Origin: Bradyrhizobium prioriisuperbiae | GTDB lineage: Bacteria > Pseudomonadota > Alphaproteobacteria > Rhizobiales > Xanthobacteraceae | Reading direction: 5' to 3' | DNA length: 64,000 nucleotides | Assembly: GCF_032397745.1 (NCBI RefSeq) | Contig: NZ_CP135921.1 | Coordinates: 3,224,001 to 3,288,000, forward strand | Part shown: positions 1 through 64,000 of the stretch, in pieces | How the letters are laid out: every line of letters starts with the position of its first letter | Numbering within the stretch: position 1 is the stretch's first letter | Program-made: the position numbers and the translations under genes | The notes under the pieces: model-generated | What the model saw: only the letters and a program-made list of their open reading frames with translations | What the model was told of the DNA's origin: nothing | Database searches by the model: none

Positions 1-912
1 GCCATGGGCATGTACCTGATGCGCCAGATCGGCAGCCGGGGCGTCTATGGCAATCCGCTGCTGCCGGACTTCATGGTGTTCCTGAACTATCAGAAGCTGC
101 CGTGGTACTGGCAGGGCTTCGACATGTTCTGGTTTGCCGCGCTGATGGTGCTGGTGGTGCCGGGCCTGCTCGCATTCTGTTTCGGTTGGCTGGCGTTTCG
201 CTCGCGCGTCACCGGCGTCTATCTCTCCATCATCACCCAGGCGATGACCTATGCCCTGCTGCTGGCGTTCTTCCGCAACGATTTCGGTTTCGGTGGCAAC
301 AACGGCCTGACCGACTTCAAGGACATTCTGGGCTTCAATGTGCAGGCGCAGGGCACCCGCGCGGTGCTGTTCATGCTGTCCTGCCTGGCGCTGATGCTGG
401 GCTTCCTGATCTGCCGGGCAGTCGTCACCTCCAAGCTCGGCAAGGTGCTGATTGCCGTGCGTGACGCGGAATCGCGCACCCGGTTCCTTGGCTATCGTGT
501 GGAATCCTACAAGCTGTTCGTGTTCACGCTGTCGGCCTGCATGGCCGGTGTCGCCGGCGCGCTGTACGTGCCGCAGGTCGGCATCATCAATCCCGGCGAG
601 TTCGCGCCGGGCAATTCCATCGAAGCGGTGATCTGGGTCGCCGTCGGTGGCCGCGGCACGTTGATTGGGGCGGCGATCGGCGCCGTCGTTGTCAACTATG
701 CCAAGACCGTCTTTACCTCAGGCGTGCTGGCGCCCTACTGGCTGTTCATGCTGGGCGCGATGTTCATCCTGGTGACGCTGCTGCTGCCCAAGGGCATCGT
801 CGGCACCGTCCAGGCCTGGTGGGAACCGTGGCGCGAGCGGCGGATCGCGACCGCCGCTGCCGCAAGCGCTGCGGCCGAAGACGGCGTCTCCAAACCCCAT
901 TTGGCGGAGTGA
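1..912 (+). CDS. urtC: Urea ABC transporter permease UrtC (5' end outside window)
   Basis: Inner-membrane permease subunit of the UrtABCDE urea importer. The frame is open to the left edge and only about 303 codons are visible, fewer than the roughly 350-380 usual for UrtC, so the N-terminus lies outside the window. The protein is a series of hydrophobic helices of the LivM-type (BPD_transp_2) fold with the cytoplasmic loop AVRDAESRTRFLGY that contacts the ATPases, and GEFAPGNSIEAVIWVAVGG near the C-terminus. Only 4 bp separate it from urtD, and urease genes follow, which supports urea rather than branched-chain amino acids as substrate. The reading as UrtC rather than LivM rests mainly on this context. 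Confidence 0.9.
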   Translation, partial: AMGMYLMRQIGSRGVYGNPLLPDFMVFLNYQKLPWYWQGFDMFWFAALMVLVVPGLLAFCFGWLAFRSRVTGVYLSIITQAMTYALLLAFFRNDFGFGGNNGLTDFKDILGFNVQAQGTRAVLFMLSCLALMLGFLICRAVVTSKLGKVLIAVRDAESRTRFLGYRVESYKLFVFTLSACMAGVAGALYVPQVGIINPGEFAPGNSIEAVIWVAVGGRGTLIGAAIGAVVVNYAKTVFTSGVLAPYWLFMLGAMFILVTLLLPKGIVGTVQAWWEPWRERRIATAAAASAAAEDGVSKPHLAE

Positions 913-916
913 ACCG

Positions 917-1678
<762 letters not shown>

Positions 1679-1681
1679 ACC

Positions 1682-2377
1682 ATGCTTGAGGTCAAGGATA
1701 TCAGTTTGTTTTACGGCGCAGCGCAGGCGCTGCGCGGGGTGACCGTCGCGGCCGAGCCGGGCAAGGTGACCTGCGTGCTCGGGCGCAACGGCGTCGGCAA
1801 GACCAGCCTGCTGCGCGCCATGGTCGGCCAGCAGCCGATCGCCGGCGGCAGCATCACCTTTGACGGCGCCGACATCACCACGCTGCGGCCGTACGAGCGC
1901 GCCCGGCGCGGCATGGCGTTCGTGCCGCAAGGGCGCGAGATCTTCCCGTTGCTGACGGTCGAGGAAAATCTGAGGACCGGGTATGCGCCGCTGAAACGCG
2001 ACCAGCGCAACATCCCGGATGACGTGTTTTCGCTGTTTCCGGTACTGCAGTCGATGCTGGGGCGTCGCGGCGGCGATCTGTCCGGCGGCCAGCAGCAGCA
2101 GCTCGCCATTGGTCGCGCTCTGGTGATGCGGCCGAAGGTGCTGCTACTCGATGAGCCGACCGAGGGCATCCAGCCCTCCATCATCAAGGATATCGGCCGC
2201 GCCATCTCCTATCTGCGCAGCCTCGGCACCATCGCCATCGTGCTGGTCGAACAATATCTCGACTTTGCCTGCGAACTCGGCGACCATTTCGCCGTGATGG
2301 ATCGCGGCACCGTGACGTTCCGATGCGACCGGACGACGCTCGATCCCGCCGCCATCAGCCGGGCCATGGCGATCTAG
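1682..2377 (+). CDS. urtE: Urea ABC transporter ATP-binding protein UrtE
   Basis: Second cytoplasmic ATPase of the urea importer, LivF-like, 231 aa. Walker A GRNGVGKT is at residues 34-41, the signature LSGGQ at 133-137, and Walker B VLLLDEP at 153-159, followed by the TEGIQPSII segment typical of UrtE. It pairs with UrtD in a heterodimeric ATPase. It starts 3 bp after urtD, and the next gene, ureD, begins 44 bp downstream. Confidence 0.95.
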   Translation: MLEVKDISLFYGAAQALRGVTVAAEPGKVTCVLGRNGVGKTSLLRAMVGQQPIAGGSITFDGADITTLRPYERARRGMAFVPQGREIFPLLTVEENLRTGYAPLKRDQRNIPDDVFSLFPVLQSMLGRRGGDLSGGQQQQLAIGRALVMRPKVLLLDEPTEGIQPSIIKDIGRAISYLRSLGTIAIVLVEQYLDFACELGDHFAVMDRGTVTFRCDRTTLDPAAISRAMAI

Positions 2378-2421
2378 CTCCCGGCCTTTGACAGCACGAC
2401 GACAACACGACCTGGGACGGG

Positions 2422-3258
2422 ATGCACGTCGATCGAACAGCAACGGCTGCGGAGACCTTCGCCGCCAACCGGGCGGTGGGGGAGGTGGCGTTTGACGTGC
2501 AGGTGCGCGACGGCGTCACCCGCCGGGGCGAGCTGCATGAGGCAGGGTCGTTGCGGGTCAGATTTCCGTCGCCGGAATCCCAGGGGTTGTCGGCGGTGTT
2601 CGTCAACACCGCCGGTGGTGTCGCGGGCGGCGACCGCTTCGATATCCGCATTGGCGCCCGTGAAAACGCACGCCTGACCGTCACAACAGCTGCCGCGGAG
2701 AAGGTTTATCGGTCGCACGGTGCGGACTCGCAGCTGAACATCGCCCTGCAGGTCGACGAAGGCGCGCACCTTGCGTGGCTGCCGCAGGAAACCATCCTGT
2801 TCAACCGGGCGCGCGTTAGCAGGCGCATTGAGATCGATCTGGCGGAAAGCGCCTCGCTGCTGATGTGTGAAATCGTGGTGTTCGGACGCGCCGCGATGGG
2901 CGAGCGGATGATGTCGGGGGCGTTTTCCGATCGCTGGCGGTTGCGGCGTGGCGGCAAGCTGGTATTTGCCGAAAATATCCGGCTCGACGGCGATGTCGGG
3001 GTGAAGCTGGCGCGGCCGGCCATCGCCAATGGCGGGGTCGCGATCGGCACCGCATTGATCGCGCCCGGTGATGAAGCGCTGGTGGAACGTGTTCGCGAGG
3101 CGTCGGTGGACTTCGGCGGTGAGGTCGGCGTATCAGCCTGGAATGGGTTTGCAATGGTCCGCTTCTGTGCGCAAGATGCGGCGCGGTTGCGCGCCGATAT
3201 GATGACGGTGCTCGGTCGCGTCAGTCCGGCGGCGCTGCCCCGGCTCTGGTTGCAGTGA
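2422..3258 (+). CDS. ureD: Urease accessory protein UreD
   Basis: Scaffold protein that binds urease apoenzyme with UreF and UreG during insertion of the two nickel ions. The 278-aa length and the segment VNTAGGVAGGDRFDI (about residues 60-75), followed by TTAAAEKVYRS and LPQETILFN, are characteristic of UreD. It is the first urease gene of the cluster and lies directly downstream of the urea transporter genes, as in many rhizobia. The ATG at 2422 gives a normal N-terminus. No signal peptide or membrane segment is seen, consistent with a cytoplasmic chaperone. Confidence 0.95.
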   Translation: MHVDRTATAAETFAANRAVGEVAFDVQVRDGVTRRGELHEAGSLRVRFPSPESQGLSAVFVNTAGGVAGGDRFDIRIGARENARLTVTTAAAEKVYRSHGADSQLNIALQVDEGAHLAWLPQETILFNRARVSRRIEIDLAESASLLMCEIVVFGRAAMGERMMSGAFSDRWRLRRGGKLVFAENIRLDGDVGVKLARPAIANGGVAIGTALIAPGDEALVERVREASVDFGGEVGVSAWNGFAMVRFCAQDAARLRADMMTVLGRVSPAALPRLWLQ

Positions 3259-3287
3259 TCGGGTTACAATAGTTTCGGATACGCCTC

Positions 3288-3590
3288 ATGAATCTCTCCC
3301 CCCGCGAAAAGGATAAGCTTCTGATCTCGATGGCCGCCATCGTGGCGCGCCGGCGGCTGGAGCGTGGCGTCAAGCTCAACCATCCCGAAGCGATCGCGAT
3401 CATCTCCGATTTCATTCTGGAAGGGGCCCGCGATGGCCGCACCGTGGCCGAACTGATGAAGTCTGGCGCTGAAGTCCTGACCCGCGACCATGTGATGACA
3501 GGCATTCCCGAGATGATCCACGACATCCAGGTCGAAGCCACCTTCCCGGACGGCACCAAGCTTGTGACCGTGCACGCGCCGATCCGCTGA
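3288..3590 (+). CDS. ureA: Urease subunit gamma UreA
   Basis: Small structural subunit of urease (urea to ammonia and carbamate). It is 100 aa, the standard length, with the family hallmarks [17 protein letters not shown] at the start, [21 protein letters not shown] centrally and [21 protein letters not shown] text near the end. It forms the trimer of heterotrimers with UreB and UreC. A HupE-type gene separates it from ureB, an arrangement seen in Bradyrhizobium-type clusters. Confidence 0.97.
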
Positions 3591-3615
3591 ATTCATCGAA
3601 CGGAGACATAAGAAA

Positions 3616-4188
3616 ATGATCAGGTTGTTAGCTCTCGCTTTGTTGCTGCTGCCATCGGCGGCCTTCGCCCATCCCGGCCATGACGAGTCCGGCCTGGTGG
3701 CCGGGCTGTCGCATCCCCTGACCGGGATCGACCATATCGCGGTGATGATCGCGGTCGGCCTGTGGGCCGCGCTGAAGGGTGGCCGGGCGCTGTGGGTCTG
3801 GCCGGCGGCATTCGTTGGGGTGATGCTGGTCGGTGGTGCGCTGGGCATGACCGGCGTGGCGCTGCCGTTTGTCGAACCGGGCATCCTTGCCTCGGTGGTG
3901 GTGCTCGGTCTCCTGGTGGCGCTGGCGGTGGATCTGCCGGTGTGGCTTGGCGCCGCCATTGTCGGTCTGTTTGCTCTGTTTCACGGCCATGCCCACGGCG
4001 CTGAAGTGCCGGAGGCGGCGAGTGGTTTGGCCTATATGGCCGGTTTTGCGGTGGCCACGGCAGTGCTGCATGGCGTGGGTATTGCGGTCGCACTGTCGCT
4101 GAAGTCCGCCCGCTGGCAGCCGCTGGTGCGGGTCGCCGGAGCGGCTTGCGCATTGGTCGGCGTCGGCCTCGCCATCAACGTGATCTGA
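3616..4188 (+). CDS. ureJ: HupE/UreJ family nickel permease
   Basis: Small polytopic membrane protein of 190 aa, likely importing nickel for urease. It begins with a cleavable-looking signal [18 protein letters not shown] followed by the motif HPGHDE and then [20 protein letters not shown]; the HPG and HPLTGxDH histidines are the family's metal-binding signature. About six hydrophobic helices follow, with a second His-rich spot FHGHAHGAE. It sits between ureA and ureB, 7 bp before ureB, so it is co-expressed with the enzyme it supplies. Nickel specificity is inferred from context. Confidence 0.88.
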
Positions 4189-4195
4189 GGGCGAC

Positions 4196-4501
4196 ATGAT
4201 TCCGGGCGAGTTGTTCATCAAGGACGGCGACATCGAGCTCAATGCCGGCCGCAAGACGGTGACGCTCAGCGTCGCCAATTCAGGCGACCGTCCGATCCAG
4301 GTCGGCTCGCACTATCATTTCTTCGAGACCAATCCGGCCCTGAAGTTCGATCGCAAGAAGGCCCGCGGCATGCGGCTTGATATTGCGGCGGGCACCGCGG
4401 TGCGGTTCGAGCCGGGGCAGACCCGCGAGGTGACGCTGGTCGCGCTCGCCGGCAAGCGCACCATCTACGGTTTCCGCGGTGACGTGATGGGCAAACTTTA
4501 A
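4196..4501 (+). CDS. ureB: Urease subunit beta UreB
   Basis: Urease beta structural subunit, 101 aa. It shows the family text [18 protein letters not shown] at the start, [15 protein letters not shown] in the middle and [16 protein letters not shown]. It packs against UreA and UreC in the mature enzyme. It starts 7 bp after the nickel permease gene and ends 49 bp before ureC. Confidence 0.97.
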
Positions 4502-4550
4502 GAGATCGACTGCGGGCCTTTCCGAAAGAGACGCGGCTGGAGCGTAAATA

Positions 4551-6263
<1,713 letters not shown>

Positions 6264-6313
6264 GGTCGTTCCCGGCTGCTACTGCCAACAGAAAAACCGC
6301 CGGGAGGAATATC

Positions 6314-6613
6314 TTGATCTATGTTGTCGCCACGTTGACCGTGAAACCCGAAACACGCGCCGAACTCATTGCCGCCGCCAAGCTGTCCATCGCCGCGACC
6401 CGCAAGGAGCCGGGCAACATTTCCTACGATATGCACGAGAGCGTCACCGATCCGACCAAGATCGTTTTTGTCGAGCAATGGGAAAATGCCGAGGCATTGG
6501 TTCCTCATCGCACGGCCGATCACATGAAGGCCTTCGGCCGCGTTGCCGTCAATTGCATGACCGCACCGCCCAAGATCGAGATCATCACTCCCGCCAAAGT
6601 CGACGTTCGGTAA
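6314..6613 (+). CDS. ABM-domain (quinol monooxygenase-like) protein, copy 1
   Basis: Small ferredoxin-like ABM (antibiotic biosynthesis monooxygenase) fold protein of 99 aa. I place the start at the TTG at 6314: an AGGA-type ribosome site lies at 6304-6309, and this gives IYVVATLTVKPETRAE, matching the start and length of the ATG-initiated neighbour at 6639. Shared family features are IAATRKEPGNISYDMHES, FVEQWENAEAL and HMKAFGR. ABM proteins often oxidise quinols or act on reactive small molecules without cofactor; the substrate here is unknown. It lies 50 bp after ureC and 25 bp before its paralogue, inside the urease operon. TTG probably lowers its translation relative to copy 2. Confidence 0.85.
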   Translation: MIYVVATLTVKPETRAELIAAAKLSIAATRKEPGNISYDMHESVTDPTKIVFVEQWENAEALVPHRTADHMKAFGRVAVNCMTAPPKIEIITPAKVDVR

Positions 6614-6638
6614 GAGCAGCAACAGGGAGAATTGATCC

Positions 6639-6938
6639 ATGATCTATGTCGTTGCCATCACGCAGTTGAAGCCGGAGAACAAGGATGCCTATGTGACCGG
6701 CGCCCGCGATTGCATCGCCGCCACCCGCAAGGAAGCGGGCTGCATCTTCTATGACGGACACATCAGTGTGAGCGATCCCAACCAGTTCGTGTTTGTCGAG
6801 CGGTGGGAGAGCCGGGAAGCTCTGAACGCCCATGGCCGCTCCGACCACATGAAGGTCTGGCGCAAGCTGTCTGCCGATTTCAAGGCCAGCCCGACGGTGA
6901 TCGAGATCATCAGCGACGGCAAGGTCGAAACCCTGTGA
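6639..6938 (+). CDS. ABM-domain (quinol monooxygenase-like) protein, copy 2
   Basis: Paralogue of the preceding gene, also 99 aa, with an ATG start after an AGGGAGAA ribosome site. It shows [52 protein letters not shown] and SDHMKVW, the hallmarks of YgiN-like ABM proteins, which act as dimers. Roughly half the residues match copy 1, so the pair arose by an old tandem duplication. It ends 10 bp before the start of ureE. A link to urease maturation is suggested only by position; detoxification of a by-product or plain operon hitch-hiking are alternatives. Confidence 0.88.
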
Positions 6939-6948
6939 GAGAGTGTCC

Positions 6949-7590
6949 ATGATCCGCGCCGTCAAGGTCATCCCGCCCGGTCGGTGGACCGAGCAGCCCG
7001 CAGATACGGTCGTTCTCGATTTCGACGACCGGCACCGGCGTCGCATGGCGATGACCGGGACGCGCGGCCTGGACTTCCTGCTCGACCTCGAGGAGGCTGT
7101 CGCGCTGCGCGGCGGTGACGCCCTTGTGCTGGAAGACGGTCGGCTGATCGAGGTGGTGGCGGCACCGGAGCCGCTGATCGAGATCCGTTGCAACGATCCG
7201 CAACATCTGGTGCGGATCGCCTGGCATCTCGGCAACCGTCATCTGCCGACGCAGATCACCAGCCGTGGGATGCGGATCCGCAGGGATCATGTGATCGAAG
7301 AAATGCTCCGGGGGCTCGGCGCCCGTGTGATCGAGATCGAAACGGCGTTCGATCCCGAAGGCGGTGCCTATTCCGGCGGCGGCCAGGCGCACGATGCCGG
7401 CCATGGTCACGCCCATCATGGGCACGATCATCACGATCACGGCCATCACGATCATGGTCACCACCACGATCACGCGGTTCATGATCATGCTGGCCGTCAG
7501 AGCCATGATCATCACGGGCATGACCATCACGACCACCATCACCACGACGAGCCCTGCGGTCACGATCATGCTCATGATCACCGGAAATAA
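6949..7590 (+). CDS. ureE: Urease accessory protein UreE, nickel metallochaperone with His-rich tail
   Basis: Nickel carrier that delivers metal to UreG. The N-terminal part (about residues 1-70) matches the UreE peptide-binding domain, and [18 protein letters not shown] followed by [13 protein letters not shown] (about 75-125) is the conserved metal-binding domain. From about residue 148 a tail of some 66 residues contains about 32 histidines plus many Asp, a nickel store seen in Klebsiella and Bradyrhizobium UreE. I take ATG 6949, 6 bp after GAGAG; an in-frame GTG at 6943 would add two residues. The ureF frame opens inside the tail coding region. Confidence 0.95.
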
Positions 7591-8359
7591 GCCGGACAAA
7601 GGCAGCCGCAAGCGCAAGGGCGCTGCCATCGCGCGCAGCGGGAGTCCCGACCCGCCAGCCGCTCCCGTTCCGGCCACGGATGACCGTGCCGCTCTCTATC
7701 GGTTGATGACATGGTTGTCGCCGTCGTTTCCGGTCGGCGCCTTTGCCTATTCCAGCGGCCTGGAATGGGCTGTCGAAGCCGGCGATATCACCGACAGCAC
7801 GTCACTGCGGGAGTGGCTGGGCTCGATGCTCATCGATGGAGCCGGCTTTAACGACGCGGTTTTTCTCGCCCACACCCATCGCGCGCTCACTGCGGGGGAT
7901 GCGGCGGCTCTGGCCGATGTTGCCGCGCTCGCTGCAGCCATGGTGCCATCGCGCGAGCGGCAACTGGAAACCGCCACCCAAGGGCGGGCCTTTATGGATA
8001 TCGCGCGTGCGGCCTGGTCCTGCGCCGCGCTGGAGCAGGCGATCGCGGGATTGAAGCAGGCTCCGGTTTATCCCGTCGCGGTCGGTCTTGTCAGTGCGGC
8101 CCATGGCATCGCCTTGGCGCTGACCCTGCACGCCTTCCTGCATGCGCTGACGGCGAACTGGATCTCGGCGGCGGCGCGGCTGGTTCCGCTCGGGCAGACC
8201 GACAGCCAGCGAACGCTGGCGAGTCTCGAAGAGATCGTCGGTGCGACGGGCCGGCGCGCGTTTGAGGCGACGCTGGATGATCTCGGCAGTACCACCTTTC
8301 GCGCCGATCTCGCCAGCATGCGTCATGAGGCGCAATACACCAGATTGTTCCGGTCATGA
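7568..8359 (+). CDS. ureF: Urease accessory protein UreF
   Basis: Part of the UreD-UreF-UreG complex, thought to gate GTP-dependent nickel insertion. The conserved core begins [21 protein letters not shown] and continues through [15 protein letters not shown] and [26 protein letters not shown], giving 263 aa from the ATG at 7568. That start lies 22 bp inside ureE, so translation is probably coupled; ATG 7574 is equally possible. The first 40 or so residues are basic, poorly conserved and may be partly untranslated. The frame stays open further upstream through the ureE His tail, but that extension is only the shifted reading of the tail. Confidence 0.9.
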
Positions 8360-8392
8360 GCAGGGATCTGCTCCAAGCGATGAGAAACTGAC

Positions 8393-9031
8393 ATGCCTCA
8401 ATTTCACGGCCCACTTCGCGTTGGCATCGGCGGCCCGGTGGGATCGGGAAAAACAGCGCTGATGGATCTGCTCTGCAAGGCGATGCGTGAGCATTACGAC
8501 ATCGCCGCCATCACCAACGATATCTACACCAAATGGGATGCGGAATATCTGGTGCGATCCGGTTCGCTGACGGCGGATCGCATCGCCGGCGTCGAGACCG
8601 GCGGCTGTCCCCATACGGCGATCCGTGAAGATGCATCGATGAATCTTGCCGCGGTCGCCGACATGCGGGCGAAATTTCCCGATCTCGACATGATCCTGAT
8701 CGAATCCGGAGGCGACAATCTGGCGGCGACCTTTTCGCCGGAACTGGCGGATCTCACGATTTATGTCATCGATGTCGCGGCCGGCGACAAAATTCCCTCC
8801 AAGGGCGGACCGGGCATCACACGCTCGGATCTGCTGGTGATCAACAAGATCGACCTGGCCCCCCATGTCGGCGCGTCACTGGAAAAGATGGATGTGGATG
8901 CACGTCGCATGCGCGGCGAGCGGCCCTTTGTCATGACCAATCTGAAAAAGAGCGAAGGCCTCGACCGCATCATTCGTTTCATCGAAACCAAGGGCGGCCT
9001 GCGCGCGCCGGCCGGCGCCAAGGCCGGGTGA
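8393..9031 (+). CDS. ureG: Urease accessory GTPase UreG
   Basis: GTPase that receives nickel from UreE and drives its insertion into urease. The P-loop GGPVGSGKT is at residues 13-21, the nickel-binding CPH motif at 72-74, [17 protein letters not shown] is the switch region and [11 protein letters not shown] supplies the guanine-specificity motif. The length of 212 aa is standard. It is the last urease gene, 33 bp after ureF. No clear terminator follows before the next short gene. Confidence 0.97.
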
Positions 9032-9109
9032 TCTCTTCAGGCTCCGGTCGTGGTGAAATCCGCATTGCGATTTTCAGGAACGGACTGGGGCGTTTCGTGT
9101 TGTGTTGTC

Positions 9110-9232
9110 ATGAGACACATGCACCAGGCACAGCCCGATGATCGGGCCCGGGATTATGGCAATGCCTTTCTGGCGCTGACGCTGCTCGGCATCGTCATGA
9201 TGGTGTTTGGGCTGGCGCTGGCGACGGCGTAG
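9110..9232 (+). CDS. Hypothetical 40-aa single-span membrane protein
   Basis: Short frame MRHMHQAQPDDRARDYG followed by one hydrophobic segment, NAFLALTLLGIVMMVFGLA, so probably an inner-membrane micropeptide with a charged N-terminus. An upstream in-frame GTG at 9050 would extend it by 20 residues. No family is recognised. It lies between ureG and the histidine kinase. A GGAAC-N16-TGTT sequence at 9077-9101 resembles an EcfG promoter but would leave almost no leader. Coding status rests on the membrane segment only. Confidence 0.4.
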   Translation: MRHMHQAQPDDRARDYGNAFLALTLLGIVMMVFGLALATA

Positions 9233-9564
9233 CATCGGGCATCCTTTGTGGCTCCCCACCGACAGCTTTGATCGCTCCCTGAGTGAATCCGCCAGCTACT
9301 GGAAAACAGCAGTCCCGTCGCCAACCGGGTTGTCGGCCGCGGTTGGCCGGGCCGCCTTTCTTTCGACTGGCATGGAACAAAATGGCAGCTTAATCTTTGA
9401 TTTGCCTATCGCTTGCATGGAACAGGTCATTAACCCTCAAGGGGGCAATTGGGCGTATCGTGTATCGATGACTGTTCGCATTGCTGATCGCCGCATTGCC
9501 GATTGTCCACAGCGTTGGTCCGAGGCATTTGCCGTCGTCCGGCTCCCGTGGCCGGGGTAGAGCT
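9233..9564. other. Intergenic stretch before the histidine kinase gene
   Basis: No convincing gene. The sequence GCATGGAAC occurs twice, at 9370-9378 and 9415-9423. The first GGAAC is followed after 16 bases by CTTT, one base off the EcfG -10 element, so it is a weak promoter candidate at best. Confidence 0.4.
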
Positions 9565-11229
9565 GTGTTCAGGCTTGGTTTCCTCATTGGATTGATCGCG
9601 CTGATCGGAGTTCTGATCTCCGGGCTGGTCGCGTATCGCGTGTACCATCAGGAAATATCGCTCGACGATGCGGCGCTGCAGCGTTCGGTCGATATCCACG
9701 CGCGACTGGTGCAGGATCGCCTGAGCGAGCGAGAGCTGTTGACCCGCATCATTGTCGGCCTGATCCGCCGGCCGTCCCTGCTGCAGGGGAATGTCCTGGA
9801 GCCGCTGCGCTCATCGATCTATGCGTTCAAGACCGATTTTGTGGTCGCCAGCTGGGTGGCGCGGGTTCCGCCGGCGGGCCTGACGAGTGCCGAGAAACAG
9901 CTGGCCACGGCGGGTTTCTCCCGTCCCAAGATTCGCGACGCCGAAGATCAGGTTCTCAATCTTGCCTCGATCACTCAGCCGACCGACGTGCTGATGGATG
10001 TCGAGCCGCGGAATGACGAAACCTTGACCTTCCCCGGGCGAACGCTCGACCAGCATCCCGTGCTCGGCCCGTTGCTGGCCCGCGCTGCGCTGGAGGGCAA
10101 GCCACTGTGCTCGGATCCGCTGGTGTTGATGCGGACCAATGGTCCGGTCGGGGTCGTGCTGGTCGCGCCGGTAACACAGGACGGCAGCAGCAGCGTTGCC
10201 GGCTTCATCATGTTCTCCTATCGCATTGCGCCGCTGATCCTCGCCAACGAAGACACCAGCCCCTTCGATGTGGTGCTGCGTGATCCGCGCGAGCTCTCCA
10301 AGGAGCTGAAGGCCGACCCGCAGGGGATGGTGACGGCCGTGACTGCGCGGCAGGACCCCGCGACCCCGATGCTGCGGCGTATTGTCTCATTCGGCGGCAA
10401 GGATTGGGCGCTGGGCTATTACCCCAAAAACAATTCGAGGGCGCGCGGCGAAGAACTGGCGGCCATTGTGGCGATCATCGGCGTCGCGCTGACCAGCATC
10501 ATCTGCGGCCTGTTCGGCTACGTCATCTACAACAACATACGATTGAGCCGGGAGATCGAGGTCAGGATCGGCTTCGAGAATCGTCTCACCGCGGTGATCG
10601 GCGAACTCAATCATCGTGTGAAGAACATTCTTGCGGTGATTCAGTCGATCGTGACGCGCACATTGCGTCATGGCACCGACGTCGATTCCGCGCGCGAACT
10701 GCTGATCGGCCGCATTCATGCGATGTCGAACGTGGTGTCCCTGCTCAGCGACAGTCAGTGGCAGGGCGTGAAACTCAGAGGGTTGCTGGAATCCCGCGCG
10801 ATTCCCCATGCGGAACGCATCGCGCTGAGCGGCCCCGATATTGCGGTCAGTCCGCGGGCGGCGCAAAGCCTGTCGCTGCTGTTCTTTGAATTGGCCTCTC
10901 ATGCGGACGAAGGCCTGTCGCTGGTCGGCAAACACCCCAACATCTCGGCGCAATGGCATGTGATGGGCCAGGGCAAGGATGCGATTTTTGATTTTCGCTG
11001 GGAGGAGTTCAATACCAGTGCCGCGACGCGGCGTCCGGACAGCGACTTCGGTGTTATCCTGCTCGATCGTGTCGCCCCCGAAGCGCTTGGTGGAGCCTCG
11101 AAGCGGTATTTCACCGATGTGAGTTATGTCTATGAACTGACGGCGCCGATGGAGACCGTGGTCGATCAGGCGGAGCTCGACCGCACCGACCGTCTCGCAG
11201 CCCCCGTCAACACCGGCAAACGGAAATAG
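9565..11229 (+). CDS. CHASE-domain HWE-family sensor histidine kinase with degenerate ATP-binding N box
   Basis: Membrane sensor of about 554 aa from a GTG at 9565. A first membrane helix (FRLGFLIGLIALIGVLISG) is followed by a periplasmic CHASE-like domain (about residues 50-270), a second helix near 300-322 (AAIVAIIGVALTSIICGLFG) and a cytoplasmic HWE module. The H box GELNHRVKNILAVIQSI has the phospho-acceptor histidine at about residue 350. The N box, normally HELATNA, reads FELASHA with histidine near residue 446 in place of the asparagine; the later FRWEE and FGVILLDRVAP parts are recognisable. It is convergent with ecfG, so it is probably the PhyR-directed sensor of the locus. The altered N box suggests weak kinase or mainly phosphatase action. 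The exact start is uncertain. Confidence 0.85.
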   Translation: MFRLGFLIGLIALIGVLISGLVAYRVYHQEISLDDAALQRSVDIHARLVQDRLSERELLTRIIVGLIRRPSLLQGNVLEPLRSSIYAFKTDFVVASWVARVPPAGLTSAEKQLATAGFSRPKIRDAEDQVLNLASITQPTDVLMDVEPRNDETLTFPGRTLDQHPVLGPLLARAALEGKPLCSDPLVLMRTNGPVGVVLVAPVTQDGSSSVAGFIMFSYRIAPLILANEDTSPFDVVLRDPRELSKELKADPQGMVTAVTARQDPATPMLRRIVSFGGKDWALGYYPKNNSRARGEELAAIVAIIGVALTSIICGLFGYVIYNNIRLSREIEVRIGFENRLTAVIGELNHRVKNILAVIQSIVTRTLRHGTDVDSARELLIGRIHAMSNVVSLLSDSQWQGVKLRGLLESRAIPHAERIALSGPDIAVSPRAAQSLSLLFFELASHADEGLSLVGKHPNISAQWHVMGQGKDAIFDFRWEEFNTSAATRRPDSDFGVILLDRVAPEALGGASKRYFTDVSYVYELTAPMETVVDQAELDRTDRLAAPVNTGKRK

Positions 11230-11325
11230 CTCCGTCGATGCGCCTGCATCGCGGCTCGCGGCATCCCGGCTGATGATTCGATTTAGGCCGCGTCTGCTTC
11301 ACGCGGCGTTTAATTCAAGCAGCGC

Positions 11326-11355
11326 CAGGACGGCCACCGCCTGGTGGCCGTCCTG
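11326..11355. terminator. Bidirectional hairpin between kinase gene and ecfG
   Basis: CAGGACGGCCAC and GTGGCCGTCCTG form a perfect 12-bp stem with a 6-base loop between the convergent kinase and ecfG genes. A T-rich stretch follows at 11361-11371 on the + strand, so it probably ends kinase transcription and perhaps ecfG transcription too. Confidence 0.7.
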
Positions 11356-11384
11356 TTCACATTTTTCAATTTATGTGCGGAGCG

Positions 11385-11927
11385 TTATCTGCCACCGATC
11401 ACGGCACGGACCGTATTGTCCGGCCCGAAGTCATCGGCGCCTTCCACATAGAGCAGATTGCTCAGTTTCGAGCGCGCGCGATTGACGCGACTCTTGATGG
11501 TGCCGACCGCGCATCCGCAGATCGCCGCAGCATCTTCGTAGGAAAAGCCCGATGCCCCGACCAGGATGAGGGCCTCTTTCTGGTCTTGCGGCAGCTTTTC
11601 CAGCGCGACGCGAAATTCCTCGAATTCCAGGTGATGGCTTTGACCCGGTTGGGACTTCAGCGTCTTGGCATAGCTGCCATCGGCGTCCTCGACCTCGCGC
11701 CGGCGCTTGCGATAGTCGGAGCGAAACAGGTTTCGCAAAATCGTGAACAACCATGCCGGCATGTTCGAGCCCGGCTGGAACGATTCGATGTTCGCCAGCG
11801 CCCGCAGCAGGGTTTCCTGCACAAGGTCGTCGGCCCGGTCGCCGTTGCCGCTGAGCGAAATCGCGAATGCGCGCAAACTCGGCACGCACGCGAGCATGTC
11901 GTCACGAAGCTGATTGGTGAGGGGCAT
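11385..11927 (-). CDS. ecfG: General stress response ECF sigma factor EcfG
   Basis: ECF15-type sigma factor directing RNA polymerase to GGAAC-N16/17-CGTT promoters. The 180-aa protein has region 2 with DRADDLVQETLLRALANIESF and PAWLFTILRNLFRSDYRKRRRE, and region 4 with LPQDQKEALILVGASGFSYEDAAAICG and GTIKSRVNRARSKL. In unstressed cells it should be held by NepR, encoded immediately upstream; the nepR stop and ecfG start share one base (TAATG), and AGGAGGGA precedes the ATG. The kinase, NepR and PhyR genes around it make the assignment firm. Confidence 0.96.
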   Translation of the reverse strand: MPLTNQLRDDMLACVPSLRAFAISLSGNGDRADDLVQETLLRALANIESFQPGSNMPAWLFTILRNLFRSDYRKRRREVEDADGSYAKTLKSQPGQSHHLEFEEFRVALEKLPQDQKEALILVGASGFSYEDAAAICGCAVGTIKSRVNRARSKLSNLLYVEGADDFGPDNTVRAVIGGR

Positions 11928-12130
11928 TAGTCCCTCCTGTCGTTTTTGGTCACCAGATCTCCGGCATCGGCGGTGTCGAGTTTGCGGATCAGCTCCGCAA
12001 AACGATCGGGGACCCCCTGTCGGACGACATCATCGTACATCGCCCTAAGCTGATGCCCGATGCGGGATTGAATTTCGGCATTCAGTCCACCTGGCTTGCC
12101 GGTGGATGGCTTGCGTTTTGGATCATTCAT
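11927..12130 (-). CDS. nepR: Anti-sigma factor NepR
   Basis: Small 67-aa anti-sigma factor that sequesters EcfG until phosphorylated PhyR binds it. The core IQSRIGHQLRAMYDDVVRQG and VPDRFAELIRKLD form the two helices of the NepR family, flanked by a basic disordered N-terminus (MNDPKRKPSTGKPGG) and an acidic/basic C-terminus. It is co-transcribed with ecfG by a one-base overlap, fixing sigma:anti-sigma stoichiometry, and is divergent from phyR. Confidence 0.96.
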   Translation of the reverse strand: MNDPKRKPSTGKPGGLNAEIQSRIGHQLRAMYDDVVRQGVPDRFAELIRKLDTADAGDLVTKNDRRD

Positions 12131-12224
12131 GAGCTGTTCCGTAACTTCCCCAGGAGCTAAGTTCCTCGAAACAAAAGGCTTTTCTGGAGGGCGAGCCTTT
12201 CTCGTCGGGCGTTAGTGCAGGCGT

Positions 12225-12249
12225 AATGCGACAGACGGGATAAAGTTCC
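12225..12249 (-). promoter_or_regulatory. Candidate EcfG promoter of nepR-ecfG
   Basis: On the minus strand, GGAAC (12249-12245) is followed after 16 bases by CATT (12228-12225), one base off the EcfG consensus CGTT, about 95 bp before the nepR start. It faces away from the phyR promoter at 12259, and the two GGAAC boxes form the inverted pair GTTCC-9 bp-GGAAC. Autoregulation of this locus is known in other Alphaproteobacteria. Confidence 0.6.
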
Positions 12250-12258
12250 AGAAATCTC

Positions 12259-12283
12259 GGAACTTTCGCTGGGCTGGGACGTA
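12259..12283 (+). promoter_or_regulatory. Candidate EcfG promoter of phyR
   Basis: GGAAC at 12259-12263 is followed after 16 bases by CGTA at 12280-12283, one base off CGTT. Transcription would start near 12290, giving a leader of about 65 bases that contains the hairpin at 12299-12321. Confidence 0.6.
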
Positions 12284-12298
12284 ATCAATCGCAGGTGG

Positions 12299-12321
12299 GA
12301 ACCCCGGCGATTCCGGGGTTC
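12299..12321 (+). promoter_or_regulatory. Perfect 9-bp hairpin in the phyR leader
   Basis: GAACCCCGG and CCGGGGTTC pair perfectly around a 5-base loop (CGATT), ending 33 bases before the phyR start. There is no T-run after it, so it is not a plain terminator; a role in mRNA stability, translation or protein binding is possible. Confidence 0.55.
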
Positions 12322-12354
12322 TGCGCTTGAGCGAATGAAATGGATGGAGGGGGG

Positions 12355-13161
12355 ATGTCTCGTTCCCAGGTCGTTGCCGAACACTTGCCGTTGCTTCGCC
12401 GCTATGCCCGTGCCCTGTCGGGCAACCAGGCGTCAGGCGACGCCTATGTCGCCGCCATGCTGGAGGCGCTGCTGCAGGATCAGTCGCTGCTCGATGAGAA
12501 GAACGGCCCTCGCGTAGGCCTGTTTCGGCTGTTCACGCAGATATGGAATTCCGTTGCGATCAATGACGGCGCCGATGCCTCCGTGGCCTCGATCCCCTCC
12601 GAGCGGCGGTTGTCGAACATTACACCGTTGCCGCGGCAGGCTTTTCTGCTGTTGTCGCTGGAAGGCTTCTCCGAGGACGAAGTGTCGTTCATCCTTGACA
12701 CCAGCGTCGCTGAGATCCGCCAGCTGACTGACGCCGCCGGCCGCGAACTCGCTGCAGAGATTGCGACCGACGTCCTGATCATCGAGGACGAGACGTTCAT
12801 CGCGATGGATCTGGAGAGCCTGGTCAAGAATCTCGGACACAATGTGATCGGCGTGGCGCGAACCCATTCCGACGCCATCGCGCTGGCCAAGAGCCATCGG
12901 CCTGGCTTAATCTTGGCCGACATTCAGCTGGCGGATGGCAGCTCAGGCCTTGATGCGGTCAACGAGTTGTTGCGCGTTTTCGAGGTCCCCGTCGTGTTCA
13001 TCACAGCCTATCCCGAGCGCTTCCTCACCGGCGAACGGCCGGAGCCGGCGTTTTTGATCTCCAAACCGTTCCAGCCCGCCATGGTATCGGCGGTGGCGAG
13101 TCAGGCGCTGTTCTTCCAGCGCAACTCGCGCAACCGCGCGGGCAAGGTCGCCGCTTCATAA
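12355..13161 (+). CDS. phyR: General stress response anti-anti-sigma regulator PhyR
   Basis: Response regulator of 268 aa with an ECF-sigma-like output domain at the N-terminus (about 1-135: VAEHLPLLRRYARALSGNQ to LSLEGFSEDEVSFILDTSVAEIRQL) and a receiver domain at the C-terminus (about 140-260). The phospho-acceptor is D189 in LILADIQLADGSSG; the acidic pair is in VLIIEDETF, with FITAYPE and LISKPF completing the site. When phosphorylated, its sigma-like domain binds NepR and frees EcfG. I choose ATG 12355 because GGAGGGG precedes it at the right distance; ATG 12340 would overlap that site. A strong terminator follows. Confidence 0.96.
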   Translation: MSRSQVVAEHLPLLRRYARALSGNQASGDAYVAAMLEALLQDQSLLDEKNGPRVGLFRLFTQIWNSVAINDGADASVASIPSERRLSNITPLPRQAFLLLSLEGFSEDEVSFILDTSVAEIRQLTDAAGRELAAEIATDVLIIEDETFIAMDLESLVKNLGHNVIGVARTHSDAIALAKSHRPGLILADIQLADGSSGLDAVNELLRVFEVPVVFITAYPERFLTGERPEPAFLISKPFQPAMVSAVASQALFFQRNSRNRAGKVAAS

Positions 13162-13206
13162 GGGCTGCTGAAGCCCGCAAACTGCTGATACAGGATAAGC
13201 ATTTTG

Positions 13207-13243
13207 AACGGGCCTCGGTCATGACCGGGGCCCGTTTTGTTTC
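13207..13243 (+). terminator. Rho-independent terminator after phyR
   Basis: AACGGGCC (13207-13214) pairs with GGCCCGTT (13229-13236); the loop contains a further CGGTCATGACCG palindrome, and TTGTTT follows the stem. Confidence 0.8.
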
Positions 13244-13307
13244 TGGCGTCGTTTCCGGATGGGAGCCAGATCCTTGAAAACAAGGGGAATGTGAAAACAA
13301 AAGAAAA

Positions 13308-13344
13308 GCGGGACGCCGCCGGCATCACCACGGCAGCGTCCCGC
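13308..13344 (-). terminator. Inverted repeat resembling a minus-strand terminator
   Basis: GCGGGACGC and GCGTCCCGC pair over 9 bp, extended by GCCG/CGGC after one C-A mismatch. The bases on its left are A-rich (AAAACAAAAGAAAA), which read as a T-run on the minus strand. No minus-strand gene is seen just before it, so its target is unclear. Confidence 0.5.
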
Positions 13345-13430
13345 GTTGACCGGTTAATTAGGGGCAGGGGGAATAACCGGCTGCAGAAATGACTCCGTAC
13401 GTCTGAGATCGTTCCGCGCGGGGCAAGGAA

Positions 13431-13477
13431 TTTTTTTTGGAATTTTTTGGAAATTTTTTTCAGACGGTGAATTTTTT
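13431..13477. repeat. Phased T-tracts, likely bent DNA
   Basis: T-runs of 6-8 bases at 13431-13438, 13443-13448, 13454-13460 and 13472-13477 have centres about 11, 11.5 and 17.5 bp apart. The first three repeat a GGAATTTTTT unit. Spacing near the helical repeat predicts intrinsic curvature, in a region otherwise GC-rich. Confidence 0.6.
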
Positions 13478-13500
13478 CGGCACTTCGACCGACAAACAGT

Positions 13501-13526
13501 GGAACCAGATCGATCCCGTCTCTGTT
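13501..13526 (+). promoter_or_regulatory. Weak EcfG-like promoter upstream of the gene at 13593
   Basis: GGAAC at 13501-13505 is followed after 17 bases by TGTT at 13523-13526, one mismatch to CGTT with the alternative spacing. It lies 67 bp before the ATG of the next gene. Confidence 0.4.
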
Positions 13527-13592
13527 GTCACTGCAAATCAGAAAGTTGGAAGACAACGGGTTGATCGCGTCAGGGCAGCGGCGAGGCGCAAC

Positions 13593-14000
13593 ATGTCTCA
13601 TATTTCAACAGGTGCTTTGGGTTTGATTGCGGCGTCGCTGGCTTTCAGCGGTGTGCAGTTCGGAATGGCGTCGGACGGCGGCGTTGGCGGTGCTACCGCA
13701 CTCCGAGGAAGCGTCAGCCATGATGCCGTTTTTGTCGTGAACCGCGACGCCAAATCGGATCGCGACGCAGGTGCGGCGACCCAAGCGGGCACGGTGACTC
13801 TGTCGTTTCAGGTGCCCGGCCTGAAGGATGGTTCGGTGGCCATGCGCATGCCGACCGCGGACGCCATTCGTTTGCGTCCCGCCGTCAACAACGCCAAAGC
13901 CAGCAATACCCCGCGACGCAGGACCGTGGCTTGCGAGCCGGTGGTGAGTGTCCTGACCGACGTTGCGAAGCACCTTGAGCCGGGACGCTGCATCACCTGA
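13593..14000 (+). CDS. Hypothetical exported protein, 135 aa
   Basis: The N-terminus MSHISTGALGLIAASLAFSG followed by VQFGMASDGG looks like a signal peptide, so the product is probably periplasmic. The rest is basic and lacks a recognised domain: it contains LSFQVPGLKDGSVAMRMP and ends with two cysteines (TVACEPVVSVL and LEPGRCIT), which could form one disulfide. I chose ATG 13593 for the signal peptide; the longer in-frame start at 13437 lies in the T-tract region. A terminator follows. Position and a weak EcfG-like promoter suggest stress expression. Confidence 0.6.
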   Translation: MSHISTGALGLIAASLAFSGVQFGMASDGGVGGATALRGSVSHDAVFVVNRDAKSDRDAGAATQAGTVTLSFQVPGLKDGSVAMRMPTADAIRLRPAVNNAKASNTPRRRTVACEPVVSVLTDVAKHLEPGRCIT

Positions 14001-14032
14001 CGAGGTGATATCCTGAATCCTTGATATCTCGA

Positions 14033-14072
14033 ACAAACGGTGCCGCATGGTTGTGGCGCCGTTTGTGTTTTG
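14033..14072 (+). terminator. Terminator after the exported protein gene
   Basis: ACAAACGGTGCC pairs with GGCGCCGTTTGT (one G-T pair) and is followed by GTTTT. Its 3' arm overlaps a 17-bp tandem repeat. Confidence 0.7.
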
Positions 14073-14093
14073 GCTGCGTTTGTGTTTTGGCTG
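14060..14093. repeat. 17-bp tandem repeat, two copies
   Basis: CGTTTGTGTTTTGGCTG occurs twice without a gap (14060-14076 and 14077-14093), extending the T/G-rich tail of the preceding terminator; probably replication slippage. Confidence 0.75.
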
Positions 14094-14153
14094 GTTGTGT
14101 TTCGAAGGCACTGGGATTCGACGCGGAATCGCTGCCGCTCAGGCGACAGAGGA

Positions 14154-14648
14154 CTACTCCGCAGGATCTTCTTCGGGCGCTTTTCGCTGCGCCATCAGGC
14201 CGAACGCAATGCCGCCGACGGCCAGCAAAGGCAACAAGCGCTTCACTCCCACGGCCCGGACGATCTGAAGCCCTGCCGCCATCATCATGGGATCGCTCAT
14301 CACGGTGGCGAAAGCTGATTTGGTATTGGCTTTCGCGGCTGCCTCGACGGCTCGCCGCGTGCGCCGGCGTCGATACAGGTAGATGCCGGTCACGATCAGT
14401 GTGACCACGAAGAAAAATGCGGCGCCGGACAGGCAGGCCGGGACGATACCGTATTGCTGCAGCACATATGAGAACGCCGCCGCGCACAGGAATGTGAGAG
14501 TAATGAATAAGGCAATCGAAATGGCCGCGATCAGCGCTGTCATGCGCAATGCGACGCCGGTCGAAACCTTGAGATCATCGATAAAGTTCTGCAGCATCAA
14601 AATCGCCTGTTGTTGAAAGACTGCGTCACGCAAACTGCGATCCAGCAA
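14154..14648 (-). CDS. Putative membrane protein with two N-terminal helices, general stress island
   Basis: Protein of up to 164 aa with two membrane helices (ALIAAISIALFITLTFLCAA and AAFFFVVTLIVTGIYLY), a short basic linker RRRRTRR, and a third hydrophobic stretch LLPLLAVGGIAFGLM near the end. The pattern resembles the phage-holin-like/DUF1469 family partners of DUF883 proteins, but I do not assign it firmly. Translation may start at 14648 or at the internal ATG at 14597. It begins 57 bp after the DUF883-like gene with no terminator between, so both should be read from the EcfG promoter at 15117-15141. Confidence 0.7.
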   Translation of the reverse strand: MLDRSLRDAVFQQQAILMLQNFIDDLKVSTGVALRMTALIAAISIALFITLTFLCAAAFSYVLQQYGIVPACLSGAAFFFVVTLIVTGIYLYRRRRTRRAVEAAAKANTKSAFATVMSDPMMMAAGLQIVRAVGVKRLLPLLAVGGIAFGLMAQRKAPEEDPAE

Positions 14649-14705
14649 TGCTGGCTGGATCGCTGTATCCGTAAGTCCCGTGGTGGTGACGTCAGCGGCG
14701 CCGGA

Positions 14706-15068
14706 TCAGCGGCGCCACGTCACGCCGATCAGAAAACCGAGGCCGATCGCAAGACCGACCGCAGCCAGCGGCCGCTGCTGCACGGCATCTTCCAGGCTCT
14801 CGCTCAGCGTTGCTGCCGCGTCCTGGGCCGCATCGAATGCGGCACTGCCTTGCTCCGAGAGGTCGGACACGATGCCGTCGACGCTGGAGCGGGCCTGCTT
14901 GTAGCCGCGCCGCGCCTGCTTTTGCGCTGTGCCGGCCAGGCCGTTGAGTGCATCGGTAATCTGCTCCGCGAGATTGGAGATGTCGCTTTTCACGGCGTCC
15001 ACATCCTTCTGCAAACGGTCATAGCTGGCTTTATCGGTCATCGCGGCTTCACCCTCATCGCTCGACAT
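14706..15068 (-). CDS. DUF883 (ElaB/YqjD)-like membrane-anchored protein
   Basis: The 120-aa protein has a long amphipathic, coiled-coil-prone N-terminal part (YDRLQKDVDAVKSDISNLA and further helices rich in Ala, Gln and Asp) and one C-terminal membrane anchor RPLAAVGLAIGLGFLIG ending WRR, the hallmark of the ElaB/YqjD/DUF883 family, which in E. coli includes a ribosome-binding stationary-phase protein. A second in-frame ATG lies at residue 10. An exact EcfG promoter lies 48 bp upstream of the start, within the 3' end of the AI-2E gene. Confidence 0.82.
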   Translation of the reverse strand: MSSDEGEAAMTDKASYDRLQKDVDAVKSDISNLAEQITDALNGLAGTAQKQARRGYKQARSSVDGIVSDLSEQGSAAFDAAQDAAATLSESLEDAVQQRPLAAVGLAIGLGFLIGVTWRR

Positions 15069-15116
15069 TGAATGCTCCCTTAAGGGATTTGCTTCTCAAG
15101 GGATTCATGCCGGGCA

Positions 15117-15141
15117 AACGCGCCGTGGCACTCATGGTTCC
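15117..15141 (-). promoter_or_regulatory. EcfG promoter of the DUF883-like operon (exact consensus)
   Basis: On the minus strand, GGAAC (15141-15137), 16 bases, CGTT (15120-15117): an exact match to the EcfG consensus, 48 bp before the ATG at 15068. It overlaps the last codons of the upstream AI-2E gene, allowing the small genes to be induced separately. Confidence 0.8.
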
Positions 15142-16277
15142 CGTGCGGGGACGAGATGCTCCTTGAGGATCAGCGCGACAATCAGCAGCGGTGAAGCCAG
15201 AAATGCACCCATCGGCCCCCACAGCCAGGTCCAGAATGCGAACGCGATGAAGACGGCGAGTGCGTTCAGCTCCAGGCGCCGGCCGATGATGGTTGGCGTG
15301 ATGAAATGGCCTTCGAGAAATGTCACGCCTGCGAACAGGATCGGGGCAATCAAGCCGGTGGCCAGTGTCGACGAATTGACCACGCCGATCACCGTCAGCA
15401 CGACGAACATGACGACGGGACCGATGATTGGGACGTAGTTCAGGGTTGCGGCAAGGGCGCCGAGGCCGGCGGGATTCGGCATTCCGGTGACCGAGCAGAT
15501 CAGGCCGGTTGCGATGCCGACACCCATATTGATCATGGTTACGATCAGCAGGTAGCTGCCCAGATTCTGTTCGATGGCATTGAGGATGCGCAACGTCCGC
15601 AGCCGGGTTTCGCGCGCCGCGAAGTTCATGATCAGCGAGCGCCGCAACTCGGGCCAACTGGCGACGAACAGAATCAAGGTGACGAAGAACAGCAGCAGCT
15701 CGGTCAGGGTCGGAGACAGGAATTCGAGCGTGGGCTGCACCCATTCGATCTTGGGCAACGATAGCGCGGCTGTCGACGGTTCGCTGCCGAACATGGCCTG
15801 CAGCTGATGCCACAGCGCGAGCGGCCGGTCGAAGACGTGCAGCTTCTCCTTGAAGTGCGCGCCGAGTTCGGGAAGCTGGGATGACCACTCCAGCATCGGC
15901 GCTGATATCAGCGCGATGATCAGGGCGATGATGGCGCACATGGTGGCGATCATCAGGGCCGCCGACGCCGCCCGCGGAATGCGATAGCGCTCGAGAAAGC
16001 CGATGCCGGCCGAAAGCATGGTGCCGATCACGAACGCGGTGACGATCGGCATGAACAGCGTACGGGCGACATAGAGCACGGTGATCACGGCGATCGCCAG
16101 CAGGCCGACCAGCGTGACGGCGACGACTTCCGCGCGTCGAATGAGCGGAGGCTGCTCGTCGAGGCTCTCGTGCAGCGGTGTGCCGGTCGGCCGGCTGGCG
16201 GGACGGGACGACGATGGGGGATCGGTCAGTTCTGCGCGCGATATGCCGATAGGATCAGACACCATAGGATCAGACAT
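15132..16277 (-). CDS. AI-2E family (PerM/YdiK-type) membrane permease
   Basis: Polytopic protein of 381 aa with the AI-2E/UPF0118 pattern: two N-terminal helices (VAVTLVGLLAIAVITVLYV, MPIVTAFVIGTMLSAGIGF), a large soluble loop, then a C-terminal helix bundle containing LNYVPIIGPVVMFVVLTVIG, FLEGHFITPTIIGRRLELNA and FWTWLWGPMGAFLASPLL. Family members export small molecules or ions; the autoinducer-2 name is historical. I use ATG 16277, 4 bp after the DUF3309 stop; a TTG at 16310 would overlap that gene. It is probably read from the EcfG promoter at 16518-16542. Confidence 0.88.
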   Translation of the reverse strand: MSDPMVSDPIGISRAELTDPPSSSRPASRPTGTPLHESLDEQPPLIRRAEVVAVTLVGLLAIAVITVLYVARTLFMPIVTAFVIGTMLSAGIGFLERYRIPRAASAALMIATMCAIIALIIALISAPMLEWSSQLPELGAHFKEKLHVFDRPLALWHQLQAMFGSEPSTAALSLPKIEWVQPTLEFLSPTLTELLLFFVTLILFVASWPELRRSLIMNFAARETRLRTLRILNAIEQNLGSYLLIVTMINMGVGIATGLICSVTGMPNPAGLGALAATLNYVPIIGPVVMFVVLTVIGVVNSSTLATGLIAPILFAGVTFLEGHFITPTIIGRRLELNALAVFIAFAFWTWLWGPMGAFLASPLLIVALILKEHLVPAREP

Positions 16278-16281
16278 GGGA

Positions 16282-16440
16282 TCAGAGACGCCCGAGCAGC
16301 AGCAGGACAAGGACGATGATCAGCACCGTGCCGACAATGCCAGAGGGGCCATAGCCCCATGAGTTGCTGTAGCCCCAACGGGGGATAACCCCGAGCAGGA
16401 TCAGAACCAGGAGGATGATCAGGATGGTGCCGAGCGGCAT
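16282..16440 (-). CDS. DUF3309 small hydrophobic protein
   Basis: 52-aa protein of two hydrophobic helices (LGTILIILLVLILLGVIP and GIVGTVLIIVLVLLLLG) joined by the Tyr/Trp/Ser turn RWGYSNSWGYGPS, which is the DUF3309 signature. Such proteins are common in stress-induced operons of rhizobia. AAGGAG precedes the ATG. It is the first gene after an exact EcfG promoter 78 bp upstream and is followed within 4 bp by the AI-2E permease gene. Confidence 0.88.
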   Translation of the reverse strand: MPLGTILIILLVLILLGVIPRWGYSNSWGYGPSGIVGTVLIIVLVLLLLGRL

Positions 16441-16517
16441 GGCCGGACTCCTTGCGAAGGATTGCCCGGACGCCGCGGATTGCTGATGGACAGTCCTCGA
16501 CCCCGGCTTTGGGGCGT

Positions 16518-16542
16518 AACGGACCGGCGTCATCAAGGTTCC
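16518..16542 (-). promoter_or_regulatory. EcfG promoter of the DUF3309/AI-2E operon (exact consensus)
   Basis: On the minus strand, GGAAC (16542-16538), 16 bases, CGTT (16521-16518); exact consensus, 78 bp upstream of the DUF3309 start. It is divergent from the exact EcfG promoter at 16592. Confidence 0.82.
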
Positions 16543-16591
16543 CCGTCGCGGGGACGTGAACGGTGTTCCCTTTTTGGGCAACACCGGCGGT

Positions 16592-16616
16592 GGAACCGAA
16601 TCGCGCTTGCCTCGTT
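16592..16616 (+). promoter_or_regulatory. EcfG promoter of the L,D-transpeptidase gene (exact consensus)
   Basis: GGAAC at 16592-16596, 16 bases, CGTT at 16613-16616; exact consensus, 58 bp upstream of ATG 16675. Confidence 0.82.
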
Positions 16617-16674
16617 GGTTCAACATGTCGCGTCCACGCGTGGCGTGCGGCGCCGGCATCATGAGGGCAGGGTC

Positions 16675-17466
16675 ATGACACCATCGATTTGCCGGCGCAC
16701 TGACGTGCGGCGCGTGTCCGGAGCAGTCGCCGTAATCCTCGCTACCGCTTTCTTGTCCACCGGCGCCTCCGCGCAGGCGCTTGGATATGCTAACGATCCA
16801 CGGAGCCAAGGCTTTTGGACCGACGGTGGCCTGCCATCGGCGCAACAGCCGATGACCGATGATAATGGCAGCGATGCTTACGTAGTGCCGCAGCGGCTGC
16901 AGCGCCAAACCGTCAGCTACGCCACGCACGAGGCGGCCGGCACCATCGTCATCGATACCGCGAATACCGTTCTCTACTACGTGCTCGGCAACAACCGCGC
17001 GATCCGCTACGGCGTTGGTGTCGGCCGCGAAGGCTTCACCTGGTCGGGCACCCAAAACATCACCCGCAAGGCCGAGTGGCCGGACTGGCATCCGCCGACG
17101 GAGATGATCGCCCGCCAGCCCTATCTGCCGCGCTTCATGGCCGGTGGTCCCGGAAATCCGCTCGGGGCCCGCGCCATGTACTTGGGCTCCAGCGTATACC
17201 GCATCCATGGCACCAACGATCCGTCGACCATCGGCAAGTTCGTGTCCAGCGGCTGCATCCGGCTGACCAATCCAGATGTGGAAGATCTGTTCAGCCGGGT
17301 CAATGTCGGGACCCGGGTGGTGGTGCTGCCCAAGAGTGGTGCACCGCGGTTTGAGGCCCACGCTACCGTTCCTGCGAGGGCAGCTGCGATGGTCCCCGCA
17401 CAGCCGATGCCGGTCCGAACCGCGTTTCAGCGCCAGGTGAACCAGACCACCGCTGGATTGTACTAA
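16675..17466 (+). CDS. L,D-transpeptidase, YkuD family, exported
   Basis: Periplasmic enzyme of 263 aa that cross-links peptidoglycan or attaches proteins to it. A signal peptide (VSGAVAVILATAFLSTGASAQA) is followed by a YkuD domain from about residue 85 to 225; the catalytic motif is RIHGTND then SSGCIRL, with the nucleophile cysteine in SSGCIRL. ATG 16675 follows GAGGG. The basic C-terminal tail after VVVLPKSG is low in complexity. Transcription from an exact EcfG promoter ties wall remodelling to the general stress response. Confidence 0.92.
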   Translation: MTPSICRRTDVRRVSGAVAVILATAFLSTGASAQALGYANDPRSQGFWTDGGLPSAQQPMTDDNGSDAYVVPQRLQRQTVSYATHEAAGTIVIDTANTVLYYVLGNNRAIRYGVGVGREGFTWSGTQNITRKAEWPDWHPPTEMIARQPYLPRFMAGGPGNPLGARAMYLGSSVYRIHGTNDPSTIGKFVSSGCIRLTNPDVEDLFSRVNVGTRVVVLPKSGAPRFEAHATVPARAAAMVPAQPMPVRTAFQRQVNQTTAGLY

Positions 17467-17491
17467 ACCGGGACGTTCGCTGGGGAGCCTG

Positions 17492-18145
17492 ATGATGCGC
17501 GTGTCGAGATCCCGGATCACTGTCGGATTGGCACTGGCCCTGACGCTGTGGCTGGCGGGGACCGGCGTCTCGACGTCGGCCCAGGCTCAGGATTTCTTCT
17601 CAGCCTTGTTCGGTGGTGGAGCTCCGGCGCCCCGGCCTTTTGCGCTTCCGTTCGGCAGCCCGTTTGACGAGGCCCGGCCGGCGCCCGCTCCGCGACCAAG
17701 CTCAGGTGGCGGCGGTGGCCGCACGGCTTACTGCGTCCGCACTTGCGATGGACGATATTTCCCGGCCCCGGCGACCGAGGGCCAAAGCCGCGCCTCGGTG
17801 TGCAATAGCTTCTGCCCCGCCAGCGAGACCAAGGTGTTTTACGGCGGCTCCATCGACAACGCATCGACCGAGAGCGGCAAGTCATACTCCGACCTGCCCA
17901 ATGCCTTCCGCTATCGCAACGAACTGGTTGCCGGCTGCACCTGCAACGGCAAGGATTCGGTTGGGCTTGCCGCGATCAAGATCGATGACGATCGCACCCT
18001 GCGCAAAGGCGATATCGTCGCCGGCCCGAGCGGGCTGGTGGTGGCTTCGGGCCGCCCCGACAAACGCACCGCCGTGAACTTCACGCCGGTCTCGCCGTCT
18101 GTCCGCGCCAAGTTCGAGCGGGTGCCTGTGGTTGCCAACGAGTGA
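17492..18145 (+). CDS. DUF2865 exported protein, copy A
   Basis: Secreted 217-aa protein with signal peptide VGLALALTLWLAGTGVSTSAQA and then DFFSALFGGG. The DUF2865 core holds paired cysteines: YCVRTCDGRYFP, VCNSFCPASETKVFYGGSID, NAFRYRNELVAGCTCNG, then KGDIVAGPSGLVVASG. Six cysteines suggest three disulfides. Function is unknown; the family is common in Bradyrhizobium and Rhodopseudomonas. A second full copy lies at 23035, and the last codons of a third, ending VRAKFERVPVVATE, are at 20221. A terminator follows directly. Confidence 0.85.
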   Translation: MMRVSRSRITVGLALALTLWLAGTGVSTSAQAQDFFSALFGGGAPAPRPFALPFGSPFDEARPAPAPRPSSGGGGGRTAYCVRTCDGRYFPAPATEGQSRASVCNSFCPASETKVFYGGSIDNASTESGKSYSDLPNAFRYRNELVAGCTCNGKDSVGLAAIKIDDDRTLRKGDIVAGPSGLVVASGRPDKRTAVNFTPVSPSVRAKFERVPVVANE

Positions 18146-18166
18146 GCTGATGGATCAGCCTACAAC

Positions 18167-18197
18167 AAAAAGAGCCGCCCCGCAGGGCGGCTCTTTT
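18167..18197. terminator. Bidirectional terminator after DUF2865 copy A
   Basis: AAAAAGAGCCGCCC and GGGCGGCTCTTTT flank the 4-base loop CGCA; A-run and T-run flanks allow use on both strands. The same layout (DUF2865 end, hairpin, receptor end) recurs at 20221-20342. Confidence 0.85.
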
Positions 18198-18214
18198 GCT
18201 TGTGACGCTGATTG

Positions 18215-18276
18215 TTATGCAGCGCGAATGTTGGCGAGGAAGTCTGTCACCTGGCCGCCGCGCCCTGCTGCTCGAC
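18215..18276 (-). pseudogene. Remnant of a chemoreceptor gene 3' end
   Basis: Read leftward, this encodes VEQQGAA joined out of frame to [13 protein letters not shown] and stop. The intact receptor gene at 20340 has VEQQGAA, then about 55 more codons, then [12 protein letters not shown] and stop. The fragment is therefore a receptor C-terminus with an internal deletion and a frameshift. Upstream sequence to about 18456 is open but does not match the receptor. Confidence 0.8.
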
Positions 18277-18511
18277 CGGCTCGCCGTCTCGAAAAGGAAG
18301 CACCAGGCGGTCGGTGCCAGCATCCTGGAGGGCATCGACGAGATCGTGACCTGCGCCAAGCCTTGATTGTCCATCAAGCCAAACATGCCCGGGTTGAGGA
18401 AATCTCGATAGCTGCGTAACATTCCAACCGGCGGCGATCTGTATGTGGTTGCGCATTTTAAGAAGATGAATGACGTTCGTCTCCGCGGTAGCTGCCTGGG
18501 GGCTTCATATC

Positions 18512-20185
18512 ATGCTGCACCAAATATTCGCATTCGCGCGCGTGCTCTTCGCGCTTTCGGCTATTTTCGTGGCACTGCCGAGCGAAGCCGCCGCGACGGT
18601 CTGGCTATCCTTTAACACGGCAGGATCTCCGGTGGGCGACGTCCAACCTACCAGAATCTCTGGGTCGATCACGACGTCGTTCTCACTCACAGACGGGAAC
18701 GCCGTTGTGCAAGTCCGAAATGCCAATGGGCAGATTGTTTTTGAGAAAGACGTTTCCAATCTGAATTTCCAACCCGGCACGGCTCTCCCCATCTCTTTCA
18801 CATACACGCCCGTGGTGAGTGGAAATTTTAGTATTTCCGCGGGGCTTTTCAGCTCGGATTGGAACACAACCTATCAATGGACGGATCAATTATCATTTTT
18901 CGCAGTGTCCGCTTCGACCGCCGCACACACTTATCATGTATCTCCGACCGGATCGGATGGGAATCTGGGAACGTTGAGCGCGCCATTGCGAACAATCGGC
19001 TATGCCGTATCTCTCGCCCAACCCGGCACCGATATCGTCGTGCGCGCTGGTACCTACTACGAGGCAGTCGGATTTGGCGCCAGCGGCACGGCCGGCGCTC
19101 CGATTCGTCTGTATGCCTACGGCGGCGAGAAAGTGATCGTCGACGGATCCTCGAATTCGGCCAATGCGAATAATATCGGTGTGAGCGGCGCCTATGTCAT
19201 TATAAACGGCTTCGAAGTGCAAAACTCGAAAAATGCCGGCATTGTCGCCTACAACACCCACCACGTGACGATCAGCAATAATATCGTCCACGGCTCCTAC
19301 AGTGCTGGCATCGCGTCAACCAACTGGATAAATATTGGGAATTCCCATGACAACGTCATTCAGGGGAATATCGTGTATAACAATGTATTGCAGAACTCCT
19401 CGCGCACGGCCGGCAGCGGATGGAGTCAAGGAATCTCGGTATCTTGGGACAACAATTCAATTATCACGGAAAACACGTCCTATAATAATTATGGCGAGGG
19501 CATAGGAACATTTCTTTCCGTCGGCGTGATGATCTCGAATAACGTCGTTTATGACAATTACAGCGTCGAAATATACTTGGATAACGCCGCAAGCGCGACG
19601 GTTAACGCAAATTCGATCTATAACACCGGCAATTCTGCATTCTTCCGGAATGGATACCAAGCCTCATCCATTCAATTGGCGCGCGAGACCTATTCGCAAT
19701 CCGAGCCGCTCGTCAACCTGACGATTACCAACAACGTTGCCGTCAATGGGGCGTTTGGCTTTTTCTATGGCAATTATGGTAGCGGGGGCGGTATCCAAAA
19801 TAGTCTTATTGCCAACAACACATTTGTGAATGCGACGGGCAACGCAATATATATCGACCCTTCGCAGGGCCACAGCGGCAACACGTATGCGAATAACATT
19901 GTCTATAAGAACGTGGGGAGCGGAACCCTTGTTGCGGGAACCAATAGTGGCGCGATCTTTTCGCACAACAATTGGTTTGGCAGCAGCGCGGGGTATTTTG
20001 CCGGAGCAGGCGATATCAACGCCGATCCGCAATTCGTCACTTCCGGCATGGTTGCGGCAACGGATTACGTTCTGCAACCAACCACCTCTCCCTGCCGTTG
20101 GGCCGGCATGTCCTTGAGCCAAGTGACGAGAGATTATTTCGGACAGACGAGAAGCGTGCCGCCGACCATCGGCGCATTTAACTGA
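18512..20185 (+). CDS. Secreted right-handed parallel beta-helix protein
   Basis: About 557 aa. Signal peptide HQIFAFARVLFALSAIFVALPSEAAA, then an Ig-like or carbohydrate-binding-like domain (about 30-140), then HTYHVSPTGSDGNLGTLSAPLRTI, the usual start of DUF1565/Pel9-type beta-helix domains. Many Asn-rich PbH1 coils follow (HHVTISNNIVHGSY, ITENTSYNNYG, MISNNVVYDN, NSLIANNTFVN) up to NADPQFV and DYFGQTRSVPPTIGAFN. Family members bind or cleave acidic polysaccharides; no catalytic set was identified. Codons such as AAT, ATA and TAT are far more frequent than in neighbouring genes, and receptor and DUF2865 remnants flank it, so acquisition is likely. Confidence 0.85.
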   Translation: MLHQIFAFARVLFALSAIFVALPSEAAATVWLSFNTAGSPVGDVQPTRISGSITTSFSLTDGNAVVQVRNANGQIVFEKDVSNLNFQPGTALPISFTYTPVVSGNFSISAGLFSSDWNTTYQWTDQLSFFAVSASTAAHTYHVSPTGSDGNLGTLSAPLRTIGYAVSLAQPGTDIVVRAGTYYEAVGFGASGTAGAPIRLYAYGGEKVIVDGSSNSANANNIGVSGAYVIINGFEVQNSKNAGIVAYNTHHVTISNNIVHGSYSAGIASTNWINIGNSHDNVIQGNIVYNNVLQNSSRTAGSGWSQGISVSWDNNSIITENTSYNNYGEGIGTFLSVGVMISNNVVYDNYSVEIYLDNAASATVNANSIYNTGNSAFFRNGYQASSIQLARETYSQSEPLVNLTITNNVAVNGAFGFFYGNYGSGGGIQNSLIANNTFVNATGNAIYIDPSQGHSGNTYANNIVYKNVGSGTLVAGTNSGAIFSHNNWFGSSAGYFAGAGDINADPQFVTSGMVAATDYVLQPTTSPCRWAGMSLSQVTRDYFGQTRSVPPTIGAFN

Positions 20186-20220
20186 CAGCGAAGACTTGAC
20201 GATCCGCCGCCAATTTGATC

Positions 20221-20283
20221 AGGCCCTCGGTTCGCGCAAAATTCGAACGGGTGCCGGTGGTGGCCACGGAATGGAGTTTTTGA
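20221..20283 (+). pseudogene. Remnant of a DUF2865 gene 3' end
   Basis: Encodes RPSVRAKFERVPVVATEWSF and stop. The first 15 residues match the C-terminus of DUF2865 copy A (SPSVRAKFERVPVVANE). Nothing of the upstream part of that gene is present. Nucleotide identity to copy A here is only about 80%, so this is not a recent duplicate. Confidence 0.8.
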
Positions 20284-20301
20284 TCCTGGCTTGTGCCTTG
20301 A

Positions 20302-20335
20302 ATAAAACAGCCGCCCGATCGGGCGGCTGTTTTAT
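20302..20335. terminator. Bidirectional terminator before the chemoreceptor gene end
   Basis: ATAAAACAGCCGCCC and GGGCGGCTGTTTTAT form a 15-bp stem around GATC; it can end transcription from both sides and ends 4 bp before the receptor stop codon. Confidence 0.85.
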
Positions 20336-20339
20336 CTTG

Positions 20340-22433
20340 TCAGGCGGCGCGAATGTTGGCGAGGAAGTCGGTGACCTGGCTGCGGAGCTGCCGGGTCCGG
20401 ACATCGAGGGCTTCCGCGGCCGCCTTGACGTTCTGTGCGGCGGATCCGGTTGCGTCGGCACCGGCGCTGACGCCGGTGATGTTGTTCGACACGTCCTGGG
20501 TGCCCAGCGCTGCTTGCTGGGTGTTACGGGTGATCTCCTGGGTCGCCGCACCCTGCTGTTCGACCGCGGCCGCAATCGCCGTCGCCACTTCACTCACCTC
20601 GCCGATGGTGCCGCCGATGGCCTTGATGGCGTCCATTGCCTCATTGGCGACCTTGCGGACGGCGGCGATCTGCAGGGAAATCTCCTCGGTGGCCTTGGCG
20701 GTCTGATTGGCCAGCGATTTGACTTCCGAGGCGACCACCGAAAAACCCTTGCCGGCTTCGCCGGCGCGTGCCGCCTCGATGGTGGCGTTGAGGGCCAGCA
20801 GGTTGGTCTGGCTGGCGATGGTGTTGATCAATTCCACCACTTCGCCGATCCGGTTCGCGGTCTGCGCCAGCCCCTGCACGGTGCCGTCGGTCTCGCGCGC
20901 CTGGCTGACGGCGCGGGTGGCGATGCCGGCGGCGTGGGTCACCTGCCGGCTGATGTCGTTGATCGATGCGCTGAGCTCTTCCGAGGCGGAAGCCACGCTC
21001 TGCACGTTCATCGAGGCTTCGCCGGAGGCGCGCGCCGCGAGCTGAATTTGGGCGTTGGTCTGGTCGGAGACTGCCGACATGCTGCTGGAGGTCTCTCCCA
21101 TCTGCTGTGAGGCCTGGCCCAGCGCGTCCAGGGTCTCGCGCATCTGGCCCTCGAACTGGGCGATATGCTGTTCGATCGCCTGCTGTCGTCCCGCAGCCTG
21201 GGCGCTTCGGCTGGTCTGGTCGGCTTCGATGCGAGCCTTCTCCATGGCGTTCTGCTTGAAGGTGCCCAACGCACCCGCCAGCGCGCCGATTTCATCGCGG
21301 CGGTCTGCGAACGGCGCATCGGCGGTCAGGTCGCCGGCCGCGACCTTGAGCATGGCGTCGCGAATGCTCTGCAGCGGCATGATCACGCGCTTGCGCACGG
21401 CCCACATGCTGCCGAATGCGATGGCGAGCGCACCGACCAGCAGTATGAGCTGCCCGATCAAAGCCCATTGCGCCGCGGACTGCCGGCTCGCGCCGTAGTC
21501 CTTGGCGGCGTCGAGCGCGCTTTCGGCGACAGCGACCGCCGATGCCATCCGCGCCACCGTGTAGGGGCTCCACTGGCTGGCGGTCATTTCCGGCTTTTCC
21601 CCTGACATCAGGGCCTTCAGGAGGCGGTCACGCAGCGTGGTGTATTGCGGGTCGAAATAGGCGGTCTTCGCGTCCGAGAGCGCTCTGGCGAGGCTGGCGG
21701 GCAGTTTCATGCCGGCCGACGCGGTTTCAAGCGCGGTCCAAGCGATCTGAAGACCGCCGACATGCTTTATATAGGTCTGCTCGGTCTCGCCGGAGACTTT
21801 GCCGGCGCCGAGGCCGTTTGACACCAGCAGCGAGGCTTCGCCAGCCGTGTTGCGCAGCAGCCAAGCCATCTGCTTGATCGCAAGCAACTGGTCGATCACC
21901 GGGTCGGCGTGATTGACGTCGGCTGCGAGCCGTGCGGACAGCTTTTCGAGCACCTCCAGCAGTGTGGCGGTCGTGTCCATGAACTCCTTTGCCAGGGTCG
22001 GACGTCGCGATGCTTTTGGTTTGGCCATGGCGTCCCAGGCCTCGGTCTGCAGGGCTTTCAGCTTCTCGAACTGTTGCGTCAGCTCGGGCAGCAGCACATT
22101 GCGATCGGCGAACTCCATCGCCGACAACAGACCGATTGCCGATTGTATGGCCGGCATTTCGGCGCCCTGGATGCCCTGGAGATAGGTGACGATGTCAGGT
22201 TGAATGACGGCCTCGCCGGTGAGGGTGCGGTTGGTGGTGGAGCGGTCGGTGCGCAGATTGTGCATCGCCTTGAAGGCATCGGCGGATGCGGCGGCCACCG
22301 TCCTCATCCGGCTTGCGGAGCGCAGTTGCTGCAGCGAATCCCAGGCCGTGAACGACAGCATGGCCACAATGCCACACGCCATGATCCCGATGACGGATGT
22401 CAGCAGCGCAGTCACACTTAAACGATTCAGCAT
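20340..22433 (-). CDS. Methyl-accepting chemotaxis protein
   Basis: Transmembrane chemoreceptor of 697 aa. TM1 is near residues 8-30 ([18 protein letters not shown]), a periplasmic helical sensor of about 290 residues follows, TM2 is near 322-346 ([17 protein letters not shown]), then HAMP ([20 protein letters not shown]) and the signalling domain, whose hairpin tip reads [20 protein letters not shown] then [19 protein letters not shown]. The C-terminus is [12 protein letters not shown] with no CheR-binding pentapeptide. The ligand is unknown. A 3'-end remnant of a sister gene lies at 18215. Confidence 0.93.
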
Positions 22434-22560
22434 CGATTCCCCCCGGATCCCCAGAGGCCAGCACTAACGATAAGAGGTAAAAATACCGGTAACCATATGC
22501 CGCGTTCATGGGTTGTGAGCGGCCGTGGATTGCAACCGCCAGTTCGACGTTCCCAGCTCT

Positions 22561-22585
22561 GGAACCGCCGTCATCGACGCGAGTT
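22561..22585 (+). promoter_or_regulatory. EcfG-like promoter before the small membrane gene at 22641
   Basis: GGAAC at 22561-22565 is followed after 16 bases by AGTT at 22582-22585, one mismatch to CGTT, 55 bp before the ATG. Confidence 0.45.
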
Positions 22586-22640
22586 GATCAGCCAAGCCGG
22601 CATGATGCCGCGTCCTTGGTTATTTCCTGGAGTTGTTTGC

Positions 22641-22799
22641 ATGTCATTGCTGATCAGCGCGCTGGTCACCTTCCTGGTGGTCATTCTGGTTTTGTATCTC
22701 GTGAACATGTTGCCGATCGACGGTCGCGCCAAGCAGATCATCCGCGTCATCGTCATCATCATCGGCGTGCTCAATCTGCTTCGGCCGCTGATGTATTGA
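22641..22799 (+). CDS. Thivi_2564-like small membrane protein, 52 aa
   Basis: Two hydrophobic helices, ALVTFLVVILVLYLVNMLP and RVIVIIIGVLNLLRPLMY, joined by IDGRAKQII, a pattern I recall from the Thivi_2564 family of small membrane proteins. CTGGAG lies upstream of the ATG. It follows an EcfG-like promoter. Role unknown; resemblance to DUF3309 in size and topology suggests an envelope stress function. Confidence 0.72.
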   Translation: MSLLISALVTFLVVILVLYLVNMLPIDGRAKQIIRVIVIIIGVLNLLRPLMY

Positions 22800-23034
22800 G
22801 GCCCGTCAATCGGAGCCCTCAAGTCGAAGCGCTGGTGATAGGCCAAGGATCCGGAGACCATCTCCCGGGTCCTTAACGACAACAATCACTAAATCGATTT
22901 GCCTGAAATACGGGCGGCGCTTTAACGTGAAACGCGCTATCGTGTGGTTCGATAAGACCGTTGTCATCCGTACGACAACGTCCCGATGTATTTTCAGCAG
23001 ATTACGCCCGCGGTTTGAGCGGATGGAGTGTTTC

Positions 23035-23625
23035 GTGAACGGCTTTCGGGCGATCCGCCTGGTTCTGTCTGTAGTCTGCCTGAGCATGGCCGCGGTGCCG
23101 CAAGCGGGTGCGCAGGATTTCTTCGCCTCCTTGTTCGCACCTCCCGCGGCGCCGGTCGAGGCGGTGCCCGGCACCCGCCTCACCGTCAGGCCGCGCGCGC
23201 CCCGCGCTGAGCGTGCCTTCTGTGTTCGCACGTGTGATGGGCGATACTTCCCGCTCCAGGCCGCCAGCAAATCGTCCAGCGCCGAGTCCTGCAGCAATCT
23301 GTGTCCGGCCACTGAGACCAAAGTGTTTTTCGGCGATACCATCGATGCGGCCTCCACCCGGGAGGGGAGGTCCTACAGCAAGAGCACCAACGCGTTCCGC
23401 TACCGCAATGAGTTCGTGGCGAACTGCACCTGCAACGTTGGCGGCGCGTTCGGGCTGGCGCATATCCGCATCGAGGATGACAAGACGATCCGTCCCGGCG
23501 ATATCATTGCCGAGGCGAAGGGATTGGTGGTGGCCGAAGGCAGCCGGCGGCATGGCATTGTGTTCAGGCCGATGTCGGCGGCGCGGGCCAAGTCGGAGCG
23601 ACTGCCGGTCGTGGCTTCGCAATAG
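23035..23625 (+). CDS. DUF2865 exported protein, copy B
   Basis: Secreted protein of about 196 aa from GTG 23035, chosen because GGAG lies 6 bp before it; an ATG at 23023 is also in frame. Signal peptide LVLSVVCLSMAAVPQAGA, then DFFASLFAPP, then the DUF2865 core: FCVRTCDGRYFPLQ, CSNLCPATETKVFFGDTID, AFRYRNEFVANCTCN, PGDIIAEAKGLVVAEG, and an end KSERLPVVASQ like that of copy A. Cysteines match copy A. Convergent with glcB across a shared terminator. Confidence 0.83.
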   Translation: MNGFRAIRLVLSVVCLSMAAVPQAGAQDFFASLFAPPAAPVEAVPGTRLTVRPRAPRAERAFCVRTCDGRYFPLQAASKSSSAESCSNLCPATETKVFFGDTIDAASTREGRSYSKSTNAFRYRNEFVANCTCNVGGAFGLAHIRIEDDKTIRPGDIIAEAKGLVVAEGSRRHGIVFRPMSAARAKSERLPVVASQ

Positions 23626-23646
23626 TCGCCCGTTCTGTGGAGGCAC

Positions 23647-23679
23647 GAAAAAGCCCCGGCGCGAACCGGGGCTTTTTTA
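23647..23679. terminator. Bidirectional terminator between DUF2865 copy B and glcB
   Basis: AAAAAGCCCCGG and CCGGGGCTTTTTT form the stem around a 6-base loop, with A- and T-runs on both sides, serving both convergent genes. Confidence 0.88.
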
Positions 23680-23699
23680 ATGAGATCAGGACAACGGGT

Positions 23700-25862
23700 T
23701 CAGCCTGCCACCTTCGCTTCCTTGCGGCGGGCATGCAGGATGAACTCGGTGTAGCCATTGGGCTGCTCGCGTCCCTTGAAGACGAGGTCGGAGGCCGCCT
23801 GGAAGGCGATGCCGTCAAAGCCAGGTGCCATCGGCTTGTAGAGCGGATCGCCGGCGTTCTGCCGGTCGACCACCACCGCCATCCGCTTCAGCGATTCCAT
23901 CACCTGGTCCTTGCTGACGACGCCCTGGTGCAGCCAGTTGGCCAGATGCTGGCTGGAGATGCGCAGGGTAGCGCGATCTTCCATCAGGCCGACATCGTGG
24001 ATGTCAGGCACCTTGGAGCAGCCGACGCCCTGATCGATCCAACGGACCACATAGCCGAGGATGCCCTGGCAGTTGTTGTCGATCTCCTGCTTGACGTCAT
24101 CAGGGGCCCAGTTCGACTGCGACACCGGAATGGTGAGGATGTCGGACAGTTTGGCCCGCGGCACGGCCTGCTTGATCTCGGTCTGGCGCTTCGCCACGTC
24201 GACCTGATGGTAGTGCAGGGCGTGCAGGGTCGCCGCCGTCGGCGACGGCACCCAGGCCGTGGTCGCGCCGGCCTGCGGGTGGCCGATCTTCTGCGCCAGC
24301 ATGTCGGCCATCTTGTCGGGGGCCGCCCACATGCCCTTGCCGATCTGGGCATGGCCGGGCAGGCCGTCGATCAAGCCGTTGTCGACGTTCCAGTCCTCAT
24401 AGGCCTTGATCCAGGGCTGCGCCTTCATGTCGTTCTTGCGGATCATCGGGCCGGCTTCGATCGAGGTGTGGATCTCGTCGCCGGTGCGGTCGAGGAAGCC
24501 GGTGTTGATGAACACCACGCGCTCCGAGGCCACCTGGATGCAGGCCTTCAGGTTGACCGTGGTGCGGCGCTCCTCGTCCATGATGCCGACCTTCAGCGTG
24601 TTCTTCGGCAGCGACAGCACCTGCTCGACGCGGCCGAACAGCTCGCAGGTCAGCGCCACCTCGTCGGGGCCGTGCATCTTCGGCTTGACGATATAGACCG
24701 AGCCGGCGCGGCTGTTGCGTGTCGACGAATGGCCCTTCAGGTCGTGCACGGCCAAGAGGCCGGCGACGGCGGCGTCCAGGAAGCCTTCCGGGATTTCCGC
24801 GCCGGTGCTGTCGAGCACCGCGTCGGTGTACATGTGATGGCCGACATTGCGCATCAGCAGCAGGCTGCGCCCATGCAAGCGGACTTCCTTGCCATCGGGC
24901 GAAGTGTAGACGCGGTCGGCATTCAGCGTGCGCTTTTGCGTCTTGCCGCCCTTCTCGAAGTCGGCGGACAGCGTGCCGTTCATCAGGCCCAGAGTGTTGC
25001 GATAGACCAGTACCTTGTCCTCGGCGTCGACGGCGGCAACGCTGTCTTCCATGTCGAGAATGGTGCTGACGGCGGATTCGAGGATCACGTCGGACACGCC
25101 CGCGGCGTCATCCCTGCCGATGATGTGGCTGCGGTCGATGTTGATGTCGATGTGCAGGCCGTTGTTGACCAGCAGGATCGCTTCCGGCGATGCCGCGGCA
25201 CCGTGATAGCCGGCGAACTGCTTCGGGTTCTTCAACGCGGTGGTGGTGCCATTGGTCAGCTTGATCGCAAGCGCGCCCTTGTCGATGGCGTAGGACGACA
25301 CTTCGCTGTGGCTGCCGCTGGCCAGTGGCGCGGCCTGGTCGAGGAAGGCCTTGGCCCTGGCGATCACCTTGGCGCCGCGCGCCTTGTTGTAACCCTTGCC
25401 GCCTTCGCTGGGATCATGCGGGATCGCGTCGGTGCCGTAGAATGCGTCGTACAGGCTGCCCCAGCGGGCGTTCGCCGCGTTGAGCGAATAGCGCGCGTTG
25501 GTCAGCGGCACCACCAGCTGTGGCCCACAGATCTGGCCGATTTCCGGGTCGATATTGGTTGTGGTGACTTCGCGGGTGGCCGGCTCGTCCAGCAGGTAGC
25601 CGATCTCCTTCAGGAACGCCGTGTAGACGTTGAGATCGAAGGGCTTGCCCTTGTTGGCGCGGTGCCAGTCGTCGATCTTGGCTTGCAGGCTGTCGCGAAA
25701 CGCCAGCAGCTCCTTGTTGCGCGGCGCGAGGTCGCGGACGATCGCAGCAAGCCCGGCCCAAAAGCTGTCGGCGGAGATCCCGGTCTGGGGAGCGGCTTCC
25801 TTGGCGATGAAGTCGGCAAGGACTGTGTCGATCTTCAATCCACTGGCTTCGATGCGTGTCAT
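23700..25862 (-). CDS. glcB: Malate synthase G
   Basis: Condenses glyoxylate with acetyl-CoA to malate. The 720-aa length from [18 protein letters not shown] is that of the monomeric G isoform. Typical segments are [38 protein letters not shown], the glyoxylate/Mg region [31 protein letters not shown] and [27 protein letters not shown] (in parts). The start at 25862 removes 35 upstream residues that do not fit the family. Isocitrate lyase is not in this window, so its partner pathway (glyoxylate shunt or glycolate use) cannot be told. Confidence 0.96.
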
Positions 25863-26159
25863 GTTTTGCAATCTCACGGAACAGGGGCGGGGCTGCCGCC
25901 TTGGGCCTCGGAGCGCCCCGCGGTTTCGGCAAATGCCGGCCCCTTGGGAAAAAACACTCCAAATCAATAGCTTGTGCGATATTCGCCGGTCGACCAGGGG
26001 CCATTTTGGGCGGACAACGCGCAGGCGGGACGAGGCGCTGTTTGCAGGTGCGAACAGCGTTGCAACGTGGTTTTAGCGCCAAAGGCCGGGAAAAGAGAAG
26101 AGGCTTGCCACCGTCATTTCGTCGGGACCAGATTCCCGTCATGCGGGATAATGGAGGCC
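25863..26159. other. Intergenic stretch upstream of glcB
   Basis: About 300 bp between the glcB start and the end of the small gene at 26160. It must hold the glcB promoter, but I see no clear motif, repeat or gene. Confidence 0.4.
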
Positions 26160-26621
26160 TCAGTCCGTCCCCGCGGTGGCCGCGGGCGGGAAGATGTCCG
26201 CCTCGCCTGTCTGGGCGTAGGCCTGGCCGAATTCGATGGTCCCGTTGCCGATCTTGTAGGGCACCATGACCGTTACGGAATATCCGTCGCGATGGTTCAT
26301 CGACACCGCGATTGCGTCGGACGGCTCTCCGGTCGAGGGCACGATGGTCCGCACGTCGTAGACCAGGGCTGTGGCCCTGACCTCGCCTTTGCCGGCGGCC
26401 TCCCGCAAGCCGTCCTTGATCAGGCGGATGAGATCGCCCGAGGGCGGATGCTCTTGCCCGTCGTCGGCGTCCGCTATTGAGATGAACTCTCCATCGATTG
26501 TCTTGGCGCCGCCAAATGGCAGGAATTCGCCGTGACGGCTCAGCGTCTGCTCGGCAAACGGCAGCACGGAATTCATCAGAGACTGGCAGTCCGCTTTGGC
26601 GTCGGTCACATCACGGCTCAT
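26160..26621 (-). CDS. Unknown protein coupled to cysW, 153 aa
   Basis: Soluble, acidic protein without signal peptide or membrane segment. It contains MNSVLPFAEQTLSRHGEFLPFGG at the start, IRLIKDGLREAAGKGEVRATA and YDVRTIVPSTGEPSDAIAVSMNH, and ends in VMVPYKIGNGTIEFGQAYAQ. I do not recognise the family with confidence. Its ATG overlaps the cysW stop by one base (TGATG), so it is translated with the sulfate permease, in the position where cysA would be expected. It has no Walker motifs, so it does not replace the ATPase. Confidence 0.75.
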   Translation of the reverse strand: MSRDVTDAKADCQSLMNSVLPFAEQTLSRHGEFLPFGGAKTIDGEFISIADADDGQEHPPSGDLIRLIKDGLREAAGKGEVRATALVYDVRTIVPSTGEPSDAIAVSMNHRDGYSVTVMVPYKIGNGTIEFGQAYAQTGEADIFPPAATAGTD

Positions 26622-27505
26622 CAATGCGAGGGGCCGGCGTGCGGCACCCGGCCGACCCGCTCCAGTCCCACCTTGATCAGGATGGTCAGCAGCGCAACCG
26701 CCGTCAGCACGGTGGCGGCGGTGAAGGCGCCGACGACATTGTAGTCCTGATAGAGCAATTCGATCTGCAGCGGCAGGGTGGTGGTCTGCCCGCGGATGTT
26801 GCCGGAGACGACGGAGACCGCACCGAACTCGCCCATCACGCGCGCATTGCAGAGAATGGCGCCATAGACCACGGCCCATTTGACGTTCGGCAGTGTCACG
26901 CGCCAGAACGTGGCAAAGCCGGAGGCGCCAAGCGTCACCGCGGCTTCCTCCTCGTCGGTGCCCTGCACCTGCATTAGCGGAATAAGTTCACGCGCGACAA
27001 ACGGCGCGGTGACGAACATGCTGGCCAGGAAAATCGCCGGCAGCGCGAACATCACCTTGATGTCGTAGGCCTCGAGCAGCGGGCCGAACAGGCCCTGCGA
27101 GCCGTAGACGAACAGATAAGCCACGCCGGCAACGATCGGCGACACCGAGTAGGGCAGTTCGATCAACGCGATCAGGAAGGTTCGTCCCGGAAATTCGAAC
27201 TTGGTGACGGTCCAGGCCGCGGCCAGGCCGAACAGGATGTTGATCGGCACCACGATCAGCGCCGTCATCAGCGTCAGCATCACCGCATGCACGGTGGCCG
27301 GCTCGGTCAGGTTGCGCCAGAACACGCCGAGGCCGGACGACAGGCCGGTGGCGACGATCAGCACCAGCGGTGCGACCAGGAAGAACGCCGTGATGATGAA
27401 GACGATGGTGAGCACGATCCGCCGTGGTGTCGGCGCCCCGCCGACCGGCGTATGCATCCAGGCGGCGCGCGTGCTTGAATTGGGTGCGAGAGGCTCCGCC
27501 GACAT
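26621..27505 (-). CDS. cysW: Sulfate ABC transporter permease CysW (operon 1)
   Basis: Inner-membrane permease, 294 aa, six helices, with the binding-protein-dependent transport loop EEEAAVTLGASGFATFWRVTLP that contacts the ATPase. Other marks are [31 protein letters not shown] and [16 protein letters not shown], typical of CysW. Start and stop overlap both neighbours by one base. A paralogue at 39109 lies in the second transporter operon. Confidence 0.93.
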   Translation of the reverse strand: MSAEPLAPNSSTRAAWMHTPVGGAPTPRRIVLTIVFIITAFFLVAPLVLIVATGLSSGLGVFWRNLTEPATVHAVMLTLMTALIVVPINILFGLAAAWTVTKFEFPGRTFLIALIELPYSVSPIVAGVAYLFVYGSQGLFGPLLEAYDIKVMFALPAIFLASMFVTAPFVARELIPLMQVQGTDEEEAAVTLGASGFATFWRVTLPNVKWAVVYGAILCNARVMGEFGAVSVVSGNIRGQTTTLPLQIELLYQDYNVVGAFTAATVLTAVALLTILIKVGLERVGRVPHAGPSH

Positions 27506-28332
27506 CAGGTGTCTCCGCGTCCGATGACGCGCAGTTGCCAGGATTGCACCGCGTTGATCACGATCAGCATGATGAACGCCATCAGCAGCATCACGGTCGC
27601 GATCGCCGCCGCGGCCTGATAATTGTATTCCTCGAGCCGGATGTAGGTCAGCAGCGCCACGATCTCGGTGCGCATCGGCTGGTTGCCGGCGATGAAGATG
27701 ACCGCGCCGAATTCGCCGAGGCTGCGGGCGAACGACAGCGAGCAGCCGGCGAGGAAAGCCGGGAAGATCGACGGGAAAATGATCTTGCGCAGGATCTGGA
27801 AATCGCTGGCGCCGAGCGAGCGGCCGGCCTCTTCGACTTCGGAGCCGAGATCCTCGATCACCGGCTGCACTGTGCGCACCACAAACGGAATGCTGGTGAA
27901 GGCCATCGCAATTGCAATGCCGAGCGGCGTATAGGCTACCGAAATCCCGATCGCCTCCAGCGGCTTGCCGAACCAGCCGTTCTTGGCGAACAGGGCCGTG
28001 AGGGCGAGGCCCGCGACCGCGGTGGGCAGCGCGAACGGCACGTCCACCAGGGCATCGAGCAGCCGCTTGCCGGGAAATTCGTAGCGCGCCAGCACCCACG
28101 CCAGCAGCAGTCCATAGATCGCATTGAAGATGGTCGCGGCAAACGCCATCGTCAGCGTGACGCGGATCGCCGCCAGCGTGCGCGGCGACGACAGGATGCC
28201 CCAGAGCTCCGACAGTCCGATCCCCGACGCCTTCAGCAGCAGCGCGCACAACGGCAGCAGCACGATCGCCCCGAGATAGAGGACGGTCGTGCCCAGCGCC
28301 AACCCGAAACCTGGAATCACCCGGCGTCGCAA
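27505..28332 (-). CDS. cysT: Sulfate ABC transporter permease CysT (operon 1)
   Basis: Inner-membrane permease, 275 aa (CysU/CysT). Marks are [40 protein letters not shown], the ATPase-contact loop LGSEVEEAGRSLGASDFQIL and SFARSLGEFGAVIFIAGN. It pairs with CysW as the membrane channel; the TGATG overlap couples them. A perfect hairpin lies between this gene and the binding-protein gene upstream. Confidence 0.93.
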   Translation of the reverse strand: MRRRVIPGFGLALGTTVLYLGAIVLLPLCALLLKASGIGLSELWGILSSPRTLAAIRVTLTMAFAATIFNAIYGLLLAWVLARYEFPGKRLLDALVDVPFALPTAVAGLALTALFAKNGWFGKPLEAIGISVAYTPLGIAIAMAFTSIPFVVRTVQPVIEDLGSEVEEAGRSLGASDFQILRKIIFPSIFPAFLAGCSLSFARSLGEFGAVIFIAGNQPMRTEIVALLTYIRLEEYNYQAAAAIATVMLLMAFIMLIVINAVQSWQLRVIGRGDT

Positions 28333-28434
28333 GTTTCTCTACCTTCCGAACATTGAAGGCCTGCGCGCGGTCATGGAGAAGCGTGCGAGCGGGCTTGGCC
28401 GGAGAATAATCCTCAAGCCGTCGTCATATAACGT

Positions 28435-28469
28435 TTTTCCCGGCGCGGAAACCGTCCGCGCCGGGAAAA
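28435..28469 (-). terminator. 14-bp perfect hairpin between binding-protein gene and cysT
   Basis: TTTTCCCGGCGCGG and CCGCGCCGGGAAAA form a 14-bp stem with a 7-base loop, flanked by runs that read as T on either strand. Lying inside an operon after the periplasmic-protein gene, it probably limits read-through or protects the upstream mRNA 3' end so that more binding protein than permease is made. Confidence 0.75.
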
Positions 28470-28490
28470 GCCGGTTCCAGAAAATGTGAG

Positions 28491-29495
28491 TTAGTTCTGG
28501 CGGGCGCCGAACAACTGGTCGAGCTTGGCGCCGGAATTCAGGTGATCGGTGTTGATCTTGTCCCAGCCACCGAAAGCCTCTTCCACCGTCACCAGCTTTA
28601 CCTCGGGGAACCGATCCTTGAACTGCGCTGCGACGGTCTTGTCGTTGACGCGGTTATACTGCTTGGCAAGGATGGTCTGGCCTTCCGGCGAATAGAGGTA
28701 TTCGAGATAGGCAGTCGCCAGCGCGCGGGTGCCGTGCTTGTCGGCGTACTTGTCCACCACCGTGACCGGGAATTCCGCGAGCAGGCTCTGTGGCGGCACC
28801 ACCACCTGATACTTGTCCTTGCCGGCAATGTCGCGAATGCCGTTGGTCTCGGCTTCGAAGGTAATCAGCACGTCGCCGGTCTGGCGCTCCACGAAGGTGG
28901 TGGTGGCGGCGCGTCCGCCGGTGTCGAACACCGGAACGTTGGCGAACAGTTTCTTGACGAACTCGTCGGCCTTCTCCTCGCTGCCGTACTTGCCTTTCGC
29001 GAACGCGTAGGCGGCGAGATAAGTGTAGCGCGCATTGCCGGAGGTCTTCGGGTTCGGGAAGATCACCTGGACGCCGGGCTTCACCAGGTCGTCCCAATCC
29101 CTAATGTTCTTTGGGTTGCCGGCACGCACCAGGAACGCCGGCAGCGAATAATATGGCGACGAATTGTTGGGCAGCCGCTTCTGCCAGTCCGCCGGGATCA
29201 GCTTGCCCTTGTCATGCAGCACCTGCACGTCCGTCACCTGGTTGAAGGTGACGACGTCGGCCTCCAGCCCTTCCAGGATCGAGCGGGCCTGCCGCGACGA
29301 GCCGTTGTGCGACTGGTTGATGGTGAGGTCCTGGCCAGTCTTGGCCTTCCACTGCTTGGCAAAGGCCACATTGACTTCGGCATAGAGCTCGCGCGCGATG
29401 TCATAGGAGACGTTGAGCAGTGTGGTCGGCGTCTGGGCGTTCGCCGCCGAGATCAGACTCAGGCTGGCGGTGAGGGCGATGAGAAGGCGGCGCAA
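28491..29495 (-). CDS. Periplasmic sulfate-binding protein (operon 1)
   Basis: Solute-binding protein of 334 aa with signal peptide LLIALTASLSLISAANA. Family text: TTLLNVSYDIARELYAEVN, INQSHNGSSRQARSILEGL, LPNNSSPYYSLPAFLVR, FPNPKTSGNARYTYLAA, VPVFDTGGRAATTTFVE and YLEYLYSPEGQTILAKQ. It is in the Sbp/CysP family; the two names cannot be separated by sequence here. It delivers sulfate or thiosulfate to CysTW. The paralogue at 37251 is similar throughout. Confidence 0.93.
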   Translation of the reverse strand: MRRLLIALTASLSLISAANAQTPTTLLNVSYDIARELYAEVNVAFAKQWKAKTGQDLTINQSHNGSSRQARSILEGLEADVVTFNQVTDVQVLHDKGKLIPADWQKRLPNNSSPYYSLPAFLVRAGNPKNIRDWDDLVKPGVQVIFPNPKTSGNARYTYLAAYAFAKGKYGSEEKADEFVKKLFANVPVFDTGGRAATTTFVERQTGDVLITFEAETNGIRDIAGKDKYQVVVPPQSLLAEFPVTVVDKYADKHGTRALATAYLEYLYSPEGQTILAKQYNRVNDKTVAAQFKDRFPEVKLVTVEEAFGGWDKINTDHLNSGAKLDQLFGARQN

Positions 29496-29549
29496 GACAA
29501 GTCTCCCCGGAATGAAGGCAACGGCAACGAAGGCAAAAATACAGCAGCG

Positions 29550-31472
29550 TCAGATATTGGCGGCGAGATCCGAGAGTTCGCCGAACAGCACGCCGGCCTT
29601 TGTCAGCAACTGTTCGATGTCGTCGGCCGCATCCGCGATTGCGCGATCGGTGGTGTCGATGACGAGCTCGGCGTTCGCCGGCGGCTGATAGTCCCGCGCG
29701 ATGCCGGTGAAGCTCGGCAGGCTGCCGGCGCGCGCCTTGGCGTAATGTCCCTTGGGATCGCGGCTTTCGCAGACCTCCGCCGGCGTCGACACATAAATCT
29801 CGTGGAACAGATCGTCGGCAATGCGCCGCGCCTGGGCACGATCGTCCGCCGACGGCGACACCGCCGCGACGATGGCGATGTGTCCGTTGCGCGCGAGATG
29901 CGTGGCGATCTCCGCCAGGCGACGGATGTTTTCGGTGCGGTCATGCGGCGAGAAGCCGAGATCGCTGTTCAGGCCGGCGCGGATGGTGTCGCCGTCGAGC
30001 AGGATCGGCGAGCCGCCGCGGCTGAACAGCTTGCGTTCCAGGGCGCGGGCGAGCGTCGACTTTCCCGAGCCGGGCAGGCCGGTCAGCCAGACCACGGCGC
30101 CGGCATGGCTGTAGCGTGCCGAGCGTTCGTCCGGGCGCAGCGCGGATTCCACCGGCACGATATCGATGGGAACGGCGCGCTGTCCGGCGTCGACGCTGAG
30201 CACCAGACCGCCGCCGGCGATCCGGCCGTTGACTTCGATCACCAGTCGCCCGGTGCGGGCGTTCTCGGCATAGGGATCCGCCGCGATCGGCTGCGCCAGC
30301 GAGATGTCGATCTCGCCGACGTGATTGCGGGCGATCGAGTGGGTGCCGACACTGGACAGTTCGCCGGGATCGACGGCGTTTTCGATGGCGACGACGGTGG
30401 CGCGGGTTTCCTTGGTGCCGAGCCGCACCAAAATGGTGGCGCCTGCCTTCAGCGGCTGGTCGTGCAGCCAGAACACCCGGGCGTGAAGCCGGCGGGTGTC
30501 GCGCAATGTCTCCGAGGAGTGGGCGATGATGTCGCCGCGCTCCAGGAACAGCTCGCGGTCCAGCGTGATGCCGACCGAGCGCCCGGCGCCTTGTCGATCG
30601 GTCAGCGGCGTGGTCGGCCAGCTTTCGACACTCTTGATCTTGGCGATCTTGCCTGCCGGCATGATCACGATTTCTTCGCCGGCAATCAGGGTGCCGGATT
30701 CGATGCGGCCGGCGACGATGCGCCGGTCGTCGAACTTGTAGATGGCCTGGATCGGCAGCCGCAGCGCCAGTTCATCGAGCCGCCGCGCGGGCGTCAGGGC
30801 ATCGAGCGCCTCCACCACAGTCGGGCCGGAATACCATGCGATGGCCGGCGTGCGCGCGGCGACGCCGTCGCCGTCACGGGCGGAGATCGGAACGATGGCG
30901 GTGGGTGTGACGCCGAGGCCGGTGAGATGCGTGATGATCTCGGTGCTGATTTCGTCGAAACGGGCCTGAGAGAAATCCACCCGATCCATCTTGTTAATGA
31001 CCACGGCGACCTGGCGGACGCCGAGCAGATGCAAGAGATAGCCATGGCGCCGGGTCTGGTCGCGCACGCCCTCGGCTGCGTCGATGATCAGCACCGCGGC
31101 ATCGGCCTGCGAGGCGCCGGTGATCATGTTGCGCAGGAATTCCGCATGGCCCGGCGCGTCGATCAGCACGATGTCGCGCGAGTTGGTGCGGAAGCGGATC
31201 TGGGTGGTGTCGATGGTGATGCCCTGGTCGCGCTCGGTCTGCAGCGCATCGAGCAGGAACGACCATTCGAACGGCATGCCGCGCCGCGCGCTAACGGCCT
31301 TCAGCATTTCCAGCTTGCCGTCGGGCAGGCTGCCGGTCTCATGCAGCAGCCGGCCGACCAGAGTGGACTTGCCGTGGTCGACATGGCCGACAATGACGAT
31401 GCGGACCTGCGGGCGCTCCGCGGCGGCAGCCGGGGTAGCGACGAGATTGGAAACGGCGATGGTCATGCTCAT
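29550..31472 (-). CDS. cysNC: Bifunctional sulfate adenylyltransferase subunit 1/APS kinase CysNC
   Basis: Fusion of the ATP sulfurylase GTPase subunit and APS kinase, 640 aa, as in rhizobial NodQ/CysNC. The CysN part (about 20-450) has GHVDHGKST at 29-37, [12 protein letters not shown] and NKMDRVDF; the CysC part (460-640) has GLPGSGKST at 465-473, [18 protein letters not shown] and the [10 protein letters not shown] segment. It makes APS with CysD and then PAPS. It starts 9 bp after cysD. Because the CysH here looks like an APS reductase, PAPS may mainly serve sulfotransferases. Confidence 0.95.
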
Positions 31473-31481
31473 TCCGTCTGA

Positions 31482-32276
31482 TCAGAGGTAGCCCGAGACG
31501 CGCAGGCGTTCGAAGGCATCTTCGGTTTCGTGGTCCAGCGCGCGTCCCGCGCGTTCCGGCACCTTGGTGCTGGCGAGTTCGCGCAGGATCTCGTCGATAT
31601 TGGAAGCCAGCGATGCCACCGGGAAAGTGATGTCCTGGTCGCCCAGCGAGCGATAACGCTTGCCGTTGTGGGACAGATACAGCGGAATGATCGGAATGTT
31701 TTCGCGCTGGGTGTAGGCCCAGATGTCAGCCTCGGTCCAGTGCAGGATCGGGTGCACGCGCAAATGCGCGCCTTGCGGCGGCGAGGCGTTGAACTGGTCC
31801 CAGAATTCCGGTGGCTGATCGCGCACGTCCCATCCGCCTTCGGTGCCGCGCGGCGAGAACACGCGCTCCTTGGCGCGGGTCGCCTCTTCGTCGCGGCGGA
31901 TGCCGGCGATCAGGCCATCGAAGCCATACTTCGCCAGCGCCATCTTCAGACCTTCGGTCTTGCGGGCGGCGGAGCGCGCAGCCGGCGGCAGCGTCGGATC
32001 GACTGCATCGATCGGCGGGCAGGGTTCGATTTTCAGGTCGAGCCCCCATTCCGAACCATAATGGTCGCGGAACGCATACATTTCCGGAAACTTCTTTCCG
32101 GTATCGACATGGAGAGCGGGGAACGGGACCTTGCCGAAGAACGCCTTGCGGGCCAGCCATATCATCACATTGGAGTCTTTGCCGAGCGACCACAGCAAAG
32201 CCAGTTTCTTCAGCCGGGCGAAGGCCTCACGGAAGATATAGATGCTCTGGGCCTCGAGTTCGTCGAGATGGTCCAT
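31482..32276 (-). CDS. cysD: Sulfate adenylyltransferase subunit 2 CysD
   Basis: ATP-pyrophosphatase subunit of ATP sulfurylase (sulfate + ATP to APS), 264 aa. The PP-motif region appears as LLWSLGKDSNVMIWLARKAF, followed by FPALHVDTGKKFPEMY and the C-terminal ERAGRALD and FERLRVSGYL typical of CysD. It is the first gene of the leftward operon, back to back with cysG across an AT-rich 227-bp promoter region. Confidence 0.96.
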   Translation of the reverse strand: MDHLDELEAQSIYIFREAFARLKKLALLWSLGKDSNVMIWLARKAFFGKVPFPALHVDTGKKFPEMYAFRDHYGSEWGLDLKIEPCPPIDAVDPTLPPAARSAARKTEGLKMALAKYGFDGLIAGIRRDEEATRAKERVFSPRGTEGGWDVRDQPPEFWDQFNASPPQGAHLRVHPILHWTEADIWAYTQRENIPIIPLYLSHNGKRYRSLGDQDITFPVASLASNIDEILRELASTKVPERAGRALDHETEDAFERLRVSGYL

Positions 32277-32415
32277 TGTCGTGTCTTTACTCTCGTGGAT
32301 GAGCTACTTAGCCGGCGCTACATCTGGTCTAACGCGCAGGAAACGCCAAGAGAAAAACTGTCTCCTTCTCCGGGCGTTTGGAGCACGAAATTCTAGGATT
32401 GCATCGCAGCATAGA

Positions 32416-32470
32416 AGAAATAATTTTCTCTTTGCGGGCTTAAACAGATACATATATAGAAAATAATTCC
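32416..32470. promoter_or_regulatory. AT-rich divergent cys control region with repeated AGAAA-TAATT motif
   Basis: AGAAATAATTTTCT at 32416-32429 (arms AGAAA/TTTCT) and AGAAAATAATTCC at 32458-32470 share AGAAA(A)TAATT, about 42 bp apart, between the divergent cysD and cysG genes. Direct repeats of a dyad in the only AT-rich part of the locus suggest an activator or repressor site controlling both operons. The regulator is unknown. Confidence 0.5.
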
Positions 32471-32503
32471 AGTCAACCCCGTCAGTGGGGAAGCGGAGTA
32501 TCG

Positions 32504-33925
32504 ATGCGCTTTCTACCGGTGTTCCTCGATCTGCAGGCCGGGCCCATCTTTCTGGTGGGCGCGGGTGAGCTTGCGCAGGCCAAGTTACGCCTGCTGCGGG
32601 CCGCCGGCGCGCGTGTGCGCTGGCACGCCATCGACGGACACTATGATCTGAATTCAGCGGATGCCGCAACCGCAACCATCGAGCGCTCCGAAACCGATCC
32701 GCTCACCACCGATCTGGCTCAAGTCATTGCCGTGATCTGCGCCGGCGCCGGCGCGACCGGCCATGCCATGGCCGCGCGTGCACGCGCGGCGGGCATTCCG
32801 GTCAACGTCATGGACGAACTCGATCATTCCACCTTCATCTTCCCTGCGATCGTCGATCGCGGCGATGTCGTGGTCGCGGTGGGCACCGGCGGTGCGTCGC
32901 CGGTGGTGGCGCGCCGCGTGCGCGAGCGCATCGAGGCGATGCTGCCGGCGCGTATCGGCGACCTCGCCACTTTCATTGGACGCTGGCGCACGCTTATCCG
33001 CGATCGCATTTCTGAGATGCCGCTGCGCCGTCGGTTCTGGGAGAGTATCGTCGATGGGCCGATCGGTGCCGCCGTGCTGGCGGGACGTGTGCATGAGGCC
33101 GAACACGCGCTCAAGAGCATCATCGATCCGTCGCGTTATGCCGCGCGGCAGGCGTCCGGTTTTGTCACGCTGGTTGGCGCCGGCCCCGGCGATCCGGATC
33201 TGTTGACGATCAAGGCGCTGCGGGCGCTGCAGGATGCGGATGTGATTTTCTATGACGACCTGGTGTCGGCTGAAGTGCTCGATCGTGCCCGGCGCGATGC
33301 GGCGCTGGTGTCGGTCGGCCGTCGCATCGGCAAGCCCGGCATCGGCCAGGATGCGGTCAACCGCCTGCTGATCGAGGCCGCTCAGAAGGGCCAGCGCGCG
33401 GTGCGCCTGAAGGGTGGCGATCCCTTTATCTTCGGTCGCGGCGGCGAGGAAGTCGCTGCTTTGCGCGAGGCCGGCGTGCCGTATGCGGTGATCCCGGGCA
33501 TTACCGCGGGTCTCGGCGCGGCTGCGGAATCCGAAGTGCCGCTGACATTCCGCCGCGAAGCCCTGCGCATCACCTTCCTGACCGCCCACAAGGTGCGCGA
33601 TGCCGAGGCCGTCGACTGGTCGGCGCTGACCGATACGAAAATGACGGTCGTGGTCTATATGGGCATGACCGCGGCGCCGGCGATCCGCGCCGGAATGCTG
33701 GCGGCCGGTCGTTCGCCGCAGACGCCCGTCGGCGTGTTTGCGCGCGCGACGCGCCCCGATGCCAAGGCCGTGGTCGGTAGTCTCGACAATCTTCCCGCGT
33801 TGGCCGCGCAGGTCGACAAGGGCCCCGCCATTCTCGTGATCGGCGACGTGGTCGCCCGCTCCGCGCCATGGCGCAATGAAAACCTCGCACAACTTCTCTC
33901 CAATTTTGGGATCGCTGCCGAATGA
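32504..33925 (+). CDS. cysG: Siroheme synthase CysG
   Basis: Makes siroheme, the cofactor of sulfite reductase. The N-terminal third (about 1-200) is the precorrin-2 dehydrogenase/ferrochelatase domain, beginning FLPVFLDLQAGPIFLVGAGE and including VDRGDVVVAVGTGGASPVVARR. The C-terminal part (about 215-460) is uroporphyrinogen-III methyltransferase, with LVGAGPGDPDLLTIKALRAL, YDDLVS, RLKGGDPFIFGRGGEE and PGITAGLGAAAESEVPLT. The length of 473 aa fits the trifunctional enzyme. The stop overlaps the next gene's start by 4 bp. Confidence 0.95.
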   Translation: MRFLPVFLDLQAGPIFLVGAGELAQAKLRLLRAAGARVRWHAIDGHYDLNSADAATATIERSETDPLTTDLAQVIAVICAGAGATGHAMAARARAAGIPVNVMDELDHSTFIFPAIVDRGDVVVAVGTGGASPVVARRVRERIEAMLPARIGDLATFIGRWRTLIRDRISEMPLRRRFWESIVDGPIGAAVLAGRVHEAEHALKSIIDPSRYAARQASGFVTLVGAGPGDPDLLTIKALRALQDADVIFYDDLVSAEVLDRARRDAALVSVGRRIGKPGIGQDAVNRLLIEAAQKGQRAVRLKGGDPFIFGRGGEEVAALREAGVPYAVIPGITAGLGAAAESEVPLTFRREALRITFLTAHKVRDAEAVDWSALTDTKMTVVVYMGMTAAPAIRAGMLAAGRSPQTPVGVFARATRPDAKAVVGSLDNLPALAAQVDKGPAILVIGDVVARSAPWRNENLAQLLSNFGIAAE

Positions 33926-34236
33926 CGTCCCCGCTGCAACAAAAAATCAAGATCGCCGGACCCTCGATCGTCACCGCCAATCGCACCAGCGACGGCATCG
34001 TGATCTATCGCACGGCCGACCATGGCTGGTCGGCGGACTTGTCCGATGCCGCCATCGTCCGCACCGCGGACGAAGCGCGTGCTTTGCTGGCGGAAGCCAT
34101 CGCCGACGATGTGGGGGCGATCGGCTCTTACATCGCTCCGGTCGAGGTTTCCGGCGACGGCAGGATTGCGCCGGGCAATCTGCGTGAACATATCCGCAAG
34201 GACGGCGTCACCATCGACCTCCTGGTTTCCGCGTAA
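33922..34236 (+). CDS. DUF2849 protein
   Basis: 104-aa protein of unknown function that in Alphaproteobacteria regularly lies between cysG and cysI. Visible text is IVTANRTSDGIVIYRTADHGWS, DEARALLAEAI and IAPVEVSGDGRIAPGNLRE then IRKDGVTIDLLV. No cysteines and no membrane segment. Its ATGA overlap with cysG and 12-bp gap to cysI indicate tight co-expression; a small partner or assembly factor for sulfite reductase is a reasonable inference. Confidence 0.85.
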   Translation: MTSPLQQKIKIAGPSIVTANRTSDGIVIYRTADHGWSADLSDAAIVRTADEARALLAEAIADDVGAIGSYIAPVEVSGDGRIAPGNLREHIRKDGVTIDLLVSA

Positions 34237-34248
34237 GGCTTCTCGATC

Positions 34249-35901
34249 ATGTACGCATACGACGAAATCGATCGCACCTTCCTCAATGAGCGCGTCTCCG
34301 AATTCCGCGATCAGGTGCAGCGCCGTCTTGCCGGCGAATTGACCGAGGACGAGTTCAAGTCGCTGCGCCTGATGAACGGCGTCTATCTGCAGCTGCACGC
34401 CTACATGTTCCGTGTCGCCATTCCCTACGGCACGCTGTCGTCGCGACAGCTGCGGCGGATGGCGCATGTGGCGCGCAAGTACGATCGTGGCTACGGCCAC
34501 TTCACCACCCGGCAGAACATCCAGTACAACTGGATCAAGCTGGCAGAGCTGCCGGATGCGATGGAAGATCTCGCCGAGGTCGGCATCCACGCGATCCAGA
34601 CCAGCGGCAATTGCGTGCGCAACGTCACCACCGACCAGTGGGCCGGCGTGGTGCCGGATGAAGTCGAGGACCCGCGGGTGTGGGCCGAGGTGCTGCGCCA
34701 GTACACCACGCTGCATCCGGAATTCTCGTTCCTGCCGCGCAAGTTCAAGATCGCGATCACCGCGTCGGATCACGACCGCGCGGCGATCAAGGTTCACGAT
34801 ATCGGCCTGCGCATCCTCAGGAACGACAAGGGCGAACTCGGCTTCGAGGTGCTGGTCGGCGGCGGCCTCGGCCGCACGCCGTTCATCGGCAAGATCATCA
34901 AGCCGTTCGTGCATGCCCGCGACATTATCAGCTATGTCGAGGCTGTGCTGCGCGTCTACAACCAGTACGGTCGTCGCGACAACATCTACAAGGCACGCAT
35001 CAAGATCCTGGTGCACGAGCTCGGCGCCGAAGCCTTCGCCCGGGACGTCGAGACCGAGTGGGCGCAGATCCGCGACAGTGCGCTTCTGATCGACGATGCA
35101 ATGGTCGACGACATCCGCTCGCGATTTAGCTATCCGGCCTACGAAAAGCTGTCCGATACGCCGGACGAGCTGAAGAAGGCTGACGACCCGCGTTTCCAGG
35201 CCTGGCTGCAGAACTCGGTCGCTCCGCACAAGGAGCCGGGCTATGCAATCGTGACGCTGTCGCTGAAGCCGGTTGGCGGCCCTCCGGGCGACGCCACCGC
35301 CGAGCAGATGGACGCCATCGCCGATCTCTCCGACCGCTATTCGTTCGGCGAGCTGCGCGTCGGCCATGAACAGAACCTGGCATTGCCCAATGTCGCCAAG
35401 CGCGATTTGCCGGCGCTGTGGCGTGCGCTGGACAAGATCGGCGTCGCGACCCCGAACGTCAATCTGGTGACCGACATCATCGCCTGTCCGGGATTGGACT
35501 ATTGCTCGCTGGCCAACGCCCGCTCGATCCCGATCGCGCAGGAATTGACGCGGCGATTTGCCGATCATGACCTCGCCAGCATGATCGGCCGGCTGCATGT
35601 CAATATCTCCGGCTGCATCAATGCCTGCGGTCATCACCATGTCGGCCATATCGGTATTCTCGGGGTCGAGAAGAACGGCGAGGAAGTCTACCAGATCACC
35701 ATCGGCGGCCGCGCCGACGAGAAGGCGGAGCTTGGTGTGCTGATCGGACCGGCGGTGAAGTATGCAGAAGTTGCCGATGTGATCGAGGATATCGTCGAGG
35801 CCTATCTGGCGCTGCGCGCGCGGCCTGACGAGCTGTTTGTCGATACGGTGAAGCGCCTCGGCGTCGAGCCGTTCAAGGAGCGTGTCTATGCCACTCGTTA
35901 A
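34249..35901 (+). CDS. cysI: Assimilatory sulfite reductase hemoprotein (nitrite/sulfite reductase family)
   Basis: Six-electron reduction of sulfite to sulfide on siroheme and a 4Fe-4S cluster, 550 aa. Cluster ligands are C413 and C419 (CPGLDYC) and C456 and C460 (CINAC) in SGCINACGHHHVGHIGILG. Two ferredoxin-like repeats are visible around YDRGYGHFTTRQNIQYNWIK and GELRVGHEQNLALPNV. No flavoprotein subunit (CysJ) is next to it, so ferredoxin or the DUF934 neighbour may supply electrons. Sulfite rather than nitrite is inferred from context. Confidence 0.93.
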   Translation: MYAYDEIDRTFLNERVSEFRDQVQRRLAGELTEDEFKSLRLMNGVYLQLHAYMFRVAIPYGTLSSRQLRRMAHVARKYDRGYGHFTTRQNIQYNWIKLAELPDAMEDLAEVGIHAIQTSGNCVRNVTTDQWAGVVPDEVEDPRVWAEVLRQYTTLHPEFSFLPRKFKIAITASDHDRAAIKVHDIGLRILRNDKGELGFEVLVGGGLGRTPFIGKIIKPFVHARDIISYVEAVLRVYNQYGRRDNIYKARIKILVHELGAEAFARDVETEWAQIRDSALLIDDAMVDDIRSRFSYPAYEKLSDTPDELKKADDPRFQAWLQNSVAPHKEPGYAIVTLSLKPVGGPPGDATAEQMDAIADLSDRYSFGELRVGHEQNLALPNVAKRDLPALWRALDKIGVATPNVNLVTDIIACPGLDYCSLANARSIPIAQELTRRFADHDLASMIGRLHVNISGCINACGHHHVGHIGILGVEKNGEEVYQITIGGRADEKAELGVLIGPAVKYAEVADVIEDIVEAYLALRARPDELFVDTVKRLGVEPFKERVYATR

Positions 35902-36397
35902 AAACACCACTATCGTTGCCGATGAATTCGTGCGGGTGGCCGACGAGGATTCGATTCCCGACGGCCCGGTCCTGCTGCCGGCGGCGCGGTTTTTGGTTGA
36001 TCCGGACGGCGTGCTGAAGCGCAACGCCAAGGTCGGCGTGATCTGGCCCAACAACAAGCCGATCGCGGAACTTGCGCCCTATCTCGATCGCCTGGCCGCA
36101 ATCGCGCTGGTGTTCCCGACCTTCCGCGATGGTCGTGGTTACTCACAGGCACGTCTGCTGCGCGAACGGTTCGGCTTCCGCGGTGAATTGCGGGCCATCG
36201 GCCAGGTGCTGCGCGACCAGTTCGTGTTCATGCTGCGTGCGGGTTTTGATGCCTTCGAGGTCAAGAAGGACAGCGATGCGGCTGCTTTTGCCGACGTCGC
36301 GAAACGCTACTCGGTGTTCTATCAGCCGACCGGAGACGGTCGTGCAACCGCGACGCGTCAGCGGTTGTCGCATCCGGCGGAGGCCGCGCGGTCATGA
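35888..36397 (+). CDS. DUF934 protein, partner of sulfite reductase
   Basis: 169-aa protein with VLLPAARFLVDPDGVLK, VGVIWPNNKPIAELAPYLDR, ALVFPTFRDGRGYSQARLLRE and LRAIGQVLRDQFVFMLRAGFD, which define the DUF934 family, nearly always beside cysI or cysH in Proteobacteria. No redox motif is seen, so a scaffold or electron-transfer adaptor role is only inferred. ATG 35888 lies inside the end of cysI, and its stop overlaps cysH by 4 bp (ATGA). Confidence 0.88.
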   Translation: MPLVKNTTIVADEFVRVADEDSIPDGPVLLPAARFLVDPDGVLKRNAKVGVIWPNNKPIAELAPYLDRLAAIALVFPTFRDGRGYSQARLLRERFGFRGELRAIGQVLRDQFVFMLRAGFDAFEVKKDSDAAAFADVAKRYSVFYQPTGDGRATATRQRLSHPAEAARS

Positions 36398-37128
36398 TCG
36401 CCGTTCGGAAGGACGCCGTGGCAAACGACGCGCCGCCGGTGCGGCCGTCGGCAACGGAGCTTGATCGTCTGCTCGGCGATGCGTCGCCGGCGGAGATCGT
36501 GACTCAGGCGCTGAAAGTCGTCGGGCGTGACAAGCTTGCCGTGGTGTCCTCGTTTGGCACGGAATCCGCCGTACTGCTGAAAATCGTTGCCGACGTCGAT
36601 CCCGCCATTCCGGTGGTGTTTCTCGACACCGGCTGGCTGTTCCAGGAAACCCTGGATTACCGTGATACTCTGATCAGGCAGTTGGGACTGCGCGACGTGC
36701 GCACCATCCATCCGCTGCAGGACAATCTCGCCAGGCAGGATGCCGATCGCGACCTCTGGTTTTCCAAACCTGACGAGTGCTGCCGGATCCGCAAGGTCGA
36801 ACCGCTGGCGCGGGCGCTGCAGCCGTTCGACGGCTGGATCAACGGGCGCAAGCGCTTTCAGGGCGGCTTGCGTGCCACCCTGCCGGTGGTGGAAACCGAC
36901 GGCACGCGCCTGAAATTCAATCCGCTCGCCAACGTGACGCCGGACGAACTCGAGGCCGTGTTCACGGCAGCGAACCTGCCGCCGCATCCACTTGTCGCAT
37001 CCGGATTCCGCTCGGTCGGGTGTATGCCTTGCACCAGCCGCAGCGAGGATGACGAGGATGCCCGTGCCGGCCGCTGGCGTGGCCGCGACAAGACGGAATG
37101 TGGCATTCATACCGTCGCGACTTCATAG
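36394..37128 (+). CDS. cysH: Assimilatory adenylyl-sulfate (APS) reductase CysH
   Basis: Reduces activated sulfate to sulfite. The 244-aa protein has SSFGTESAVLL (PP-loop), FLDTGWLFQETLDYRD, and the iron-sulfur cysteines C129-C130 (DECCRIRKVEPL) with C210 and C213 (VGCMPCTS), plus the catalytic cysteine C236 in TECGIH. The double CC and CxxC mark the plant/rhizobial APS-using type rather than the cluster-free PAPS reductase of E. coli. It is translated with DUF934 through an ATGA overlap. Confidence 0.95.
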   Translation: MIAVRKDAVANDAPPVRPSATELDRLLGDASPAEIVTQALKVVGRDKLAVVSSFGTESAVLLKIVADVDPAIPVVFLDTGWLFQETLDYRDTLIRQLGLRDVRTIHPLQDNLARQDADRDLWFSKPDECCRIRKVEPLARALQPFDGWINGRKRFQGGLRATLPVVETDGTRLKFNPLANVTPDELEAVFTAANLPPHPLVASGFRSVGCMPCTSRSEDDEDARAGRWRGRDKTECGIHTVATS

Positions 37129-37250
37129 CATGTTGATCCAACATCGTTATGAAGAATGAAATGCGGTTTCGTTGACTTGAGTAAATTTCTCCCGGAGTTT
37201 GATCCGCGCTTTCGATGACGATGACGTTGTCGAGCTGAATGGAGATCGAG

Positions 37251-38240
37251 ATGTTGCGTCGTATTCTCCCCGTCATTGCGGGTCTGTTTTGGGCGGGATC
37301 GGCGTATGCCGCCGACATTTCATTGCTGAACGTCTCGTACGATCCCACGCGCGAGCTCTATGTGGAGTTCAACAAGGCGTTCGCCTCGGCTTATCAGAAA
37401 GAAACCGGCAAGAGCGTCGAGATCAAGCAGTCGCACGGCGGCTCGGGCTCGCAAGCGCGCAGCGTGATCGACGGCCTGCAGGCGGATGTCGTGACCCTGG
37501 CGCTGGCCTATGACATCGATGCGATCGCCAGCAAGGGCCTGCTCGACAAGGACTGGCAGAAACGACTGGCGCAGAATTCGTCGCCCTATACCTCGACCAT
37601 CGTGTTCCTCGTCCGCAAGGGCAATCCCAAGGGCATCAAGGACTGGGATGACATCATCAAGTCCGGCGTCAGTGTCATCACGCCGAATCCCAAGACCTCC
37701 GGCGGCGCACGCTGGAACTATCTCGCCGCATGGGCCTACGGCTTGAAGAAGTATGGCGGTGCGGACAAGGCGCAGGATTTCGTCGGCAAGATCTTCAAGA
37801 ACGTGCCGGTGCTGGATACCGGTGCGCGCGGCTCGACCGTGACATTCGTGGAACGCGGCGTCGGTGACGTGCTGCTGGCCTGGGAGAACGAGGCCTATCT
37901 CGCGGTCAAGGAGTTCGGCAAGGACAAGTTCGAGATCGTGGTGCCGTCGCTGTCGATCCTGGCGGAGCCGCCGGTCACCGTTGTCGACAAGGTCGTCGAC
38001 AAAAAGGGCACCCGCGACCCGGCCAATGCTTACCTGAGCTACTGGTACACCAAGGAAGGCCAGGAGATCGCGGCGCGCAACTTCTATCGTCCCCGCGATC
38101 CGGAGATTGCCAAGAAGTACGCCGATTCCTTTGCAAAGGTCGATCTCGTCACCATCGACGACGTGTTCGGCGGCTGGACCAAGGCCCAGAAGGAACACTT
38201 CGGCGACGGCGGCGTGTTCGACCAGATCTACAAGAACTGA
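37251..38240 (+). CDS. Periplasmic sulfate-binding protein (operon 2)
   Basis: Sbp/CysP-family receptor of about 329 aa from ATG 37251, which GGAG precedes by 7 bp. Signal peptide [20 protein letters not shown], then [58 protein letters not shown] and [20 protein letters not shown]. Sequence is clearly related to the receptor at 28491 but diverged, so the two may differ in affinity or in sulfate versus thiosulfate use. Confidence 0.93.
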
Positions 38241-38264
38241 TCGTTCGGAACGGGTGAGGGCATC

Positions 38265-39101
38265 GTGAGCGGGACATCGAGGCGGAGCGTATTGCCGGGA
38301 TTCGGTCTGACCATGGGTCTGACCCTGACCTGGCTCTCCGTTTTGATTTTGATCCCGCTCGCGGGTCTGTTCATCAAGACCACCGAACTGTCGCTCGCGC
38401 AGTTTGTCGGCATCATCACCAGCCCCCGCACACTGCACGCGCTGGTGGTGTCGTTCGGGCTCGCCTTCGCGGCCGCGATCGTCAATCTCATCGCCGGGGT
38501 GCTCGTGGTGTGGGCGCTGGTGCGTTATCGCTTTCCCGGCCAGCGGCTGTTCGATGCCATCGTCGATATTCCCTTCGCGCTGCCGACGGCGGTGGCCGGC
38601 GTGGCGCTGACGGCGCTGTTCGCCGAAAAAGGCTGGCTCGGCGCCCCATTGGCATCGCTTGGGATCAAAGTGGCGTTCACGCCGCTTGGCATTTTCATTG
38701 CCATGATTTTTATCGGCATCCCATTCGTGGTGCGCACGGTGCAGCCGGTGCTGATCGATCTCGAAGCCGAACTCGAGGAAGCCGCCGCCAGTCTCGGCGC
38801 CAATCGCTGGCAGATCATCACCCGCGTGATTCTGCCCAGTCTCACGCCCGCGATCCTCACCGGCTTTGCGCTGGCATTCGCGCGCGCGGTCGGCGAATAC
38901 GGCTCGGTGATCTTTATCGCCGGCAACCTGCCCAATGTGTCCGAGATCGCGCCGCTGCTGATCGTGATCCGGCTGTCGGAGTATCGTTATGCGGATGCGA
39001 CCGCGATTGCGGTGGTGATGCTGGTGGTCGCGTTCCTGATCATTTTCATGATCAATCGCATCCAGCGCTGGGCGCAGGTTCGCGCCGCGGCAATCAGTTG
39101 A
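38265..39101 (+). CDS. cysT: Sulfate ABC transporter permease CysT (operon 2)
   Basis: Inner-membrane permease of 278 aa with GTG start. It has [41 protein letters not shown], the ATPase-contact loop [19 protein letters not shown] and [19 protein letters not shown]. It lies 24 bp after the binding-protein gene and 7 bp before cysW, in the complete cysPTWA order. Confidence 0.93.
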
Positions 39102-39108
39102 GTGCCGC

Positions 39109-40044
39109 ATGACCCTCGTTGACACCCGTCCCCTCCCTGCCGAAGCAGAGACCGCGCCCATCATTGAGAGCGCGGCACCGGTCGTGATCCGCACGGCGCC
39201 GCTGGCGCAGCTTAATTCGCGCACCGAACCGCGCTGGATTCGCTTGTCGATCATCGGCTTTGCAGTGGTCTTCCTGTCGATTTTCGTCGTGGCGCCGTTG
39301 CTTCTGGTGTTTGCCTCGGCGTTTTCCAAAGGCGTCGGGGAATATCTGGCGGCGCTGTCGGCATCGGAAGCGCTCGCGGCTATCAAGCTGACGCTGCTGG
39401 TCGCCTCGATTTCGGTGAGCCTCAATCTGGTGTTCGGCCTGATGGCGGCCTGGGCGATCGCGAAGTTCGAATTTCGCGGCAAGACGCTCCTGATCACCCT
39501 GATCGACCTGCCGTTCTCCGTCAGTCCCGTGATCTCCGGGCTGGTGTTCGTGCTGCTGTTCGGCGCCCAGGGTTATTTCGGCCCCTGGCTGCAGGATCAC
39601 AATCTGCAGATCCTGTTTGCGCCGCCCGCCATCATTCTCGCCACCACCTTCGTGACGTTTCCGTTCGTGGCGCGCGAACTGATCCCGCTGATGCAGGAAC
39701 AGGGCACCCAGGAAGAGGAAGCGGCGATCTCGCTGGGCGCCTCGGGCTGGCGCACGTTCTGGCGGGTCACGTTCCCCAACATCAAATGGGGCGTGCTCTA
39801 CGGCGTGCTGCTGTGTAACGCTCGGGCGATGGGTGAATTCGGCGCGGTGTCGGTGGTCTCGGGCCACATTCGCGGTGAAACCAATACCATGCCGCTGCTG
39901 GTCGAAATCCTGTATAACGAGTATCAGATGGTGGCGGCGTTTGCGATCGCATCGCTGCTGGCGTTTCTGGCTTTGATCACACTGATCGTGAAGACGGTCC
40001 TCGAAGGACAGCTCGCAGAGGGAAAGCAATCAAGTGACGATTGA
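39109..40044 (+). CDS. cysW: Sulfate ABC transporter permease CysW (operon 2)
   Basis: Permease partner of CysT, 311 aa, with a longer hydrophilic N-terminus than usual (about 40 residues before the first helix [20 protein letters not shown]). Conserved parts are [59 protein letters not shown] and [20 protein letters not shown]. Its end overlaps the GTG start of cysA by 11 bp. Confidence 0.93.
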
Positions 40045-41083
40045 GGTCCGCAATATCGTGAAGAAGTACGGAGCCTTCGCGGCTCTGGACAATGTCGACC
40101 TCAAGGTCGACACCGGCGAACTCCTGGCGCTGCTCGGCCCGTCGGGCTCCGGCAAGACGTCGCTGCTGCGCATCATCGCGGGGCTGGACTGGCCCGATGC
40201 CGGCAGTGTCAGCTTCGATGGCGAGGATGCGCTGGCGCGCGGCGCCGGCGAGCGTCATGTCGGCTTTGTGTTCCAGCACTACGCGCTGTTCCGCCACATG
40301 AGCGTGTTCGAGAACGTGGCCTTCGGCCTGCGGGTGCAGCCGCGCGCGGTGCGCAAGAGCGAGGCCGATATCCGCAAGCGGGTCAAGGAGCTGCTCGATC
40401 TGGTGCAGCTGGACTGGCTGGCCAACCGTTATCCGAGCCAGCTCTCCGGCGGCCAGCGCCAGCGCATTGCGCTCGCGCGCGCGCTGGCGATCGAGCCGCG
40501 TATCCTGCTGCTCGACGAGCCGTTCGGCGCGCTCGACGCCAAGGTACGCAAGGAGCTGCGGCGCTGGCTGCGGCAGTTGCATGACGAAATTCACGTGACG
40601 TCGATCTTCGTCACCCACGACCAGGAAGAAGCATTGGAAGTCGCCAACCGCGTGGTGGTGATGGACAAGGGCAAGATCGAGCAGATCGGCTCGCCCAGTG
40701 ATGTCTATGACAATCCGGCCACCGCCTTCGTCCACGGTTTCATCGGCGAATCCATCGTGCTGCCGGTGCAGGTCAGCGACGGCCGTATCAGCCTCGGCGA
40801 CAGGGTGCTCGACATCGAGTCGCGCGATGCAGTTTCGGGTCCGTCCAAACTGTTCATCCGGCGGCATGACGTGGTGGTCGGCCCGGCTGGCAGCGGTGCG
40901 CTGCAAGGCGCGGTGAAGCATGTGCGCGCATTCGGCCCGACCCAGCGCGCCGACATCGCGCTGCAGACCGATGGCGACGAGACCCTGATCGAGATCGATG
41001 CGCCGCGAGACCGCGATCTGAAACCCGGCGACATCGTCGGCCTGCAGCCGAAGCGCTATCGGATTTTCGGCGCCCAGGCCTGA
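40034..41083 (+). CDS. cysA: Sulfate ABC transporter ATP-binding protein CysA
   Basis: Cytoplasmic ATPase of sulfate import, 349 aa, GTG start. Walker A GPSGSGKT at residues 35-42, signature [15 protein letters not shown], Walker [13 protein letters not shown], and a C-terminal TOBE-like regulatory domain after about residue 240. It is the only sulfate-type ATPase in the window, so it may also energise the CysTW pair of operon 1. Confidence 0.95.
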
Positions 41084-41090
41084 CGTGGCA

Positions 41091-41121
41091 CTCGGCCGGG
41101 CCGGGAACCGGCTCGGCCGAG
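41091..41121 (+). terminator. GC-rich hairpin after cysA
   Basis: CTCGGCCGGGCCGG and CCGGCTCGGCCGAG pair at 13 of 14 positions around GAA, just after the cysA stop. There is no T-run, so termination strength is uncertain. Confidence 0.5.
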
Positions 41122-41225
41122 CCGGTCTCTGTTCGCTATTTATCCGTTCACTATTCAGCCACGGTTGGTGTGCAACAACGATTCTCGTTTTGAGCGGCTG
41201 ACGGGCCGCCGCGGGGGTTGTTTCA

Positions 41226-41744
41226 ATGTTGCGTGCCACTTTGGCGGTCACCATCCTGGCCGGCATCTTTGTCCTGGGCGGCTGTGCCGCCGACCGCGAT
41301 GTGCCGCCGGAACAGCCCGCCTTCTATCTCAGCATGGCTCATGGCGGCGCCAAGCTCGATGCGGCCGTCGCCGCCTCGATGATTTCCGGCTACCGCAAGA
41401 ATAACGGGCTTGGCGCGGTTGAGGTCGATCCGGTGCTGATGCAGGCGGCCGAAGCCCAGTCCCAGGTCATGGCGAGCCGCAACAAGCTCGACCACAACGT
41501 CACCGGCCCGCTCGGCAAGCGGATCAAGGCCGTGGGCTATGACGCCAAGGTGGCGGTCGAAAACGTATCGGCCGGGTATCATACGCTGGCGGAAGCCTTT
41601 TCCGGCTGGCGGGACTCGCCGCCCCATAAGGCCAATATGCTGAACGGCGGTGTCACAAAACTGGGCATTGCCGCGAGTTATGCTCCGAACACGAAATACA
41701 AGGTGTTCTGGACCCTCATTCTGGCGGCACCGGACAGCAAATAG
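41226..41744 (+). CDS. CAP/SCP-domain lipoprotein
   Basis: 172-aa exported protein. The signal LAVTILAGIFVLGGCAADRD carries a lipobox (LGGC), so it is probably anchored to a membrane as a lipoprotein. The CAP (cysteine-rich secretory/PR-1) domain follows: SGYRKNNGLGAVEVDPVLMQAAEAQS (in parts), NKLDHNVTGPLGKRIKAVGY, AVENVSAGYHTLAEAFSGWRDSPPHKANML and LGIAASYAPNTKYKVFWTLI. Bacterial members are mostly uncharacterised and bind cell-wall or lipid ligands. Confidence 0.9.
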   Translation: MLRATLAVTILAGIFVLGGCAADRDVPPEQPAFYLSMAHGGAKLDAAVAASMISGYRKNNGLGAVEVDPVLMQAAEAQSQVMASRNKLDHNVTGPLGKRIKAVGYDAKVAVENVSAGYHTLAEAFSGWRDSPPHKANMLNGGVTKLGIAASYAPNTKYKVFWTLILAAPDSK

Positions 41745-41793
41745 CCCGCCTTTTTGAGCGATTCTTGCAGGAAACCTGGGAGTCGATTGACGA

Positions 41794-41871
41794 CTAGTGC
41801 CCCCGCATCCGAAGTTCTGATAACTTGCTGAATCTTCTCACATGAACTTCGGATGCGAAAAGGGGCACTAG
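41794..41871. repeat. Structured palindromic element 1
   Basis: Outer arms CTAGTGCCCC/GGGGCACTAG (10 bp) and inner arms CGCATCCGAAGTTC/GAACTTCGGATGCG (14 bp) pair perfectly, separated by an AAAA bulge on the right side only, around a 26-base loop. Read on the minus strand it has the same layout as element 2. Confidence 0.85.
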
Positions 41872-41885
41872 AAAAATTTAAAAAT

Positions 41886-41963
41886 CTGGTGCCGCTTGTC
41901 GATCTGAAGTTCCTGGGTGACTTTGCAGCGAGTGGTGCAGGAACTTCAGATCGGCGGCACCAG
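41886..41963. repeat. Structured palindromic element 2, inverted relative to element 1
   Basis: Outer arms CTGGTGCCGC/GCGGCACCAG (10 bp) and inner arms CGATCTGAAGTTCCTG/CAGGAACTTCAGATCG (16 bp) pair perfectly, with a TTGT bulge on the left side only and a 22-base loop. Differences from element 1 are compensated on the opposite arm. Confidence 0.85.
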
Positions 41964-42017
41964 TGAACTGACGCCACCCTGATCCTGTCCTACAACATTT
42001 TCTTTTTGTTGGGTTTC

Positions 42018-43184
42018 ATGGATTCTCCTTCGTCTTCATCTCCATCCGCGGCAACCATACCGGCTCAGGCTCAGCGCGTTCTCGTCCTGCAGGGCGGCGG
42101 TGCACTCGGGTCCTATCAGGCGGGCGCCTATGAGGCGCTCTGCCGGCATGATTTTGAGCCTGACTGGGTCGCCGGCATCTCCATCGGTGCCATCAACTCC
42201 GCGATCATTGCCGGCAATCCCAGGGAAAAGCGGCTGACGCGGCTGCGCGAGTTCTGGGAGATGGTGTCGGCCTCGGTGCCGTGGCAACCGCTGCTGTCCG
42301 GCGATCATGCCCGCACCGCCTTTAACGAGACCAGTGCCGCAATGATCGCGACCTTCGGCGTGCCCGGCTTCTTCATGCCGCGGATTCCGCCGGCGCTGTT
42401 GTGGCCGCTCGGCAGCCAGCAGTCGCTGAGTTTCTACGACACCACCCCGCTGCGCGAGACGCTGGAGCGGCTGGTGGATTTCGACTTGCTCAACGACAAG
42501 AGCAAGCGGATCCGCCTCAGTGTCGGTGCGGTCAACGTCAAGACCGGTAACTTCACCTACTTCGACAACGCGCTGCAGGATATCCACCCCGAACACATCA
42601 TGGCCTCGGGCGCCCTGCCGCCCGGCTTTCCCGCCATCGAAATCGACGGCGAATTCTACTGGGATGGCGGTGTCGCCTCCAACACGCCGCTGGATTATGT
42701 GCTGGATCAGGCGCAGCGAACGGATCTGCTGATTTTTCAGGCCGATCTGTTCAGCGCACGCGGGCCGCTGCCGAGCACGCTGCTGGAAGCATCGGAGCGC
42801 GAGAAGGACATTCGCTATTCCAGCCGCACGCGGCTGAACACCGACATGAACAAGAAGATCCACGACGCCCGCCTGGCCGTGCGGCGTCTGATCGCGAAAC
42901 TGCCGGCCGATCTGCGGAACGATCCGGACGTGATCTTCCTGAACGAGGCGGCCAAGGAAAACACCGTCACTGTCGTGCATCTGATCTACAAGAGCAAGAA
43001 TTTCGAGACCTCGTCGAAGGACTACGATTTCTCGCACTTCGCGATGCAGGAGCACTGGAAGGCCGGCGCGACCGACGTCGATCTCTCGATGCGCCATCCC
43101 GAATGGCTGCGGCGGCCGCAGAATGGCGAGACCATGGTGACTTACGATCTCACCGGAGACGATTCCCCAGAGCCGGGTGAATAA
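42018..43184 (+). CDS. Patatin-like phospholipase
   Basis: 388-aa lipid acyl hydrolase. The oxyanion motif GGGALGSYQAG, the nucleophile GISIGAINSA (GxSxG) and the catalytic DGG in YWDGGVASNTPLDYVL are all present. The C-terminal third (about 270-388), with SSRTRLNTDMNKKIHDAR and YDFSHFAMQEHWKAG, fits the DUF3734 extension found on alphaproteobacterial patatins. No signal peptide. It lies 12 bp before the hydroxybutyrate dehydrogenase gene, so the pair is probably co-transcribed and may act in turnover of lipid or PHB stores. Confidence 0.92.
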   Translation: MDSPSSSSPSAATIPAQAQRVLVLQGGGALGSYQAGAYEALCRHDFEPDWVAGISIGAINSAIIAGNPREKRLTRLREFWEMVSASVPWQPLLSGDHARTAFNETSAAMIATFGVPGFFMPRIPPALLWPLGSQQSLSFYDTTPLRETLERLVDFDLLNDKSKRIRLSVGAVNVKTGNFTYFDNALQDIHPEHIMASGALPPGFPAIEIDGEFYWDGGVASNTPLDYVLDQAQRTDLLIFQADLFSARGPLPSTLLEASEREKDIRYSSRTRLNTDMNKKIHDARLAVRRLIAKLPADLRNDPDVIFLNEAAKENTVTVVHLIYKSKNFETSSKDYDFSHFAMQEHWKAGATDVDLSMRHPEWLRRPQNGETMVTYDLTGDDSPEPGE

Positions 43185-43196
43185 CAGGAGCTGACG

Positions 43197-43985
43197 ATGG
43201 TTGACTTGAAGGGCAAGACTGCGGCGGTCACGGGTTCGACCAGCGGCATTGGACTTGCGATCGCGCGAACGATGGCGAAGGCGGGTGCCAACATCGTCAT
43301 CAACGGCATGGGCGATCCGGTTGCAATCGAGAAGGAGCGGGCCGGCATCGAAACCGATTTCGGCGTCAAGTGCGCCTACTCTCCGGCGGACATGACCAAA
43401 CCAGCCGAGATCGCGGAATTCATCGCGCTCGGTGAGAAAACCTTCGGCTCGGTCGACATTCTGGTGAACAACGCTGGCATTCAATTCGTTGCGCCGATCG
43501 AAGAGTTTCCGATCGAGAAGTGGGACGCGATCATCGCGATTAACCTGTCGGCGGCGTTCCACGCCATCCGCGCCGTGGTTCCCGGCATGAAGAAGCGGCA
43601 GTGGGGCCGCATCATCAGCACGGCGTCCGCGCATTCGCTGGTGGCTTCTCCGTTCAAGTCGGCCTATGTGTCGGCCAAGCACGCGATCGCCGGTCTGACC
43701 AAGACGGTGGCGCTCGAAGTCGCGACCTCGAAAATCACCTGCAACTGCGTCAGCCCGGGTTATGTCTGGACGCCGCTGGTCGAGCACCAGATTCCGGAGA
43801 CCATGAAAGCGCGCAACATGACCAAGGAGCAGGTCATCAACGACGTCCTGCTCGACGCCCAGCCGACCAAGGAGTTCGTGACGTCGGAGCAGGTGGCGGC
43901 GCTGATGCTCTATCTCTGCAGCGACGACGCGGCCCAGATCACCGGCACCAACCTGTCGATCGACGGCGGCTGGACGGCGGAGTAA
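43197..43985 (+). CDS. bdhA: 3-Hydroxybutyrate dehydrogenase
   Basis: Short-chain dehydrogenase of 262 aa, oxidising D-3-hydroxybutyrate to acetoacetate with NAD. It has the nucleotide site TGSTSGIGLAIARTMA, VNNAGIQFVAPIEEFP, the catalytic Ser-Tyr-Lys set in STASAHSLVASPFKSAYVSAKH (in parts) and the family end DGGWTAE. QVAALMLYLCSDDAAQITG is also typical of BdhA. A strong terminator follows. Confidence 0.93.
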   Translation: MVDLKGKTAAVTGSTSGIGLAIARTMAKAGANIVINGMGDPVAIEKERAGIETDFGVKCAYSPADMTKPAEIAEFIALGEKTFGSVDILVNNAGIQFVAPIEEFPIEKWDAIIAINLSAAFHAIRAVVPGMKKRQWGRIISTASAHSLVASPFKSAYVSAKHAIAGLTKTVALEVATSKITCNCVSPGYVWTPLVEHQIPETMKARNMTKEQVINDVLLDAQPTKEFVTSEQVAALMLYLCSDDAAQITGTNLSIDGGWTAE

Positions 43986-44015
43986 GGCGGCAGGCCATAT
44001 TTCACGTGATATCGA

Positions 44016-44048
44016 GCCTGATCCAATTCGTTTGGATCAGGCTTTTTT
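44016..44048 (+). terminator. Terminator after bdhA
   Basis: GCCTGATCCAA and TTGGATCAGGC form an 11-bp stem with a 5-base loop followed by TTTTTT. Confidence 0.9.
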
Positions 44049-45427
44049 CATGATTTGGATTTGCCGAAGGCGAGCACGTGCAGACCGAGGCGCTGGCGGG
44101 TGATCCAGAACAGCAGCACTGTTTCAAAGATCAGCGACAGCGAGGTCGCGGCCGCCGCGCCATACCCGCCATAATGCGGCACCAGCAGCAGGCACAGCAC
44201 CACATTCATCACAAACGCCAGCGCATAGGCCAGCGCACAGACGTGCTGATGTCCCAGCATGTTGAGCAGGCGTTCCACCGGGCCGATTGCCGAGCGGGCG
44301 ACGAGGCCGATCGCGGCCACAAACATGATGCCATAGCCGCCGGTGAACTGCGGGCCGAACAGCCAGAGCAGCGGCTCGCCCAGCGCCAGCAGCACCAGCG
44401 TCGCCGCCAGCGACGGCCAGAACGTCCATTTGATCGCATGGGCCACATAGGCCGATAGCCGCTCTTTGTCGCCGGCGGTGTGATACTCGCTGAAGCGATG
44501 CGCCGTGGTCGCCGACATCGCGTAGTGAATGAACGACACCAGCGCCAGCGTCTTCACCACGGCGAAATAGACGCCGACGTCCTCGGACGAGCGGAACTGC
44601 TGCAGCATCAGCACGTCGGTGTAGGACAACAGCAGGTAAAAGCTCTCGACCAGCATGATCGGCAGCGACACCGCCAGCCAGTTCTTGACGGCATAAGCCT
44701 TCGGTCCGGGATCGACGGTGGTGGCGAGGCGGCGGTTCAGCACCGTCATCTGCCCGATCATGGCGATCCAGACCGCGGCGACGCTGGCCAGCATGGCGTC
44801 GACGGCAGTGAGTTTGAGACCCAGCGCGAACGCACCGGCGGTGAAACCAATGATCAGGGATTGCCGCACCACGAACTGCGGCATCAGGCCCAGCCGCATC
44901 CAGTCGTGCGAGCGCGCCAACCCGTCCTGCACGTTGGCGACCACGAAAGCCGGCAACGTCAGGCAACCGATATAGAGCGGCAGCACGGTGTCGGCATTGA
45001 TCCATGGCGAGGCCAGTTTGACGGCACCCGCCAGCAGCAGCGACACCGTCAAGGACACCGCGAATGTCAGCCAGCGGCTGCCGGACAGGAAGCCGCGCAG
45101 CAGCGCGTGTTGGTTGGCGGCGCGATATTCGGGAATCAGCTTCTGTGCGGAGACCGCTATGCCGAAGTCCATCATGCTGCCCAGCAGCAGCACCCAGGTC
45201 CAGACATAGACATAGACGCCGTAGTCGGAGGTGCCCATCCAGCGCGCCAGCAGCACCTGGGACAGGTAGGCGAGCCCGGCGCTGAATACGCGGATGATGA
45301 AGACCGTGCCGGCAAGCCGTTTGGTGAGCGAGGCTTCGTGCGAATCGCCGCCACCGAGAAGCGCACGCAGCCGCGCCAGCAGGCCGGCGGATTCCGGGTT
45401 TGTCGTCTCGGTGTCGATCACGGCCAC
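44048..45427 (-). CDS. Polysaccharide flippase (Wzx/MATE-like)
   Basis: Polytopic membrane protein of about 459 aa with 12 or more helices, of the polysaccharide biosynthesis (RfbX/Wzx) type, probably flipping lipid-linked sugars across the inner membrane. Visible parts: AGLAYLSQVLLARWMGTSDYG, FGIAVSAQKLIPEYRA, LAVSLPIMLVESFYLLLSYTDVLML (in parts), VGPVERLLNMLGHQHV-like text and NVVLCLLLVPHYGGYGAAAATS. GTG 45427 is chosen because GGAG lies 9 bp before it; a TTG at 45433 is too close to that site. No glycosyltransferases adjoin it. Confidence 0.85.
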   Translation of the reverse strand: MAVIDTETTNPESAGLLARLRALLGGGDSHEASLTKRLAGTVFIIRVFSAGLAYLSQVLLARWMGTSDYGVYVYVWTWVLLLGSMMDFGIAVSAQKLIPEYRAANQHALLRGFLSGSRWLTFAVSLTVSLLLAGAVKLASPWINADTVLPLYIGCLTLPAFVVANVQDGLARSHDWMRLGLMPQFVVRQSLIIGFTAGAFALGLKLTAVDAMLASVAAVWIAMIGQMTVLNRRLATTVDPGPKAYAVKNWLAVSLPIMLVESFYLLLSYTDVLMLQQFRSSEDVGVYFAVVKTLALVSFIHYAMSATTAHRFSEYHTAGDKERLSAYVAHAIKWTFWPSLAATLVLLALGEPLLWLFGPQFTGGYGIMFVAAIGLVARSAIGPVERLLNMLGHQHVCALAYALAFVMNVVLCLLLVPHYGGYGAAAATSLSLIFETVLLFWITRQRLGLHVLAFGKSKS

Positions 45428-45534
45428 TATCAATCGCTCCGCCGGTGCTTTCGCGGCGGTCTCTGCCTTATCAACCCTTCGTTAAGATTTGGTTGGGTGG
45501 GAAACCGTTCGGGGTCCGAGCGGATCCCGGAAGA

Positions 45535-46359
45535 TCAGGAGCCGACGCGTAGCGGTGCGTGCATCTTGCGCAGATACGAGATCACCGAGAGCGCGGTGAT
45601 GCGGCCGGTTTTCGGATTTTCGCTGGGAATGTTCTCGATAGTCATCGAGAAGCTGGCGGAATCGGCGTCGACCTGGATGGTGTGGGTGTTGCGTGTCAGC
45701 GCCGGGTCGGCCCAGATATCCAGCACGGTCCGGTCGGGGCCGATGCCCGCAAGCGACAGCGCCACCGCGACATTGAGATTGGCAGGGAAACCGATCGCGG
45801 CCTCACGCGCCGTGCCGCTGAACACCCGCAACGGTTCCTTGATCCCCTCGATCGCGATGTTGTTCTCGACGAGGTAGGGCGCCCCGAGCAATCCCTTCAC
45901 CGGCTTGCGGGTGATCATCCGCACCGAATTGATGGTGCCTTCGGCTGCCGCCGCCACTGCATCCAGGCCGAGCAGGGCGCCGGTCGGCACCACGATCTGG
46001 CCACCATGGCGGCGCGCCAGATCGATCAGTCCGTCATGGCTGAGCAGAGCGCCAGCGCTGAGCACGATCGCGGTCTTGCCGGCGCGCAGGAATGGTTCGG
46101 TGATGGCCGGCAAGAGTGCGGCCGGCGCGCATTCGATGACGACGTCGGCAAGGGCTTCCAGCTCTTCGATGGCAACGACGGACACCGGGCGCGACAGGTG
46201 CGCCAGCCGCTCGCGCGCCTTGTCGCGATTGTTGGCCGAGACGGCCACGAGTTCGCAACCGGGCAACCCCCCCTGGTCGAGGGCTTCGGCAATGCGCAGG
46301 CCGATCGCGCCAAGGCCGGCGATTGCGATGCGCTTGGGGGCAGGCTGGGATGACGTCAC
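45535..46359 (-). CDS. nadX: L-aspartate dehydrogenase
   Basis: NAD(P)-dependent aspartate dehydrogenase of about 274 aa, giving iminoaspartate/oxaloacetate and ammonia. N-terminal Rossmann motif RIAIAGLGAIGLRIAEAL, then VVIECAPAALLPAITEPFL, the segment VPTGALLGLDAVAAAAEGTI and MITRKPVKGLLGAPYLVE, all typical. GTG 46359 gives a normal length; a TTG at 46407 would add 16 unlikely residues. It is the last gene of the tctCBA unit, 57 bp after tctA, across a perfect inverted repeat. Roles in NAD synthesis or aspartate catabolism are both possible. Confidence 0.85.
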   Translation of the reverse strand: MTSSQPAPKRIAIAGLGAIGLRIAEALDQGGLPGCELVAVSANNRDKARERLAHLSRPVSVVAIEELEALADVVIECAPAALLPAITEPFLRAGKTAIVLSAGALLSHDGLIDLARRHGGQIVVPTGALLGLDAVAAAAEGTINSVRMITRKPVKGLLGAPYLVENNIAIEGIKEPLRVFSGTAREAAIGFPANLNVAVALSLAGIGPDRTVLDIWADPALTRNTHTIQVDADSASFSMTIENIPSENPKTGRITALSVISYLRKMHAPLRVGS

Positions 46360-46398
46360 GTAACAGTTCTTTCTAGCGGACAGTTGCGGTGCCGGGAC

Positions 46399-46419
46399 TG
46401 ATATCAATGTTTGATATCA
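46399..46419. promoter_or_regulatory. Perfect inverted repeat at the tctA-nadX junction
   Basis: TGATATCAA and TTGATATCA flank TGT, overlapping the tctA stop codon. The symmetry and spacing look like a dimeric repressor operator, which could allow separate control of the dehydrogenase gene. Confidence 0.5.
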
Positions 46420-47916
46420 ATCCTCATTCGCCTTGAAGCGGCTCATGCCTTTCAGCACGAACGGGGCCACGAGCGCAATCAGCGCGATGCCAAGCAGGGT
46501 CGCCGACATCGGGCTCTGCAGCAGGGTCATGGGATCGCCGAGGCTGATCGAGAGCGCCCGGCGCAGTTGGCTCTCGGCGATCGGACCGAGGATCAGGCCG
46601 ACCACCACCGGCGCGATCGGAAAATCGAACCGGCGCATCAGGAAGCCCAGCACGCCAAAGCCTGCCAGCATCGAGAGCTCGACCACTGACGGTTTTGCGG
46701 CAATCGTGCCCATGGTGGCAAACACCAGAATGCCGGCATAGAGCCATGGCTGCGGGATCGCCAGGAGCTTCACCCACAGTCCGACCAGCGGCAGGTTCAG
46801 CACCAGCAGCATGCAGTTGGCGATGAACAGACTGGCGATCAGGCCCCACACCAGGTCCGGTCGCTCGGCGAACAGCAGCGGTCCCGGATTGAGGCCATAC
46901 TGCTGGAAGCCCGCCAGCATCATCGCGGCGGTCGCGGAGGTCGGCAGCCCCAGGGTCAGCAGCGGCACGAGGGTGCCGGCGGCGGAGGCGTTGTTGGCAG
47001 CCTCCGGTCCGGCCACGCCCTCGATGGCGCCCTTGCCGAACTCTTCCGGGTGTTTCGCCAGCCGCTTCTCGGTAGAGTAGGACAGGAAGGTCGGGATCTC
47101 CGCGCCGCCGGCCGGAAGCGCGCCGATCGGAAAGCCGAACAGCGTGCCGCGCAGCCACGGCTTCCATGAGCGCTTCCAGTCTTCCTTGGTCATCCACAGC
47201 GAACCACGCACCGGCTCGAGCTTTTCCTCGGCGTGATGGCGGCGCGAGGCGACGTACAGCGCCTCGCCCACCGCGAACAGGCCGACCGCCAGTGTCGTCA
47301 CTTCGACGCCGTCGAGCAGTTCGGGGATGCCGAAGGTGAGCCGGGGCTGTCCCGTCAGCTTGTCGATGCCGATCAGGCCGAGCGTGAGTCCGATGAACAG
47401 GCTGGTCAGGCCGCGGATCGGCGAATCCCCGAAGGTTGCCGACACCGTGACGAACGCCACGCACATCAGCGCGAAATAATCCTCCGGCCCGAAACGCACG
47501 GCGAAGTCCACCAGCCACGGTGCGAGAAACGCCAGCCCGAGTGTCGCCAGCGTGCCGGCCACGAACGAGCCGATCGCCGAGGTTGCAAGCGCCGGGCCGC
47601 CGCGTCCCGCCTTGGCCATCTTGTTGCCTTCCAGCGCTGTGGCCATCGAGGCGCTTTCGCCGGGAGTGTTGATCAGGATGGCGGTGGTCGAGCCGCCATA
47701 CATGCCGCCGTAATAGATGCCGGCGAACATGATCAGCGAGCCGCCGGGGTCCAGCTTGTAAGTCACCGGCAGCAGCAGCGCCACGGTGAGTGCGGGGCCG
47801 ATGCCGGGCAACACGCCCACCGCGGTGCCGAGGAAGACACCGATCAGGGCATAGAGCAGGTTCATCGGCTGCGCGGCGACTGCCATGCCATGCGCTAGCG
47901 CTGCGAATGTATCCAT
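46417..47916 (-). CDS. tctA: Tripartite tricarboxylate transporter large membrane subunit TctA
   Basis: 499-aa polytopic subunit (about 12 helices) of a TTT importer. Family text: [31 protein letters not shown] (in parts), [60 protein letters not shown] and [23 protein letters not shown] (in parts). Its start overlaps the tctB stop by one base. Substrates of TTT systems vary (citrate, dicarboxylates, aromatic acids); linkage to nadX hints at an aspartate-related acid. Confidence 0.93.
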
Positions 47917-48404
47917 TACAGCAGTCTTTCCAGTGGACCGGCCGGAAGGCTCAGGGTCAGCAGGCGGTCGAACGCAAGGTAGATCAGCGTCGTCAGCACA
48001 AAAGCGATGGCGAAGTCGGTGAGGATCGCACGCCGGCCGAACGCCCGCGACGTGGTGATGAACAGCGCCGTGGTGGCGAGAATGAAACCGCCGCCGAGAC
48101 CGATGATGGCGATCAGCAGCGCAAGCCCACCAAGGATCAGCAACACCGCCTTGGGGTCGGCGCTCTCGCGCGGCGGCAGGTTGCCGCGCAGCGCATCTAT
48201 CAAATTGCCGATTGCGAGCAAGCCGAGGCCGATCGCGATCACGATCGGCATCGCCTGCGGACCCATGCCATAGACCGTATTGGACTGCAGAGCGCTTGCA
48301 TCCCAGACCAGAACGACGGCAAGCCCCGCAAGGATCGCCGCGATCACGACACCGGCGGAATCGATGCGGCGCCCCGGCGCTGGCTGCGAGGTTTCCGTGC
48401 TCAT
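47916..48404 (-). CDS. tctB: Tripartite tricarboxylate transporter small membrane subunit TctB
   Basis: 162-aa protein with four predicted helices, including [61 protein letters not shown] and [19 protein letters not shown], the TctB pattern. It overlaps tctC by 4 bp and tctA by one base, so the three are translated together. Confidence 0.9.
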
Positions 48405-49369
48405 GATTTCACGAGGCCGACGGACCTCAGCACGTCGGTGACGCGGACCGTTTCTTTTTTAAGAAAATCAGCGAAGGCGTCACCGCCGAGATAGGCGTCT
48501 TCCCAGCCCTTCTGCTTGAGGGTTTCTTTCCAGGCGTCGGACTTCACCATCTTCTCGACGGCGTCGCTCAGGGTCTTGCGCTGCGCCGGCGTGATGCCGG
48601 GAGGTGCGACCACCGAGCGCCAGTTGGCCAGCACGAGATCAATACCCTGCTCCTTGAAGGTCGGGATATCGATGCCGGGCATGCGTTTCTCCGAGGTTAC
48701 GCCGAGTGCGCGCAGCTTGCCGGACTTGATCTGTCCCTCATACTCGCTGAAGCCGGAAATGCCGGCGGTGACTTTGGCGCCAAGGATCGCGGCGAGCGAT
48801 TCGCCGCCGCCGGAGAACGGGATGTAGTTGATCTTCTTCGCGTCGGCGCCGGTCGTGCCGGCGAACAGCGCCGCCATCACATGATCGACGCCGCCGGCCG
48901 AGCCGCCTGCGAAGGTCACCTTGGCGATATCGACCTTCAGTGCATTGGCCAGGTCCTGCGCGGTCTTGAGCGGCGAACTCGCCGGCACCACGATCACCTG
49001 GGTCTCCTCGGTCAGGCGTGCGATCGGCGTCACCTGCTCCAGCGTCACCGGCGATTTGTTCATGGCCAGCGCGCCGACCATGACAAAGCCGTTCACCATC
49101 ATCTGGTTGCCGTCGCCCTTGGCGCCGTTGACGAACTGCGCGATGCCGACACTGCCGCCGGCGCCCGCCACGTTGGTCACCTGCACACTGCGGGCGATGC
49201 CGGCCGCAACCAGTGCCTGCTGCATGGCGCGTGCGGTCTGGTCCCAGCCGCCGCCGGGAGCCGCTGGCGCCATCACTTTGAGTTCGAGCTGCTGCGAGAG
49301 GGCCGGATAACCTGTCGCGAGTGACAGGGCGACGATCGCGCCGGTCAGACGCGTGCGAAACGAAATCAT
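48401..49369 (-). CDS. tctC: Tripartite tricarboxylate transporter binding protein TctC
   Basis: Periplasmic receptor of about 322 aa. Start ATG 49369 has GAGGAG upstream; signal peptide [18 protein letters not shown]. TctC marks are [74 protein letters not shown] and [18 protein letters not shown]. It defines substrate choice of the TTT system; the ligand cannot be read from sequence. Confidence 0.92.
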
Positions 49370-49436
49370 GGGGTCTCCTCCAGGCATCGGCGGGGCGGCG
49401 GTATCAAATCATCCGTCGCGGCAATTGGCCGCCATA

Positions 49437-49991
49437 TCAGCCGGAAAATCCGCCGCTGTCCAGAAAGGACTGTTCGTCCGCCGTGCTGTTTCGATTCAGG
49501 ATGCGATTGCGATGCGGAAAACGTCCGAAGCGCGCGATGATCTCGGCATGGTGCTCCGCCCACTTCAGGCTTTCGGCGTCGCCCAGCATCTTGAACAATG
49601 CAACGCAGGTTGTCTGGTCGTCGGCATCTTCGGAATGCTCGAACGGCAGATAGAAAAACGAGCGCAGCTCAGGCTCGATGTCGGCGTCGGCGCCGCGGTC
49701 AATGGCGCGGCGGGCAACCTCGCGGGCGAGAGGATCGCTCGCATAGGTGCGCGGATCGTTGCGAAACATGTTGCGCGGAAACTGGTCTAGCACGATCACC
49801 AACGCCAGCGCGCCGTCGGAGGTCTCTTCCCACGAGGACAGGTGACCGGCTGCTGCTGTCTCCCAGAGCGGCAGAAAGCGTGCTTTGAGCTCGGCGTCGA
49901 ACGCGTCGTTGCGGTTGAACCAGCGGTCCGGGCCGGCGTCGCGCCAGAACCGCAGAATGTCGGCGGGCAGGATCTTGCTTGTCTCAGTCAT
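49437..49991 (-). CDS. DUF924 family protein
   Basis: 184-aa protein from ATG 49991. Family marks: ILRFWRDAGPDRWFNRNDAFDAELKARF (in parts), ALALVIVLDQFPRNMFRNDP, FFYLPFEHSEDADDQ, and GRFPHRNRILNRNSTADEQSFL. DUF924 proteins form a tetratricopeptide-like helical fold without known enzymatic function. It lies between tctC and the acyl-CoA ligase gene on the same strand, 36 bp after that gene, and could be co-transcribed with it. Confidence 0.9.
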   Translation of the reverse strand: MTETSKILPADILRFWRDAGPDRWFNRNDAFDAELKARFLPLWETAAAGHLSSWEETSDGALALVIVLDQFPRNMFRNDPRTYASDPLAREVARRAIDRGADADIEPELRSFFYLPFEHSEDADDQTTCVALFKMLGDAESLKWAEHHAEIIARFGRFPHRNRILNRNSTADEQSFLDSGGFSG

Positions 49992-50027
49992 TCCAAAGAT
50001 CTCGCCCGCCATTCCCTCGCAGCAAGC

Positions 50028-51719
50028 TCAGCTTGCCGCGGCCATCTTCGGTTTTTCATCGCGCAATTCGCGGCGCAGGATCTTGCCGACATTGGTCTTC
50101 GGCAGTTCGGTCCTGAACTCGACCTGCTTCGGCACCTTGTAATTGGTGAGCTGGGTGCCGGCGAACTTGATGATGTCCTGGGCGGTGAGGTTGGGATCCT
50201 TCTTCACCACAAAGGCTTTCACCGCTTCAGTGGATTTTTCGTCCGGCACGCCGATCACGGCGCATTCCAGCACACCGGGGTGGCTGGCGAGGACTTCTTC
50301 GACTTCGTTGGGATAGACGTTGAAGCCGGAGACCAGGATCATGTCCTTCTTGCGGTCCACGATCTTGGTGAAGCCGTCGGCGCTCATGATGCCGATGTCG
50401 CCGGTGCGGAAATAACCGTCGCTGGTCATCACCTTCGCAGTCTCTTCCGGCCTGTTCCAGTAACCCACCATCACCTGCGGTCCCTTGGCGCAGATCTCGC
50501 CGGCTTCGCCGAGCGGCAGCTCGTTGCCGTCGTCGTCGCGGATCGAGAGATATGTGGACGGCACCGGAATGCCGATCGAACCGCTGAAGCGGTCGATGTC
50601 GGCCGGATTGCAGGTCAACGTCGGCGAGGTCTCCGACAATCCGTAGCCTTCCGACAGCGCGCAGCCGGTGGTCTTCAGCCAGGTTTCCGCCACCGGCTTC
50701 TGCACCGCCATGCCGCCGCCGAAGCAGGTCTTGAACTTCGAGAAGTCGACCTTCTTGAATTCCGGGTGCTGCAGCAGCGCGTTGTAGAGCGTGTTCACCG
50801 CGGGGAAGCTGTTGACCTGGTACTTCTGCAATTCCTTGATGAAGCTGCCGATATCGCGGGGATTGGGAATCAGCAGATTGACGCCGCCGGCGCGCACCGC
50901 GAGCAGGTAACACGCGGTCAGCGCGAAGATATGATACAGCGGCAGCGCGCAGACGATGAACAGCTGATCGACCACCGGCGGCTTGCGCAGCGCCGGCTGC
51001 AGCCAGGCATCGTTCTGCAGCACGTTGGCCAGGATGTTGCGATGAAGCAGCGTTGCGCCCTTGGAGACGCCGGTGGTGCCGCCGGTGTATTGCAGGAACG
51101 CAACATCATCGGGGCCGATGCTCGGCTTGTTCAGCTTGAGCTGTCGCCCGGCGGACAGCGCGTCGTTGAACGACACGGCGGTGGGCAGCGAGAACGCCGG
51201 CACCATCTTCTTGACCCGGCGCACCACGAAATTGACGATCACGCCCTTGAAGCCCAAGAGGTCGCCCATGCTGCCGACGATCACGTGCTTGACGCTGGTT
51301 TTCGCCAATACCTTTTCCAGGGTGGTGGCGAAGTTCTCCAGCAGCAGGATGGCTTCGGCGCCGGAGTCCTTCAGCTGATGCTCCAGCTCACGCGGGGTGT
51401 AGAGCGGATTGACGTTCACCACCGCGTAGCCTGCGCGCAGCACCGCGGCGGTCGCGATCGGGTTCTGCAGCACGTTCGGCATCATGATGGCGACACGAGC
51501 GCCCTTCTGCAGGCCCTTGCTCTGCAGATAGGCGCCGAGCGCCACCGACATCTCGTCGAGCTCGCCGTAGGTGATCGCCTTGTCCATGCAGATGAAAGCC
51601 TTGCGGTCGCGAAACTTCGCGAAGCTTTCCTCGAGCAGCGCCACCAGCGATGGGTACTGGTTGACGTCGATGTCTGCAGGCACGCCGGCGGGATAATTCT
51701 TCAGCCAGATCCGATCCAT
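50028..51719 (-). CDS. fadD: Long-chain-fatty-acid-CoA ligase
   Basis: ATP-dependent activation of fatty acids to acyl-CoA, 563 aa from ATG 51719. AMP-binding motif LQYTGGTTGVSKGATL, ALPLYHIFALT, GYGLSETSPTL, GEICAKGPQVMVGYWNRPEET (in parts), the hinge YFRTGDIGIMSADGF, DRKKDMILVSGFNVYPNEVEE and the C-terminal lysine in LPKTNVGKILRRELR. Complete and probably active; supports beta-oxidation or membrane lipid recycling. Confidence 0.94.
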   Translation of the reverse strand: MDRIWLKNYPAGVPADIDVNQYPSLVALLEESFAKFRDRKAFICMDKAITYGELDEMSVALGAYLQSKGLQKGARVAIMMPNVLQNPIATAAVLRAGYAVVNVNPLYTPRELEHQLKDSGAEAILLLENFATTLEKVLAKTSVKHVIVGSMGDLLGFKGVIVNFVVRRVKKMVPAFSLPTAVSFNDALSAGRQLKLNKPSIGPDDVAFLQYTGGTTGVSKGATLLHRNILANVLQNDAWLQPALRKPPVVDQLFIVCALPLYHIFALTACYLLAVRAGGVNLLIPNPRDIGSFIKELQKYQVNSFPAVNTLYNALLQHPEFKKVDFSKFKTCFGGGMAVQKPVAETWLKTTGCALSEGYGLSETSPTLTCNPADIDRFSGSIGIPVPSTYLSIRDDDGNELPLGEAGEICAKGPQVMVGYWNRPEETAKVMTSDGYFRTGDIGIMSADGFTKIVDRKKDMILVSGFNVYPNEVEEVLASHPGVLECAVIGVPDEKSTEAVKAFVVKKDPNLTAQDIIKFAGTQLTNYKVPKQVEFRTELPKTNVGKILRRELRDEKPKMAAAS

Positions 51720-51947
51720 GGTGTTCCCCCGTGAAGTTTGCCGGTTCGTTCTTGCGACGACATATTGACCGGTCACAACTGTTGATGGGCACCAGTATTG
51801 GGCGAACCTGCGGGGGCTTGCAAGCCGGTGTGCTTTAGAGCCGCATCAGACTGCGGCCATCTCGATTTAGCTGATGCAAATCAAAGCGTTGCCCGGCGGC
51901 GGCTGGGCTCATGAAGGGGCTCATGAGCCGCTGATGGCCGGTTGTGT

Positions 51948-53432
51948 TCAGCTGTGCGGTGCGCTGGTAGCGCCGGGGGCTGTGCCCTGGATCACCGGCT
52001 TGGCAGCGCTGCTTTCCTTCTTGCCCTTGGCCGGCTTGGCCGCGGGGTCGGTCTTGGCGCCTTTGGCGGCGGCCGGCTTCGCCGCGGCGCTGGCCGGCGA
52101 GGCTGCGGGTTTGCTCGCGTGAGGCTTCGCGGTTGCTTTGTCAGCCGCGGGTTTGACACTGGCGGTCTTGCCGGGCTTGGCGTCAGCGGCCGGCTTTGCC
52201 GCGGTTTTTGCGTCCGCTTTGGCGTCCGTCTTGTGCCCGGCAAGGCGCGCCTTTTTGCCTTTGCCTCGGGCTTTGGGGGTCTGGCTGTCCGCATCGGCGG
52301 CGTTCGCCGCGATCAGGGCCGCACCGGCCTTCTTCGGTCCGGTGTAGACGATAACGGGCTCGACCGGTCCGGCCCCTGCCGCCATCAGCTCCGACGCCTT
52401 GGCCTGGCCGACCTGCAGGCCGGCGAACAGCGACAGGCCGCCTTCGCCGCTTGCTGTCGTCCCGGCGTTGTCGTCATCGGACTCCGGTGCCTGCTGGCGC
52501 TTGCGGTTCGGCCCGCACATGTCGTCGCGCAGATTGGGTGGTTCGGCCGCGACCGGGACCAGCGCGTCGACGGTGCCAAGCGACGGCGTCAGCCAGGCGA
52601 GGCCGGTGCCCGAGAAGCCGCGCTCCAGCAGTTGCGCCGCCTTGTACGCGCGCATGCTCGATGACGATGCGCCCAGCACCACGGCGATCAGCCGCTTGTT
52701 GTTGCGGGTCGCGGACGCCACGAGATTGAAGCCCGAGGCGCAGATGAAGCCGGTCTTCATGCCGTCGGCGCCGGGATAGCGCCCGATCAGGCTGTTGAAG
52801 TTGCGGGTCACCCGTCGGCCGAACTTGATCGCCGGGATGTGGACGAAATACTCGTATTCCGGCAGGTCGCGCAGGATGGCGCGGGCCAGGATGGCGAGAT
52901 CCCGGGCGGACGTGACATGCCCGTCGGCGGGAAGCCCGTTCGGATTGACGTAGTGGGTTTGCGTCATGCCGAGGCGCAGCGCGGTGCGGTTCATGTCGTC
53001 GGCAAACGCCTCGACCGATCCGTCGATCCCTTCCGCCAGCACCACGGCCATGTCGTTGGCGGACTTCACCATCATCATCTTCATGGCGTTGTCGATGGTG
53101 ACCTGCGTGCCAGCCTTGAAGCCCATCTTGGAGGGCGCCTGGCTCGCTGCGACCGGCGACACCGTGATCAGGCTGTCGAGGGTCAGCTTGCCGTCCTTGA
53201 CCGCCTTTAGCACCACATAGGCGGTCATCAGTTTGGTGACCGATGCCGGATACCAGGGGTAAGTCGCGTTCTCAGCGAACAGCACCTTGCCGGTGTCGGC
53301 TTCGACCACGAGGGTGGCCTCGGCGCTGGCTGGGCGCGGCGCTGCGAACGCCATCAGGCATGTCGCGAGCGCGAGACAGCTGAGGAGGCGGCCGACAAGG
53401 GATTTGTGAGGTGAGGCGATCAGAGAAAGCAA
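51948..53432 (-). CDS. D-alanyl-D-alanine carboxypeptidase with Lys/Ala/Pro-rich C-terminal tail
   Basis: S11 penicillin-binding protein (DacA/DacF type) of 494 aa trimming peptidoglycan pentapeptides. Signal peptide LLSCLALATCLMAFAAPRPASA; catalytic S64 and K67 in PASVTKLMT, the SxN motif in KSANDMAVVLAEG and KTG in ADGMKTGFICASG. From about residue 365 the protein is a repetitive tail of Lys, Ala, Pro and Thr (KAKGKKARLAGHKTDAKAD-like, then KPAADAKPGKTASVKPAA), some 130 residues of low complexity, positively charged and likely disordered. Confidence 0.92.
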   Translation of the reverse strand: MLSLIASPHKSLVGRLLSCLALATCLMAFAAPRPASAEATLVVEADTGKVLFAENATYPWYPASVTKLMTAYVVLKAVKDGKLTLDSLITVSPVAASQAPSKMGFKAGTQVTIDNAMKMMMVKSANDMAVVLAEGIDGSVEAFADDMNRTALRLGMTQTHYVNPNGLPADGHVTSARDLAILARAILRDLPEYEYFVHIPAIKFGRRVTRNFNSLIGRYPGADGMKTGFICASGFNLVASATRNNKRLIAVVLGASSSSMRAYKAAQLLERGFSGTGLAWLTPSLGTVDALVPVAAEPPNLRDDMCGPNRKRQQAPESDDDNAGTTASGEGGLSLFAGLQVGQAKASELMAAGAGPVEPVIVYTGPKKAGAALIAANAADADSQTPKARGKGKKARLAGHKTDAKADAKTAAKPAADAKPGKTASVKPAADKATAKPHASKPAASPASAAAKPAAAKGAKTDPAAKPAKGKKESSAAKPVIQGTAPGATSAPHS

Positions 53433-53713
53433 TGTCCGATTCCGGTCCGTTGCGGCGCGTCGGCCTGTCGGCTCGACGTCCTTGAAGCGTATCGTTGACG
53501 ATCAGGTGGCCCTCGATCAAGCCGTGTCAGGGCCGGATCCGAGAGCGTTCACCGCAAATCGGTTGATGCCGCGAAAACTTATCCTGTTCTCGCCGTTCCG
53601 AACAGAGGTTCCCAAGGTTCGTCCAAGGTTCGTCCAGGGTTCCTGAGCTGCAGCGGGCGTGGCCGGAGTCGTCCACGAAAGGGGCCAAATTTCGACCATC
53701 GGTCGCCCCCTGA
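53433..53713. other. Intergenic stretch between the carboxypeptidase gene and the ABC exporter gene
   Basis: About 280 bp with no convincing gene; it should hold the carboxypeptidase promoter and carries the 11-bp tandem repeat at 53612. Confidence 0.4.
53612..53642. repeat. 11-bp tandem repeat
   Basis: CCAAGGTTCGT occurs twice (53612-53622, 53623-53633) followed by a partial third copy CCAGGGTTC; a GAGGTTCC fragment precedes it. Confidence 0.75.
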
Positions 53714-55507
53714 TCACATCTGCGCTGGCGTCTCCGCTTGCGGCGCGGGGGGCGTATGGTCCTGGACCATGAACTGGGCCCGGGCGAGATCGGCAAAATG
53801 CCCGCCACGTGCCACCAGTTCATCGAACGTTCCGGTTTCGATCACCCGGCCGTTCTGGAACACCAGGATGCGGGTGGCATTGCGGATGGTCGAGAGCCGG
53901 TGCGCGATCACGAACGTGGTACGGCCCTGCATCACGGCGTCGAGTGCGGCATTGACCTTGGCTTCGGTCACGGCGTCGAGTGCACTGGTGGCCTCGTCCA
54001 GAATCAGGATCGGCGGATTTTTCAACAGCGCGCGCGCGATCGAGAGGCGCTGACGCTCGCCGCCGGACAGCATCCGGCCGCGTTCGCCGGCATTGGTCTC
54101 GAACTTCTGCGAGCCGCGCTCGATGAACTCCAGCGCCTGCGCGCGCTCGGCCGCCTGCCGCATCTCGGCCTCTGTGGCGTCGGGTTTGCCGACCCGCAGA
54201 TTGTCGGCAATGGTGCGGTTGAACAGCAGCGCCTCCTGAAACACCACGCCGATATTCCGGCGCAGGGCGCTCAGCTTCAAGGCGCGGATGTCCATGCCGT
54301 CGATCTTGATGATGCCGGACTGCGGGTCGAACGCCCGGTGCAGCAGCGCGATCGCGGTCGATTTGCCCGCACCGGTGGGGCCGACCAGCGCGATGGTCTG
54401 GCCCGGCAGGACCGTGAACGAGAGGTCTTCGATCGCTGGCCGCTTGCCGTCATAGGAAAACGATACGTTGTCGAATTCGACCAGGCCCTGCAGGCGGCCG
54501 GGATCCATGGCGTCCGGGCGGTCGCGCACCGCCGGCACGGCGTCGAGGATGTCGAAGAACTCCTGCAGCCGCGGCGCTTCCATGAAGATGTTGTTGATGA
54601 AGCTGACCACCTGCTCGAGTTTCTGGATCAGCATGGTGGCGAACGAGACGAACATCACGATCTCGCCGATGCTGGCGAGACCCTGTCCATGCAGGATGAT
54701 GCCGACCACGAAGATGGCGAGGATGGTGATGGTGGTCGAGGCGCGCGTCATCACCGTGACGATGGCCCACCACGACAGCACCGGAATCTGCACCGCCAGC
54801 AATTTGCCCGCGACACTGCGAAGTCCCTGAACCTCCGCGTCGACGCGCACGAAGCTCTGCACCAGCGCCACGTTGCCGAGCGAGTCCGAGGCACGTGCCG
54901 CGAGGTCGCTGAAATGCTGTTCGACTTCGCTCTGCAGGCTGTAGGTCTTGCGCACCACCAGCGTGGTCAGCACCGTGAACACGATGCACAGCACGAACAG
55001 CAGGATCGCCAGCCGCCAGTTGAGATAAAGCGACAGCGGCAGCAGCACCATCAGCGACATGATCGCGGCAAAGTGCTCGCGGAAGAAGCCGAGCCACAAC
55101 CGCCACAGCGCGTCGGTGCCCTGCAGCATCACCTTCATCAGCCGCCCGGAATGGATGCCGGTGTGGAAGGTGAGCGGCAATTGCATGATGTGTTCGAAGT
55201 ACGTCGTCAGGATCGCCTGCCGCTGCCGATGCGACAAACGATCGGCATGCAGCGCCACCAGCACGCCGCAGGCGATGGTGAACAGGCCGAAGGCGGCCCA
55301 GATTCCGAGCAGCGACCATATGGCCGGGGGCGTGCCCGCGAGGCCGCCGGCAGCCGGGGCTCCGGACAGCGCATCGATGATGCGTCCGAACAGGACGGGC
55401 TCGGCGAACTGGGCAACGGCCAGCAGCAGGTTGGCAATGGCCAGCACCCAGCCGAGCCGCGATTCTTTTCCCAGCAATTGAAGAACGCGGACGTAGAGGC
55501 GAAGCAT
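53714..55507 (-). CDS. ndvA: Beta-(1,2)-glucan ABC exporter, NdvA/ChvA-like (fused permease and ATPase)
   Basis: 597-aa half-transporter. The N-terminus [20 protein letters not shown] and [20 protein letters not shown] is characteristic of NdvA/ChvA, exporters of cyclic glucans to the periplasm. Six helices span about residues 20-300; the ATPase follows with Walker [10 protein letters not shown] near 375, signature [15 protein letters not shown] near 480 and [14 protein letters not shown]. The MsbA-like family is broad, so another polysaccharide or lipid substrate is possible, and no glucan synthase gene is adjacent. Confidence 0.82.
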
Positions 55508-55596
55508 CGCGATAAACCCATGACCATTACGCTAATCAGGGGGCGATCTAATCAGGGATTGATGTGGGAATACACCCATGGCGGGTGTTTTTGCAC

Positions 55597-56625
55597 TCAA
55601 TTGATCTGCCGTTGCTCGGGCGGCGGCAGCATGGTGTCGTCGAAAATATCCGGAAGTGTAAAGTTTTTATGGAATTTGAAATCCGCTGCTATCGCCTGGA
55701 GTGAGGCGCGGAAACGCGCGGCATCGATGCTGCCCAGGCCATGCGCCTTGACGTGGTCGGTGACGATGTTGTCCTTGAGCACGACGCGCAGCCGTTCCAG
55801 TTCGAGATCGCGCGATGCGCCATCGACCCGCGTGATGACATCGTCGATGGCGCGCCCGGGCGCGTCATTGGCCAGCCGGACGCCCGCGATCAGGGCCCGC
55901 AGGAAAGCGCTGACGGCGTCCACATGATCGGCGGCGAATTTCGGGTTGACGATCACGGCCTGGCCGTAGGCCTCGCAGCCATAGTCGGCGAACCGCAGCA
56001 CCGCGAGATCGCTGGCCGGAATGCCGCGATCCCGCAGATTGATCGCTGACAGATACGAGAAGCCGGTCACCGCATCGACCTGGCCGGCCGACAGGATCGG
56101 CTCGCGCACCGCGGCGCTGATCTTTTCGAACCTGACCTTGGCGCTATTGACGTTGTTGCTGTGGGCAAGCGACGGCCAGAACCGGATCGCGAGATCGCCC
56201 TCGGCGACACCGAGCGTCTTGCCCTCCACGTCGGTGAGGGTGTTGATGCCACGGCTACGGCGCGCGATCACGGCATAGGGTGCCTTGTCGAACAGCACGA
56301 ACACCGCCTTCACCGCGGGCGCCGTGTCACCGTCGCGAAAGCGGATCAGCGCGTTGAGGTCTGCCAGCGCCATTTCGCTTGCACCTGACGCGACGCGGCT
56401 GATGGCGTCCTGCGAGCCGGCGGCGGTGTCCATCGTCACCGTCACGCCTTCGGCGCCGAACAGTCCGCCGGCGGCGGCCACCATGAAGGGAGCCGTGGTG
56501 CCGTCCAGCGGACGCTCGAACGAGAAACGCAGCGCCGTCGCCGCACGAGCCTTCCGGCTGCTGACGAGCACACCGGCGCCGATGGCGCTCAGCAGCATGC
56601 GGCGGCGGGTCGGGGTGTATGACAT
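55597..56625 (-). CDS. ABC transporter substrate-binding protein, SsuA/NMT1-like
   Basis: Periplasmic receptor of about 342 aa from ATG 56625. An RRR pair near the start (PTRRRMLLSAIGAGVLVSS) suggests a Tat-like or plain signal. The NMT1/THI5 fold is shown by PFMVAAAGGLFGAEGVTVTMD, SQDAISRVASGASEMALADL, LTDVEGKTLGVAEGDLAI and VDAVTGFSYLSAINLRDRGI. Such proteins bind nitrate, sulfonates, taurine or pyrimidine precursors. No permease or ATPase gene is next to it, so it is an orphan receptor here. Confidence 0.85.
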   Translation of the reverse strand: MSYTPTRRRMLLSAIGAGVLVSSRKARAATALRFSFERPLDGTTAPFMVAAAGGLFGAEGVTVTMDTAAGSQDAISRVASGASEMALADLNALIRFRDGDTAPAVKAVFVLFDKAPYAVIARRSRGINTLTDVEGKTLGVAEGDLAIRFWPSLAHSNNVNSAKVRFEKISAAVREPILSAGQVDAVTGFSYLSAINLRDRGIPASDLAVLRFADYGCEAYGQAVIVNPKFAADHVDAVSAFLRALIAGVRLANDAPGRAIDDVITRVDGASRDLELERLRVVLKDNIVTDHVKAHGLGSIDAARFRASLQAIAADFKFHKNFTLPDIFDDTMLPPPEQRQIN

Positions 56626-56795
56626 CGGCTCCAGATACTGCACTAGCATGAACAGTGGGAGATTGATGGTTTATCGGTATCCATATGGTGGTTTCGCGAC
56701 AGCATGTCTCAAGCCAACCTGCGACAGACGGTAGCAGGCTACATCGGCCAAGGTCACATATCAGCCCAAATCCGTTCAGCTTGCGTTGGGTTAAG

Positions 56796-56820
56796 GGAAC
56801 CTAAAGTGCCCCGGTTCGTT
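56796..56820 (+). promoter_or_regulatory. EcfG promoter of the Gly/Tyr-rich protein gene (exact consensus)
   Basis: GGAAC at 56796-56800, 16 bases, CGTT at 56817-56820; exact consensus, 47 bp before ATG 56868. It is 39 kb from the stress island, so the regulon extends across the window. Confidence 0.82.
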
Positions 56821-56867
56821 TTCTCAGGTCTGACCATTGGGTCAGGGGGCATTTGAGGAGTGCTGAA

Positions 56868-57263
56868 ATGATGCGTCGAGGTCTTTCTTTCACCGCCCGC
56901 GGTGTTGCGCTCGCGACAGTCGCCGCGCTGGCGCTGACGATGTTCGAGCCCGTGCCGGTTTTGGCGCGTGATGCCGGCCCGGCTCCGGCAACGGCCTCGG
57001 CTGGCGTCGTTGCGGCCAGCGGTGCGACCGATTTCAGCGCGGCACGCCGCCGCTATCGCCGCGGTGGCGGCAACAATGCCGCTGCGATTGCCGCGTTCGG
57101 TGCGTTCGCCGGGATCATCGGCGGCGCGATCGCCGAGTCCCAGCGCCGGGATTATTATCGGGAACGCTACTATGATGGTGGTCCCGGCTATTACGGTCGG
57201 GGTTATGGCTACGGTGGTCCGGGTTATTATGGCGGCGGGCCGCGCTATTACGGTGGCTGGTAA
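56868..57263 (+). CDS. Small secreted Gly/Tyr-rich protein under EcfG-type promoter
   Basis: About 131 aa, ATG 56868 with GAGGAG 7 bp before it. Signal peptide GVALATVAALALTMFEPVPVLA, a low-complexity linker, a basic patch ARRRYRRGG, one hydrophobic helix NNAAAIAAFGAFAGIIGGAI and a C-terminal tail of Gly-Tyr-Tyr repeats (YYGRGYGYGGPGYYGGG). Similar glycine-zipper/GY-rich proteins occur at the cell surface of rhizobia; function unknown. Confidence 0.8.
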   Translation: MMRRGLSFTARGVALATVAALALTMFEPVPVLARDAGPAPATASAGVVAASGATDFSAARRRYRRGGGNNAAAIAAFGAFAGIIGGAIAESQRRDYYRERYYDGGPGYYGRGYGYGGPGYYGGGPRYYGGW

Positions 57264-57307
57264 CAGCGCCTGACACCGCGCACGCCTGAGCGTGCCTGAT
57301 CGAGTTC

Positions 57308-57345
57308 AACACCCGGCTGGGTCAACCCGGCGGGTGTTTGCTTTA
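57308..57345 (+). terminator. Terminator after the Gly/Tyr-rich protein gene
   Basis: AACACCCG (57308-57315) pairs with CGGGTGTT (57331-57338), with inner GGGT/ACCC pairing, followed by TGCTTTAT. Confidence 0.7.
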
Positions 57346-57409
57346 TGACAGCGATTTGCCGCGCCTTTCGTTAACACCACGGAGATGGCTTTTCGCTAGT
57401 GTCGGCTGC

Positions 57410-57811
57410 ATGAGTGATTCGATGGAACGGCTTTATGCAGCGGTCGTGACGGCGAGGGATCTCGATCCCGCCGCGTCGCGCACTGCGCGCCTGCTCCAGC
57501 AGGGTCCGGCCAAGATGGCCAAGAAGCTGGCGGAAGAAGCCGTCGAAGTCGCGATCGATGCGGTAGGTGGCAATCCCGACGCGGTGGTCCGCGAAAGCGC
57601 CGATCTGCTCTACAACCTGACCGTGCTGTGGGCCGCCCTCGGGATCGAGCCGGCCGATGTGTGGACGGAAATGGACCAGCGTGAGCGCCTGCTGGGCATT
57701 GCCGAAAAGCTGCCTAAAACGGCGGCGAAGCTGGCCAAGCGGACGGCAGCCGGCCTCAATCGGCGACCAATTGTCGCGATCGACGGCGGACGGCTGCGAA
57801 AGCACCGTTAA
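57410..57811 (+). CDS. HisE-like phosphoribosyl-ATP pyrophosphohydrolase family protein
   Basis: 133-aa all-alpha nucleotide pyrophosphohydrolase-fold protein. The MazG/HisE helix text is ARLLQQGPAKMAKKLAEEAVEVAIDAVGG with the metal-binding EEAVE pattern and DAVVRESADLLYNLTVLWAALG. It lacks any neighbouring histidine gene. It could be a second HisE or a house-cleaning pyrophosphatase. The basic C-terminus (KRTAAGLNRRPIVAIDGG) is longer than in most HisE. Confidence 0.8.
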   Translation: MSDSMERLYAAVVTARDLDPAASRTARLLQQGPAKMAKKLAEEAVEVAIDAVGGNPDAVVRESADLLYNLTVLWAALGIEPADVWTEMDQRERLLGIAEKLPKTAAKLAKRTAAGLNRRPIVAIDGGRLRKHR

Positions 57812-57873
57812 ATCGCCATCAAATTCATAATTCCCTGCATGGACAAATCGGTCCGAGGGTGCTTCATCGCGCC

Positions 57874-58455
57874 ATGCTGAGACGTATCTACGACTGGTGT
57901 GTTGCTGCCGCCGACAAGCCTTATGCGCTTTGGATCATGGGAGCGGTCTCGTTCGCCGAGAGCTCGTTCTTTCCGGTGCCGCCGGATGTGATGCTGATCC
58001 CGATGTCGCTGGCGCGCCCGAACAAGGCGTGGCTGTATGCGCTGGTCTGCACCATCACGTCGGTGGCCGGCGGCGTGGCCGGTTACGCGATCGGTGCGCT
58101 TCTCTACGATTCCCTCGGGCAGTGGCTGATCCAGCTGTATGGCTTGGGCGACAAGATCGACGGGTTTCGCGCGGCTTATGCCGAGTGGGGCGCTCTGATC
58201 ATCATCGGCAAGGGCTTGACGCCGATCCCCTACAAGCTCGTCACCATCGCGTCCGGCTTCGCCGGCTATAATCTGCTGCTGTTCGTGCTGTGCTCGATCA
58301 TCGCCCGCGGCGGCCGCTTCTTCATTGTGGCGATCCTGATGAATCGTTACGGCCCGTGGATCAAGGCGCAGATCGAGAAGCGGCTGGGACTGTGGGTGGC
58401 GCTGGGCGCGATCGTGCTGGCGCTGGGCTTCGTCATCGCGATCAAAGCGTTTTGA
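57874..58455 (+). CDS. YqaA/DedA-family membrane protein (VTT domain)
   Basis: 193-aa inner-membrane protein. Marks of the SNARE-associated/VTT domain: IMGAVSFAESSFFPVPPDVMLIP, VCTITSVAGGVAGYAIGALLYD, GKGLTPIPYKLVTIASGFAGYN and IIARGGRFFIVAILMNRYG. The F-P-P-D and G-x-P-Y-K patches form the re-entrant loops of the family, linked to lipid carrier recycling and membrane homeostasis. Start at ATG 57874 fits the family; no strong ribosome site is seen. Confidence 0.88.
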   Translation: MLRRIYDWCVAAADKPYALWIMGAVSFAESSFFPVPPDVMLIPMSLARPNKAWLYALVCTITSVAGGVAGYAIGALLYDSLGQWLIQLYGLGDKIDGFRAAYAEWGALIIIGKGLTPIPYKLVTIASGFAGYNLLLFVLCSIIARGGRFFIVAILMNRYGPWIKAQIEKRLGLWVALGAIVLALGFVIAIKAF

Positions 58456-58605
58456 GCCGCGGTTCCCGCCGGATCGCGCGCCGGTCCGGCCGTCTCCGCC
58501 GTTCGGTTGAGCAGAAGATCGTGCTTTTCCAATTCAATCGGCTTCGAAAACCCCCTACAATGGTCCTGTGCCTTCAAAGCTGATTCATGGATCGCGGCCC
58601 CTGCT

Positions 58606-59214
58606 ATGTCTGACCGACTTCGGATGATCGTGCGTCCGGCCGCACAGACGACGGGCGCGGTGTCGGTCGTGCTGGTGCTGCTGGCGGCGAGCGCCGCCTG
58701 GTCGCAGACCTCCTTGGCGCCGCAGCCATCGCCAACTCAAGCATCGCCGACTCCTGCACAAGCGCCGCAACCGTGGCCGCCGCAACAGCCGCCGCCAGTG
58801 GTGCAGGCCACGCCCGACCCGGATCAGCCGCTGGCGTCGGGCCGTCCCGGTTTTGTCGATGAGATCGGCAAATTCTTCAGCGAGCCCCCCTGGGGCCTGC
58901 CGCCGTTGAAGACACCGGCACAGACGCTTGAAGACCTCAACGCCCGCACCAGGGATGCGACCGACAACCTGACCCGCTTCTCAAAGGGGCAGGTGGTGGC
59001 GGGCCGGATCAAATGCCCGGTTGCACCCAACGGCGCGCCGGACTGCAAGGTGGCGGCCACCAGGATGTGCACCGACAAGGGCTACAAGGAAGGGCAAAGC
59101 CTGGATTCCGACTCCGCGGAAAGCTGCCCGGCAAGCGTGATTTTGTCCGGCAAGAAGCAGGACTTCCAGGAGTGCCGGGTCGAGAATTTCGTGATCCGCG
59201 CGCTCTGCCAATAG
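58606..59214 (+). CDS. Conserved exported protein of unknown function
   Basis: 202-aa protein. Signal peptide TGAVSVVLVLLAASAAWS, then a Pro/Gln-rich linker (about 35-80), then a globular part: GFVDEIGKFFSEPPWGLPPL, TLEDLNARTRDATDNLTRF, CPVAPNGAPDCKVAATRMC, CPASVILSGKKQDFQECR and a final RALCQ. Six cysteines suggest disulfides. I recall similar proteins in Bradyrhizobium but no function. Confidence 0.72.
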   Translation: MSDRLRMIVRPAAQTTGAVSVVLVLLAASAAWSQTSLAPQPSPTQASPTPAQAPQPWPPQQPPPVVQATPDPDQPLASGRPGFVDEIGKFFSEPPWGLPPLKTPAQTLEDLNARTRDATDNLTRFSKGQVVAGRIKCPVAPNGAPDCKVAATRMCTDKGYKEGQSLDSDSAESCPASVILSGKKQDFQECRVENFVIRALCQ

Positions 59215-59380
59215 CCGGCTTTTCCCTTTACATGTCTGGCATGCAAGCGTCGCGCGGTTGCCTCCATCCCGATTGCAAGATTGCTTTTTGATCCACCCTT
59301 CTGGCATCGTTCGGACATGATGCGGGCCGCGCCCGCCGGAGAAACAGCCCGTTTGGGATGAGACAAAAGGATTTCGACGA

Positions 59381-60349
59381 ATGAGCATGCCTGCCTTGTT
59401 CAAGGGGCGCCTGTCGCTGCCGGTGATCGGATCGCCGCTGTTTATCGTGTCCAACCCGGATCTGGTGATCGCCCAGTGCAAGGCCGGTATCGTCGGGTCG
59501 TTTCCCGCGCTGAATGCGCGCCCGGCGGCGCTGCTTGACGAATGGCTGGCGCGCATCATCGAAGAGCTTGCGGCCCACGACAAGGCGCACCCCGAGCGTC
59601 CCTCCGCGCCGTTCGCCGTCAACCAGATCGTCCACAAGTCGAACAACCGGCTCGATCAGGACATGGCGCTGTGCGAGAAATATCGCGTGCCTGTCATCAT
59701 CACCTCGCTGGGCGCGCGTGAAGAGCTCAATCAGGCTGTGCACGGCTGGGGTGGCATCGTCTTCCACGACGTGATCAATCAGAAGTTTGCGCACAAGGCG
59801 GTCGAGAAGGGCGCCGATGGCTTGGTGCTGGTCGCAGCCGGCGCGGGCGGTCATGCCGGGCAGATCTCGCCGCTGGCGTTCGTGGCGGAAACCCGCAAAT
59901 GGTTCGACGGCCCGATCGCCCTGTCGGGCGCCATCGCGAACGGCCGCGCCATCCGCGCCGCGCGCGTGCTGGGCGCCGACTTCGCCTATATCGGCTCGGC
60001 GTTCATCGCCACCAAGGAGGCGAACGCCGTGGACACCTACAAGCAGATGATCACCGCATCCGGGGCCGAGGACATCGTCTATTCGAATCTGTTCACCGGC
60101 GTGCACGGCAACTATCTCAAGCCGTCGATCGTCGCCGCCGGCATGGATCCGGAGAATCTGCCGGTATCCGATCCCTCCAAGATGAACTTCGGAACGGATG
60201 CCAGCGGCGAGCGCGCCAAGCCGAAGGCCTGGAAAGAGATCTGGGGCAGCGGCCAGGGCGTCGGCAGCATCGAGCAGGTGTTGCCCGCGGCAGAGCTGAT
60301 CGCGCGCTTCAAGAAGGAATACGACGAAGCGATCGATCCGCCATTGTGA
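59381..60349 (+). CDS. Nitronate monooxygenase (2-nitropropane dioxygenase family)
   Basis: FMN-dependent TIM-barrel enzyme of 322 aa. Typical parts: LPVIGSPLFIVSNPDLVIAQ, GIVGSFPALNARPAALLDEW, the phosphate-binding GADGLVLVAAGAGGHAGQ, ALSGAIANGRAIRAARVLGADFAYIGSAF (in parts). Oxidises alkyl nitronates such as propionate-3-nitronate; substrate not decidable here. It lies 46 bp before a thioesterase-like gene on the same strand, so the two may be co-expressed. Confidence 0.9.
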   Translation: MSMPALFKGRLSLPVIGSPLFIVSNPDLVIAQCKAGIVGSFPALNARPAALLDEWLARIIEELAAHDKAHPERPSAPFAVNQIVHKSNNRLDQDMALCEKYRVPVIITSLGAREELNQAVHGWGGIVFHDVINQKFAHKAVEKGADGLVLVAAGAGGHAGQISPLAFVAETRKWFDGPIALSGAIANGRAIRAARVLGADFAYIGSAFIATKEANAVDTYKQMITASGAEDIVYSNLFTGVHGNYLKPSIVAAGMDPENLPVSDPSKMNFGTDASGERAKPKAWKEIWGSGQGVGSIEQVLPAAELIARFKKEYDEAIDPPL

Positions 60350-60395
60350 TTGCGGCCACCGGCATGACACGCATTCGATCTCGCGAGGCCTGGTC

Positions 60396-61184
60396 GTGAC
60401 CGCGCGGCCTGACGACGCGATCTTTCGCCTCGACGGCAATCGTGTGTGGACCAGCCCGCGGGCCGGTGGCCCCTGGGATCCGCGCGCGCAGCACGGCTCG
60501 CCGCCGGCGGCGCTGGTGGCCTGGATCGCCGCCTCGCTGCCGTCACCGGTGCCGATGCGGGTTGCACGGCTGACCATCGACCTGATGCGGCCGGTGCCGG
60601 TGGCGCCGCTGACATTCACCAGCGAGATCATCAAGGAGGGGCGGAAGATCCAGCTCCGCGAGGTTCGTTTGCTCGCTGACGATGTCGAGGTGGTGCGTGC
60701 CAGCGTCCTCAAGGTCCGGACGGCGGAAAACGCTATTCCGGTCGAGGCGGCAACGCCTCCGCTCGATGTGCCCGGTCCCGATCAGTGCCGCGACGACAAC
60801 ATGAATTCCGCGCGCAATGTCTTTCTCGGTACCATGTCGATGCGGCCGGCGTTCGGTCGCTTCATCGAACAGGGACGGGCCGCGATCTGGTTTCGCGCCA
60901 ACGTGCCCCTGATCGAAGGCGAGCCGCTGTCGCCGCTGCTTCGTGCGGTGATCGCTTCCGATTTTTGCAACGGCACTTCGCCGTCGCTGGATTTCAGCAA
61001 GTGGATGTTCATCAACGCCGACCTGACCGTCAATCTCGCCCGCTATCCGGCCGGCGACTGGATTTTGGTCAATGCGGAATCCTATTCCGGCCCCGACGGT
61101 GCCGGGTTGTCGATCGCCCGCCTTGCCGATGCGCAGGGTTATTTCGGACGGGTGATCCAGAGTCTGGTGGTCGAACCGCGGTAA
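60396..61184 (+). CDS. Thioesterase-like (TesB-type hotdog) protein
   Basis: 262 aa with GTG start. The two hotdog halves appear as GPWDPRAQHGSPPAALVAWI, VARLTIDLMRPVPVAPLTFT and SFLDFSKWMFINADLTVNLAR-like text, with YSGPDGAGLSIARLADAQGYFGRVIQSL at the end. It resembles the acyl-CoA thioesterase/thioesterase-like superfamily (4HBT_3), often next to nitronate monooxygenases. Acyl-CoA hydrolysis is inferred from the fold only. Confidence 0.82.
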   Translation: MTARPDDAIFRLDGNRVWTSPRAGGPWDPRAQHGSPPAALVAWIAASLPSPVPMRVARLTIDLMRPVPVAPLTFTSEIIKEGRKIQLREVRLLADDVEVVRASVLKVRTAENAIPVEAATPPLDVPGPDQCRDDNMNSARNVFLGTMSMRPAFGRFIEQGRAAIWFRANVPLIEGEPLSPLLRAVIASDFCNGTSPSLDFSKWMFINADLTVNLARYPAGDWILVNAESYSGPDGAGLSIARLADAQGYFGRVIQSLVVEPR

Positions 61185-61192
61185 CCACGGCT

Positions 61193-61277
61193 GTAGCCCG
61201 GATGAGCGAAGCGATATCCGGGATGATGTGCGCTGAGGTTGTTATCCCGCATGTCGGCTTCGCCTCATGCGGGCTAC
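61193..61277. repeat. REP-like imperfect palindrome
   Basis: GTAGCCCGGATGAGCGAAGC on the left and GCTTCGCCTCATGCGGGCTAC on the right pair with a few mismatches and single-base bulges over about 30 bp, ending TCCGGGA/TCCCGCA around the loop. It follows a convergent gene end, the usual place of interspersed palindromes in Bradyrhizobium-type genomes. Confidence 0.75.
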
Positions 61278-61285
61278 GAAGAAAG

Positions 61286-62011
61286 CTACCGCTTGGTCTC
61301 GCGGCAGCTTGCCAGCTCCGCCTCTTCCTTCGAGCAGAACCAGCGGTCGCCATTGTCGGGCTCCATGCTGACGCGCGCGTACCAGCGGCCGCCCGGCACA
61401 TGATAGATGCAGGTGCCGGACCGGTTGACATGGCCCTTGATGGCGCATTCGGGCGACGGCGGCTTGGACGCGGACCGCCCGCGCAGCAGCAGCGCGCGTG
61501 AGGCGGGATTGACGTCGAGACTTCCGAGCACGGGGGCCTGCTTGTTGCGCCGGCGCCATTCCGGCGGCGCGATGAACGCGCCGGCCCATAACCCCGCCTT
61601 CGCGGTCTTCGCCTCGGTTTCGTCCGCGTCATAGTCATGGGAAATCCGCAACGCGACCGCCCAGCCGGATCGCACCAGCCACTTTGCGATATCCTCGCCG
61701 TCCACCGTGCATTTGGCGATGGTGCGGCCGAACCGCTCGATACGCGTGCTCTGGCAGGCCCACGGCTTCGATCCAACGTATTTGGCGAGTTCGTCGCGCG
61801 CCGTGAGGCCGCATGCCCAGCGTTCGCCCGCTGCATCCACACAGAGCTGCTCGAGTGCGGGGGCGGCAATCGCGGCCAGACGGAGCCGGGCCTTGCCGAT
61901 GTTGACCGCGCCGCCGCTGATGACATGGGGGACGCCGGTGACATCCGCAGCGCTGGCGATCCCCGTTGCGGCCAGCAGGATCGTCGCAATGGACAAGGCA
62001 ATCTTCAGCAT
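61286..62011 (-). CDS. Thermonuclease (SNase)-like exported protein
   Basis: 241 aa from ATG 62011, which AGGAGC precedes. Signal peptide LKIALSIATILLAATGIASAADV. The SNase-like OB-fold is indicated by VNIGKARLRLAAIAAPALEQLC, WACGLTARDELAKYVG, FGRTIAKCTVDGEDIAKWLVRSGWAVAL (in parts) and AKAGLWAGAFIAPPEWRRRN. The last 90 residues carry extra cysteines (CAIKGHVNRSGTCIYHVPGG) as in excalibur-like or DUF-type tails. Not all catalytic arginines are evident, so nuclease activity is uncertain. Confidence 0.8.
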   Translation of the reverse strand: MLKIALSIATILLAATGIASAADVTGVPHVISGGAVNIGKARLRLAAIAAPALEQLCVDAAGERWACGLTARDELAKYVGSKPWACQSTRIERFGRTIAKCTVDGEDIAKWLVRSGWAVALRISHDYDADETEAKTAKAGLWAGAFIAPPEWRRRNKQAPVLGSLDVNPASRALLLRGRSASKPPSPECAIKGHVNRSGTCIYHVPGGRWYARVSMEPDNGDRWFCSKEEAELASCRETKR

Positions 62012-62195
62012 CACTGCTCCTGAAATCAGCCGCATATTATTCAATGAATGTGCCGGCGGTGTCCGCGCCGACGCCCGCCCGATCCCAACGCCGCCTATTG
62101 CCGTCGGGATTCGACCGCCAAGTCAAGTCCGGCAATTTCAAGATATGGTGTGACGCAATGCAACGTGCCGGTCGGCGTTATCAGCAATGCTGGCG

Positions 62196-62873
62196 CTACA
62201 GCATCGCGACCAGCTTCTCCATGCCGATGATCCGGGCCAGCATGATCACCTCGGTCTTCTGGTCCGAGCGCATCTGCATCAACAACGGCATCGCCGCCGT
62301 CTTCAGCCGTTCGACTTCCGGCGTCGAGGTGTCGACCGGCACGGTCTTGCCGGGAGATTTCTTGTTGGCTTCGTAGATCTGCTTCACCACGGCACGCAGC
62401 GCGACTTCGAGCTCCGGCCAGTACTGCTCCTGGGAGGCCGACAGTCTGAGGCGCTGCTTCAGGCTCGCGATCTGCGCATCGTTGAGGATGACGTTGGTCG
62501 GCTTCGCCGGCTTGACCGCCGCGGCCTTGGGCTTGGGCTGGTCGCCCACCGAGGGCTTCATCAGGTCGGCGGGCAGCCTGCCGTCGAGTGCGGCCACTGC
62601 ACCGGTGTCGAGCGCGGCGTACTGGTTGACCGGCGAGGGGCGTGGCGGGCGTGGTTCGGGCACTTCGGTTGAGGATAGCGACGCCAGCCTGATCGGGGCG
62701 CCGACCGCAAGCTTGTCGGCCTTGACGGTCGCATTCGACGCCGGGAACGGCGCGGCCGGCTGCAGATCGGCGGCCTCCGAGTGCTCCTGAAAACTGAAGG
62801 TGCGCGCGAGCGCGACAGCGCCAGCCGCCACCGCGCCGGCGACGCCAACAACTGCCAACACGCCGAGTGTCAT
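62196..62873 (-). CDS. Membrane-anchored protein with Spy/CpxP-like C-terminal helices
   Basis: About 225 aa from ATG 62873, or 245 from a TTG at 62933; the start is uncertain. One N-terminal helix LGVLAVVGVAGAVAAGAVALA anchors a disordered Pro/Ala linker; the C-terminal 95 residues (VILNDAQIASLKQRLRLSAS, QEQYWPELEVALRAVVKQIYE, MRSDQKTEVIMLARIIGMEKL) resemble the LTxxQ helical hairpins of Spy/CpxP periplasmic chaperones. Function unknown. Confidence 0.68.
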   Translation of the reverse strand: MTLGVLAVVGVAGAVAAGAVALARTFSFQEHSEAADLQPAAPFPASNATVKADKLAVGAPIRLASLSSTEVPEPRPPRPSPVNQYAALDTGAVAALDGRLPADLMKPSVGDQPKPKAAAVKPAKPTNVILNDAQIASLKQRLRLSASQEQYWPELEVALRAVVKQIYEANKKSPGKTVPVDTSTPEVERLKTAAMPLLMQMRSDQKTEVIMLARIIGMEKLVAML

Positions 62874-63027
62874 TCGCAAGGTCAAGAGCGCTCCGTCCGG
62901 CCGGTTCAACCGCCCCCCAACGCGTCTTCGCAAAGACTTGTTAAGTATGGCTTAACCACGGCCGCAACGGTTACCGGCACAATCGGGAGAAACTGGGGCA
63001 GCGGTCCCCTCAGCCGGCAGGCGGCAC

Positions 63028-64000
63028 TCAGGCACCTTCGGGCACGGGCTTTGCGGCCGGGGTGGGCGCGGGGCCTGCCGCCGGTGTGAACGGCCCGGCC
63101 GGCGAGGGTCCGATGCAGGCCGCAAAGATCAGGGCCGCAATCGCCAGGCTGAAGGTCAGCGAGAAACCGTCAATATAAGCCAGCACATTGGCCTCGCGCT
63201 GCACCAGGCTCGCCAGCGTGCCCAGCGCCCGCCCAGGCGCAAGGCCTGCGCTGTGATCGGCGAAGTGCGCTGACAGCTGGTTCAGCCGGGTCACCGCTTC
63301 GGGATCGCTGCTGGTGACGTTCTGTCCCAGGAAGTTCGAATGGGTCTGTTCGCGCACCCGCAGCCAGGTCGCGATCAGGGCAGACCCGATCTCGGCGCCG
63401 CCCAGCCGCATCACCTGGATGTAGGCGGCAAAGGAGGTGGCGCGGGCCGGGTCCGAATTGGCGAGTGCGATCAGGATCAGCGGCACCAGCGAAAATGCCT
63501 GCCCCACCGACATCAGCAGCAGCATCGGAACGAAATCACCGCGCGACCAGTCGTGACTGACGGAGGTGCCGAGCAGGCTGGCGATGGCGAAGGCCGCAAG
63601 GCCGATGTACAGCACCGCGCGCACGTCAAAACGATGCAGCAGATAGACCGTCAGCGGCAACAGCGCCAGGATCGGTGCGGCGACGCACGCCAGCAGCAGC
63701 GGGCCGGTCTGCTCGGGGCGCAACTGCGCAATGGTGGTGAGAAAATTCGGCACCAGCGACGCATTGGAGAGGCTGGTCAGCGAGTAAAGCAGGATGACGA
63801 CCAGCGACAATCCGATATTGCGCGAGAACAGCACATTGGGCTGCGCCCATGGTTCACGGACCACAGCCTCGTTGATGAAGAAGGCGATCAGCAGCAGGCC
63901 GCCCGCGACCAGCAGCGAAGTGACCGTGCCGGAGGTCAGCCAATCCAGCCGGTTGCCCTGGTCGATACCGGCATACAGCATGGCGAGACCCGCGCCGGCC
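63028..64000 (-). CDS. DHA2-family MFS drug exporter (5' end outside window)
   Basis: C-terminal part of an EmrB/QacA-type transporter. The frame is open to the right edge and the visible 324 codons contain about eight helices, so the N-terminal half lies outside. Typical text: LAMLYAGIDQGNRLDWLTSG, TFLLIAFFINEAV-like first helix, VVILLYSLTSLSNASLVPNFL, LLLMSVGQAFSLVPLILIAL and GGAEIGSALIATWLRVREQTHS, the last two diagnostic of DHA2. It probably exports drugs or host phenolics with an EmrA partner outside the window. Confidence 0.87.
   Translation of the reverse strand, partial: AGAGLAMLYAGIDQGNRLDWLTSGTVTSLLVAGGLLLIAFFINEAVVREPWAQPNVLFSRNIGLSLVVILLYSLTSLSNASLVPNFLTTIAQLRPEQTGPLLLACVAAPILALLPLTVYLLHRFDVRAVLYIGLAAFAIASLLGTSVSHDWSRGDFVPMLLLMSVGQAFSLVPLILIALANSDPARATSFAAYIQVMRLGGAEIGSALIATWLRVREQTHSNFLGQNVTSSDPEAVTRLNQLSAHFADHSAGLAPGRALGTLASLVQREANVLAYIDGFSLTFSLAIAALIFAACIGPSPAGPFTPAAGPAPTPAAKPVPEGA

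Follow-up and report, generated by a model that had tools for sequence, protein, structure and literature searches.

A predicted autoregulated EcfG promoter island at a phyR–nepR–ecfG locus, with EcfG-type sites crowded near phyR in many genomes of the order

The window, i.e., the whole stretch of 64,000 nucleotides that was analysed, comprises bases 3224001-3288000 of a single-contig genome of 9.08 Mb and carries a PhyR–NepR–EcfG locus whose closest named counterpart, judged by PhyR, is that of Bradyrhizobium sp. U87765 (92% identity). The ECF sigma factor gene ecfG (11385..11927, minus strand) encodes the Pfam sigma-70 r2 and r4_2 domains, and its product scored 376 bits against NCBIfam NF009192 (cut-off 307). 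The anti-sigma factor gene nepR (11927..12130, minus) lies upstream of ecfG in the same orientation, overlapping its start by 1 base. NepR matched the Pfam NepR model (2.4e-16) above that model's own cut-off and the solved NepR 3t0y_B with an E value of 1e-4, whereas the NCBIfam NepR model gave 34 bits, under its 100-bit cut-off. Divergent from both genes is phyR (12340..13161, plus), the product of which has the PhyR domain architecture of a sigma-like domain and a receiver, with Asp194 in ADIQLADG, and was assigned to the NCBIfam PhyR family with 364 bits (cut-off 240), its best solved relative being 4g97_A (2.8e-84). Beside these genes lies an HWE-family sensor histidine kinase with a CHASE domain (9481..11229, plus; Pfam PF07536 and PF03924; start codon uncertain), which matches HWE_HK, carries the HRxxN motif as HRVKN at residue 378 and is the probable kinase for PhyR. 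The regulators are thus those that an earlier sequence-only reading had proposed.

Three exact GGAAC-N16-CGTT sites lie near these regulators at the coordinates, on the strands and with the 16-base spacers given in that reading, matching the boxes (GGAAC, CGTT) and the 16-17 base spacer of EcfG-type (ECF15) promoters. The first (15117..15141, minus) precedes a DUF883-like glycine-zipper protein (14706..15068, minus; Pfam PF19029, 28.8 bits, cut-off 27), and the second (16518..16542, minus) precedes a DUF3309 small membrane protein (16282..16440, minus; Pfam PF11752, 1.2e-21), behind which an AI-2E family transporter (15132..16277, minus; Pfam PF01594; ATG at 16277 taken as the start) is the second gene. 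The third (16592..16616, plus) precedes an L,D-transpeptidase (16675..17466, plus; Pfam YkuD, 1e-24, with solved relatives), whose SGCIRL at residues 192-197 fits SGCxRx, the motif of this family (YkuD). The −10 boxes lie 48, 77 and 58 nt before the start codons of the DUF883, DUF3309 and L,D-transpeptidase genes, respectively, in agreement with the 48-78 bp reported before. A small membrane protein (assigned by eye; 14154..14597, minus; without Pfam match), which lacks an exact site in all 27 orthologues, is probably the second gene behind the DUF883 promoter, being on the same strand after a 108 bp gap, and a DUF2865 protein (17492..18145, plus) is possibly co-transcribed with the transpeptidase, given the 25 bp gap. 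The term envelope-stress targets, used earlier for this gene set, overreaches, as a clear envelope role is established only for the L,D-transpeptidase, through its family; the grouping of the regulators and their predicted targets into one island was retained. The target list for B. japonicum by Gourion et al. in 2009 may include some of the island genes. A fourth exact GGAAC-N16-CGTT site (56796..56820, plus) lies outside the island; 32 nt separate it from a downstream small ORF (56853-57263) that is rich in Gly and Tyr and has no Pfam match.

Two further predicted promoters, absent from the sequence-only reading and with non-consensus −10 boxes, stand back to back before the regulators, i.e., GGAAC-N16-CGTA before phyR (12259..12283, plus) and GGAAC-N16-CATT before nepR–ecfG (12225..12249, minus), each one base off the consensus in the −10 box. 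They were the best and second matches of the window to a matrix built from relatives' sites with the window excluded, a lead that is partly built in because the matrix was partly trained on the phyR and nepR sites of relatives. The site at 56796 and those of DUF883 and the transpeptidase followed in that order, and the DUF3309 site ranked eighth (10.9). At a score of at least 15, the window contained 5 matches, where simulated sequence gave 0.5 and the reversed window gave 2.

Conservation of the sites was analysed in 80 phyR loci from related genomes, which are mostly Bradyrhizobium and not independent, and some of which end early. Orthologues were found by tblastn, those with an alignment starting beyond residue 41 or with the upstream region cut were dropped, and some 250 bp surrounding every start were scanned for the best GGAAC-N16/17-CGTT match. 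This left 25 of 26 orthologues for DUF883, 17 of 18 for the transpeptidase, 16 of 25 for AI-2E, 44 of 45 for UreG, 48 of 53 for the histidine kinase, 51 of 61 for the small protein at 13593, 27 of 28 for a holin-like protein, 14 of 16 for DUF2865, 3 of 9 for an MCP, 79 of 80 for PhyR and 79 of 79 for both NepR and EcfG. DUF883, which is present in only 26 of the 80 loci, had an exact site in all 25 orthologues examined (24 with N16, one with N17), the 26th (L053) lying at the end of its stretch. The transpeptidase had one in 15 of 17 (10 with N16, 5 with N17), the other two being one mismatch away. Exact sites were absent before the control genes (UreG 0/44, ecfG 0/79, holin-like 0/27, DUF2865 0/14), and elsewhere they numbered 0/3 for the MCP, 1/48 for the histidine kinase, 1/79 for phyR, 0/79 for nepR and 3/51 for the small protein at 13593. 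Two control motifs gave no exact match before any gene, one of them giving one-mismatch matches before ecfG in 14/79, and shuffling every DUF883 and transpeptidase region 20 times produced no exact site. Read by eye, the spacers vary among the relatives and the boxes stay. The conservation before DUF883 and the transpeptidase, set against the control genes, makes it very probable that these sites are sigma-EcfG promoters of one autoregulated island. DUF3309 was found in 1 of the 80 loci, so the AI-2E start was used for its promoter, and an exact site was seen in only 8 of the 16 AI-2E orthologues examined; with its low matrix score, this site is the weakest of the three candidates.

The −35 box of the site at 15117 overlaps the last AI-2E codons, and the AI-2E stop codon falls inside the spacer. 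Such an overlap with the end of AI-2E occurred in none of 23 cases in relatives, and therefore coding does not explain the conservation of the DUF883 site. Within the genome, 10 other transpeptidase-like matches were examined, 8 of them with orientation checked, and none is preceded by an exact site within 450 bp. In both other genomes of the genus, an exact N17 site lies upstream of the transpeptidase, some 210 nt from the aligned start in one (L112 of G001) and about 75 nt in the other (L218 of G002). Neither genome has a DUF883 match, which counts against the island reading. A search for DUF883 homologues in 30 genomes yielded 15 matches in 12 genomes, its own included; 4 of the 14 non-self matches (L274, L276, L277 and L278) have an exact N16/17 site at most 200 bp upstream, and these are distant homologues (25-35% identity) that were not counted as orthologues. 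Among the 80 loci, exact-site small genes were also observed downstream of phyR, which by eye are ribbon-helix-helix-like in L047, L059 and L070 and CsbD-like in L032 and L085.

Two weaker sites, each with one mismatch, are tentative promoters. GGAAC-N16-CTTT (9374..9398, plus) lies 82 nt before the histidine kinase ORF, and a site within one mismatch was present in 17/48 orthologues, compared with about 3% of shuffles and 2/48 for the reversed motif. GGAAC-N17-TGTT (13501..13526, plus) lies before a small exported protein (13593..14000, plus; signal-like N-terminus by eye; without Pfam or NCBIfam match), which is conserved in 61 of the 80 phyR loci and has a site within one mismatch in 32/51 orthologues, mostly AGAAC-N17-CGTT. 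For these two genes, about 3-5% of shuffles contained such a site. They remain tentative because conserved one-mismatch matches also arise without promoter meaning. A GGAAC-N16-TGTT sequence was also noted at 9077-9101, just past ureG and within a 60-aa ORF (9050-9232) with a membrane-like segment; the relative L031 has an exact site directly after its ureG (4125-4149). Searching 8-23 kb against Rfam for a stress RNA yielded six matches, each under its gathering score.

The sequence-only reading had argued from base frequencies that three such sites within 1.5 kb are unlikely by chance. The whole-genome scan proposed with it was run with the exact pattern, the matrix being run on the window, and gave 83 N16 matches vs. 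139 for the reversed pattern, and 129 vs. 208 when N17 was included, i.e., no excess. Among the 83 exact N16 sites, 39 fall inside called genes and 44 upstream of or between genes according to a crude caller, which chose the wrong frame at the window's sites at 16518 and 16592, two of the 39 in-gene sites. These contexts cover all 83 N16 sites and part of the 46 N17 sites, and in the same stretches 8 of 12 reversed-pattern matches are coding. The argument from base frequencies is thus weak alone because exact matches are common inside genes, and conservation and each genome's own site density took its place here. However, the clustering itself is unusual. In 20,000 random placements of the 83 sites, a trio within 1.5 kb arose somewhere in the genome in 0.68%, and a trio in the 5 kb downstream of phyR in none (Poisson 1.5e-5). 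The window holds 4 N16 or N17 matches, vs. a mean of 0.67 in dinucleotide shuffles, 3 of 100 of which reached 4. Among 20-kb stretches of the genome, the island's 3 sites are equalled once more, at 4.86 Mb.

The crowding of sites near phyR extends beyond this genome. In the 80 loci, the density of exact N16 sites is 100-148 per Mb in the zone 2 to 9 kb downstream of phyR and 0-13 per Mb on the upstream side (0.5 to 9 kb); that of five control patterns, N12 not among them, averages 3-7 per Mb downstream. By spacer, the whole loci contain 72 matches for N16, 34 for N12, 19 for N17, 15 each for N10 and N13, 2-12 for the others tested and 11 for the reversed pattern; the frequent GGAAC-N12-CGTT, with its 34 matches in loci L031-L110, weighs against the island reading. 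A wider sample comprised 39 usable genomes (24 families) of the order, Hyphomicrobiales (Rhizobiales) as inferred from the named relatives, and 20 genomes of the class, with each genome's own site density as the reference and about 700 bp before phyR, nepR and ecfG left out of the count. For the order, 38 of 75 non-own matching genomes were taken plus two of the same genus, G001 being skipped because 19 kb separate its phyR from the transpeptidase and put it beyond the stretch; for the class, 20 of 28 were taken, the 8 omitted having mostly a match near a contig end or on a small contig. The order genomes have 98 exact sites at distances of up to about 10 kb from phyR (7.0 expected), with at least one site in 32 of the 39 genomes (6.4 expected), at least three in 17 (0.04 expected) and none in 7. 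In the class, 17 sites were counted (3.1 expected), seven of them in one genome, with at least one in 9 of 20 genomes (2.8 expected) and none in 11. Poisson values for these excesses assume independence and are too small. Orthologue conservation, the window-free matrix and this excess near phyR in the 39 order genomes strongly support the EcfG-type promoters named in the sequence-only reading.

What follows is inferred for this organism as regards transcription, the extent of the operons and the pairing of the kinase. Stress would activate HRxxN kinases such as the neighbouring one, and phosphorylated PhyR would capture NepR, freeing EcfG. RNA polymerase with EcfG would then transcribe nepR–ecfG and phyR from the two back-to-back promoters, and also DUF883 (with the membrane protein), DUF3309–AI-2E and the L,D-transpeptidase (with DUF2865) from the exact promoters; the kinase and the small exported protein may be included, as the weaker sites suggest. 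Such an autoregulated general-stress-response island, as one case of a wider tendency in the order, is highly likely. EcfG-type sites tend to lie close to phyR across the order with different genes behind them. A crude rule picked 97 ORFs behind the order sites, probably including some that are not real genes. After removal of one member of an overlapping pair, the 96 scanned include PRC-barrel 9, DUF883_C 9, HWE kinase 8, CsbD 5, DUF1328 5, ferritin-like 4, Crp-like 4, AI-2E 2 and mechanosensitive channel 2. The HWE kinases among them mean that some of the 98 sites serve signalling genes and not effectors.

For the order as a whole, we lean towards the reading that the phyR neighbourhood is a kept address for general-stress genes, where the density of EcfG-type promoters within about 10 kb is roughly 14-fold that of the genomes themselves, and the genes that follow them change within a recurring set (PRC-barrel, DUF883, CsbD, DUF1328, ferritin-like, DUF3309, AI-2E and HWE kinases). 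This reading would also include Bradyrhizobium-like regulator promoters with sub-consensus −10 boxes (CGTA for phyR, CATT for nepR), as opposed to the full CGTT for DUF883 and the transpeptidase, so that the feedback would be set weaker than the output. Alternatively, the gene order could be merely inherited, the targets having been near phyR in an ancestor and kept there without functional meaning. The recurrence of the same gene block within the family fits this account, which is possible but doubtful, as the density near phyR stays high across the order though the genes differ. It is improbable that the sites are real promoters used chiefly by a different ECF sigma factor whose −35 box is similar. 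The genome has eleven ECF-like matches besides EcfG, and S. meliloti RpoE6 overlaps RpoE2 targets (PMC6180224), yet the motif is the published EcfG motif (PMC3892343, PMC7083833), the sites surround ecfG, and EcfG shares no more than 39% identity with any other ECF protein of the genome. Chance matches that fall upstream of genes are very improbable, common as exact matches are in the genome and frequent within its genes, given the clustering and given that the same genes in relatives keep the sites while the spacers differ.

Returning to the preferred reading of an autoregulated island, its parts are ordinary, and it is a further example of a known regulatory system. The motif, autoregulation and locus layout have been published (PMC3892343, PMC7083833, PMC8103513, PMC6599016, PMC4814048, PMC3616915, PMC6180224, PMC8092242 and PMC5869019), and the partner switch with autoregulation is known from other Alphaproteobacteria, as reviewed in PMC8103513. 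For B. diazoefficiens 110spc4, a strain lacking ecfG has been reported (PMC8092242). Like the locus described there, the present one has divergent phyR and nepR–ecfG, EcfG-type promoters and an HRxxN kinase nearby; unlike it, as far as the account covers this, the window has further exact-site genes within 5 kb, and its regulators have the −10 boxes CGTA and CATT, not CGTT. The Rhizobium etli EcfG1 regulon (PMC3892343) and the Sphingopyxis granuli GSR regulon (PMC7083833) share GGAAC-N16-CGTT, autoregulation and a flexible −10 box with the island; target position relative to phyR is not treated in the parts of these accounts that were covered, and for R. etli one target, the ncRNA ReC64, is placed downstream of the kinase gene tcrY (PMC3892343). 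The Sinorhizobium meliloti RpoE2 regulon (PMC3616915, PMC6180224) likewise has a measured target near the regulators: SMc01508-SMc01509 are listed as RpoE2-responsive, have a GAAAC...CGTT-type sequence and, judged by tag numbers, lie close to SMc01504-SMc01505 (rsiB1, rsiA1). However, these are different genes from those of the window, and crowding is not discussed in the covered parts of these two papers. Our literature search found no statement that EcfG targets cluster around phyR, with few papers covered in full, so that its absence is unproven.

What this analysis adds is a measurement of how EcfG-type sites crowd around phyR in the order, together with the difference in −10 boxes between regulators and effectors. 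In the relatives, GGAAC-N16-CGTA precedes phyR in 58 of 80 loci and CGTT in 1, with no −10 box within one mismatch in 18, and GGAAC-N16-CATT precedes nepR in 46 of 79 and GGTT in 7, with none within one mismatch in 26. Of 39 order loci, 28 have an exact CGTT site within 500 bp before phyR, and the sub-consensus boxes are therefore a feature of the window's lineage. In S. granuli, replacing CGTT by CATT or TGTT in a single promoter reduced in vitro transcription, the section in question making no mention of CGTA (PMC7083833). The feedback loop may thus be weaker than the output, and as the regulator/effector difference is conserved, the strength of the loop could be tested by single-base promoter changes in a soil bacterium that is harmless. 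If the crowding is real and selected, the position of a gene may serve as a simple guide to new general-stress genes among members of the order, and it raises the question of why targets of a diffusible sigma factor would sit near its gene. Among five genomes with full site lists, the phyR stretch has the highest or joint highest count in G000, G158 and G166, ties with two others in G258 and has no site in G227. In G158, three exact EcfG sites (C1 820516-827591) were also observed beside a second, divergent PhyR-like match (C1:819683-820453, 36% identity).
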